DNA of 40,997 bases from Anaerolineales bacterium (GCA_020061145.1 JAGUYX010000108.1:1-40997); one strand, 5' to 3'. Numbered from the stretch's first letter, positions 1 through 40,997 are shown. Numbers and translations are program-made. Notes: a model not told the origin generated them from the letters alone.

Positions 1-100
1 CTTCAGGACCGTGCCTGCCCGCTGCACAGTTCGGGTGTTTGATGGGATTTACGGATGGAGGGGATGGTCTGGATGTATAGGGAGGACTTTTGGGGGAGGA

Positions 101-135
101 AAAAAAGACGTCCGTGATCCTCCACGGACGTCTTT
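101..135 (-). terminator. Intrinsic terminator of the tRNA-Pro gene
   Basis: A perfect 13-bp stem (104-116 with 123-135) closes a 6-nt loop. Read on the minus strand it is followed by a run of T (the A-run at 101-106). It lies directly 3' of the tRNA-Pro gene. I see no gene in bases 1-100. Confidence 0.85.
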
Positions 136-138
136 CTG

Positions 139-213
139 TCGGGGTGGGCGGATTTGAACCGCCGACCTCACGGACCCGAACCGTGCGCTCTAGCCGGGCT
201 GAGCCACACCCCG
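139..213 (-). tRNA. tRNA-Pro (anticodon CGG)
   Basis: On the minus strand the sequence folds into a complete cloverleaf. The acceptor stem CGGGGTG pairs perfectly with CACCCCG, the D-stem is GCTC/GAGC, and the anticodon stem is CACGG/CCGTG with loop TTCGGGT. The T-stem GGCGG/CCGCC carries loop TTCAAAT, and the discriminator base is A. The anticodon is CGG, reading proline codon CCG. CCA is not encoded. The gene is flanked by its own promoter and terminator, so it is probably monocistronic. Confidence 0.96.
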
Positions 214-224
214 ATACCCAGCGG

Positions 225-253
225 ATTATAACGCCTCCCCATCCTTTTGGCAA
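225..253 (-). promoter_or_regulatory. Sigma-70-type promoter of tRNA-Pro
   Basis: On the minus strand TTGCCA (253-248) and TATAAT (230-225) are separated by 17 nt. The predicted start lies near 218, a few bases before the mature tRNA 5' end at 213. Confidence 0.75.
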
Positions 254-327
254 GCAAAGCGGGCTATTCCCCCGCTGAATATCCCAGGCTCAATCCCCCG
301 GAATGCCTGCCCTCCCACCCGTCAAGT

Positions 328-357
328 TTGGCGGGCAGGGCGGGTGTGGGGTAAAAT
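328..357 (+). promoter_or_regulatory. Possible promoter of the zinc-ribbon gene
   Basis: TTGGCG (328-333) and TAAAAT (352-357) are spaced 18 nt apart, about 45 nt before the start codon at 406. An inverted repeat (CCTGCCC at 305-311 and GGGCAGG at 333-339) overlaps the -35 box. The elements match the consensus only moderately. Confidence 0.35.
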
Positions 358-405
358 ACGCTTAGTTTCCGTAAATCTTTCCAACCCATCACTCCGGAGG
401 TCAGG

Positions 406-873
406 ATGACATTAGCCGAACGACGTTGCGCCAATTGTGGAAACCCGCTCCAGCCCGAAGATACCACCTGCCCATCCTGCGGGGCTGCGGTTAACCCTGA
501 AGAACTATTCCCCAAAGCTGAAGAATTTATGCACCCTTCGTACCAGAACGTGGAAGCCTACGAGGTTCCCCCGGCAACATCCACCCAACCGGAGGCCCAG
601 CCGGATGTGGAGCCGGTTCCGGAAGTCGTCGACCTGCCGCTCCGGGGCGGAGCGGTGCGTAGCGCCCAGCCGGCATACACGCCGCCCTATACACCGGCAG
701 GCGAAGATATTCTGCCAGAGAAAAAAGATGGCTGGCAACGTGGCTGCCTGATCGCCTGTGGGGTAATCGCCCTGGTTGGCCTGTGTTGCGTACTCAGCCT
801 GGGTCTGGTTTTATGGTTCACCGGCGATGTCATCGTGGAGTTCCTGCGCCAGATGGGAATTGTGATCTTCTAA
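406..873 (+). CDS. Zinc-ribbon, single-pass membrane protein of unknown function
   Basis: The protein has 155 residues. An N-terminal zinc ribbon is formed by two CxxC pairs (CANCG at about 8-12 and CPSCG at about 22-26). A proline-rich, low-complexity linker covers about 45-105. One hydrophobic segment (about 115-139) lies near the C-terminus and is followed by a short tail. The layout suggests a cytoplasmic zinc ribbon anchored in the membrane by its C-terminus. Such proteins are frequent in Chloroflexota, but I know of no assigned role. The start is supported by GGAGG five bases upstream of ATG. The stop codon overlaps the stop of the convergent ankyrin gene by 3 bp. Confidence 0.8.
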   Translation: MTLAERRCANCGNPLQPEDTTCPSCGAAVNPEELFPKAEEFMHPSYQNVEAYEVPPATSTQPEAQPDVEPVPEVVDLPLRGGAVRSAQPAYTPPYTPAGEDILPEKKDGWQRGCLIACGVIALVGLCCVLSLGLVLWFTGDVIVEFLRQMGIVIF

Positions 874-1541
874 CCGTTGATCGCCTGCTCCAGGGCTCGG
901 ACTACCTCTATGTGGCCTCTACGGTGGGCGAAGTCCATGGCGGACAGCCCTTCGTCATTGCGAACATCCGGGTTGGCACCATATTCCAATAATAATTGAA
1001 CCAGGGGGAGGCTGCCATTTTGGGCGGCGGCATGCAGGGCGGTGAACCCGCCCTGTTGTTGTTCGTCCACCTGTGCCCCGTTTTGCAACAAGGTCTGTGC
1101 GCTTTCCAAAGCTGCACGCGGATCTTTTGCAGCGCAGGCGGAGTGTAATGGAGTCACCCGGGTGGGATTGCTGGCGCGCTGGTTCGGTTCAGCGCCAAAG
1201 CCGAGCAACACCCTCACCGCTGCCGGTTGGCCAAAAAAGCAAGCCAGTCCCAGGGGTGTGAATCCATCCCCATTCACCGCATTTGCCAGCATAATATCCG
1301 CCTGGAGAAATCTTTCCAGGTCTGCGGTTGATCCCAGGGCTGACGCCTCGAAAATGCTCAGCGGAGCGCCCTGTGCGTACAGCCCGGCAGCCATTTTCGC
1401 TTCACCGTAATACAGCGCCAACAAGATTGCGGATAAACCCGTCTCCGTGGTAAGGCGAATCAGCGACGGCTCCTCAGCCAGTAATGTCCGGGCTGTGACG
1501 AGATCGCCGTCCCGGATGGCAGAAAACCAGTTTTCGTGCAT
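870..1541 (-). CDS. Ankyrin-repeat protein
   Basis: The protein has 223 residues built almost entirely of ankyrin repeats. Clear units include GFTPLGLACFFGQPAAVRVLL (about 95-115), TPLHSACAAKD, FTALHAAAQNGSLPLVQLLL and the final LSAMDFAHRRGHIEVVRAL. There is no signal peptide or membrane segment, so it is probably cytosolic and binds a protein partner through the repeat stack. The start ATG is preceded by GAAGGAAC. It lies 15 bp downstream of the DtxR-type repressor on the same strand and is probably co-transcribed with it. This suggests, but does not show, a link to metal homeostasis. The family assignment is firm and the function is unknown. Confidence 0.85.
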   Translation of the reverse strand: MHENWFSAIRDGDLVTARTLLAEEPSLIRLTTETGLSAILLALYYGEAKMAAGLYAQGAPLSIFEASALGSTADLERFLQADIMLANAVNGDGFTPLGLACFFGQPAAVRVLLGFGAEPNQRASNPTRVTPLHSACAAKDPRAALESAQTLLQNGAQVDEQQQGGFTALHAAAQNGSLPLVQLLLEYGANPDVRNDEGLSAMDFAHRRGHIEVVRALEQAING

Positions 1542-1556
1542 GGTCTGGGGGTTCCT

Positions 1557-2243
1557 TCAGGCGGGTAAGACCCAGAGTGCGGAGGCCAGCTCGTAACTGA
1601 GCACCTGCTCGGTTCGGTTGATGCGAATGCGCACCGGGCCGTCGAATGGGGAAAATGATACCAACTCGAAAACCGCTCCGGGAAGTAACCCGAGCTCAGC
1701 CACATATTTCAGCTTGGCCGGCTCGTGCACCCGCACCCGGCTGACGCGATAGGATCGCCCGGTTTCCTGCCTGACCAGGCTGGTGTCATGCAGGGTTGGC
1801 AGAACGTTATTTTTGTCCGGGATTGGTTCTCCGTGCGGGCAACGTTTGGGATGATCCAGCGCAGTGTCGATGCGTTCTTCGATTTCATCGCTTACCCCCA
1901 GCTCAAACTGGTCGGTCATGGCGTGCACTTCATCCCAGCCAAACCCCAGCACGCGTACCAGAAAAAGTTCTGACAGCCGGTGGCGGCGAATGGCGGGTAA
2001 AGCAACCTGTTCGCCGGCTGGCGTCAGGCGAACGCCATGATAGGGTTCATGCTCCAGCAGTCCCGCCTGTTTCAGGCGGCTGATCATCCGCGAGGTGGCT
2101 TGTAGAGAATGTTCCACCTCCTCCGCCAGAGTACTCAAGCTGACATAAGGCTCATATTCTTGCAGGCGGAAAATTTCTGCGGCATAACGACGCATGGCAT
2201 AAGTTACGGATCGTTCCCTCATCAGTGGCGGTTTGCTGCTCAC
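1557..2243 (-). CDS. DtxR-family metal-dependent transcriptional repressor
   Basis: The protein has 228 residues in the DtxR/IdeR/MntR arrangement. A winged helix-turn-helix covers about 10-70 (SLSTLAEEVEHSLQATSRMI is the HTH). A metal-binding and dimerization domain covers about 70-145, with conserved features such as the CPHGEPIP segment. A C-terminal FeoA/SH3-like domain covers about 150-228. The family represses iron or manganese uptake genes when the metal is bound. The gene is divergent from a ferric-iron ABC transporter whose -35 box sits in a perfect inverted repeat, so it probably controls that operon. The GTG start at 2243 overlaps the purine-rich AAGGAG. An in-frame ATG at 2222 is an alternative start with no Shine-Dalgarno sequence at normal spacing. 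Confidence 0.9.
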   Translation of the reverse strand: MSSKPPLMRERSVTYAMRRYAAEIFRLQEYEPYVSLSTLAEEVEHSLQATSRMISRLKQAGLLEHEPYHGVRLTPAGEQVALPAIRRHRLSELFLVRVLGFGWDEVHAMTDQFELGVSDEIEERIDTALDHPKRCPHGEPIPDKNNVLPTLHDTSLVRQETGRSYRVSRVRVHEPAKLKYVAELGLLPGAVFELVSFSPFDGPVRIRINRTEQVLSYELASALWVLPA

Positions 2244-2274
2244 TCCTTAATATAAATTACAACCAGGGTGCAAC

Positions 2275-2299
2275 TATTTGTGATAACAAGGTACAAATA
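2275..2299. promoter_or_regulatory. Second inverted repeat in the dtxR/fbp intergenic region
   Basis: TATTTGT (2275-2281) and its exact complement ACAAATA (2293-2299) are separated by 11 nt. They lie between the repressor start and the transporter promoter. This may be a second repressor site or part of the repressor's own control region. It is weaker evidence than the repeat at 2312-2331. Confidence 0.35.
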
Positions 2300-2311
2300 T
2301 AATTTAACATC

Positions 2312-2331
2312 ATAATATTGATAAATATTAT
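2312..2331. promoter_or_regulatory. Candidate DtxR-type operator
   Basis: A perfect inverted repeat, ATAATATT-gata-AATATTAT, with 8-bp arms overlaps the -35 box (2318-2323) of the iron-transporter promoter. Repressor binding here would block RNA polymerase. The assignment to the adjacent DtxR-family protein rests on position and symmetry. Confidence 0.6.
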
Positions 2332-2347
2332 CTCAAATGATTATACT
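2318..2347 (+). promoter_or_regulatory. Promoter of the ferric-iron transporter operon
   Basis: TTGATA (2318-2323) and TATACT (2342-2347) are 18 nt apart. Transcription would start near 2354. Confidence 0.65.
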
Positions 2348-2353
2348 ACAGCC

Positions 2354-2588
2354 CGGTCATCCCACTGGAGACTTTTAACGGGCTAACCGCGGAGCTCGTA
2401 ACAGCTAAGGTGGGTGGTCATGGTGAAGTGTGTGGTTTGCGTTGAAGGTATTCACGAGAGCCAGGTGGAAAGTGCTTCATCACGCACCAAGCGCAGGTTT
2501 TGCAAACACATTGTGCGTGAAGAATTTGCAAATAACGCATAATTCACTGGAATGCCTAACTACACATCCATTTATGGAGGAACATCAA
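2354..2588 (+). other. Long untranslated leader of the iron-transporter operon
   Basis: About 235 nt separate the predicted transcription start from the start codon. The sequence holds several complementary segments, for example TCACGCAC with GTGCGTGA and TTTGC with GCAAA, so it is probably folded. I do not recognise a known riboswitch class. The open frame that runs through it from 2430 lacks the features of a signal peptide and is better read as non-coding. Confidence 0.4.
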
Positions 2589-3602
2589 TTGCGTCGCGTT
2601 TTAGCCTTATCCTTGTTCATGCTTGCTTTACTCTTACTCACCGCCTGCAGCGGTCTGACTGCCGCCGGAAATGAAACCGAAACCCTGGTAGTATATTCCG
2701 GACGCAGTGAAAGCCTGGTAGGTCCCATCATCACAGAATTTGAGGAAGTATCCGGGATCGATGTCGAAGTTCGCTGGGGCGATACCCCGGAGCTGGCCGC
2801 CACTTTGCTGGAAGAGGGTGAAAACTCGCCTGCGGATGTATTTTATGCTCAGGATCCGGGTGGTTTGGGCGCTGTGGTGGACCTGCTGCAACCGCTGCCT
2901 GCGGAGCTTATTGAGCCTGTAGAACCGCGCTTCCGCGATCCGCAAAATCGCTGGGTGGGTATTTCTGGCAGGGCGCGGGTGGTGGTTTACAACACCGAGC
3001 GCCTCAGCCCGGCGGATTTACCGGCTGATTTGCGCAGCTTTGCCGATCCTCAGTGGGACGGGCGTCTCGGTTGGGCGCCTACCAATGCCTCCTTCCAGAC
3101 CATGGTGACTGCCATGCGTGCGCTGTGGGGCGAAGAAGAAACCCTGGCGTGGCTGCAGGGAATCCAGGCGAATAACCCGGTGGTGTTCGATGGCAATACA
3201 CCTATCGTGGCCGCGGTCGGGGCCGGCGAGATCGACGCCGGTTTCGTCAATCACTATTACCTCTATCGATTCCTGCAGGAGGAAGGTGAATCCTTCCCGG
3301 CGCGGAATTATTATGTTCCATCCGGTGGGCCAGATGCGCTGGTGATGGTTTCCGGGGCGGGCATCCTGAAAACCGCCAAAAACCCGGAAGCTGCCCAACG
3401 GTTTATCGATTTTATGCTTTCCAAAGTGGCGCAACAGTACTTTGCCACCCAGACGTACGAATATCCGGTGATCGAAGGTGTGGTTTCGCCACGCGAATTG
3501 ACCCCGCTGGCTGAGTTGAACACCCCGGATATTGAGCTAGCCGCGCTCAGCGACCTGGCTGGTACGGTGGCGCTGCTCCAACAGGCAGGTATCCTCCCCT
3601 GA
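2589..3602 (+). CDS. Ferric-iron ABC transporter, substrate-binding lipoprotein (FbpA-like)
   Basis: The protein has 337 residues from the TTG at 2589. That start is preferred because GGAGG lies eight bases upstream and the product then begins with a compact lipoprotein signal (RR, hydrophobic stretch, LLTAC). An in-frame ATG at 2574 would place the ribosome site inside the gene, and the longer frame from 2430 adds an implausible tail. The mature part begins with ETLVVYSGRSESL, typical of the FbpA/FutA iron-binding family, and continues with the two-lobe periplasmic-binding fold. It would capture Fe(III) outside the membrane and deliver it to the permease encoded one base downstream. Iron specificity is inferred from family resemblance and the adjacent DtxR repressor; thiamine or other anion ligands are less likely. 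Confidence 0.88.
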   Translation: MRRVLALSLFMLALLLLTACSGLTAAGNETETLVVYSGRSESLVGPIITEFEEVSGIDVEVRWGDTPELAATLLEEGENSPADVFYAQDPGGLGAVVDLLQPLPAELIEPVEPRFRDPQNRWVGISGRARVVVYNTERLSPADLPADLRSFADPQWDGRLGWAPTNASFQTMVTAMRALWGEEETLAWLQGIQANNPVVFDGNTPIVAAVGAGEIDAGFVNHYYLYRFLQEEGESFPARNYYVPSGGPDALVMVSGAGILKTAKNPEAAQRFIDFMLSKVAQQYFATQTYEYPVIEGVVSPRELTPLAELNTPDIELAALSDLAGTVALLQQAGILP

Positions 3603-3603
3603 G

Positions 3604-5244
3604 ATGAACCTTACCCACCTCACCCCCCGAGAACTCCTCGACCGTTCGCTGCGCTGGCCTGCCGGCTTGCGGAAACCTCGCCTTTCGCATGGTTTCTTGC
3701 TCGTCGCTTGTCTGCTGGTGGTGGCGCTGGTACTCTTGCCGGTGGTTTACCTGCTGGTGCGGGTGCTTTCGGGGGGTGCGGGTATCTTTGCTGGCTGGTT
3801 TTCTCCGGCCATTCTGGCAACCTTAATACGCACCCTTGGCCTGGCTGTGGTCGTTACCGCGGGCAGTTTCTTGCTGGGAATACCGCTTGCCTGGCTGACG
3901 GTGCGCTCCGACCTGCCTTTCCGGCGAATTCTGGCGGTTTTACTGTCCTTGCCATTGGTGATCCCCAGTTATATCGGCGCATATCTGTTTGTCGCCGCCA
4001 TGGGGCCACGCGGCATGGTGTACCAGGCGTTTGGGCAATGGCTGGGCCTGGAAAGGTTACCTTCGATCTACGGGTTTCCCGGGGCAGTCTACGTGCTCAC
4101 CCTGCTCAGTTTCCCGTACGTGTTTTTAATGGTGCGGGCGGCTTTGCGCGGGATGGAACCATCGTTGGAAGAAGCCGGACGCAGCCTGGGCCTGAATAGC
4201 TGGGCGGTATTCTGGCGGATTACCCTGCCGCAATTACGCCCCGCCCTGACCGCCGGCGGATTGCTGGTGGCGCTTTATACCCTGCGAGATTTCGGCGCAG
4301 TTACTCTGCTGCGCTACGATACTTTTACCCGGGTCATCTATGTCCAATATAAGTCCCTGATCGACCGGTCTGCGGCAGCCAGCACGGCATTGATGTTAAT
4401 TTTGCTGGCAATGATTTTCCTGGGGTTCGACCTGTGGAGCCGCTCCCGCCGGCGTTATACCAGCAATCCGGCTGCCGGAAATCGTGGACCTGCCCTCGTC
4501 CGCCTGGGACGAAAGAAATGGCTATTCTTTGGGCTGGTTCTGCTGGTGGTTTTTCTCTCGCTGCTTATCCCATTGATGGTGCTGGTGTTCTGGCTGCTGC
4601 GTGGCTGGGAAGGAGGCGCAGCCCTCAGTGGTCTGGCTCTTCCGCTGCTCAACTCGGTGCTGGCTTCGGGTTTGGGTGCGGTATTCACCCTGTTCTTTGC
4701 CCTGCCGGTGGTGCTCTACCAATGGCGTTATCCGGGTCAGACGAGCCGGGCGATTGACCGGGTGACCCATCTGGGTTTTGCCCTGCCTGGGATTGTGGTC
4801 GCTCTGGCGCTGGTATTTTTCACAGCCCAATATCTGCAGCCGGTTTACCAGACGATTTTTTCGTTAACTGCGGCGTATGTCATTCTATTCTTGCCTCAGG
4901 CCAGCGGCGCACTCCAGACTTCGCTGCGCCAGGTGCACCCGAGTTATCTGGAAGCGGCGCGTGGTTTAGGCCGGAACCCGATCCACGCTTTCCTGTCGGT
5001 AACCGTTCCATTGTTAAAGCCGGGAATCGCCGCCGGTGCGGGACTGGTGTTTTTAACCGCCATGAAAGAGTTGCCCGCCACGCTGATTCTCAGCCCGCTG
5101 GGCTTTAAAACCCTGTCTGTGGCGGTCTGGTCTGCGGTAGGTGAAGCCTTTTTTGCTCGCGCCGCCGCACCGGCACTGTTATTGGTGATCGTTTCGTCAT
5201 TTTCCTTGGGATTAATTTTGTGGAATGAAGAGGCGCAGAGATGA
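3604..5244 (+). CDS. Ferric-iron ABC transporter permease, fused two-domain (FbpB-like)
   Basis: The protein has 546 residues with about twelve hydrophobic membrane segments. It is a tandem fusion of two BPD-type permease domains. Each half carries the cytoplasmic EAA loop that contacts the ATPase: EEAGRSLGLNSWAVFWRITL (about 191-210) and EAARGLGRNPIHAFLSVTV (near 450-470). This fused form is usual for FbpB/ThiP-type iron permeases. The gene starts one base after the binding-protein stop, and its own stop overlaps the ATPase start as ATGA. All three genes therefore form one translationally coupled operon. Confidence 0.92.
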   Translation: MNLTHLTPRELLDRSLRWPAGLRKPRLSHGFLLVACLLVVALVLLPVVYLLVRVLSGGAGIFAGWFSPAILATLIRTLGLAVVVTAGSFLLGIPLAWLTVRSDLPFRRILAVLLSLPLVIPSYIGAYLFVAAMGPRGMVYQAFGQWLGLERLPSIYGFPGAVYVLTLLSFPYVFLMVRAALRGMEPSLEEAGRSLGLNSWAVFWRITLPQLRPALTAGGLLVALYTLRDFGAVTLLRYDTFTRVIYVQYKSLIDRSAAASTALMLILLAMIFLGFDLWSRSRRRYTSNPAAGNRGPALVRLGRKKWLFFGLVLLVVFLSLLIPLMVLVFWLLRGWEGGAALSGLALPLLNSVLASGLGAVFTLFFALPVVLYQWRYPGQTSRAIDRVTHLGFALPGIVVALALVFFTAQYLQPVYQTIFSLTAAYVILFLPQASGALQTSLRQVHPSYLEAARGLGRNPIHAFLSVTVPLLKPGIAAGAGLVFLTAMKELPATLILSPLGFKTLSVAVWSAVGEAFFARAAAPALLLVIVSSFSLGLILWNEEAQR

Positions 5245-6341
5245 ATCCTCTGGTCGTTTGTGAAGGTTTACGGCGGAGCTTTGATGGCGTGCAGGCTATC
5301 GATCGTCTCGATCTTGAAATTCAGTCCGGCGAAATCCTGGCTTTGTTGGGCCCGAGCGGGTGTGGTAAAACAACCTTGCTGCGCCTGATCGCCGGGTTTG
5401 AAGCTCCAGAAGCTGGCAAAATTCAAATCGCCGGGGAAACCGTTTGTGGAAATGGCAGGTGGGTGCCGCCTGAACGGCGCCAGGTCGGGTTTGTTTTTCA
5501 GGATTATGCCCTGTTTCCCCACCTTACCGTTCAGGAGAACATACGCTTCGGATTGCAGGGGCAGGATCGTGCACGCCAGGCGCAAACCGTGAAAGAAATG
5601 CTCCATCTGGTCGGTCTGGAGGATTATGGCTCGCGTTATCCCCACGAGCTTTCCGGCGGAGAGCGCCAGCGCGTGGCTCTGGCGCGTGCTCTGGCGCCAA
5701 AACCTCTGATCCTTTTGCTGGATGAGCCGTTTTCCAACCTGGATGAAGACCGCCGTTTGCGTATGCGCCAGATGGTGCGCGATATTCTCAAGCGAATCGG
5801 CGCGACTGCCGTATTCGTCACCCACGACCAGGAAGAAGCCCTGTTTATGGGTGACCGGGTAGCGGTGATGCAAGCGGGGACCATCGTGCAGACTGCCGCG
5901 CCGCAACTTATCTTCCAGCAGCCAGCCACCCGGTTCGTGGCGGAATTTTTAGGTCAATCCGAATTTTTACCCGGCCGGGTGCAGGCGGATGGCATTCTCA
6001 CCGAGCTGGGTTTGTTGCCTCAGGTGGTCGAGTTGGAACCCGAAACTGAAGTTGAAATCTGCGTCCGCCCGGATGATATCAGTTTTCACCCCCACAGCCA
6101 GGGTAACGCCTTTGTCATTGAGCGTGAATTCAAAGGCGCATACCATCTATATCGCTTGCGTCTGGATTCCGGGAAACAAATCAGTGTAATGCAGCCTCAC
6201 ACATTCGAGGTGGCGCCGCAGACCCGCGCCAGGGTGTATCTGGATCCGGGGCACGACCTGGTGGTGTTTCATGCAGGCCAGGCAGTGCCCCGGGTCTCTG
6301 CGCAAGGATCAATCCGTGAAGCGCATCTCGCTGCCATCTAA
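5241..6341 (+). CDS. Ferric-iron ABC transporter ATP-binding protein (FbpC-like)
   Basis: The protein has 366 residues. The N-terminal ABC ATPase has Walker A GPSGCGKT (37-44), a Q-loop near FVFQDYALFP, the signature LSGGERQ (137-143), Walker B LILLLDEP (156-163) and the switch histidine in FVTHDQEEA (about 195). The C-terminal 120 residues form a TOBE-type regulatory region, as in FbpC/PotA/MalK proteins. It powers the fused permease encoded immediately upstream (ATGA overlap). The 3' end overlaps the convergent lipoprotein gene by 33 bp. Confidence 0.93.
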   Translation: MNPLVVCEGLRRSFDGVQAIDRLDLEIQSGEILALLGPSGCGKTTLLRLIAGFEAPEAGKIQIAGETVCGNGRWVPPERRQVGFVFQDYALFPHLTVQENIRFGLQGQDRARQAQTVKEMLHLVGLEDYGSRYPHELSGGERQRVALARALAPKPLILLLDEPFSNLDEDRRLRMRQMVRDILKRIGATAVFVTHDQEEALFMGDRVAVMQAGTIVQTAAPQLIFQQPATRFVAEFLGQSEFLPGRVQADGILTELGLLPQVVELEPETEVEICVRPDDISFHPHSQGNAFVIEREFKGAYHLYRLRLDSGKQISVMQPHTFEVAPQTRARVYLDPGHDLVVFHAGQAVPRVSAQGSIREAHLAAI

Positions 6342-7715
6342 CAGGATAATGATCAGGCGGTCGTCATCGAAATCGTAATTTACCGCTTCTTCCAACGCGT
6401 CATAAAAATCTTCCCACAACGATCCGGCGCCGCAATTCTCGGTCGTGCCGCTGGTCAGGTCGATGATCAACCGGTTTTGCGAGCGTAATTCGTAGACTCC
6501 ACTCGCCTGGTTACAGTCAGAGTGCACACTCAGACCGCCATAGGCGTCAAAGCTAATGGCATAACGATCCGGGTCCGCCGGGCTGATTACCTCTCCGCCA
6601 GGCTTTTCCAGTCGCAGCCAGAACCAGCTCCCCAGGATTTCTTCACCGGCATATTTTCCGACCGGCGTGTTGGTCGGTCGTGGCGTGGGTGTGCGGGCGG
6701 GGGTGCTGGTGGCCAGAGGTGTATTCGTGGGCAGTGGCGTGTGGGTAGGCGGCGGGGTTAACCAGACTCCGCCGATCGGGATGGCGATACTGGAGACGAA
6801 GCGGTCGAGGTCATCCAGGTTTGGACTGAAATCACTCGCTGCTGCGGCATTCAACTGATCGACCACGTCGGCGAGATATGCCTGGTAATCGGCATTGAGA
6901 GCATTCTGCGTGGCTTCCGGCACACTCTGGCCGTCATCGGGCAATACCGTGCTGTTGACAGGGAAGATGAACGACAGGTAATATTTGCCATCGGCGGTCA
7001 ATCCCTGAAAGAAATACTGGACGGTCTGGTCGGTTACGGGCTGAATACCCTGTGAATACATTGCCAGGTAGGCGATCCCGCTCCCGCCGTTAAATTGGAT
7101 TCTTTTTGCTCTCGCGGTAAGAACCTGTGTGGCATTGACAGCAGGCAGCATGGGTAATTCGCCGCTTAAATCCGGATCGGTCTGTGCCAGCAGAGATTCA
7201 AGCCGCTGAATATTAGTGTTGATCAGCTCCAGCAAGTTGGTGTCTGGCATGGACGGGTCAGAAAACATCTGGCGGAATGCTGCAATCGGGAAAACTCGAC
7301 CCTGGCGTTCGGTGGGGTTGAACATAGCCGCATTGACCTGGATGCCATCAAAACTGATCAACAGGTGCGGCGGCAAACCGTTCATCCCAGCCGGGATATT
7401 GGGATCGAATGGTGTGCCCGGGACAATCTGTTCGCTGGATTGGGTTGCCACCGATGCCGGTAAGGTAAACGTAAAATTGGCATCGCTGAGCACATCCGCC
7501 TGGTCGATGGGCGGCGGGGCGATGGTGGGGGGAATAGCCGGGGTCGGCTCCAGGGTATCCGTGGGATCGACCGGGACGGCTGTATGGGTGGGTGGAGGCG
7601 GCTCGGGTGTGTTGGTGGGCAGCGGTGTCGGCGAAGCCTGGGTTATACCGAAACCGCTGCACGAAGCCAGAAAAAGACTGGCCAACAACCAGATGGTAAT
7701 CCATTTAAGTTTCAT
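6309..7715 (-). CDS. Secreted lipoprotein with C-terminal META domain
   Basis: The protein has 468 residues from the ATG at 7715, which has AAGGAGAT nine bases upstream; a longer frame to 7748 lacks support. A lipoprotein signal ends at LFLASC. Two proline/threonine-rich linkers flank a central domain of about 250 residues that I do not recognise. The C-terminal 110 residues match the META/HslJ-like pattern: W near the start, YAISFDAYGGLSV, a CN pair in HSDCNQASG, and a late hydrophobic strand. META domains occur in envelope proteins of unclear role. It lies 109 bp downstream of the sensor kinase on the same strand. Its end overlaps the ATPase gene by 33 bp. Confidence 0.8.
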   Translation of the reverse strand: MKLKWITIWLLASLFLASCSGFGITQASPTPLPTNTPEPPPPTHTAVPVDPTDTLEPTPAIPPTIAPPPIDQADVLSDANFTFTLPASVATQSSEQIVPGTPFDPNIPAGMNGLPPHLLISFDGIQVNAAMFNPTERQGRVFPIAAFRQMFSDPSMPDTNLLELINTNIQRLESLLAQTDPDLSGELPMLPAVNATQVLTARAKRIQFNGGSGIAYLAMYSQGIQPVTDQTVQYFFQGLTADGKYYLSFIFPVNSTVLPDDGQSVPEATQNALNADYQAYLADVVDQLNAAAASDFSPNLDDLDRFVSSIAIPIGGVWLTPPPTHTPLPTNTPLATSTPARTPTPRPTNTPVGKYAGEEILGSWFWLRLEKPGGEVISPADPDRYAISFDAYGGLSVHSDCNQASGVYELRSQNRLIIDLTSGTTENCGAGSLWEDFYDALEEAVNYDFDDDRLIIILLDGSEMRFTD

Positions 7716-7749
7716 TCGAATATCTCCTTGTTGAACAGGCGCGGGCAAG

Positions 7750-7770
7750 CAGGTTCAAAACCAGAACCTG
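7750..7770. repeat. Inverted repeat between the histidine kinase and the lipoprotein gene
   Basis: CAGGTTC (7750-7756) and GAACCTG (7764-7770) form a 7-bp hairpin with a 7-nt loop. No T-run follows on either strand, so it is not an obvious terminator. It may be an mRNA-processing or regulatory hairpin. Confidence 0.35.
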
Positions 7771-7824
7771 AAGGATTAAACGCCTGGATTGTGGGAAAAG
7801 TTCCCTGGCAGGCTCAAACCGAGC

Positions 7825-9147
7825 TTATTCCATAGCGGATGCATCGCACGCTTGGACTGCGGAGGCGCTGTCGGTAGGGATGTGTTCATTGCGAACATCC
7901 TGTTCCTCTCCGTTATCACCGGGCGCCAGAGGCAGGATAAAAGAAAACGTGGAGCCGGTACCCGGCTGGCTTTTTACCCATATTTCGCCGCCGTGCAGTT
8001 CCACAATTGCCCGGGCGACCGGCAGACCCAGGCCCATGCCGCCATGTTTGCGGGTCAGGTGGGATTCAACCTGGAAAAAGCGGTCGAAGATGGCTTGCTG
8101 GTGCTCGAGGGGGATGCCAATCCCGGTATCGCTGATGGATAATTGCGCATAGCCAGGAAGACTGCGTAAGGAAATCGACACTGCTCCACCCGGCTCGGTG
8201 AACGTCAGGGCGTTACGAATCAGATTCTGAGTGGCGATCCCCAGTTTGTCTTCTTCTGCATTCACCACAAGCAGGGTTTCAGGCAGAGTGAGACTCATAT
8301 TTATCCGCTTATTCCGTGCTTCAGGCTGGTAACTGGTCACCAAATCCTGGAGCAATGTTTGTAGTTGAACCGGAGCCAGATGCAGCCTGGCGGTGCCGCT
8401 ATGGAGTTTATCTGCACGGGTGAGCGTTTCGATCGTCTCCTTTAATCTCAGCCCACTCAGGATGATCGCCTCCACCTGGGGTAACAGCTCCGGGTTTTGC
8501 ATCATTTCACGTAAGAAAGTGGCGTTGCCCAAAATCACTCCCAGCGGCGTGCGTAATTCATGCGAGGTGATGGCAGCAAAGTTTGTTTTCCGTTCTTCGA
8601 ATGCCTGAATTTCGTTGGATAGGCCATTCCGTTTGGTTTCGAGCTGTTGGATAAACAGGCAAGTCCCAGCCAGGGCGGCAAGGCTCTCGAGAAGTACTGT
8701 GTCTTCCGGAAAATAAGGATGGGTGTGTTTATTGACCGCCTGTATGACTCCCAGGCGGTTTTCTCGGTAACGAATCGGTACCGATAACAAGCGATTAACG
8801 GGCTCCCCCATGATTTCTCCTACCTGTGTAGTGAGCGGCGGGTTGTTTTCTCCGCTTTCAAGATGGATAATTTCTCCCCGCTGGAAAGTTAACCCGGCAA
8901 AACTTCCGCTCAGGGGCAAGGTCAGCTTTTGCAGCCCGGGTAATTCCGGCTGTGGTCCAGCCGCAAATTTCAACACCTCGTCCACAGGATCGTACACCAG
9001 CAGGATGGAATACGCGCTCCCGGTCAATTCGGTGGCCGCGTTTGCCACCGATTGCAGGAAAGAAGCACCATCCTGCCGGACGGCTGACTGGCTTAATGCG
9101 ATAATCCGGCTGAGCAGCCGGTCGTTGTGGTCAGATCTGGTTGCCAT
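7825..9147 (-). CDS. Orphan GAF-domain sensor histidine kinase
   Basis: The protein has 440 residues. A GAF sensor domain covers about 25-170. A short coiled linker leads to a HisKA dimerization domain with the phospho-acceptor H196 in SHELRTP. The HATPase_c domain has an N-box (NLIRNALTF), G1 (SDTGIGIP) and G2 (GMGLGLP). There is no transmembrane segment, so it should sense a cytoplasmic signal. No response regulator or receiver domain lies nearby, so its partner is elsewhere. The start ATG has only a weak ribosome site, but it agrees with an extended -10 box about 33 nt upstream. Confidence 0.9.
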   Translation of the reverse strand: MATRSDHNDRLLSRIIALSQSAVRQDGASFLQSVANAATELTGSAYSILLVYDPVDEVLKFAAGPQPELPGLQKLTLPLSGSFAGLTFQRGEIIHLESGENNPPLTTQVGEIMGEPVNRLLSVPIRYRENRLGVIQAVNKHTHPYFPEDTVLLESLAALAGTCLFIQQLETKRNGLSNEIQAFEERKTNFAAITSHELRTPLGVILGNATFLREMMQNPELLPQVEAIILSGLRLKETIETLTRADKLHSGTARLHLAPVQLQTLLQDLVTSYQPEARNKRINMSLTLPETLLVVNAEEDKLGIATQNLIRNALTFTEPGGAVSISLRSLPGYAQLSISDTGIGIPLEHQQAIFDRFFQVESHLTRKHGGMGLGLPVARAIVELHGGEIWVKSQPGTGSTFSFILPLAPGDNGEEQDVRNEHIPTDSASAVQACDASAME

Positions 9148-9179
9148 ACCCTACGCTGATTAAATGAATACCCCTCGCG

Positions 9180-9188
9180 ATTATAGCA
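9180..9188 (-). promoter_or_regulatory. Extended -10 promoter of the histidine kinase
   Basis: TGCTATAAT on the minus strand gives a predicted start near 9173. No good -35 box is visible, which is acceptable for an extended -10 promoter. Confidence 0.5.
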
Positions 9189-9287
9189 TACCCCATTCTT
9201 TTCACCGGCCAGGGTAAAACAGGCCGGTTCTCCAGCCAGTTATCGGGTGGATTTTGATAAACATATATCATTTCCTCGCTCGCGGAG

Positions 9288-9293
9288 TATAAT
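9288..9293 (+). promoter_or_regulatory. -10 box of the inositol-phosphate synthase gene
   Basis: A perfect TATAAT lies 47 nt before the start codon, with a predicted transcript start near 9300. I see no convincing -35 element. Confidence 0.45.
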
Positions 9294-9340
9294 TCGCAGG
9301 GTGACCGCACACCAAGAAACTTTATACAAGGAGCAGCTAC

Positions 9341-10438
9341 ATGAGTGAACGGAATAAGGTCAGGGTGGCTATCATCGGGGTCGGCAATTGCGCCTCGGCG
9401 TTGGTACAGGGCGTGGAATTCTATAAAAATGCCGTAGAAGATGACCAGATCCCAGGTTTGATGCATGTTAACCTGGGAGGCTACCATGTCCGCGATATTG
9501 AATTCACCGCAGCGATTGACGTAGTGGATTCCAAAGTGGGGAAAGACCTGTCTGAGGCCATTTTTGCACATCCCAATAATACCTTTCAGTTCAGCGAGGT
9601 ACCTTACCTGAACGTCCGGGTGGCGCGTGGGATGACTCACGATGGGCTGGGCAAATACCTGTCTCAAATCGTGAAGAAAGCTCCCGGTCCCACCGACAAT
9701 ATTGTCCAACTGTTGAAGGACACTCAGACCGAGGTGGTGGTGAATTTCCTGCCGGTTGGCTCGGAAATGGCGACCAAATGGTACGTGGAGCAGGTGATGG
9801 ACGCCGGCTGCGCCTTTGTGAACGGCATCCCCGTCTTTATCGCCAGCTCGCCATATTGGGGCCCGCGCTTTAAAGAACGCGGTCTGCCGATCATCGGCGA
9901 TGATGTGAAAAGCCAGGTAGGCGCCACCATTTTACATCGTATGCTCGCCAGTCTGTTTGTCGACCGCGGTGTGCGCGTCGATCGCACCTACCAGCTCAAC
10001 TTTGGCGGCAACACGGATTTTTTGAATATGCTCGAACGGGAGCGCTTGGAGTCCAAGAAAATCTCTAAGACCGGTGCGGTAACCAGCATGTTGCCCTACG
10101 AGCTCGACCCGACCGATGTACATGTGGGTCCCAGCGACTATGTCCCCTGGCTCACCGATCGTAAATGGTGCCATATTCGCATGGAAGGCACCACCTTCGG
10201 GAATGTCCCCCTTAATCTGGAAGCCAAGCTGGAGGTCTGGGATTCGCCCAACTCTGCCGGTGTGATCATCGACGCCGTACGCTGCGCCAAACTCGCCCTG
10301 GATCGCGGGCTTGCCGGACCGATCATCGGGCCATCTTCCTATTTCATGAAAACCCCGCCAAAGCAGTTTCGCGATGATGTGGCGCGTGAGATGACCGAGG
10401 CGTTTATAGTCGGCGAACCGGTCGGCGAAGAGGGTTAG
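9341..10438 (+). CDS. ino1: Myo-inositol-1-phosphate synthase
   Basis: The protein has 365 residues, the length of the actinobacterial-type enzyme. It opens with an NAD-binding Rossmann motif ([16 protein letters not shown], about 9-24). Conserved features follow, including the [17 protein letters not shown] region and the [11 protein letters not shown] segment typical of the family. The enzyme cyclizes glucose-6-phosphate to inositol-1-phosphate using NAD+. It is the first step toward phosphatidylinositol lipids or inositol-based solutes and thiols. AAGGAG lies eight bases before ATG. It stands alone with its own promoter and terminator. No inositol-phosphatase or phosphatidylinositol synthase gene is in the window. 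Confidence 0.93.
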
Positions 10439-10453
10439 TTTTCCCAGGGAAAT

Positions 10454-10540
10454 AACACCCCGCCGGGTCCATACTTCAAGGGCGAACACCCGCCCTGAAT
10501 GTGGGAGGACGTAGATGTTCGGTGGGGTGTTTTAATTTTA
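10454..10540 (+). terminator. Structured terminator after ino1
   Basis: A 12-bp outer stem (10454-10465 with 10520-10531, one G-U pair) is followed by TTTTAATTTT. It encloses an inner hairpin AGGGCG/CGCCCT (10479-10484 with 10491-10496) and a GTCC/GGAC pairing. It lies 15 bp after the ino1 stop. The enclosed domain of about 54 nt is much larger than an ordinary terminator loop. Confidence 0.65.
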
Positions 10541-10545
10541 ATGGA

Positions 10546-11376
10546 TCACATCCCATCGCTGCCGGCAATGCGCAGGTTCAGCCCAACCATGCCTTTATCA
10601 CCCTGAAACAGGTCGAATTCCAGCACCATCCAGCGATTGGGCAGGGTGGTTGGGTTGACCTCTTCGGGCAGGTCTGTGGCGTGGAAAAAGGCTGAGGCAT
10701 ACGGGGAATCCGGATTGCGTGTATCGGTGATCCAGGTCATTGGCGACATGGTCTTCAGGTAGGATAAAAAGCCGTAACCCTCTTCCTGGTTGTAATAGGA
10801 GCATAACCCGCGCACCGTTGAACCGTGCGCTCCCCAGGGGGTTTCCCGGCGGTTGGTGGGCAGCAACTCCGGGATCATGTAGCCCGAAGTAAAAACATCG
10901 GCCTCTTTGCGCAATTCATTGGATACGCTTTCGAAAGCCAGAACCTCCACCCGGCAGCCCATATTACGGATATATTGCACCGGGCGCACAAAGTCGCCAT
11001 CTCCCGAAACAAGGATGACATAATCCAGGTGCGGCGCCTGAACCGCCATATCCACCACGATATAAGAATCCAGGTCGGCTTTACCATACCGCCGTCCGGT
11101 TTCCGGTTCGGTGTACCAGCGGACCTCTTTGACCGTGGTATGGAAGCCGATGCTGCGGATCGCCTCATGAAAGCCACGTGATCTTTCACTGTAGTCTTTG
11201 TCTGTCTGAGCGCGTTCGACATCAAAGGAGACATAAGCATCTAAACGCTGGATGACGCCATGAGTCATGGCATATTGGCGCAAAACATCGTAACGCATCC
11301 GTCCGCCGCCGCTCAAGTAAATATTCGATACATCCACAAAAACACCTACTCTTCGGTTAATTATTCGTGCGTCCAT
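10546..11376 (-). CDS. NYN-domain (PIN-like) protein with cold-shock-like C-terminus
   Basis: The protein has 276 residues. The NYN domain (about 8-170) keeps the acidic metal-binding pattern of PIN-like nucleases: VGVFVDVSN, KADLDSYIVVDM and VILVSGDGDF. The last 95 residues (about 180-276) resemble a divergent cold-shock/OB fold: GLCSYYNQEEGYGFL, a YASAFFHATDL segment, and a KGMVGLNLRI ending. The product is therefore probably an RNA-binding ribonuclease of the LabA/DUF88 type. The start ATG is preceded by AAGGAACCT. A structured leader candidate lies just upstream. Target RNAs are unknown. Confidence 0.85.
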   Translation of the reverse strand: MDARIINRRVGVFVDVSNIYLSGGGRMRYDVLRQYAMTHGVIQRLDAYVSFDVERAQTDKDYSERSRGFHEAIRSIGFHTTVKEVRWYTEPETGRRYGKADLDSYIVVDMAVQAPHLDYVILVSGDGDFVRPVQYIRNMGCRVEVLAFESVSNELRKEADVFTSGYMIPELLPTNRRETPWGAHGSTVRGLCSYYNQEEGYGFLSYLKTMSPMTWITDTRNPDSPYASAFFHATDLPEEVNPTTLPNRWMVLEFDLFQGDKGMVGLNLRIAGSDGM

Positions 11377-11407
11377 AGGTTCCTTATTAAAATCAGGTAA
11401 TTTTTTC

Positions 11408-11458
11408 GAGCCGGGTAACTCTGCAGTTAACCGTGGCCTTTCACCGCGTCCCAGGCTC
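11408..11458 (-). other. Possible structured RNA element in the NYN gene leader
   Basis: On the minus strand GAGCC(T)GGG pairs with CCCGGCTC (one bulge) around a second hairpin, GGTTAAC/GTTACC. It ends about 30 nt before the start codon. A-rich rather than T-rich sequence follows, so it is not a terminator. I do not recognise a riboswitch class. Confidence 0.35.
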
Positions 11459-11525
11459 TGCCGCTAAATGGGAGGGGAGAAAAATGTATGATGTAAGCAA
11501 CCATTGTTGATTGTGGAGCTACCAC

Positions 11526-11545
11526 GGGCATGGTCATGCCCTTTT
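11526..11545 (+). terminator. Small hairpin with T-tail
   Basis: GGGCAT (11526-11531) pairs with ATGCCC (11536-11541) over a 4-nt loop and is followed by TTTT. No plus-strand gene precedes it. It is either chance or the end of an unrecognised small RNA. Confidence 0.3.
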
Positions 11546-11583
11546 CAGGGAATTAATACCTGGCGAATGCGCTTTAAAACTCA

Positions 11584-11611
11584 GCGAAGGGAAGAAAAAT
11601 CTCCCCTTCGC
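11584..11611 (-). terminator. Candidate terminator of the YtxH gene
   Basis: GCGAAGGG (11584-11591) and CCCTTCGC (11604-11611) form an 8-bp stem downstream of the YtxH-like gene on the minus strand. The T-tract that follows (TGAGTTTTAA) is weak. Confidence 0.45.
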
Positions 11612-11636
11612 GTGTAAACCGGGAAATTCAATGGAA

Positions 11637-11909
11637 TTATTCGCCTTCTGACGTGGGAGATTCTTTACCCGGCGTGGGAAGAGACCTGCGGGCTTCTTCA
11701 ATTAATGTTTTTAACTCTGCACTGAGCTTATCGATCCGGTTATTGACTTCCGTCAGGCCTTTCTGCAATTGTTGCTGCGCCTGCTGATAGCGCGCGTCTG
11801 CTTCACGGCGCAGTTCACCACGCAGTTCTTCACCTGACATCGGGGCATATAGCAGGGCGATTGCAGCCCCAAATACGGTGCCGGTGAGAAAACCGATCAA
11901 ATATTTCAT
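11637..11909 (-). CDS. YtxH-domain membrane protein
   Basis: The protein has 90 residues. The N-terminus MKYLIGFLTGTVFGAAIALLYAP is a glycine-containing membrane helix with the LYAP motif typical of YtxH proteins. The rest is a charged, glutamine-rich coiled coil (about 30-75) and a polar tail. Proteins of this family are general-stress membrane proteins with no fixed biochemical role. AGGAGGTAA lies six bases before ATG. It is transcribed alone on the minus strand, downstream of nadD, with a 120-bp gap. Confidence 0.8.
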   Translation of the reverse strand: MKYLIGFLTGTVFGAAIALLYAPMSGEELRGELRREADARYQQAQQQLQKGLTEVNNRIDKLSAELKTLIEEARRSLPTPGKESPTSEGE

Positions 11910-12029
11910 GGTGTTACCTCCTGATGGATACGTCTATTGACAGTAGCGGCAGGCGAACTTTCCGGTAATCCCTGCCCTGTGCCTGAATTATAATCGCGTT
12001 GTCAGGTTTGTTACCCAAAATCCCGTTAA

Positions 12030-12629
12030 TTAACCTCTGTACCAGTTCCGGTCATGGATCAGCGCATAGACCTGTGGCACCAGGTAATACCGCACCGGCA
12101 GCCCCACTTTCAACCGCCGCCGGATTTCGGAGGATGAAATTTCAAGCATGGGTGTTTCCACAAATCTCAAGCGCGCCTGTAACCCCGGCAGCAAGTCTTC
12201 AAGGGTTTCCAGCCGGTGGTTTTCACCCGGTCGGCGCATTACCCCGATTTCATCGCACGCGCGGATAAATTCGCCGGGGTTATGCCACTCAGGCAGGTCA
12301 TTCAACGAATCCCCACCCATCAGGTAAATCCAGGTCGCGGCCGGGTCTTTTTGCCGCAACAGCTTGACGGTGTCCAGGGCGTAATAAGGCCCCGGGCGGT
12401 CGATATCGACGGTGGAAAGCTCGAAACAGGGTTCACCCTGGATTGCTGCCCGGACCAGCTCCAGGCGATTTTCCAGCGAGGTAATTTGTTGTCCGGTTTT
12501 ATGCGGCGGGTAAGGCGTCAGCACCCATAACACACGGTCCAGCTTCAATTGCCAGGCACATTCCATGGCCAGAATTTGATGTCCCAAATGGGGCGGGTCG
12601 AAGGTGCCGCCAAATATCCCCAGGCGCAT
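12030..12629 (-). CDS. nadD: Nicotinate-nucleotide adenylyltransferase
   Basis: The protein has 199 residues, the normal NadD length. The nucleotidyltransferase motif GGTFDPPHLGH (about 7-17) carries the HxGH-type active site, and ISSSEIRRRL (about 165-174) is the conserved C-terminal ISxTxxR motif. It adenylates nicotinate mononucleotide to deamido-NAD in NAD synthesis. It begins one base after the obg stop codon, a common obg-nadD pairing. Both genes are therefore probably co-transcribed and translationally coupled. Confidence 0.93.
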   Translation of the reverse strand: MRLGIFGGTFDPPHLGHQILAMECAWQLKLDRVLWVLTPYPPHKTGQQITSLENRLELVRAAIQGEPCFELSTVDIDRPGPYYALDTVKLLRQKDPAATWIYLMGGDSLNDLPEWHNPGEFIRACDEIGVMRRPGENHRLETLEDLLPGLQARLRFVETPMLEISSSEIRRRLKVGLPVRYYLVPQVYALIHDRNWYRG

Positions 12630-12630
12630 C

Positions 12631-13890
12631 TCAATCCTGCCATTCCAGCTCGAAATCAGCGATCTGTACCGTATCGCCAGGTTTTACGCCGGCTTCTCGC
12701 AGCGCCTGCTCGATGCCCAGGGTCTGTAAAATCCGCTGGAAACGGCGCACCGACTGGTCGTTTTCCCAGTAAGTCATCTGGGCGGCGCGTTCGATCGCCG
12801 CGCCGTGTACCTGCCACAAATCCCCCTTGCGCTGGATAGAATAGGCCCGGGGGTCTTCTTCCGGACGATAAACCGGCAGCTCGACAACTTCCGGTGGGGC
12901 AGGCAGCTCTTCCAGCAATTGCCAGGCGCGGTAAAGCACCTGGCGGACATTTTCTCCCGTGACTGCGGAAAGCGGATAAATGTTCAGGCTGCGTTTTTTG
13001 GCTGCCGCCTGGATCTGCGTCCAGCGTGCCTGCACTTCCGGCAGGTCGTATTTATTTAAGGCCACGACCTGGGGTTTGTGTTTCAATTCGGGGTCGAACA
13101 ACGCCAGCTCAGAGTTAATTTGCGCATAGTCAAGCAGGGGGTCTTCCGCCAGGCCGTCCAGCAGGTGGATCAGCACGCGGGTGCGCTGGATATGCCTTAA
13201 AAACTGGTGCCCCAGACCGGCGCCGGTATGAGCGCCTTCGATCAGCCCGGGTATATCTGCCAGCACCAGGGTGATTTCGTCCTCCAGTTCCGCCACACCC
13301 AGGTTGGGTTCCAGTGTGGTGAAGGGATAGGGGGCAATTTTAGGGCGGGCATTGGTAACCACCGCCAGAAAGGTGGATTTACCCGCATTGGGCACGCCCA
13401 CGATGCCCACATCGGCGATCAATTTCAATTCCAGCCGCAGACGTTTCTCTTCCCCGGGTTCGCCTTTTTCTGCGAGCCGGGGGGCCTGGTTGTGGGCGGT
13501 AGCAAAACGGCTGTTTCCCCGCCCGCCGCGCCCGCCACGAGCCGCCAGAAGCTGCTGGCTTTCTTCAACCAGGTCTCCCAGTACTTCTCCGCTATCTGCA
13601 TCATAAATCACAGTGCCCGGTGGGACTGCGATGATCAGGTCTGGGGCGGATTTGCCGGTGCGGTTATTCGGACCGCCGCCCCCGCCATGCTCAGCGGCAA
13701 AAATTTCCTGATAACGAAAAGCAGACAGGGTATTCAGGCGCGGGTTTACCTGGAGCAGCACATCGCCGCCTTTACCCCCATCGCCGCCATCTGGTCCTCC
13801 ACGCGGCACGAATTTTTCCCGGCGGAAATGCACCATGCCATTCCCGCCAGTCCCGGCGCGTACTGTAATTGTGGTTTCATCGACAAACAT
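12631..13890 (-). CDS. obg: Obg/CgtA ribosome-associated GTPase
   Basis: The protein has 419 residues from the ATG at 13890; the longer frame to 14058 adds an unrelated tail. The glycine-rich Obg fold covers about 1-157 (GGxGGDGGKGGDV, HGGGGG). The G domain follows with G1 GVPNAGKST, G3 DIPGLIEGA and G4 NKYD. A C-terminal OCT domain covers about 340-419. Obg assists late 50S subunit assembly and senses guanine nucleotides. There is no Shine-Dalgarno sequence, and a perfect TATAAT lies nine bases before ATG, so the transcript is probably leaderless. It is divergent from rex and is followed by nadD. Confidence 0.95.
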   Translation of the reverse strand: MFVDETTITVRAGTGGNGMVHFRREKFVPRGGPDGGDGGKGGDVLLQVNPRLNTLSAFRYQEIFAAEHGGGGGPNNRTGKSAPDLIIAVPPGTVIYDADSGEVLGDLVEESQQLLAARGGRGGRGNSRFATAHNQAPRLAEKGEPGEEKRLRLELKLIADVGIVGVPNAGKSTFLAVVTNARPKIAPYPFTTLEPNLGVAELEDEITLVLADIPGLIEGAHTGAGLGHQFLRHIQRTRVLIHLLDGLAEDPLLDYAQINSELALFDPELKHKPQVVALNKYDLPEVQARWTQIQAAAKKRSLNIYPLSAVTGENVRQVLYRAWQLLEELPAPPEVVELPVYRPEEDPRAYSIQRKGDLWQVHGAAIERAAQMTYWENDQSVRRFQRILQTLGIEQALREAGVKPGDTVQIADFELEWQD

Positions 13891-13899
13891 ATCGCGGAG

Positions 13900-13905
13900 A
13901 TTATA
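13900..13905 (-). promoter_or_regulatory. -10 box of obg, implying a leaderless transcript
   Basis: TATAAT on the minus strand places the transcript start about three bases from the obg ATG at 13890. The candidate -35 (TCCAGG, 17 nt upstream) is poor. Confidence 0.55.
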
Positions 13906-14050
13906 CCCCAGGGGAATTCTCACCTGGATTTTGGTTAATCGCCGTAATGTTCTGCAACCGACCCTCCAAGCGTGTCGCGTCTTAATCTTCTCGTTCAATT
14001 TCATGTGCCGGTAATCGATCGGAATAAGTTTGTACGCTACTCGCGTTTGT

Positions 14051-14079
14051 TTGCACAATCAGACAAGTAGTGGTATATT
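14051..14079 (+). promoter_or_regulatory. Promoter of rex
   Basis: TTGCAC (14051-14056) and TATATT (14074-14079) are exactly 17 nt apart, giving a start near 14086. The -35 box overlaps TTGTTTGCACAA, a short inverted repeat that might serve Rex autoregulation. It matches the classical Rex site only weakly. Confidence 0.65.
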
Positions 14080-14154
14080 TCGATCGTGGCATTTGGAACT
14101 TATGCGTTATTTGCCCAAGCGTCACACACCATTCCACGCAGCAGGAGGACACGC

Positions 14155-14775
14155 ATGCTAGATAAAGCCATTCCCGATATTGTGATAGGGCGTCTGCCTT
14201 TGTATTTACGCACACTGCAAACCATGGCAGAGCAGGGACGCCAGGTAACCTCCTCTCAGGAACTGGGGGAATATTTAGGAATTTCTGCCGCGCAGATTCG
14301 CAAAGACCTGTCTCAATTCGGGGAGTTTGGTAAGCAGGGCACCGGGTACAACATCCCCTACCTGATCGAGCAATTAAGTGAAATTTTGAATGTCAACCGT
14401 ACCTGGGAGATGGCGGTAATCGGGGCAGGGGACATCGGTCATGCCATCGCCCGCTACCAGGGGTTTATCGACCGGGGATTTAAGGTCAAAATGATCTTTG
14501 ACAGTCATCCGGAAAAGATCGGCAAGAAAATTGGAGAGTTTGTGGTGCAGGATGCCGCCGATATGGTCGCCAGGATTCGCGCCGCGGAGATCAAAATTGC
14601 TATGCTGGTTGTACCGGCGCAACACGCCCAGGCGGTTACCGATCAGCTCATCGAAGCCGGCGTGCGCGCCATCCTGAACTATGCCCCGGTAATGCTTAAT
14701 GTCCCGCCGGAAGTCCGCGTCCAGCATATCGATCCTGCGGTTCACTTGCAGAGAATGACGTATTACCTGGACTGA
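14155..14775 (+). CDS. rex: Redox-sensing transcriptional repressor Rex
   Basis: The protein has 206 residues from the ATG at 14155. This start is chosen because GGAGG lies six bases upstream and the length fits Rex; the longer frame to 14086 starts at the predicted transcript start and has no ribosome site. An N-terminal winged helix covers about 1-75 (SSQELGEYLGISAAQIRKDL). A Rossmann NAD(H)-binding domain follows (AVIGAGDIGHAI, about 87-98) and then a C-terminal swapped helix. Rex binds DNA when NAD+ is high and leaves when NADH rises, so it controls fermentation and respiration genes. It is divergent from obg. Confidence 0.94.
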   Translation: MLDKAIPDIVIGRLPLYLRTLQTMAEQGRQVTSSQELGEYLGISAAQIRKDLSQFGEFGKQGTGYNIPYLIEQLSEILNVNRTWEMAVIGAGDIGHAIARYQGFIDRGFKVKMIFDSHPEKIGKKIGEFVVQDAADMVARIRAAEIKIAMLVVPAQHAQAVTDQLIEAGVRAILNYAPVMLNVPPEVRVQHIDPAVHLQRMTYYLD

Positions 14776-14796
14776 GGCGTTATACACCCTGTTATC

Positions 14797-14817
14797 GATT
14801 CCGGTCACCACGGAATC
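14797..14817 (+). terminator. Hairpin downstream of rex
   Basis: GATTCCG (14797-14803) pairs perfectly with CGGAATC (14811-14817) around a 7-nt loop, 21 bp after the rex stop. No T-run follows, so termination is uncertain. Confidence 0.35.
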
Positions 14818-14949
14818 TGTTCCAAATTATCTCATCTCCTTGTCGCCAGAGCCGCGAAGGCTGTATGAAATTGCAACCAAACCGGTTGTTATTTCGCTAT
14901 ATCTTATATACAGCGTACATCCTGTTGATGCGGAGAAGGAGTTGCAGGC

Positions 14950-16068
14950 ATGAAGGCTACCAAAGTCTTGACTTCAGGTTTCTTTATTTTGCTGGTCTTT
15001 TTTGGAGTGCTGTTTTTATTTATCCTCGGTCGCCAGCACATTTATCTTTTTGCCCAGGTTAAGGAAGATCAGATAGGCGTGAAGATCCGCGGAGGCAAAA
15101 TCGTCGAAATACTACCTCCCGGCGTCTATTCCGATGCCGGTTTGTTTGTGCGTCTGGATCGGTATTCCACTCAGGAATACAAATTCAGCTCTGCCGACCC
15201 GGAAGTGATTACGCTGGATAATCAGCGGATTGGGGTAACTGTCAGCGGCAGCGTCTTCCGGCCCACCCTGGCGGATGCCAACCGGGTGCCGGATTTATGG
15301 ATCCAGTACAAGCAATTGTATACCGATGATTCTGTCCTGCAGCGGAAAATGGACGACCTGTCTTTCCAGGCGATGAAAGTGTGCGTGGGCGATCGACCAT
15401 TCCAGGATTCGGTGATCGGCTCCGACCGGGATGCCTTACGCAATTGCATTGATGATGAGCTGAATAAGCTGGTAGAGCCGTTCGGTCTTTCCGTGGCGAA
15501 TGTGGTGGTACCCAACGTCACCCTGAGCGCCGAAGTTCAGGCGAAACTGGATGCTATCACCCAGAGTCGACTGGACACGGAGAAAGCCCAACAGGATGAG
15601 AAAAAGGCCGTTGCTGAAGGTCTGGCGCAGCGCGCCGCCCGTGAAGCGCAAATCCGGGTAGAACAATCCAGCAAGCAGGAAGAAGCTCGCCAGCAAACCA
15701 TTCTGGCAGCGCTAGAAGAAGAACGTCTGCGCGCCCAACGGGCTGTGATCGAAGCCCAAAAAGCCAATGATTTGATCACTGCCCAGCGAGATCTGGAAAT
15801 CACCCGGGTACAGGCGGAAGTTGCCCAGGAGCGTGCGCGCGCCGACCTTGCCCAACAGATCGCCCTGGCGCAGATTTACTCTGAAAATGAGAACTACCTG
15901 CTGTTCCAGATGGCGCTGGTCAATTCCCAGGCCATCCAGCCCACCGACAAGCTGATCTTCACCCCCGAAGGCGTATTCCCCAGCCTGGTGTTCGGCAATA
16001 ATGTACTGCCCACCCTGCCGGTCGGGCCACCCGCGCCGGAGACCGGCACTCAGGAAACCACACCTTAA
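14950..16068 (+). CDS. SPFH/Band-7 (prohibitin-like) membrane protein
   Basis: The protein has 372 residues. One N-terminal membrane helix (about 9-29) precedes an SPFH domain (about 35-215, including VKIRGGKIVEILPPGVY). A long alanine/glutamate-rich coiled coil (about 205-315) and a polar proline-containing tail complete it. Band-7 proteins form large membrane-associated oligomers that organise lipid domains or guard proteases. No NfeD or FtsH partner lies next to it. AAGGAG lies ten bases before ATG. It ends at the shared terminator at 16089-16125. Confidence 0.9.
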   Translation: MKATKVLTSGFFILLVFFGVLFLFILGRQHIYLFAQVKEDQIGVKIRGGKIVEILPPGVYSDAGLFVRLDRYSTQEYKFSSADPEVITLDNQRIGVTVSGSVFRPTLADANRVPDLWIQYKQLYTDDSVLQRKMDDLSFQAMKVCVGDRPFQDSVIGSDRDALRNCIDDELNKLVEPFGLSVANVVVPNVTLSAEVQAKLDAITQSRLDTEKAQQDEKKAVAEGLAQRAAREAQIRVEQSSKQEEARQQTILAALEEERLRAQRAVIEAQKANDLITAQRDLEITRVQAEVAQERARADLAQQIALAQIYSENENYLLFQMALVNSQAIQPTDKLIFTPEGVFPSLVFGNNVLPTLPVGPPAPETGTQETTP

Positions 16069-16088
16069 GCACGTATCCTTTGAGAATA

Positions 16089-16125
16089 AAAAATCCCCAT
16101 CGCCAATCTCGGGATGGGGATTTTT
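16089..16125. terminator. Bidirectional terminator between the Band-7 gene and the ATP synthase cluster
   Basis: A perfect 13-bp stem (16089-16101 with 16113-16125) has an A-run on the left and a T-run on the right. It can terminate both the plus-strand Band-7 gene and the minus-strand mreB-like gene, which converge here. Confidence 0.92.
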
Positions 16126-16146
16126 AGGTGTTAATGGAATAATCCT

Positions 16147-17160
16147 TCAGCTTCCCGGTAAATTCCTGCGGATGGCGGCATAAACCCCCGGAACCAGGGC
16201 GCGGGCCGCGCCTTCGGCGGTACAGGTGGTGGGGTTGTCTACCAGGTAAGCCGGGACGCCCAGTTCTTTGGTCAGCAGCTTTTCGATGCCCGGTAATAAA
16301 GCCCCTCCGCCACAAATCGCCAGGCCGCGGTCGATAATATCCGACACGAGCTCGGGCGGGGTCTTTTCCAGCACCCGGCGCGCCGTCTCGACAACATCAT
16401 GCAGCGGATCGGCAATCGCTTCCACCACCTCGCCGGTGGTCAGAGTGACCGGTTTGGGTAGCCCGGTAACCTGATCCTGGCCCTGCATGGTCATTGATTT
16501 TTCCTGGTCCACGGGGATGGCGGAACCAATCTGGATTTTTACCTGCTCGGCGGTTTGCGGGCCGATGATAATACCATATTTACGGCGTGTGTACGCAATA
16601 ATGGCGTCATCCAGGGCGGCGCCGCCGGCGCGCATGGTTTCCCCGGCGACAATGCCGTACATCGCCAGAACTGCCGCCTGAGTGGCGCCTCCGCCCAGGC
16701 AGAGCAGCATATTCCCCGATGGCGTCCCGATTGGCAGGTCGGCGCCCAACGCGGCTGCCAGGGGTTGATGAATCAGGAACACTTCCCGGCTGCCGGCGGA
16801 AAGCGTCGCCTCGTGGACAGCCCGGCTTTCCACGCTGGTGATCCCAAAGGGGATAGTAATCATTACGTTGGGGCGAAACAAACGCATCGAACCGCTGGCT
16901 TTGCGGATCAGATACTCCAGCAGTCGTTCGGTGACTTCGTAATCGGCAATCACCCCGTTTTGGAGCGGTCGGGTGACTTCGATGGAATCCGGCACCCGTC
17001 CTAACATGTTCAGAGCTTCCTGTCCCACCTCGACAATTTTTTGCTCGGCGACAGCGATCGCCACCAGAGTTGGCTCGTTGACGACGATTTCATTCCCGAT
17101 AGCCAGCCGGGTATACATCGTCCCCAGGTCGATACCCAGGTCCTTGGAGAAAAGCGCCAT
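16147..17160 (-). CDS. MreB-like protein with altered ATPase site
   Basis: The protein has 337 residues with the full MreB length and fold. The phosphate-1 loop DLGTMYTRLAIG (11-22) is kept. So are the VNEPTLVAI strand, the TAEQVKIQIG region, EKTPPELVSDIIDRG and the adenosine loop CGGGALLPGIE (283-293). Two key active-site motifs are changed: the IEEP glutamates read IHQP (131-132 are H and Q), and the phosphate-2 DIGGGTT reads CLGGGAT (Asp to Cys at 154). ATP hydrolysis is therefore doubtful, while nucleotide binding may persist. The gene starts 18 bp after the atpC stop and ends at a strong terminator, so it closes the ATP synthase transcript. The ribosome site is weak. It could be a regulator of, or partner for, another MreB. 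Confidence 0.88.
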   Translation of the reverse strand: MALFSKDLGIDLGTMYTRLAIGNEIVVNEPTLVAIAVAEQKIVEVGQEALNMLGRVPDSIEVTRPLQNGVIADYEVTERLLEYLIRKASGSMRLFRPNVMITIPFGITSVESRAVHEATLSAGSREVFLIHQPLAAALGADLPIGTPSGNMLLCLGGGATQAAVLAMYGIVAGETMRAGGAALDDAIIAYTRRKYGIIIGPQTAEQVKIQIGSAIPVDQEKSMTMQGQDQVTGLPKPVTLTTGEVVEAIADPLHDVVETARRVLEKTPPELVSDIIDRGLAICGGGALLPGIEKLLTKELGVPAYLVDNPTTCTAEGAARALVPGVYAAIRRNLPGS

Positions 17161-17178
17161 TTTTTTTGTTCCGTAACC

Positions 17179-17643
17179 TCAGGACTCGCTGCCTGATGAT
17201 GAATGCCCTGAACCATAGTTACGCGTGGGGGGCACCTTGCGGTAACGCCGGACTGCATCCAGACGTAACTGGGATCGGCGTAATGCGGCTTCCAGCACCA
17301 GATAAGTATCGGTATCCGGCGGGGGACCTTCCTTGAGGATTTCTTCGGCGCGCTGGCGTGCGGCTTCTGCCCGGGCGATATCGATTTCTTCGACATTTTC
17401 GGCGGCGGAGGCGAGCACGGTGACGATATTTGGCTGGACTTCCACCACGCCTCCCGAAATCGTAAAGACTTCTTCCACACCCGCGGTGCGCACACGGCAA
17501 ATGCCAAATCCCAATGTAGAGATCAGGGGGGCATGGTTGGGTAAGATCCCCATTTCCCCATTTACCCCGGGGACGATGACGATATCCGCCTCGCCTTCGA
17601 AAACTGCGCGATCCTCTGAGACAATTTCTACCCGTATCGGCAT
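17179..17643 (-). CDS. atpC: F1 ATP synthase subunit epsilon
   Basis: The protein has 154 residues. The N-terminal beta-sandwich (about 1-88) includes the GEMGILPNHAPLIS motif. The C-terminal helical hairpin (about 90-135) contains the alanine/arginine-rich pattern of the inhibitory helices. A serine-rich tail of about 20 residues (VPPTRNYGSGHSSSGSES) is unusual. It links the F1 head to the rotor with gamma. It lies ten bases after the atpD stop and before the mreB-like gene. Confidence 0.94.
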   Translation of the reverse strand: MPIRVEIVSEDRAVFEGEADIVIVPGVNGEMGILPNHAPLISTLGFGICRVRTAGVEEVFTISGGVVEVQPNIVTVLASAAENVEEIDIARAEAARQRAEEILKEGPPPDTDTYLVLEAALRRSQLRLDAVRRYRKVPPTRNYGSGHSSSGSES

Positions 17644-17652
17644 GGTGTGGCT

Positions 17653-19074
<1,422 letters not shown>

Positions 19075-19977
19075 TTAAGCTTCTGCCGCCCGCGCCTGAG
19101 CCAGAGCTTCGGCCCCGCCGGCGATATCGAGCATTTCGTTGGTAATACTTTGCTGGCGTGCTTTGTTGTATTCCAGTTGTAAGGCGCCAGCCAGCTCGGT
19201 TGCATTGTCGGTTGCGTTTTTCATGGCCACCATGCGCGCCGCATGTTCGCTTGCCTGCGATTCCAGAATAGCCTGGAATAGCTGCAAAGCTGTGAAGCGC
19301 GGGATAATTTCATCCAGGATTTCGCGTTGTCCGGGCTCGTAGATATACGTAGGCAGGGCATGGTGGGCTTCATAGACCATCACCCGCTGGTCTTCCTGAT
19401 CGATACTCAATGGCAGCATACGTTTGACGGTGGGAATCTGGGTCACCATATTGACGAAATCGGTATACACCAGGTAGACCTCGTCCACTTTGCCTGCCAA
19501 AAACTCATTCACCGCCAGCCGTCCAATCGCAGATACATCGCCAAAGGTTGGTGCGGCAGGCAGGTTGCTGAAATCGGCGATCACATTTTTCCGCGCCCGG
19601 AAAAGTAAGTCTCGCCCTTTGCGTCCGACTGAAATGTATTGCACCGGATGGGCGTAATCGTTAAAGGTACGGAAGGTGTGGCGGATGATATTGGTGTTAT
19701 ACGCGCCCGCCAGGCCGCGATCCCCACTCACCAAAACCACCAGGGTATTTTCGATCTTCTCGCGTTCGGTCAATAATGGGTGCAGACGGTCGCGATTGGG
19801 CTGCAAGGCAATATGTTGCAACACCTGCCATGCTTTTGTGGCGTAGGGACGGGTGCGGTTAACTGCCTGGGTGGCTTTACGCACTTTACTGGCGCTCACC
19901 GCCTGTAAGGCGCGTGTAACCTGAGCGATATTCTTTACACTGCGGATGCGGAGTCGTACTTCTCTTGCGCTGGCCAT
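19075..19977 (-). CDS. atpG: F1 ATP synthase subunit gamma
   Basis: The protein has 300 residues from the ATG at 19977. The start is set by the typical N-terminal helix MASAREVRLRIRSVKNIAQV and a purine-rich site (CAGGAA). The C-terminal helix ends with the conserved NEMLDIAGGAEAL pattern. The central GDRGLAGAYNTNI region is characteristic. It is the rotating shaft of the enzyme. A longer frame to 20067 overlaps atpA and is not supported. Confidence 0.96.
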   Translation of the reverse strand: MASAREVRLRIRSVKNIAQVTRALQAVSASKVRKATQAVNRTRPYATKAWQVLQHIALQPNRDRLHPLLTEREKIENTLVVLVSGDRGLAGAYNTNIIRHTFRTFNDYAHPVQYISVGRKGRDLLFRARKNVIADFSNLPAAPTFGDVSAIGRLAVNEFLAGKVDEVYLVYTDFVNMVTQIPTVKRMLPLSIDQEDQRVMVYEAHHALPTYIYEPGQREILDEIIPRFTALQLFQAILESQASEHAARMVAMKNATDNATELAGALQLEYNKARQQSITNEMLDIAGGAEALAQARAAEA

Positions 19978-20008
19978 TTCCTGAGGTTCTCTCGCCTGAT
20001 CTAAACGG

Positions 20009-21670
20009 TTATTGCCAGGTCGCATTGAACGAGGCAATCGCCTCGCGCAACCGTGCTTCGGTTTCATCGGTGATGCGTTTTTTCGCGGAAATATCCTTGC
20101 CGATATTGGGATGTGAAGTTTCCATATAGCGCAGCAAAGCCGCTTCCCATGCCCGGATGCGGTCTATCGGAATCCGATCCGCAAAACCGCGCGTGGCCGC
20201 GAAGATAATCATCACCTGATTTTCGAGCGACATCGGCTGGTACTGAGGTTGTTTCAGGATTTCCTGCAGCCGTTGCCCTCGCGCCAGTTGTGCCTGGGTG
20301 GCTTTATCCAGGTCGGAGCCAAACTGGGCGAAAGCCGCCAGCTCGCGGAAAGACGCCATATCCAAACGCAGGCGGCCGGCCACCTGGCGCATGGCCTTTG
20401 TTTGCGCATCGCCGCCTACCCGGGAGACCGAAATACCCACGTTCACTGCCGGGCGAATGCCGGCGTAAAACAGGTTGCTTTCCAGGTAGATCTGCCCGTC
20501 GGTGATCGAAATCACATTCGTGGGCACATATGCAGAGACATCCCCCAGCAGAGTTTCGATGATGGGCAAAGCAGTCAGCGAGCCGCCGGTGCCGGTGACT
20601 TTGACAATCTTGTAGGCATCCGGGTTCTCCATGCCCTTTAAGGCTTCCTCCGCGAGGTGGAGGGCAATCGGGCCGGTGTAGACCTCGTCATTTACCCCTT
20701 CTTCGGGAGAAGCCGTCTCCCCATCGTAAGGCTTGGGCACAATCACGTAATGATCCGCCAGACGAGCGGCGCGCTCCAGCAGGCGGGAGTGCAGGTAAAA
20801 CAGGTCGCCGGGGTAAGCTTCACGTCCGGGTGGGCGGCGCAACAACAAAGAAACCTGGCGATACGCCCAGGCGTGTTTGGAGAGATCGTCGTATACCACC
20901 AGGGCGTCGCGCCCGGTTTCCATGAACTCTTCACCGATGGCGCAGCCGGCGTAAGGGGCGATATACTGCAAAGCTGCCGACTCATCTGCAGAAGCCACAA
21001 TCACGGTGGTGTATTCCATCGCGCCCAACTTTTCCAGAATAGCAACGGTGCGGGCGATTGCGGCTTTCTTCTGGCCGATAGCGACGTAAATACAATACAG
21101 GTCTTTGCCCTTCTGATTGATGATCGTATCGATCGCCAGGGCGGTCTTGCCCGTCTGGCGGTCGCCAATGATCAGCTCACGTTGCCCACGCCCGATGGGG
21201 ATCATCGCGTCGATCGGTTTGATGCCGGTTTGAACCGGGGTATCCACGTCTTTACGGGAGACGACCCCCGGGGCAATTCTTTCGATTGGGCGGTAATGGT
21301 CGAACGGAATCGGCCCTTTGCCATCCACCGGCTGGCCCAGGGGATTTACCACCCGGCCGACCATGCCATCGCCGACGGGCACCGAGGCAATGCGACCCGT
21401 GGTGCGCACCTGCATACCTTCTTCGATCCCCTCATATTCGCCGAGCACAATAATACCGACGATATCCGTTTCAAGGTTGAAAGCCACTCCAATCACACCA
21501 TTGGCAAACTGCACCAGCTCCTGCGCCTGGACATCCGCCAGTCCGGAAGCGCGGGCGATTCCATCGCCAGCTTCGATCACCGTGCCGACCTCGCGCACCT
21601 CCACTTCGGGCTTAAAGGTATCGATCTGCTTCTGGAGATCTGCGGTGATTTGTTTGATCAAATCAGACAT
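20009..21670 (-). CDS. atpA: F1 ATP synthase subunit alpha with insertion
   Basis: The protein has 553 residues; ordinary bacterial alpha subunits have about 500-515. It keeps the P-loop GDRQTGKT (169-176), the [12 protein letters not shown] stretch, the [19 protein letters not shown] region and the arginine-finger segment GISVSRVGG (412-420). The extra length comes from about 50 residues at 307-361, between [11 protein letters not shown] and [11 protein letters not shown], where most bacteria have 4-17 residues. The reading frame is intact on both sides, so it is a true insertion. The start has GGAGGT six bases upstream. It lies 58 bp downstream of the M42 peptidase gene. No atpH, atpF, atpE or atpB gene precedes it. 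Confidence 0.96.
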
Positions 21671-21728
21671 CTTACCTCCGTAACTCCGGTATTCGTTTTT
21701 CAGGACTAATACTTAAACAGCCAGTTTT

Positions 21729-22799
21729 TTATCGGGTTAAAGACGCGACGGTATCTGCATCCAGACGGGATAACAAGGCTACCAGTAAATTAACCGCTCG
21801 CTCGTAGTCCTGGCGATGCAGAATAGCGCTATGTGAATGGATATGCCGCGCCGCAACACCGATCACCACAGTGGGTACACCGGTATTATGCAAATGGATG
21901 GCGCCGCCATCGGTAGCGCCGCCTTCGACAAAGGATATTTGCAGGGGGATTTCCAGCTCTTTGGCGGTGTCGATCACCAGATCTCGCAGGCGCAGGTTTG
22001 GGATCATGCGCGCATCGTAAATCAAAACCGTTGGCCCGCCACCCAGTTTCACCGACGAGACTTCAGGCTGGATGCCCGGTACATCGCCGGCAATATCCGA
22101 TTCCAGGATGATCGCCACATCCGGATCCACGGAGCGTACGCTGGTGGTGGCGCCGCGTAACCCGACCTCTTCCATCACTGTGGCGGCGGCATACACCGTA
22201 TTCGGGTGAGATTGGGTTTGCAGTTTTTGCAGGGCAGAGATTAACAACGCCGTGCCAACCCGATCGTCAAAGGCCTTGGAAAGCAGGCTTTCGCCGTTCG
22301 CCATCACCTGAAAATCTGCCCGGGGGATAATTGGATCCCCGGGTCGCACGCCGGCGGCTTCCACTTCCTCGCGGCTGGTGGCGCCGATATCGATATACAT
22401 ATCTTTCTTTTCGACCACCTTGGAGCGTTCGTCGGCGGGTAATAAATGCGGTGGTTTGGCGCCAATCACGCCGATCACGTCGCCATTGCTGGTTTTGATG
22501 ATCACCCGCTGCCCGAGTAATACCTGATCGAACCAGCCACCCAGCGGGATAAATTTAAGAAAACCCTCCTTGGTAATATGCTTGACCATGAACCCGATTT
22601 CGTCCATGTGTCCGGCCAGCATTACCCGGGGGGTTTCCGCTGTTCCATATTTTTTGCAGATCAGGTTTCCGGTTTTATCCTGGGTCACCTCACCGAGTGG
22701 TTCCAGGTACTCCCGTACAATCTCCCGGACAGGTGTTTCATAGCCCGGAACCCCGTGAGCTTCGGTGAGGGTTTTCAGCAGTGTGATGGTTTCATCCAT
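21729..22799 (-). CDS. M42-family metal aminopeptidase (FrvX/glutamyl-aminopeptidase type)
   Basis: The protein has 356 residues from the ATG at 22799 with GGGGAG four bases upstream; a TTG at 22811 overlaps that site. M42 metal-binding and catalytic signatures are present: AGHMDEIGFMV (about 62-72), SKAFDDRVG (about 175), and ATVMEEVGLRGA (about 207). Late residues such as ARHIHSHSAI are also conserved. These dodecameric cytosolic enzymes trim peptides to amino acids. Its promoter is the only good one upstream of atpA, so it probably leads the ATP synthase transcript. Confidence 0.92.
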   Translation of the reverse strand: MDETITLLKTLTEAHGVPGYETPVREIVREYLEPLGEVTQDKTGNLICKKYGTAETPRVMLAGHMDEIGFMVKHITKEGFLKFIPLGGWFDQVLLGQRVIIKTSNGDVIGVIGAKPPHLLPADERSKVVEKKDMYIDIGATSREEVEAAGVRPGDPIIPRADFQVMANGESLLSKAFDDRVGTALLISALQKLQTQSHPNTVYAAATVMEEVGLRGATTSVRSVDPDVAIILESDIAGDVPGIQPEVSSVKLGGGPTVLIYDARMIPNLRLRDLVIDTAKELEIPLQISFVEGGATDGGAIHLHNTGVPTVVIGVAARHIHSHSAILHRQDYERAVNLLVALLSRLDADTVASLTR

Positions 22800-22944
22800 G
22801 GAACTCCCCAAAAATCATCGAGGAACTGGGATTGAGCAGCACACCAGAACGCTCCCGAGGATTGCTGGATGTTTCTGTTACGGGGGCAAAATAACCGGTG
22901 TGATACAGGTACTCTTCCTCGACGGACGGCGGAAAACTGGGTAA

Positions 22945-22973
22945 ATAATACCTGAAATCACAGGCATTGTCCA
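22945..22973 (-). promoter_or_regulatory. Promoter of the M42 peptidase - ATP synthase transcript
   Basis: TGGACA (22973-22968) and TATTAT (22950-22945) on the minus strand are separated by 17 nt, giving a start near 22938 and a leader of about 140 nt. Confidence 0.7.
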
Positions 22974-23016
22974 GTTATTCACAAACCACGCCATGCCTGC
23001 CAGGTGGTCAGGGATA

Positions 23017-24051
23017 TTATACCGGCAGCTCGATGCGAATCAGGCAGTGATCCGAGGCGTGCTGGCCGGTTTGCTCAACCAGTGGAAAACGCGGGAAATT
23101 AAAGCTCACCCGCTTCGGGTCTGGATCATCCTCATGGCGGAATATGCGTGTAGTCAGGGGATTGCGCTTGCCGGAAGGGTAATAACCGTTAAATCCGATG
23201 CCGCCGCGTTCGATCTGAGGTTGAAAACCGCGCTGGATGACATCATCCGCCAGGGAGGGTGAAAGCAGCAGATAATCGATCTGGCTGGCCTGGTTGCGCC
23301 CGCGATACCAGTAAGTCCAGCGTTCATCTTCCGGCAACAGGTCAACGGCGTTGAACAGATCGCTCCCTTCGACCAGGGGTTGCAGCCAGGGAGAAAGAGG
23401 CTGGTCGTTCAGGTCTCCCAACACCACGAAGCGGCTGGTCTGATAACGGCTGGGTGAAAACCGCTGGCGCAGAATGTTCTGTACCGCCACTGCCTGACCG
23501 TGACGGCGGCGATTGGCGCGCTCGGTTTCCGCCGGATTATCGCTCTTGGTAAATTTCGACTTGAAGTGATTGATGAACAGGTGTAGTTTACGCGTTCCGC
23601 TGGAATTGGCCGCCACAGTGACTTCCAGGCAGTCCCGACTGAACACCCGCCGTCCATTTTCATCCACATCGTCGATATGGCTGCGCACAGACAGGATCTC
23701 CCGGGTGCTTAAAATACCTACGTCGATCTGGCGAAAATCATACGAATCGATCAATATGGTGTACGGATAATACGCCCCTAGAAATGCCGTGTTGAACAGG
23801 CGTAACGCCAGCAGGCTTTCCACTTCGCACAGGCAAAGGATATCCGGCAGGCCTTCTTTTTGGATTACTCCCGCCGCCAGGGAGGTCTGTTCCGGATTAA
23901 ATGGCTGAAATAAACCTGTATTATTGACCGGCAAAAATCCCCACTCCGGGTCGGTCAGCAGGCTGCTGCCGAACATGTCTCCCGGATAACGCCTGCCAAA
24001 GCGATAACGCAGGAACAGGTTATTGACATTAAAAAAAGCCAGGGAGGTCAC
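23017..24051 (-). CDS. Endonuclease/exonuclease/phosphatase-family protein
   Basis: The protein has 344 residues of the EEP fold. Recognisable active-site strands are FNVNNLF (near residue 7), LCEVES (catalytic Glu, about 75), NHFKSK (His), VVLGDLNDQ (Asp-Asn) and ASDHCLIRIEL at the end (Asp-His). The family cleaves phosphodiester bonds in DNA, RNA or phospholipids; the substrate here is unknown. There is no signal peptide. GTG at 24051 starts five bases after the lapA-like stop and has no clear ribosome site, so translation is probably coupled. It is the last gene of the yebC-ruvCA-proC cluster. Confidence 0.85.
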   Translation of the reverse strand: MTSLAFFNVNNLFLRYRFGRRYPGDMFGSSLLTDPEWGFLPVNNTGLFQPFNPEQTSLAAGVIQKEGLPDILCLCEVESLLALRLFNTAFLGAYYPYTILIDSYDFRQIDVGILSTREILSVRSHIDDVDENGRRVFSRDCLEVTVAANSSGTRKLHLFINHFKSKFTKSDNPAETERANRRRHGQAVAVQNILRQRFSPSRYQTSRFVVLGDLNDQPLSPWLQPLVEGSDLFNAVDLLPEDERWTYWYRGRNQASQIDYLLLSPSLADDVIQRGFQPQIERGGIGFNGYYPSGKRNPLTTRIFRHEDDPDPKRVSFNFPRFPLVEQTGQHASDHCLIRIELPV

Positions 24052-24056
24052 CGGGT

Positions 24057-24431
24057 TTAACCCTGCCAGAGTTTCTTACCGCTTTCCTGGCCTGTATCAA
24101 CCGTCTCACTGGCTGGCTTTTCGACTTCATGCAGGGCAGCCAGGCGTTTTTGCAGGTTGTCCGTCTGCATTTTTTGATCCGCCAGGCTTTTTTCGAGCTC
24201 TTCGACGCGTTTTTGCTGGCTGCGCAAATTCAATCTGGCGCGGATCAGGGCGGGCAGGGAGGCGAGGAAACTGATCAACGCGCCGAGAGCCAGGGTGAAC
24301 AAGATAATCAACGCCAACGAGCCTTCTAATTGAAAAGTCAGCAGGCGGATTTCGGTTTGCGCATTGTTTTGTAAGGCAAATAAAATCGCAAAGGCTGCCA
24401 CAACCAGGGAAAGAAAGAGGAATATTTGCAT
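24057..24431 (-). CDS. LapA-domain (DUF1049) membrane protein
   Basis: The protein has 124 residues. Two membrane helices (about 3-19 and 38-62) flank the FALQNNAQTEIRLLTF loop typical of LapA/YciS-type domains. A charged coiled coil (about 65-102) and a polar tail follow. Related proteins help envelope lipopolysaccharide assembly in proteobacteria; the role in other phyla is unknown. GGGAGG lies six bases before ATG. It is in the proC cluster. Confidence 0.8.
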   Translation of the reverse strand: MQIFLFLSLVVAAFAILFALQNNAQTEIRLLTFQLEGSLALIILFTLALGALISFLASLPALIRARLNLRSQQKRVEELEKSLADQKMQTDNLQKRLAALHEVEKPASETVDTGQESGKKLWQG

Positions 24432-24461
24432 TGATAGCCTCCCAAAACCTACGGTATAAGT

Positions 24462-25346
24462 TCAGGCGATTTCATCTTTGGGCGGGCGGGATTTGGCGGA
24501 TTTGCCCAGCTCCTGTGAACGTTCATAGGCTGCCCAGATGGCGCGAGACAGCGCGGTGCGGAAACCGGCTTTTTCCAGATAATACAGCGCTGCCGCTGAA
24601 GTGCCACCCGGCGAGGTGACCTGGTTCCGTAGCTGCGCCAGGTGCATCACGCTGCCATTTTCCTGCATGTTTTTCAGGTAAAAATCCACCGAACCGCGTA
24701 CAGTCTGGGTGACCAGCCGTTCGGCAATTCGCCGGGGAAAGCCCAGATGGACGCCGGCATCCACCATGGCTTCCATGAAAATGAAGACATACGCCGGGCC
24801 GGTGCCGGAAAGCGCAGTCGCCATATCGAGGTACATTTCCTCTTCCATGTAAATCTGCTCGCCCAGCGCTCCCAGGATACGCCGCGCCATCTCCTGCTGT
24901 TCCTCCGAGACCGTTGGGGAGGACGTCCAAACGGTAATCCCCTCGCCGATCTGGGCAGGTGTGTTGGGCATGGCGCGCACAATGGAGGTATGCCCCAATC
25001 CCAGAGCGATTTTTTCCAGCGGCGCTCCTGCCACAATCGAAAGCACCAGCGATGCGGGCTGGATAACGCCATGTAAACTGTGTAAAACCTGATCTAATAA
25101 TTGTGGTTTGATCGAAAGCACCACCACATCCGCCTGGGCGGCAGTTTCGGCATTATTCATGGATACCTGGACGCCGAATTTTTCCGCAAGCTGATCCAAA
25201 CGTCGCTGGCGTGGACCGGCTGCCATCAGGGATTCAGCCTTGGCCACCTGCTGGCGAATTAAACCGGCGATCATCGCTTCTGCCATTACACCGGGGCCGA
25301 TAAATGCAATTTTTCGCTGATCGAACAACAAGACCTCCGAAATCAC
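24462..25346 (-). CDS. proC: Pyrroline-5-carboxylate reductase
   Basis: The protein has up to 294 residues. A Rossmann NADPH-binding motif (KIAFIGPGVMAEAMIAGL) opens the domain. The family signature follows near the C-terminal part (GSVMHLAQLRNQVTSPGGTSAAAL), with catalytic-site ATALSGTGPAYVF. It makes the last step of proline synthesis. The GTG at 25346 overlaps the ruvA stop as GTGA. A TTG at 25328 with GGAGGT four bases upstream is an alternative that would give the usual short N-terminus. The exact start is open. Confidence 0.93.
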   Translation of the reverse strand: MISEVLLFDQRKIAFIGPGVMAEAMIAGLIRQQVAKAESLMAAGPRQRRLDQLAEKFGVQVSMNNAETAAQADVVVLSIKPQLLDQVLHSLHGVIQPASLVLSIVAGAPLEKIALGLGHTSIVRAMPNTPAQIGEGITVWTSSPTVSEEQQEMARRILGALGEQIYMEEEMYLDMATALSGTGPAYVFIFMEAMVDAGVHLGFPRRIAERLVTQTVRGSVDFYLKNMQENGSVMHLAQLRNQVTSPGGTSAAALYYLEKAGFRTALSRAIWAAYERSQELGKSAKSRPPKDEIA

Positions 25347-25924
25347 GGTGAAAAATAAGATAATGCCAGGCGCAGCCGGGTTTCCAGGTCTCCCGGCGTC
25401 TCACGGGGGATGTTCTGAATGGCTGCCTGCGCTTCCACCACACTATACCCCAGAGTTGTCAACGCTTCCAGTACCTCACTGTCCACATCGCTCAATCGGC
25501 CGGTGGCTTCTAATTCTTCTAACCCGGGTTTGATCCGGTCCTGCAGGTGTAACAGGACTTTTTGGGCTGTTTTCCTGCCCACGCCAGGTACACGGGCGAA
25601 TATTTCTGCCTGTTCGTTGAAAATGGCGCGCCGGATTGCTTCAGGAGACAGGCTGGATAGAATCGCCAGTGCCAGCCGCGGCCCCACCCCATTCACGCCC
25701 AGTAACATACCAAACAGATCGCGACCTTCCTGGGTTTCAAAACCATACAATGCCAGCACATCCTGGCGGACCACCAGATAGGTGAACAGGCTCAATTGCT
25801 CACCCGGGTGAAGGCGACCGAGTACGTCTGCCGGAGCGAATATTTCTACGCCAACATTGCCAACCATCAATATGATTGCTTCACGTGTGGTGCGGGCGAC
25901 TTTCCCGCTCAGGGATACAATCAT
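25343..25924 (-). CDS. ruvA: Holliday junction DNA helicase subunit RuvA
   Basis: The protein has 193 residues. An N-terminal OB fold is followed by two helix-hairpin-helix motifs (GVNGVGPRLALAIL and RVPGVGRKTAQKVLLHL). The C-terminal domain III (ALTTLGYSVVEAQAAI) contacts RuvB. It binds four-way junctions during recombination. Its start overlaps the ruvC stop by 4 bp. No ruvB lies in the window. Confidence 0.96.
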   Translation of the reverse strand: MIVSLSGKVARTTREAIILMVGNVGVEIFAPADVLGRLHPGEQLSLFTYLVVRQDVLALYGFETQEGRDLFGMLLGVNGVGPRLALAILSSLSPEAIRRAIFNEQAEIFARVPGVGRKTAQKVLLHLQDRIKPGLEELEATGRLSDVDSEVLEALTTLGYSVVEAQAAIQNIPRETPGDLETRLRLALSYFSP

Positions 25925-26430
25925 CGATTCTCCGAGTGGTTCATGGCGCGTTGTATCGGTCCGCGGTGGTGGATATGGCAGATGGCAACCGCAAGTGCGT
26001 CTGCGGCGTCATCCGGACGGGGAATTTCTGGAAGATTTAATAAAATCCGCACCATCTCCTGTACCTGACGTTTGTCTGCTTTGCCATAACCCACTACCGC
26101 CTGTTTGACTTCCAGCGGCGTGTATTCTCCGACTTCCAGGCCTGCCATGGCCAGGCAGAGCAGGGTTACGCCTCGCGCCTGCCCGACGGACAGAGCTGTT
26201 TTCACATTACTCTGGAAAAATAATTTCTCCACCGAACCGGCCATGGGGCGGTGGAGCGAAATAATGTCGTTTAACTGCGAGTAAAGCCGCTGTAACCGTT
26301 CCGGCATGGGCAGATCTGCGGGGGTAAGGATTACACCGTAACCCTGCGCTTCCAGACTGCCGTTTTCAAGTTCACGGACCAGCCCGTAGCCGGTGGTAGC
26401 CGTGCCTGGATCAATGCCGAGGATAAGCAT
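25921..26430 (-). CDS. ruvC: Holliday junction resolvase RuvC
   Basis: The protein has 169 residues. The acidic catalytic pattern is intact: GIDPGTATTGYG (Asp at 6), EKLFFQSN (Glu), and RPDDAADALAVAICH (two Asp). It cuts Holliday junctions processed by RuvAB. It follows yebC by 5 bp and overlaps ruvA, which is the common yebC-ruvC-ruvA order. Confidence 0.96.
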   Translation of the reverse strand: MLILGIDPGTATTGYGLVRELENGSLEAQGYGVILTPADLPMPERLQRLYSQLNDIISLHRPMAGSVEKLFFQSNVKTALSVGQARGVTLLCLAMAGLEVGEYTPLEVKQAVVGYGKADKRQVQEMVRILLNLPEIPRPDDAADALAVAICHIHHRGPIQRAMNHSENR

Positions 26431-26435
26431 ACCGG

Positions 26436-27191
26436 TCAGGCGGCTTCGAGTTGTGCGATAGCCTCATCGGTAATCAACAGGTTGGTATACACCTCGGACA
26501 CATCATCCAGATCTTCCAGGTTTTCGATCACCTTCAAAACCTGCAAGGTTTCTTCTAAAGGCAGCTCAAGCTCGTTATTCGGGATCATTTTCAGCCCTGC
26601 CTCTTCCGGCTGGATTTTAGCAGCCCGCAACGCGTCGGCAATAGTTTTAAAATTATCTACCGGCCCAATAATCACGATTTCGTCATCTTCGAATTTGACA
26701 TCGTCTGCGCCGGCTTCGACGGCAATTTCGAAAACCCGGTCGGGATCCAGTTTTCCCTGGGGAAAGGAGAAATAAGCCACCCGATTGAATTGCCAGCTCA
26801 CTGAACCGCCTTCTCCCATACTGCCATTAAACCGGTTGAGAATATGGCGGATTTCGGCGACGGTGCGGTTGCGATTGTCGGTGACGCAATCGATCAATAA
26901 AGCCACGCCATGTGGTGCATAACCCTCGTACATCACTTCTTCAAACGCGGCCGCGTCTTTATCTTCACCGGTGCCTCGCCGGATGGCGCGTTCGATGTTT
27001 TCTTTGGGCATGTTATTATTGCGCGCTTTTTCCACTGCCAGCCGTAGACGGAAATTAGTGTCCACATCGCCCCCTCCTTCGCGAGCAGCCAGGACAATTT
27101 CCCGCGCCAGGCGGGTGAAGACCTGGCCGCGCCTGGCGTCATTGGCGCCTTTTTTTCGTTTAATCGTGGACCATTTTGAATGTCCAGACAT
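26436..27191 (-). CDS. yebC: YebC/PmpR-family protein
   Basis: The protein has 251 residues, normal for the family. It opens with the hallmark MSGHSKWSTIKRKKGANDA and has the conserved EVMYEGYAPHGVALLID segment and SVSWQFNRV. The family was described as DNA-binding regulators, and members are also linked to translation of proline-rich stretches. AGGAGA lies before ATG. It heads the ruvCA-proC cluster and has its own promoter. Confidence 0.95.
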   Translation of the reverse strand: MSGHSKWSTIKRKKGANDARRGQVFTRLAREIVLAAREGGGDVDTNFRLRLAVEKARNNNMPKENIERAIRRGTGEDKDAAAFEEVMYEGYAPHGVALLIDCVTDNRNRTVAEIRHILNRFNGSMGEGGSVSWQFNRVAYFSFPQGKLDPDRVFEIAVEAGADDVKFEDDEIVIIGPVDNFKTIADALRAAKIQPEEAGLKMIPNNELELPLEETLQVLKVIENLEDLDDVSEVYTNLLITDEAIAQLEAA

Positions 27192-27327
27192 GTTGTTCTC
27201 TCCTGCGAACCACGTTACCGGAAATTATTACCGGCGTGCGGGGGATGAATTACTCGATAAATTCCGCTTCGATGGATGTTTGGTTCTGATAAGGGAAGGT
27301 TTAAATTTAATCTTTTTTTCATTGAAA

Positions 27328-27355
27328 ATTATACCATGCGCCTCCCTGCAAACAA
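27328..27355 (-). promoter_or_regulatory. Promoter of the yebC-ruvCA-proC cluster
   Basis: TTGTTT (27355-27350) and TATAAT (27333-27328) are 16 nt apart on the minus strand, giving a start near 27321 and a leader of about 130 nt. Confidence 0.6.
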
Positions 27356-27362
27356 ATTTGTT
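27351..27362. repeat. 12-bp perfect palindrome between divergent promoters
   Basis: AACAAATTTGTT overlaps the -35 box of the yebC promoter and lies 32 bp upstream of the plus-strand extended -10 box. It could be a regulator site, but a short AT-rich palindrome can also occur by chance. Confidence 0.3.
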
Positions 27363-27393
27363 AGCCGTTTGTAAAGGATTGAATGTTAATAAC

Positions 27394-27402
27394 TGCTATA
27401 AT
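27394..27402 (+). promoter_or_regulatory. Extended -10 promoter of a small leaderless gene
   Basis: TGCTATAAT is a perfect extended -10 element. The predicted start, near 27409, coincides with an ATG. Confidence 0.6.
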
Positions 27403-27408
27403 TTTTTA

Positions 27409-27528
27409 ATGATGGGAGAATGTTTAACTTGTCCTGTGTTTCCAGTCAATGGGACAGCTGAAGGATTGTTCGAGGATATGGCTGCCAACTCTGATGACGC
27501 GCCAGAACAAACCACCCAACGAGTCTGA
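27409..27528 (+). CDS. Candidate small protein (39 residues), leaderless
   Basis: The open frame starts six bases after a perfect TATAAT and ends inside a strong intrinsic terminator, so promoter, frame and terminator form one compact unit of about 145 nt. The predicted peptide begins MMGECLTCPVF with one CxxC pair and ends in an acidic, polar stretch. It has no membrane segment and matches no family I know. A second ATG follows immediately. The alternative is a non-coding RNA of the same length. Confidence 0.45.
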   Translation: MMGECLTCPVFPVNGTAEGLFEDMAANSDDAPEQTTQRV

Positions 27529-27554
27529 ACGCTCTGCGTTCCGGCTCGTTTTTT
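27518..27554 (+). terminator. Strong intrinsic terminator
   Basis: AACGAG (27518-27523) pairs with CTCGTT (27545-27550), and the inner GAACGC (27527-27532) pairs with GCGTTC (27536-27541). A symmetric 3-nt internal loop lies between them. A run of six T follows. It separates the small gene from the riboswitch downstream. Confidence 0.88.
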
Positions 27555-27601
27555 GTTAAACATCTCCTGTTTTCGGCCAGTACAAATCCCACATATAACC
27601 G

Positions 27602-27680
27602 AAAAGGCAAACCCATCGCGAGGTGGGGGCGCAAAGTCATGGGTCTGTAATCGCAGCAGATCGCCAGACTGCCGAAGAAC
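27602..27680 (+). ncRNA. Cyclic-di-GMP-I (GEMM-I) riboswitch aptamer
   Basis: The consensus blocks occur in order. AAAGGCAAACC (27602-27612) is followed by a hairpin CCCATC-GCGA-GGTGGG with a GNRA tetraloop, then GGCGCAAAGTC. A second arm with GGGTCT/AGATC pairing closes by GTC/GAC, and the 3' block TGCCGAAG (27670-27677) pairs back to GGCA. This matches the class-I aptamer that binds cyclic di-GMP. It sits 176 bp upstream of the secreted subtilase start, on the same strand. Downstream, ACCCGC (27679-27684) can pair with GCGGGT (27705-27710) and may form part of the expression platform. A weak -10-like TATAAC lies at 27594-27599. Confidence 0.85.
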
Positions 27681-27720
27681 CCGCTCCGACATTATTCTTT
27701 TTTCGCGGGTCCCATCATGC

Positions 27721-27734
27721 GAAAGGAGGTGATC
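27721..27734 (+). promoter_or_regulatory. Extended anti-Shine-Dalgarno complement in the protease leader
   Basis: GAAAGGAGGTGATC is complementary over 14 nt to the standard bacterial 16S rRNA 3' end. It lies 40 nt after the aptamer and about 120 nt before the protease start codon. The only start codon right after it (GTG at 27729) overlaps it. It may be a ribosome standby site or a sequestered element of the expression platform. Confidence 0.5.
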
Positions 27735-27815
27735 GAGCAGTCTGGTATCGCTGGTTCAGGGTTATGCTCAACCGTCGATTTGCCAGGCTCTCCTCAAATA
27801 AATTCTGGGAGAAAA

Positions 27816-27860
27816 ATGTCATTACATCATTCCAGTTTACAAGGAGAAAATAAGAGATGA
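27816..27860 (+). CDS. Possible 14-residue leader peptide overlapping the protease start
   Basis: ATG at 27816 has GGGAG at ideal spacing (GGGAGAAAA-ATG). The frame encodes MSLHHSSLQGENKR and stops in TGA, which overlaps the protease ATG as ATGA. The same frame is open back to a GTG at 27729. It could couple translation to the protease, but chance is not excluded. Confidence 0.3.
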   Translation: MSLHHSSLQGENKR

Positions 27861-30800
27861 GGAAGGTTTTTAATATACTGATTGTGCTGGTGTTATTGCT
27901 TTCTTTGACCCCAGCCGCATTTGCCCAGGATGCCGGACCGGAGGGACTGGAACGCTCTCTTCCAGCCTCGGTTGCAGATATGGCTCTGGATGAACCTTTG
28001 ACAGCTCAGTTTGACCTGCAGACCGGTCTGGACGCCAGCCTGTCTGGCGCCAGCGGCACTACCGGCGTGATTGTCCGCTTACGGGCTGATTCTGTCGCCG
28101 AGCGCAATATCCGCGGCCGTTCTGCTCAACGCATCGGACGCATTCTGGATCTCACCCAGGACCGGCTGTTAGAGCGTATCCTGGCTCTCGATCCGGCTGC
28201 TGAGGTTCTGGGCCGGACGCAGATCGTGCTCAACGCCCTCTACCTGCGGGTAGACGGCGCTGTGCTGGATGCCATCGCCCGGGATGCTGCCGTACAGCGA
28301 GTTGCGCCTCTCGGCACCTACGAGCTGGATCTTTCCGAAACCGTGCCTTACATCGGAGCCAGCGCCGTTCAGGGGATGGGTTACACCGGTGCAGGCGTAC
28401 GGGTAGCCGTGCTGGATAGCGGTGTCGATTACACCCATGCCAACCTGGGCGGCTCGGGCGATCCTGCGGAATACGCAGCCAATGATCCCACTGTGATCGA
28501 AGCCGGCACATTCCCCACCGCCAAGATCGTAGGTGGGTACGACTTCGTAGGTAGCGATTGGCCGAATGCTCCGGAAGCGCCAGACCCCGATCCCCTGGAT
28601 GATGGCCCGGAGGCCGGGCACGGCACGCATGTCGCCGATATCATTGGCGGTATGGATGGTGTGGCTCCGGATGCCGATATATATGCGGTCAAGGTTTGTT
28701 CCTCGGTATCCACCTCCTGCTCAGGTTTTGCGTTGATCATGGGCATGGAATTCGCAGCCGACCCGGATGGCGATGGCGATCCCGCGGATCACGTGGACCT
28801 GATCAATATGTCCCTGGGTTCATCCTACGGGCAACCCTTCGATGACGATCTGGTCCTGGCAGTTGATAATGCCACGATGATCGGCATCCTCACCGTCGCT
28901 TCGGCAGGCAACAGCGCCAACAAACCCTATGCGACCGGCACCCCCGCAGGCGCACAGTCAGCGCTCTCTGTGGCGCAAACCAGCGTCCCCAGCGCTTTCC
29001 AACCTTTCCTGACGGTAAACGCACCTGAAGCGTATGCCGGCGATTATGTGGCCGTATTCCAGCCCTGGTCGGTGTACCCAACCGCCGTAATCAGCGCTCC
29101 GATGCAGTATGGTGATGGCGCAGGCGGCAACCTGTTAGGCTGTGATCCGTTCACGGCTGGTTCTTTGGCAGGCAAGATTGTCCTGGTCGATCGTGGCGCT
29201 TGTAACTTCACTTTGAAGATCTCCAATATCTCCCAGGCAGGTGGTCTGGCAGGTATTATTGGTCTGGTAGCCCCGGGCGACCCCTTCGAGGGTGGCGACG
29301 GCGGCGACCGGCCGATCGATATCCCCGGCTACATGGTCAGCCAGGCGGTCTCCAACACCTTTAAGGCGGCTATCGACACAGGTGAATCGATGATGACGAT
29401 CGATCCGGAGTACGGATTACCCCTGGTAGGCTCCATGGTGGGTAGTTCTTCGCGTGGACCACGCAACCAGGATTCGATGCTCAAGCCTGAAATCGGCGCA
29501 CCCGGCGCTTCTGTTTCGGCGATCGCCGGAACCGGTACAGAGACCGGACCGTTTGGCGGTACCTCCGGCGCCGCTCCGATGGTCACCGGCTCAGCAGCCC
29601 TGTTGCTGCAGGCATACCCGGATCTCACCCCGGCGGAAGTTAAAGCCCGCCTGATGAACAATAGCGAGACCGACATCGTCACGGATAAGCTCTCCAACCA
29701 GCCCGCTCCCATCAGCCGCATTGGCGGCGGCGAAGTGCGTGTCGATCGCGCTGTGCTCGCTCCGGCAGCTGCCTGGGATGACGAATCGTTGCTTGGTTCG
29801 TTGAGTTTCGGTTTCATGGATGTCAGCAAGAGCACAGTCAATCTGTTCAAAACTGTGCGCGTACGCAACTACACCGACGAAACCATCGTTTACAACGTCA
29901 CTCCAACCTTCCGCATGGAAGATGATATGCTCAACGGAGCGGTGGAAGTTCAAGCGCCTCAACAGGTAACTGTGAAAGGCGGCAAGGATGCCACCTTTAC
30001 CGTCAAGCTGACCATCCACGGCGAGTTGTTGCGGGGTAACTATATGAACTCCGGCAGCCAGGGCGCCAATCCCGCCGGGCTGGATCTCAACGAATACGAT
30101 GGTTATCTCATCCTGGATGACGGTTCCCACCCGATCCACATGCCCTGGCATATTCTGCCCCGCAAAGCGGCAGAAGTGATTGCTCGCCCGGACTTGAAGT
30201 TCAACAAAGAAGGCGTGGCTATGCTGAATGTGGTCAACCGCGGTGTGGGCACTGCCCAGATCGATGCCTACTCTTTGCTGGCTGTCAGCGATAACATCCC
30301 CTCGGGTGGTCTCGGTCAGCAAATGCCCGTTCCGGATCTGCGTGCCGTTGGTGTGCAGACCTTCCCGGTGCCGGCTGGCTTCTGTAGTGCGGACCCCTCG
30401 TTCCTCTGGGCGTTTGCAATCAACACCTGGGAGCGACAGTCGCACCTGCTCCCGGTCAGCCATTGGGTCTACCTGGATACAAATCAGGATGGTACGTTTG
30501 ACTATGCGGTTATCAACCGTGACGTCAGCCTGACTAACCTGACCGACGGGCGGCAGCTTACCTGGTCAGTCGATCTTTCAACCGGAGCTGCGGAGGCTTT
30601 CTTCTTCGCCGAACATGCCACCAATACCGGAAATACCATCCTGTATATCTGCGGTGAGCAGATCGGTCTTTCTGGTGGGGATATGCTCAACACCTTCGTG
30701 GATGTGGCGGTGGAAGCCACCGACTTCTACTTCGGTGGACCTGGCGACTTCGTCGATGGCATCACCATCACACCGCTGGGCGAGCGCTACTTTGGTCTCT

Positions 30801-30967
30801 TCAGCGATGTTGAAGGCAAACAGAAGACCTTCGTCGACGTCTACGACTTCGGTCCGAAATACAACCAGGATCTGGGATTGCTGCTTATCACCAATGGCGA
30901 CCGGGGAACCGGCGCACGTGGTGGAGCCACCCAGGAAACTGAAGCGGTGATCGTTTTCGCCCGCTAA
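27857..30967 (+). CDS. Secreted subtilisin-like serine protease (S8) with PA domain
   Basis: The protein has 1036 residues. A signal peptide (about 1-24, cleaved after AFA) precedes an inhibitor-like propeptide (about 65-150). The S8 catalytic domain has Asp187 in VAVLDSGVDYTH, His255 in GHGTHVADI, oxyanion Asn352 in ASAGN and Ser570 in GGTSGAAP. A PA (protease-associated) insert lies at about 395-505 within the catalytic domain. The C-terminal 400 residues are beta-rich and resemble Fn3-like and adhesive extracellular domains. It has no membrane anchor or sorting signal. AAGGAG lies ten bases before ATG. The cyclic-di-GMP aptamer in its leader suggests control by cell lifestyle. It ends at a bidirectional terminator. 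Confidence 0.95.
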   Translation: MRKVFNILIVLVLLLSLTPAAFAQDAGPEGLERSLPASVADMALDEPLTAQFDLQTGLDASLSGASGTTGVIVRLRADSVAERNIRGRSAQRIGRILDLTQDRLLERILALDPAAEVLGRTQIVLNALYLRVDGAVLDAIARDAAVQRVAPLGTYELDLSETVPYIGASAVQGMGYTGAGVRVAVLDSGVDYTHANLGGSGDPAEYAANDPTVIEAGTFPTAKIVGGYDFVGSDWPNAPEAPDPDPLDDGPEAGHGTHVADIIGGMDGVAPDADIYAVKVCSSVSTSCSGFALIMGMEFAADPDGDGDPADHVDLINMSLGSSYGQPFDDDLVLAVDNATMIGILTVASAGNSANKPYATGTPAGAQSALSVAQTSVPSAFQPFLTVNAPEAYAGDYVAVFQPWSVYPTAVISAPMQYGDGAGGNLLGCDPFTAGSLAGKIVLVDRGACNFTLKISNISQAGGLAGIIGLVAPGDPFEGGDGGDRPIDIPGYMVSQAVSNTFKAAIDTGESMMTIDPEYGLPLVGSMVGSSSRGPRNQDSMLKPEIGAPGASVSAIAGTGTETGPFGGTSGAAPMVTGSAALLLQAYPDLTPAEVKARLMNNSETDIVTDKLSNQPAPISRIGGGEVRVDRAVLAPAAAWDDESLLGSLSFGFMDVSKSTVNLFKTVRVRNYTDETIVYNVTPTFRMEDDMLNGAVEVQAPQQVTVKGGKDATFTVKLTIHGELLRGNYMNSGSQGANPAGLDLNEYDGYLILDDGSHPIHMPWHILPRKAAEVIARPDLKFNKEGVAMLNVVNRGVGTAQIDAYSLLAVSDNIPSGGLGQQMPVPDLRAVGVQTFPVPAGFCSADPSFLWAFAINTWERQSHLLPVSHWVYLDTNQDGTFDYAVINRDVSLTNLTDGRQLTWSVDLSTGAAEAFFFAEHATNTGNTILYICGEQIGLSGGDMLNTFVDVAVEATDFYFGGPGDFVDGITITPLGERYFGLFSDVEGKQKTFVDVYDFGPKYNQDLGLLLITNGDRGTGARGGATQETEAVIVFAR

Positions 30968-30987
30968 TTCAGTTCGTTTCCCAATAA

Positions 30988-31024
30988 AAAAATCGTGGGA
31001 CTGATTGCCAGTCCCACGATTTTT
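30988..31024. terminator. Bidirectional terminator between the protease and the lipoprotein gene
   Basis: A 16-bp stem (30988-31003 with 31009-31024) includes an A-run on the left and a T-run on the right, with a 5-nt loop. It lies between convergent genes and can serve both. Confidence 0.92.
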
Positions 31025-31029
31025 ATTGA

Positions 31030-31701
31030 TCAGCTTTGCGGCGGCCCGATTTCATCCCCCTGACCGGGTGCACCTTCGCTTTCATCCGGTTCCTGTAGAT
31101 TCAGAAAAGGTGATGCGCCGGGTTGTTTCAAGCTCAGGCCCTGTTCGCAGAGTTTAAAGGTGCCTTGTTGTGTGGCACGAATATCGTAGACCTGCTCCTG
31201 GTATTGCAACTGGATCCAGTAGCCTTCAACCAGCGCCATGGTATACATCTCTCCTGGAACCGGGCAGCCCAGTGAGCCATCTGGCCAGGTGACAGCTTCA
31301 GCGCGCCACAGGACGAGTTGACTCACGTCAACCCCAAAGGTTTGCTCCAGATAATCGTAGATTTTCTGCAGCAGGTCGTCAGGGACTTCGCCCACAACAG
31401 GCGTTTCAGGCAATTCCGCCTGGCCGCCTGTCAACGGGGTAGGAAGTCTTTCCGGTGTGTGCTCTACAGGCCGGGTGGGAGTATCTTCCGGGCTTCCGCC
31501 AGGTGAAGTCGGGGATGGTTGTGGAGTAACTGGCGTGGTTTCGCTGGTTGGTGTCGGGGTCGGCATGGGCGTTTCCTCCTTTGAAGGTTCGCTGCCAGGC
31601 AAATCTACTCCTGCCACCGGGGCGCAGGCAGCCAGCAGAAATAACCCGCTGGCGGCCAGTAAAACAAACGACCCTGGCTTCACGATAATTTTCCCAAACA
31701 T
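31030..31701 (-). CDS. Secreted lipoprotein with Pro/Thr-rich linker
   Basis: The protein has 223 residues from the ATG at 31701, preceded by AAAGGAG at good spacing; the frame to 31920 lacks support. A lipoprotein signal ends at LFLLAAC. A proline/threonine linker covers about 40-100. A small C-terminal domain contains AVTWPDGSLGCPVPGEMYTM and ends near FKLC, a motif I associate with envelope lipoproteins of Chloroflexota and without a known function. The upstream region 31702-31991 has no gene; it holds two hairpins and no convincing promoter. Confidence 0.78.
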   Translation of the reverse strand: MFGKIIVKPGSFVLLAASGLFLLAACAPVAGVDLPGSEPSKEETPMPTPTPTSETTPVTPQPSPTSPGGSPEDTPTRPVEHTPERLPTPLTGGQAELPETPVVGEVPDDLLQKIYDYLEQTFGVDVSQLVLWRAEAVTWPDGSLGCPVPGEMYTMALVEGYWIQLQYQEQVYDIRATQQGTFKLCEQGLSLKQPGASPFLNLQEPDESEGAPGQGDEIGPPQS

Positions 31702-31833
31702 AATCTTCGCTCCTTTCATCCTCTTGTACGCCGGGATGCAGGTTGATGGATTCGTGGGTATCCCGGCTATGACGATTGGCCGAATGTGTTTGGATGCGCA
31801 ATCATTTATTATGCTGCCAATCGCCCGGGCAAA

Positions 31834-31887
31834 CCGCCTGTGTCCAGGCGGATACCTGTGAAATTTACAGATCCTCAGATTCACAGG
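31834..31887 (-). terminator. Two hairpins downstream of the alcohol dehydrogenase gene
   Basis: CCGCCTG/CAGGCGG (31834-31840 with 31845-31851) is a perfect 7-bp stem with a 4-nt loop. CCTGTGA/TCACAGG (31855-31861 with 31881-31887) is a second one. On the minus strand they lie 105-158 nt after the dehydrogenase stop and are followed only by TTT. They may end that transcript or be part of the lipoprotein leader. Confidence 0.35.
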
Positions 31888-31991
31888 CAACCTTTCCCGG
31901 CAGGCAATGGATACCTGCACGATGCGAGGACGTTATTATCTTCATTTGAGTTCCCAAACGGTAGGGAAAATTAGGCAGGATTCAGTGAATA

Positions 31992-32990
31992 TTAATCCAT
32001 CACCAGTACAGCTTCACCATTGATCCGGCTGTTTTTCAGATCGATTAATGCCTGATTGGCCTGATTCATCGGGTACAGGTTGACCGTTGCCCGTACCGGA
32101 ATTTCCGCTGCAAGCCGCAGAAATTCCATTCCATCCCGGTATGTGGCATTGGCAACGCTGCGCAATGTGCGCTCGCCATAGATCAAGTCGTACGGCAGTG
32201 TCGGTATCGGGGTAAGGTGAATGGCGTTAATTGCCAGTGTGCCGCCCGGGCGCAGTTTTTCCAGGATCAGGGGTACCAGTTTGCCGCTGGGGGCGAATAA
32301 TACGGCACGATCGAGAGCTTCTGGCGCCTGTTGTTCGATTCCGCCCACCCAGGTCGCTCCCAGCTGGCGCGCATGTTCACGGTGGGTTTCGGAACGGGTA
32401 AATACGTAAACGGGACAACCCCAGCTTTCGGCGATCTGGATGGCTAAATGGGCGCTGGCGCCAAACCCAATCAAGCCCAGGCGCTCGCCGGGCTGAACAT
32501 CGGCTTTAATTAAGGAACGATAACCGATAATTCCGGCGCAGAGCAAAGGGGCAGCCTGGTCGTCGCGGATGGTGTGTGGGAGGGGTAACGCAAACCGCGC
32601 CTCAGCTATTATTTTTGTGGCAAAGCCACCGTTTACGTGAAAACCGGTAAATTTCGCCTGCGCACACAGATTTTCTTCGCCACGCCGGCAATACTCACAT
32701 TCCCCGCAGGCAGAATATAGCCAGGGTATCCCCACACGCTGCCCGGATTGCAGCTGATCCACACCACCACCTACCTTAATGACCTTTCCTACCACCTGGT
32801 GACCGGGAATGATGGGTAAGGAAGGAGGGTGGATATCTCCTTCCACAATGTGCAGATCGGTGTGGCAAACCCCACAATGGCTGATCTGGACCAGGATCTC
32901 ACCCCATCCGGGTTCGGGAGCGGAGATATTTTGCAGATGCAGACGTTGATCTTCGGCGGGGCCTTGTTCGTATAGACGTAAAACTTTCAT
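31992..32990 (-). CDS. Zinc-dependent alcohol dehydrogenase (MDR family)
   Basis: The protein has 332 residues from the ATG at 32990; the frame to 33146 lies inside the TetR gene. The catalytic-zinc site is CGVCHTD (Cys about 38) with GHQVVG (His). The structural-zinc loop has four cysteines in CGECEYCRRGEENLC. The Rossmann motif is LGLIGFGASAHLAIQ, a variant of GxGGxG. It probably oxidizes alcohols or reduces aldehydes with NAD(P). The ATG overlaps the stop of the TetR gene as ATGA, so the regulator and enzyme form one operon. Confidence 0.9.
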   Translation of the reverse strand: MKVLRLYEQGPAEDQRLHLQNISAPEPGWGEILVQISHCGVCHTDLHIVEGDIHPPSLPIIPGHQVVGKVIKVGGGVDQLQSGQRVGIPWLYSACGECEYCRRGEENLCAQAKFTGFHVNGGFATKIIAEARFALPLPHTIRDDQAAPLLCAGIIGYRSLIKADVQPGERLGLIGFGASAHLAIQIAESWGCPVYVFTRSETHREHARQLGATWVGGIEQQAPEALDRAVLFAPSGKLVPLILEKLRPGGTLAINAIHLTPIPTLPYDLIYGERTLRSVANATYRDGMEFLRLAAEIPVRATVNLYPMNQANQALIDLKNSRINGEAVLVMD

Positions 32991-33622
32991 GGATTTTCTC
33001 TTTCTCCTGTCCCATGCGGTCGTAATCCTAACAGAATTTGCTCCACAAGCCCCCGGACCAACCCATCCACGACTACCTCCCGGTCTGGCAGGTAAGGTAT
33101 TTTCCGAGTCACCAGCAATTCGACGAGGCCATGCACTGCTGACCAATAGGTGAGCGCCAGCAAGCGGGTTTCTCCCCCCGTTATCTTTTGTTGTGCCTGG
33201 CCTTCTGCGATGGTATCGACCATCAGATCGAACAATTTGCGGCTGGCGATATTCAAATCCGGGTAAGACTCATCCGGGTGCAGGGTAAACATCAGGCGGT
33301 GGAGATGCGGCTGCTGTAATCCGAAATTGACGTATACCTGCGCGCCAGCATACAGGCGGGTACGCGGCGCTCCACTGAACGCTGCCATCCGGCGTTGCAT
33401 CTGCCGGGTTAATTCCCCAAAACCATGGATTGCCAGGGCGGCCAGCAAACCATTTTTATCCTGAAAGTGGCGGTAAATTGCATTGTGGCTCACGCCAGCC
33501 TGGCGAGCCAGGGCGCGCAAAGAAAGATTTTCCACTCCTTCCTGGTTAAGTGTCTCCAATGCCAGGTTAATCAGCGTTTCAGGCAGGTTCCCATGGTGAT
33601 AACGGCTCGGGGAGGTATTCAT
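32987..33622 (-). CDS. TetR/AcrR-family repressor
   Basis: The protein has 211 residues. The N-terminal HTH (about 10-56) includes LSLRALARQAGVSHNAIYRHF and resembles TetR proteins with a WHG-type ligand domain. The C-terminal part is helical and should bind a small effector. Directly upstream lies a consensus promoter with a perfect 19-bp palindrome next to the -10 box, so the protein probably represses itself and the downstream dehydrogenase. The effector may be an aldehyde, an alcohol or a related toxic compound. Confidence 0.92.
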   Translation of the reverse strand: MNTSPSRYHHGNLPETLINLALETLNQEGVENLSLRALARQAGVSHNAIYRHFQDKNGLLAALAIHGFGELTRQMQRRMAAFSGAPRTRLYAGAQVYVNFGLQQPHLHRLMFTLHPDESYPDLNIASRKLFDLMVDTIAEGQAQQKITGGETRLLALTYWSAVHGLVELLVTRKIPYLPDREVVVDGLVRGLVEQILLGLRPHGTGERENP

Positions 33623-33653
33623 TTTGGGTTGCGTATCTGGTTCGCCGGGGGTG

Positions 33654-33672
33654 ATGTAGACATTGTCTACAT
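33654..33672. promoter_or_regulatory. Operator of the TetR-alcohol dehydrogenase operon
   Basis: ATGTAGACA-t-TGTCTACAT is a perfect inverted repeat with 9-bp arms. It starts at the -10 box and spans the expected transcription start, the usual place for TetR repression. Confidence 0.8.
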
Positions 33673-33699
33673 TTTATATGAGAAAGTATCCAATGTCAA
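33671..33699 (-). promoter_or_regulatory. Promoter of the TetR-alcohol dehydrogenase operon
   Basis: TTGACA (33699-33694, perfect) and TAAAAT (33676-33671) are exactly 17 nt apart on the minus strand. Confidence 0.85.
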
Positions 33700-33762
33700 C
33701 ATTAATGAGATTTCGATTATCCTTATGTCTAAACTGGCATGCCCAGGACCTGAATGCCTGGG

Positions 33763-33768
33763 TATAAT
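33763..33768 (+). promoter_or_regulatory. -10 box of the ECF sigma factor gene, implying a leaderless transcript
   Basis: TATAAT lies seven bases before the ATG at 33776, with TGGG just in front of it. There is no clear -35 box and no ribosome site. Confidence 0.55.
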
Positions 33769-33775
33769 GTTTTAT

Positions 33776-34417
33776 ATGCCCAACGAACGCAGCAATGAAG
33801 ATTGGCTCCGGGAGCTGACATCCACAGGCGAGGTGCATGAACAGGCAATCGAGGATTTGCGATCCATTATCCTTTCCGGGTTGCCATATGGTCTCTCACG
33901 CTGGCTGCAGGCGAGCGATCCGCGTTTCGAAACCTTAATTAGCGAAGTTACTCAGGAAACCCTGGTACGCGTACTGGACCGCCTGGATTCATTCGAAGGT
34001 CGTTCACACTTCACCACCTGGGTATATACAATTGCCATCCGCCTGGCCTTGAGCGAATTACGCAAAGCGCGTTGGCGTGAGGTCTCGCTGGATGAAATTC
34101 TGGAAGAAAACCCCAGTTTTTTCTCCGGTGCATCATCAAGTTTGACGGCAGCACCTGAAAATCCCGAAAAATTCAGTGAAAAAGCAGGCCTTATAGAAAG
34201 AATCGAGCATATTATCCAGGAGGAGCTATCCGAAAAGCAACGCGCGGCGCTGATCGCCGTCGGAATTAAAGGGATCCCCATGGAGGTTGTCGCCAGCCAG
34301 TTGGACACCAACCGTAACGCGCTGTACAAGCTCTTACACGACGCCCGGGTACGACTGAAGAAAAGACTGGAAGCGGATGGGCTGAGCGTGGGTGATATTT
34401 TGGCTACCTTTGAATAA
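33776..34417 (+). CDS. ECF-type RNA polymerase sigma factor
   Basis: The protein has 213 residues from the ATG at 33776; the frame back to 33425 runs through the TetR gene and is unsupported. The sigma-2 region covers about 50-110 (ETLVRVLDRLDSFEGRSHFTTWVYTIAIRLAL), with the DNA-melting motif. The sigma-4 helix-turn-helix lies near the end (MEVVASQLDTNRNALYKLLHDARVRLKK). It would direct transcription of a stress regulon. The next gene, 28 bp downstream, encodes a zinc-binding protein that may be its anti-sigma factor. Confidence 0.92.
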   Translation: MPNERSNEDWLRELTSTGEVHEQAIEDLRSIILSGLPYGLSRWLQASDPRFETLISEVTQETLVRVLDRLDSFEGRSHFTTWVYTIAIRLALSELRKARWREVSLDEILEENPSFFSGASSSLTAAPENPEKFSEKAGLIERIEHIIQEELSEKQRAALIAVGIKGIPMEVVASQLDTNRNALYKLLHDARVRLKKRLEADGLSVGDILATFE

Positions 34418-34445
34418 GTAAGAAACCGTCAAGGAATCTCATCAA

Positions 34446-34781
34446 ATGTTTATGAATTGGATTGGCGGGGTGCGTAAGTATTTCAGCAGACGAACAGGTG
34501 CATTGGGAGATCATTCGACCGGCTCATCCCCGGGCGATATGGCGGAAAAACGCCTGCAGGGTTTAATGCGCATGCTATTGAAAACCCGGGAGGAAGAACT
34601 CACCTGCGATGATGTCCTGCGCTGGCTGGATCGTTATGCAGAGATAGAGCTCAGCGGTCAGGAGGCGGCGTTGTTGTTACCCCATGTGCACCAGCATATT
34701 GACCTGTGCCCTGAATGTGCGGAAGAATTGCAGGCCCTTATCGATATCCTGCAAAGCCAGGCTCATCCGAATAATACCTGA
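34446..34781 (+). CDS. Candidate zinc-binding anti-sigma factor (ZAS-like), soluble
   Basis: The protein has 111 residues. The C-terminal half has helices around LTCDDVLRWLDRYAE and then the pattern HIDLCPEC (HxxxCxxC), as in ZAS/zf-HC2 anti-sigma domains. No membrane helix is present, so it is cytosolic. Position right after an ECF sigma gene supports the role. ATG at 34446 or 34452 could be the start; only AAGGA, 12 bases upstream, resembles a ribosome site. Its 3' end overlaps the convergent kynureninase gene by 19 bp. Confidence 0.75.
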   Translation: MFMNWIGGVRKYFSRRTGALGDHSTGSSPGDMAEKRLQGLMRMLLKTREEELTCDDVLRWLDRYAEIELSGQEAALLLPHVHQHIDLCPECAEELQALIDILQSQAHPNNT

Positions 34782-36037
34782 TCTAGAATCTCGTTAAATC
34801 GCCATAGATCGTGAAACGAATTAAATAGCGGCATCGGCGCCACCCGGATGATATTGGGCGGGCGTTCATCGATTATCACTCCACGTTCCAGCAAGGCTTC
34901 GGCGGTGGTTAGCGCTCCGCCCGGAATTTCGAGTGAAAACTGGTTGCCGTGTTTTCCGGGTTGGCGGGGGGTGATGATTTTAAACTTGCCGGAATTTCGC
35001 ATATCCAATAAATAACCCAGATAATCGGTTAATAAGCGGCTTTTTTGCCAGATATTTTCCAACCCCGCTTCCAAATACAGGCTGAGTGAAGCGTACAGCG
35101 GCGCAATACTCAGCACTGCGGGGTTACTTACCTGAAATCGTTCGGCGGTGCGTTGTGGCTCGAACTGATCACGCATCTCGAAGCGGATGGACGGATCGTT
35201 TCCCCACCAGCCTGCCGGGTGGATCAGGTCGAGGTTGGTGATAAATCGTTGGTTGACGTAAATACCAGCGCCATTTCCGGGGCCAGCGCATAGATATTTG
35301 TAACCACACCAGGCGGCAAAATCAACGTTCCATTCGTGTAGCCATAAAGGGATATTGCCGGCGGCATGCGCCAGGTCAAAACCGACCAGCGCGCCGGATG
35401 CCTGCGCCTGACGTGTGATCTCCTGGAGGGGAAAAACCTGCCCCGTGGCGAAGTGTACAGCCGGTAAAAATACCAGCGCGAGTTCGTCACCCAGGCGCTG
35501 GATTTGATTATAAAAAACCTCATCTGGAATCAGGCGTTCCCCCTCAGGTGGCGCAACCGGGAACAGGATTTCAGCCGGATCCAGGCCACGCAGCCGTATC
35601 ATGGAAACCAGCGCATAACGATCGGAAGGGAACTCACCGCTGATAGCCAGAATTTTCCGCCGCCTGCCTTTTGGCTGGTAAAAGGTTTCAAGCAGTTGGT
35701 GAATATTGGCGGTGAGTGTGCCCATCGGGATGACTTCTTCCGGAGTAGCACCCATTACCTGAGCCAGTTGCGGCAGCAGTTCCTGATAATAATTGATCCA
35801 GGGGCGTTCGCCTTCAAAATGACCGCGCACCGCAAGCTTGCGCCACTGTGACATCACCTGGGCGACAAACTCATCTGCCAGTCTGGGTTGCGGGCCGAGG
35901 GAATTACCGCACAGGTAGATCGCCGGGTTTCCTCTGCGGTCGAGGGGATGGTGAAAGGCAGCATGATAACCGGCAAGTGGGTCTTGCCGGTCAAGCTCCA
36001 GAGCGTATTGTTCGTCCGGGCGGAAAGGGAGGTTCAT
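34763..36037 (-). CDS. kynU: Kynureninase
   Basis: The protein has 424 residues, the normal length. PLP-enzyme features are GNSLGPQP (about 44-51), the cofactor-facing DLAHAAGN (Asp221, His224) and the Schiff-base lysine K247 in WCGYKYLCAGPG. The HPAGWWGN segment is typical of KynU. It cleaves kynurenine to anthranilate and alanine in tryptophan breakdown. No kynA, kynB or other pathway genes lie in the window. I see no ribosome site before the ATG. Confidence 0.93.
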   Translation of the reverse strand: MNLPFRPDEQYALELDRQDPLAGYHAAFHHPLDRRGNPAIYLCGNSLGPQPRLADEFVAQVMSQWRKLAVRGHFEGERPWINYYQELLPQLAQVMGATPEEVIPMGTLTANIHQLLETFYQPKGRRRKILAISGEFPSDRYALVSMIRLRGLDPAEILFPVAPPEGERLIPDEVFYNQIQRLGDELALVFLPAVHFATGQVFPLQEITRQAQASGALVGFDLAHAAGNIPLWLHEWNVDFAAWCGYKYLCAGPGNGAGIYVNQRFITNLDLIHPAGWWGNDPSIRFEMRDQFEPQRTAERFQVSNPAVLSIAPLYASLSLYLEAGLENIWQKSRLLTDYLGYLLDMRNSGKFKIITPRQPGKHGNQFSLEIPGGALTTAEALLERGVIIDERPPNIIRVAPMPLFNSFHDLWRFNEILDQVLFG

Positions 36038-36111
36038 GAAAGTTCACAGGAGAACATAAATAGTGTTGGCCTCGTCAGATCCATTTCGAAAATCGTAGTC
36101 AACTATGCGAT

Positions 36112-36423
36112 TCAAGCGGAATTAACTGAATGCTGCCGAACCTTCACCTCGCTTTGAATCCGCTTTTTTAACTCCCTATCAGCCGACTCCAGGTCATAGC
36201 GTACCTGCAACCGTAACCAGATACCTGGACTGGTATCGAAATATCGCGCCAACCTCAAGGCGGTGTCCACCGTGATTGCTCGTTGCCCATTGATTATCTG
36301 GCTGATCCGGATTGGTGTAACTCCCAGATCTTTCGCCAGACGGTATTGGCTCAATCCATAGGGTTTCATGAAATCTTCCAGAAGGATTTCTCCTGGGTGA
36401 ATGGGGCTAAGTAAATCGTCCAT
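36112..36423 (-). CDS. higA: HigA-type antitoxin
   Basis: The protein has 103 residues. It opens with the HigA/VapI hallmark IHPGEILLEDFM and contains an XRE helix-turn-helix (LSQYRLAKDLGVTPIRISQI) and the WLRLQVRYDLE segment. It neutralizes the toxin encoded 8 bp upstream and represses the shared promoter. Toxin-first order is normal for higBA. Confidence 0.93.
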   Translation of the reverse strand: MDDLLSPIHPGEILLEDFMKPYGLSQYRLAKDLGVTPIRISQIINGQRAITVDTALRLARYFDTSPGIWLRLQVRYDLESADRELKKRIQSEVKVRQHSVNSA

Positions 36424-36431
36424 TTTTATCC

Positions 36432-36719
36432 CTAAGAAAGATGGTAATCAACAATCTCCACATTTTTCGCTTTGCCATTAACCCAATCGAAACAGATTCT
36501 CCATTGATCGTTGATCCTGATTGAATATTTTCCAGCCCGGTCCCCAATGAGTTTTTCCAACCGATTTCCTGGGGAGGAGCGCAAATCACGGAGATCTTCA
36601 GCTTCGTCCAGGTAAATTAATTTACGTCGGGCAATCCTTTGAATATTGCGAGGAAACTTTTTCGAAACTATCCCTAGAAATATTTTTTCTGTTTCTCGGG
36701 AAGCAAAGGATTCGATCAC
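36432..36719 (-). CDS. higB: HigB/RelE-type mRNA interferase toxin
   Basis: The protein has 95 residues of the RelE/HigB fold. Conserved parts are LRSSPGNRLEKL, the central GKYSIRINDQWRICF strand pair and the end VEIVDYH with the terminal catalytic-type histidine. It cleaves mRNA at the ribosome when free of HigA. The GTG start lies six bases after the -10 box, so the message is leaderless. Confidence 0.92.
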   Translation of the reverse strand: MIESFASRETEKIFLGIVSKKFPRNIQRIARRKLIYLDEAEDLRDLRSSPGNRLEKLIGDRAGKYSIRINDQWRICFDWVNGKAKNVEIVDYHLS

Positions 36720-36725
36720 AAATTT

Positions 36726-36754
36726 ATATTATCGCCTGGCGATAATATTGTCAA
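36726..36754 (-). promoter_or_regulatory. Promoter of higBA with palindromic operator
   Basis: TTGACA (36754-36749, perfect) and TAATAT (36731-36726) are 17 nt apart on the minus strand. The spacer and -10 box coincide with a perfect 23-bp inverted repeat (36726-36748; 11-bp arms around one base), the likely HigA operator. Confidence 0.88.
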
Positions 36755-36809
36755 GATCCTCTTAAGAGTTATTTGGAATAGGTTTTGAAAGCCAGCGATT
36801 GAATCAATA

Positions 36810-39800
36810 TCACTCAATCAACTGCACTTTATATGCGACACACACCGGCTCGCCGGTATGCTGGTCGCGTTGCATCTTCCCTTCCACAATCCAGGGAATC
36901 GATTTGTGGAACATAGGCCGGTAACGGCGGTATAAAGCCAGGCTGAGCTGAATTTCCAGGTCGCCTTCGAGATCTTCAATAAACAAACGCACCGCCGGTT
37001 CGTTTTCTGTGGAAACCATTCTTCGACCCGGCTGGCGTAACCCTCCCACACGGACGGATTCACCAATTTTCAGCGCCGCTTCAATGGTTGACAGTACCCC
37101 TGCCTGACCGAGCACTTCCGTGTAAAGCTCCAGACGGTGATGTTCCACACTGACTCCAAGGACTTCTTCCTGAGCCAGGATTTTTTCATCGACAGACCAG
37201 GGTTCGACTTCCGGATAGGCCGGTCGTAACTCGAACAATCTCATTTGTTGGGGAGAGGAAGTACGAAATTGCCCCCGATTGAGACCGATCAGCAGCTCTG
37301 GTTCGCTTCCAAAAAACGTCAGGCAACCACCTCGCACCAAATTTACCACTTCCTTCGGGCGAGGATCCACTCGCTCCAGAAAGTCCTCCATGGAGGTGAA
37401 TGGCCTGAATTTTAATATACGCTCCTGCGTTCTGCGGCTGAGCTCCCGCACCTGATTCAAACCCATAAACAAGATCATTACGTTGTTCACCCGACGGGCG
37501 GAAAACTCACGCTCAGCGAAAAACACATCCGGTGGGCTCACCTTCAGACCGAGATGGCGGGCTTCCATCAAATATCTGCTTTGCGGATAATAACCGCCCC
37601 AATTTGCCAGGACAGCAGCCATAAATTGTGCCGGGAAATGTGCCTTAAACCAGGCAGAGCGCCAGGCTATTTCTGCGTATGAAGCGGCATGGGCTTTGGG
37701 GAAACCATAACCTGCAAATGCGGCCATCATATCCCAGATGAGCCTGGCTGTTTCGGGGTCGATCTGGTGATTGGCATTCACCCCCCGGATAAATTTCTCC
37801 CGCAGGGAATCCATCTGAGCGCCCGGGTTGAAATGAGATATCGCCCGGCGTAATAAATCCGCATCCGCCAGACTCAACCCACCCAGCTCGTGGGCAATTT
37901 TCAATACCTGCTCCTGGTAGAGGATCACACCATGAGTGTCAGCCAGCATGCCAGCGAGCGCCGGGTGCAGGTGGGTAACCTGCTCCTTACCCAGATGGCG
38001 GCGTACAAAGGCATCTTTTAAACCACCTGTCATCGGGCCGGGTCGATATAACGCCAGAGCAACCAGCACGTCATCGATATTGCTCGCCTGGATTTCTCGC
38101 AAAGTGGCGCGCATACCCGGGCTCTCGATTTGGAAACAACCCACGCTGCGCCCCTGGCGTAGCAGGTCGGCTGTATTTTCGTCATCGGCAGGGATAGAAT
38201 CCATCATTTCGAGGCGCTTTGTATAAGGTGTCGTGGCGGTGCGGATGATATGGTCTGCCATATCTCCCAGCACAGTCAGGCCGCGTATTCCCAGCAGATC
38301 GATCTTAACCAAACCGGCCCGCGAAACCCCTTCCAGGTCATATTGGGTGATAACCAGTCCTTTGCTGGATAACTGTGTTGCCGTGTAATCCGTGATGCGG
38401 CCCGGCGTAATTACCACCCCACCTGGATGAATGGAAAGATGGTGCGGCAATCCACGGATTTGCCGGGCGGTGGCGAAAATCGAGTCATAAGGTTCACCCC
38501 GGAAGCGAGTGCTCAATTCTTGATAGGGATCGGTTTCCGCCAGTTCATCCTGGCGGGGCGGTCCCCATCCGGCGGATGGCAGTTTTTCGACCAGGCGTTT
38601 TATCTGTTCCGAGTTCAGCCCATAAACGCGGGCGGTTTCCCGTAATGCAGATTTACGCCTGAAGCGGTTGACGGTTGCCACCATGGCTACACGTTCACGC
38701 CCAAAGCGGTCGTACACATACTCAATCAATTGATCCCGCCGTACGGAACAGATATCGGTATCGATATCCGGCGGGGAAGAACGCGCCGGATTCAGAAAGC
38801 GCTCAAAATATAGGTTTAACCGCATGGGATCCGGGGTAGTGATCCCCAGGCAATAGGCGACCAGCGAAGACGAGGCTGACCCGCGTGAGGCGGTGGGGAT
38901 ATCCGCCTGGCGGGCGTGAGCCATAATCTCCGCCATAATCAGAAATAACGAGGCAAATCCGGCAGTTTCAATCACCTGCAATTCATGCTCCAGCCTGTCC
39001 TGGATGGCAGACGTCAACTCCGGGTAGCGTTGTTTTACACCTGCATAGGTTTTTTGACGCAAGACTTCACTGACCGGTATCCCATTGGCAAATTCCAGTT
39101 CCGGAAAATAGATTTTCCCGGGCGGCAATTCCACGCTGCATAAAGCAGCAATCTGGAGAGTATTTTCCAGCGCACTGCGGCGATATTCCTCGGGCAAACG
39201 TCCGGCTGCCGCCAATGCGCGTCTGGAACCGGGGAAAATGGAGTCGGGTGGAGCGACCTCGCCGGGTTGGAGCTGGTGGAGGAATTTATTCAGGCGGATT
39301 GCGCTCAATACTTTCTGCGCCGCGGACTGGTCCTTTTGTAAATAATAAACTTCGGGCGCATACACCAGGGGTAAATTCAACCGCTTAACGGCATCTAATT
39401 TGGCAGCAAGGGTATTCGGGTTGTCAACCGGGGTTCCCCCGATCTGAATATAGACCTGTTGGGCAAAAATTTCGGACAATCGAGTCAATATTTCCCGCTG
39501 TAGCCGGGAGTAACGCGAAGTACCCGCAGGAAACAACAGGCTTTGTGAGCCGCCCGTCAGGCAGATACAATCTTCGACCTCGCGGGCGAGCAGTGCAAAA
39601 GGAAGATATCCGTGCTGCAGGATTTGCGGATCACTGAGAAAATAGCTGCTCAGGCGGTTCAGGCTTTGCCAGCCGTGCAGGTTTTTTGCCAGCAAGACCA
39701 GATCACCCCGTTGACCGGCGCCGTCCGTAGTGTATTCCACCGGCAAAGTCAGCCCCAGAATTGGCTGTATTCCAGCCTGCACACAGGCATCATAAAAACG

Positions 39801-39941
39801 AAAACCTCCGCTCAGGTAACCACGATCGGTCAGCGCAACTGCCCCATGTCCATTTTCTACCGCCGCCTGGACCAGTTCTTCAGGTGTAGGAACAGCATGC
39901 AAAAAGGAGAAACAGGAATAGTTATTCAGGGATACGAACAT
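36810..39941 (-). CDS. DNA polymerase III alpha subunit, DnaE2/ImuC-like
   Basis: The protein has 1043 residues, shorter than replicative DnaE1 and typical of DnaE2/ImuC. The polymerase carboxylates are present: PDIDTD, and IDLLGI as third site. So are the ASRGSASSSLVAYCLG loop and the FPKAHAASYAEIAW thumb/finger segment. The C-terminus ends in an OB-fold region (about 955-1043). The N-terminal PHP domain has lost its metal ligands: the usual HxH reads NNY, and ALTDH reads ALTDR. PHP-dependent proofreading is therefore unlikely. No imuA, imuB or lexA gene lies nearby. It is probably an error-prone or repair polymerase. A TATAAT 10 bases before ATG suggests a near-leaderless transcript. Confidence 0.88.
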   Translation of the reverse strand: MFVSLNNYSCFSFLHAVPTPEELVQAAVENGHGAVALTDRGYLSGGFRFYDACVQAGIQPILGLTLPVEYTTDGAGQRGDLVLLAKNLHGWQSLNRLSSYFLSDPQILQHGYLPFALLAREVEDCICLTGGSQSLLFPAGTSRYSRLQREILTRLSEIFAQQVYIQIGGTPVDNPNTLAAKLDAVKRLNLPLVYAPEVYYLQKDQSAAQKVLSAIRLNKFLHQLQPGEVAPPDSIFPGSRRALAAAGRLPEEYRRSALENTLQIAALCSVELPPGKIYFPELEFANGIPVSEVLRQKTYAGVKQRYPELTSAIQDRLEHELQVIETAGFASLFLIMAEIMAHARQADIPTASRGSASSSLVAYCLGITTPDPMRLNLYFERFLNPARSSPPDIDTDICSVRRDQLIEYVYDRFGRERVAMVATVNRFRRKSALRETARVYGLNSEQIKRLVEKLPSAGWGPPRQDELAETDPYQELSTRFRGEPYDSIFATARQIRGLPHHLSIHPGGVVITPGRITDYTATQLSSKGLVITQYDLEGVSRAGLVKIDLLGIRGLTVLGDMADHIIRTATTPYTKRLEMMDSIPADDENTADLLRQGRSVGCFQIESPGMRATLREIQASNIDDVLVALALYRPGPMTGGLKDAFVRRHLGKEQVTHLHPALAGMLADTHGVILYQEQVLKIAHELGGLSLADADLLRRAISHFNPGAQMDSLREKFIRGVNANHQIDPETARLIWDMMAAFAGYGFPKAHAASYAEIAWRSAWFKAHFPAQFMAAVLANWGGYYPQSRYLMEARHLGLKVSPPDVFFAEREFSARRVNNVMILFMGLNQVRELSRRTQERILKFRPFTSMEDFLERVDPRPKEVVNLVRGGCLTFFGSEPELLIGLNRGQFRTSSPQQMRLFELRPAYPEVEPWSVDEKILAQEEVLGVSVEHHRLELYTEVLGQAGVLSTIEAALKIGESVRVGGLRQPGRRMVSTENEPAVRLFIEDLEGDLEIQLSLALYRRYRPMFHKSIPWIVEGKMQRDQHTGEPVCVAYKVQLIE

Positions 39942-39951
39942 ATGTGCGATT

Positions 39952-39957
39952 ATTATA
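39952..39957 (-). promoter_or_regulatory. -10 box of the DnaE-like gene
   Basis: TATAAT on the minus strand is ten bases before the ATG at 39941. No SD and no good -35 element are visible. A second TATAAT at 40058-40053 has TTGATT 16 nt upstream (40080-40075) and could give a leader of about 105 nt. Confidence 0.45.
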
Positions 39958-40002
39958 TCCGAATTCCCCCAACAGGGCTGGTCAATTCACTGACACTCGC
40001 TT

Positions 40003-40025
40003 AAAAAGCTCACTGACCAGGTGAG
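40003..40025 (-). terminator. Weak intrinsic terminator
   Basis: CTCAC (40009-40013) pairs with GTGAG (40021-40025), and on the minus strand the stem is followed by CTTTTT. It lies between the partial phosphodiesterase-fold gene and the polymerase gene. The stem is only 5 bp. Confidence 0.45.
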
Positions 40026-40107
40026 GGGGGCACCCGGCCAGCGAGTTTTCACATTATACCTGGATATTAATATTAATCAAGGGAGAAATTAAATTTGTAG
40101 CTAATCA

Positions 40108-40997
40108 TCAAGGGCGGGCGATAGCCCAGTTCCATTGCAATCGCGCCAGTAAAGGCAGGTGGTCTGAGCCAGTGTGATTGCCAACCCAGGAATCTACCGG
40201 CATCATATGGGGAGTATGCCAGATGTAATCCACGCGTGCCATCGGAAGCAGGGGGATTTTCTTCCAGCGCATTGGCAGGGTAAATCCAGGCCCATCGCCC
40301 ACTTCCTGGTAGGCATCGATCAAACCCAGATTACGCAGCGTGCCGTGTAAATGTGACCGTGTGGTGATATTAAAATCTCCCACCATGAGGACCGGCCCTC
40401 CGCGGGTCGCCAGGCGGGTGAGAATGTCGATCTGTTTGCGCGTGGCGGCATTCATGTAAATTCCGTTCGAATGGATACGCGGGGGAGGTGGATGCGCCAC
40501 GATTACAGTTAATTCGCCTTCGTGCAATTGCACTCTGGCGATCAGGTCTGGTCGATCAGGATAGAGATAGAGTTTCCGGTATTCGATGATCGGGAATTTG
40601 GAGAGAATGCCTTTCCCGGGGATTCCTTCTCCAAATAAGATGCGGTGGGGATATAGGGAAGCCAGCTGCTGGTCGATGATCAGCGCCTGTTCCTGGGTAA
40701 TCTCCTGCAAGCCAATCAGGTCTGCGCCAGAATTACGGAGCACATTAACCAATACTTCGCCAGCCGCCAGGCCATTCCCGGCGTTATGAGTCATGAAGGT
40801 GTAAGTTTTTCCAATTGGGGTGGCTTTCGCCGGGTTGCCTTCCCACAGGCTACGAATATTCCACAGGGAGGCAACAGAAGATAATGATGCCAATGTAAAC
40901 ACTCCTAGAAATCCGGCCAATGCCCAACGGCGCAGTCGGAAAGATACTAAAGTAAAAAAATAACTGATGGCCAGGGTAAATGGAATTCCCCAGTGCA
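40108..40997 (-). CDS. Membrane-anchored endonuclease/exonuclease/phosphatase protein, partial
   Basis: The frame is open to the window edge, so the N-terminus lies outside. The visible part has two hydrophobic segments (an FTLAISYFFTLVSF stretch, then LAGFLGVFTLASL) before an EEP domain. Active-site strands are THNAGNG, LIGLQEIT (Glu), VIVAHPPPPR (His), VLMVGDFNIT (Asp-Asn) and GSDHLPLLARL at the end (Asp-His). The catalytic domain probably faces outside the cytoplasm. Substrate unknown; DNA, RNA and phospholipids are possible. The TTG at 40920 is only the first start-like codon in the visible part. Confidence 0.85.
   Translation of the reverse strand, partial: HWGIPFTLAISYFFTLVSFRLRRWALAGFLGVFTLASLSSVASLWNIRSLWEGNPAKATPIGKTYTFMTHNAGNGLAAGEVLVNVLRNSGADLIGLQEITQEQALIIDQQLASLYPHRILFGEGIPGKGILSKFPIIEYRKLYLYPDRPDLIARVQLHEGELTVIVAHPPPPRIHSNGIYMNAATRKQIDILTRLATRGGPVLMVGDFNITTRSHLHGTLRNLGLIDAYQEVGDGPGFTLPMRWKKIPLLPMARVDYIWHTPHMMPVDSWVGNHTGSDHLPLLARLQWNWAIARP

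Follow-up and report, generated by a model that had tools for sequence, protein, structure and literature searches.

The window analysed in this study, that is, the whole stretch of 40,997 nucleotides from an Anaerolineales bacterium, harbors a compact class-I cyclic-di-GMP (c-di-GMP) aptamer, a leader with a Shine-Dalgarno (SD)-like element, and a gene for a putatively secreted S8 (subtilase) protease. The features of this locus are as follows.

27597 to 27677, plus strand: class-I c-di-GMP aptamer, compact subtype (RF03167, RF01051, and loop/receptor covariation in the class)
27606, plus strand: G corresponding to G20 of Vc2, a ligand contact (RF03167 alignment)
27633, plus strand: A corresponding to A47 of Vc2 (CGCAAAG in the window against the RF03167 consensus CGCGAAg)
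27664 to 27672, plus strand: CCAGACTGC, aptamer 3' strand from the P3 end through C92, with nine Watson-Crick pairs to 27737-27745
27672, plus strand: C that probably corresponds to C92 of Vc2, a ligand contact (position obtained by counting along the conserved 3' strand CUGCCGAAG)
27697 to 27706, plus strand: CTTTTTTCGC, pairing with 27719-27728 in the predicted fold
27722 to 27734, plus strand: SD-like element AAAGGAGGTGATC with complementarity to the 3' end of 16S, 122 nt ahead of the ATG
27737 to 27745, plus strand: GCAGTCTGG, candidate competitor strand for the aptamer 3' strand (pairing, MFE fold)
27841 to 27846, plus strand: ribosome-binding site AAGGAG, 10 nt ahead of the protease ATG (direct reading)
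27857 to 30967, plus strand: secreted S8 protease of 1036 aa whose catalytic domain carries an inserted PA domain (PF00082, PF02225)
30990 to 31024, no strand assigned: strong hairpin with a T-run after the protease gene (direct reading, AAATCGTGGGACTGATTGCCAGTCCCACGATTTTT)

With reference to profile searches, the protease open reading frame (ORF) matches PF00082 (E 6e-44) and, for the inserted PA domain, PF02225 (E 1.6e-11), and its best solved relative is 8jmw (E 1.3e-37). The catalytic motifs VAVLDSG (D187), GHGTH (H255) and GTSGAAP (S570) are all present, together with the oxyanion asparagine in SAGNS (N352), and the hydrophobic, signal-like N-terminus suggests that the protein is secreted. 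A genome-wide scan with a subtilase-based protein pattern gave no match. The preliminary description of this DNA had reported an aptamer followed by the gene of a secreted S8 protease whose catalytic triad is intact; both points hold, as the 1036-aa ORF begins 179 nt after the aptamer end and the three catalytic residues are in place. Since the ruvC-ruvA-yebC operon lies upstream on the opposite strand, and the gene is followed by the hairpin with its T-run and, beyond it, by a convergent neighbour, we read the protease gene as a single-gene unit. No promoter for the riboswitch unit was found by a simple scan. The divergent stretch at 23017-27191 (minus strand) comprises ruvC, ruvA, yebC, proC-like and LapA-domain genes. 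Between yebC and the riboswitch there is possibly a small gene, namely a 38-aa ORF (MGECLTCPVFPVNGTAEGLFEDMAANSDDAPEQTTQRV) at 27412-27528 on the plus strand, preceded by TATAAT at 27397-27402 and followed by a hairpin with a T-run at 27519-27554.

Identity and ligand pocket of the aptamer

Scanning the whole window with cmscan returned two matches above the curated cut-offs, one tRNA and the c-di-GMP-I-GGC family RF03167, the latter full-length at 27597-27677 on the plus strand with 68.1 bits (E 3.6e-14) against a gathering cut-off of 59 bits. In the whole-genome search, RF01051 was detected at 27596-27676 (plus strand, E 3.4e-12), and this is the sole site in the 3.15 Mb genome for either family. 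The ordered blocks from which the preliminary description had recognized a class-I aptamer (GGCAAACC, the GCGA-capped P2, CGCAAAG and TGCCGAAG) are all found in the window at the positions it gave; the two covariance models corroborate this class assignment, and the Rfam comparison it had proposed yielded a significant match, RF01051 scoring 64.2 bits where the cut-off is 35 bits. Nine GGDEF domains are encoded in the same genome, so the bacterium probably makes c-di-GMP.

The window aptamer shares with GEMM-Ia (RF01051) the fold, the G20/A47/C92 pocket and a score far above the cut-off, but differs from it in that P2 is capped by GCGA instead of GAAA and P3 is short, lacking the 11-nt tetraloop receptor. 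This combination agrees with the trend of the whole class, in which the receptor, recognized by a loose pattern, accompanies 109 GAAA loops and is missing from 17, while other GNRA loops occur seven times with it and 35 times without it (Fisher p 1.4e-16, a value that ignores relatedness). Such covariation of loop and receptor argues for real tertiary folding of the class aptamers.

In the Vc2 structure, the pocket is formed by G20, A47, A48 and C92 (PMC3764141; PMC4744006), where G20 contacts the ligand (PMC3764141; PMC4744006) and A47 stacks between its two guanines (PMC3764141). The window displays G at 27606, A at 27633 and C at 27672, matching the G20, A47 and C92 contacts of the RF01051 class. 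The "GGC" in the name of RF03167 presumably denotes G at the A47 position, as read from the name and from the family consensus, which has G there. Though the score passes the RF03167 cut-off, the base at this diagnostic position is A in the window, as it is in approximately 165 of the 174 RF03167 matches of the class, and the variant label was therefore rejected at face value. Despite RF03167 giving the best covariance-model score, the A at position 47 leads us to call the pocket canonical and to read the aptamer as a canonical class-I c-di-GMP aptamer that merely happens to score best with RF03167, which also makes the Rfam label misleading for the aptamers of this class.

In GEMM-Ib riboswitches, a change of G20 to A leads to c-AMP-GMP binding. 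A published report agrees with this effect of the G20 change (PMC9481103), and membership of GEMM-Ib was likewise rejected, as G and not A stands at 27606. That the aptamer senses another molecule, either as a GGC variant or as a c-AMP-GMP riboswitch, is thus very improbable: the top-scoring Rfam family speaks for it, but the A at the variant position, the G at G20 and the additional RF01051 match all speak against it.

Secreted proteases behind class-I aptamers

RF03167 matches were found in 73 of the 396 genomes of the class. For the survey of downstream genes, we took the strongest RF03167 matches from a class-wide search and from a search among relatives, and assigned to each of the 158 loci the longest downstream ORF starting at most 900 nt away. 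S8 proteases made up 32 of these 158 genes (12 + 20, by Pfam), and five papain-like, three trypsin and three M6 proteases were also noticed. In 47 of the same genomes, 260 S8 genes occur in approximately 200 Mb, i.e. about 0.14% of genes with the gene number estimated from genome size, so that 0.2 S8 genes would be expected among the 158; the enrichment is approximately 150-fold, although the loci are mutually related and a binomial figure for it is not to be taken literally. Judged against this background, the pairing of aptamer and S8 gene in the class is no accident, and the recurrence in related genomes that the preliminary description had suggested looking for is evident.

The association is carried by the compact aptamer type, S8 genes following 17 of 41 compact (non-GAAA) loci against 11 of 111 GAAA-type loci (p 3e-5). 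An exact 39-base DNA pattern of the compact type, queried in named GTDB genomes, recovered 25 loci, mostly from Chloroflexota (Anaerolineales, Anaerolineae), with S8 proteases making up 12 of the 23 downstream proteins, plus two trypsin and two M6 proteases; several of these loci lie on contigs already present in the 158-locus survey, as judged by equal lengths, making this a partial replication.

The nearest orthologs of the window protease with a full upstream region, from genomes G445 (49%) and G436 (43%), have no aptamer. Inheritance of the riboswitch together with this protease was therefore rejected for these two; the pairing in the window appears not to be old, and the riboswitch has probably joined S8 genes more than once.

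Leader architecture and the predicted sign of the switch

The close relatives of the window leader display a composite order of compact aptamer, intrinsic terminator and SD-like GGAGGTG, the last approximately 85 nt upstream of the real start. Of 26 compact-type leaders, 25 use the aptamer 3' end itself as the 5' arm of the T-run hairpin, an arm that is typically CAGACYGCCGAA and spans C92 and the P3 end; the one miss (L272) shows by eye a GCCGCC...GGCGGC hairpin with a T-run. These terminators comprise 20 distinct arm pairs with covarying changes on both sides, one pair appearing as UA nine times, CG seven times and UG three times, and others as GC/AT and AT/GC. The claim is restricted to the compact type, as across all loci of the class such shared-strand terminators are just moderately above chance (39 of 173 against 37 of 865 shuffles, 4.3%). 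Since the terminator hairpin would destroy the ligand pocket, ligand and terminator would be mutually exclusive, and the architecture predicts that c-di-GMP gives read-through. In such ON switches, bound c-di-GMP would keep the 3' strand with C92 and the P3 end inside the aptamer, the terminator would be blocked, and the protease gene would be transcribed.

The third part of the composite leader is the SD-like element. Its version in the window, AAAGGAGGTGATC, occurs once only in the genome and is a stretch of 13 bases complementary to the usual 16S 3' end. In the relatives, the T-run is directly followed by the element, which in most cases stands 75-145 nt upstream of the start codon. GGAGGT/C or AAAGGAGR is present in 26 of 28 compact-type leaders, the window counted and some of them near-duplicates, against 1.1 expected from dinucleotide shuffling; in one (L100), the counted match lies at the aptamer end and another GGAGGTG lies further downstream. 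A wider count gave 20 of 33 compact-type leaders against 4 of 37 GAAA-type leaders.

The real start codons of the relatives possess their own SD, separate from this element. In the window, the element is not closely followed by a start codon, and the related leaders lack one at a spacing that an SD could use (in two of them a start codon lies 1-4 nt away), which led us to reject the element as the start of a leader peptide. A GTG frame at 27729-27860, overlapping the ATG, is open for 43 codons; it is not claimed as a leader ORF, because such openness arises in about 13% of cases by chance and the frame stops after five codons in the one relative compared (G179). Being a leader SD that serves no start codon, AAAGGAGGTGATC fits the sequence definition of a STAB-SD. 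The STAB-SD of Bacillus thuringiensis cry3A is a non-initiating SD that blocks RNase J1 (PMC4113751). The two elements are alike in lying far upstream of the start codon, but the element described here follows a riboswitch, and in relatives a terminator as well, and its stabilizing role is suggested by analogy. A conserved SD-like sequence beside variable helices would want a constant partner, for which the 16S anti-SD is the obvious candidate; by acting like a STAB-SD, the element would probably dock the 30S subunit without starting translation and so stabilize the read-through mRNA.

The window leader departs from this scheme. The aptamer and the SD-like element are retained, but the U-tract terminator is replaced by a candidate competitor strand of 9 bp beyond the SD-like element. 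GCAGTCTGG and CCAGACTGC form nine perfect base pairs, a length that shuffling the downstream leader reached 28 times in 5000, and the competitor would thus target the strand of the aptamer that the relatives' terminators also use, with no T-run after it. Neither a scan nor a search for hairpins that involve the aptamer strand detected an intrinsic terminator in the window. The T-run of CTTTTTTCGC is placed where relatives have the terminator T-run, and its modelled pairing with GCGAAAGGAG (27719-27728) buries the SD-like element whether or not the aptamer strand is included in the model. In simple folds, neither the SD-like element nor the ribosome site was predicted to change with the ligand.

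Taken together, we consider it likely that, in this Anaerolineales-type member of the Chloroflexota, a secreted S8 protease is under the control of a canonical class-I c-di-GMP riboswitch, the window leader being a member of a compact-aptamer type that recurs before such proteases in this lineage. In the window, the terminator arm and U-tract would have been swapped for the competitor strand at 27737-27745, and competition for the aptamer strand would give the same ON sign, with the effect falling on RNA folding near the SD-like element and not on intrinsic termination. For the window taken alone, this sign is somewhat more probable than not, and against the model count the missing U-tract terminator and the burial of the SD-like element in both folds.

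The same two features are what would be expected if c-di-GMP were still bound and the expression platform had decayed, leaving the gene unregulated. Such cases exist: in Bc1 of B. thuringiensis, a conserved c-di-GMP-I aptamer binds its ligand while expression is unchanged (PMC11218506). Bc1 resembles the present system in its class-I aptamer, long leader and terminator control, and differs in having two terminators and a gene unresponsive to c-di-GMP. Nevertheless, the pocket and helices of the window aptamer are intact and the competitor strand reaches the very strand concerned at a length seldom met in shuffles, which makes decay improbable.

One precedent is known for a protease gene governed by a c-di-GMP riboswitch of class I. 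For PPEP-1 (CD2830) of Clostridioides difficile, low c-di-GMP raises the protease, which releases adhesins (PMC11477304). In both systems the riboswitch precedes a secreted protease gene; PPEP-1 is a metalloprotease turned OFF by c-di-GMP and serves surface release in a pathogen, whereas the window encodes an S8 protease with a predicted ON switch in a member of the Chloroflexota. An OFF switch in the window, with c-di-GMP lowering the protease in favour of release from surfaces, would follow this precedent (PMC11477304) and would accord with the loss of the relatives' terminator. We regard it as unlikely, because, wherever the platform of a compact-type relative can be read, the terminator 5' arm lies on the ligand-contacting strand, which gives ON, and the window's candidate competitor uses that strand too.

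Returning to the preferred ON reading, the purpose would be extracellular protein digestion in a sessile state of high c-di-GMP. The preliminary description had named both protein scavenging and biofilm release; since the relatives' terminators predict that c-di-GMP raises the protease, release is the less likely of the two. More broadly, and only tentatively, as a view we hold at somewhat less than even confidence, the Anaerolineae may possess a c-di-GMP-driven extracellular-protease regulon built on the composite leader, with its strand-sharing terminator and conserved non-initiating ribosome-docking SD, of which the window would be a derived version working by competition around the SD-like element.

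Most discussion of c-di-GMP concerns its role in switching motility, matrix and adhesins, and Chloroflexota are abundant in sludge and sediments. The class-wide protease link suggests that the sessile state of Chloroflexota includes switching on external protein digestion. No report of an aptamer-subtilase link in Chloroflexi/Anaerolineae was found in the literature searched, which was largely that outside subscription journals, and the composite leader with its protease regulon may be the new part. The approximately 40 riboswitch-protease pairs form a ready set for examining what the far-upstream SD does and which sign and ligand the switches have.

Several other arrangements were noticed among the surveyed loci. 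On one short contig (L249, G436:C535, 1-5045), c-di-GMP-I aptamers alternate with S8 genes. Tandem aptamer pairs at most 260 nt apart are common in the class (G237:C132, G309:C82, G351:C1, G280:C4, G298:C64, G306:C38, G027:C1 and G213:C1), with one run of three in G027, and the window holds a single copy. In Cohnella and Paenibacillus (L254, L265, L269, L275), the same compact core precedes very large proteins with signal-like starts; these loci have a separate hairpin with a T-run, which does not reuse the aptamer strand, and three of the proteins contain RHS repeats.
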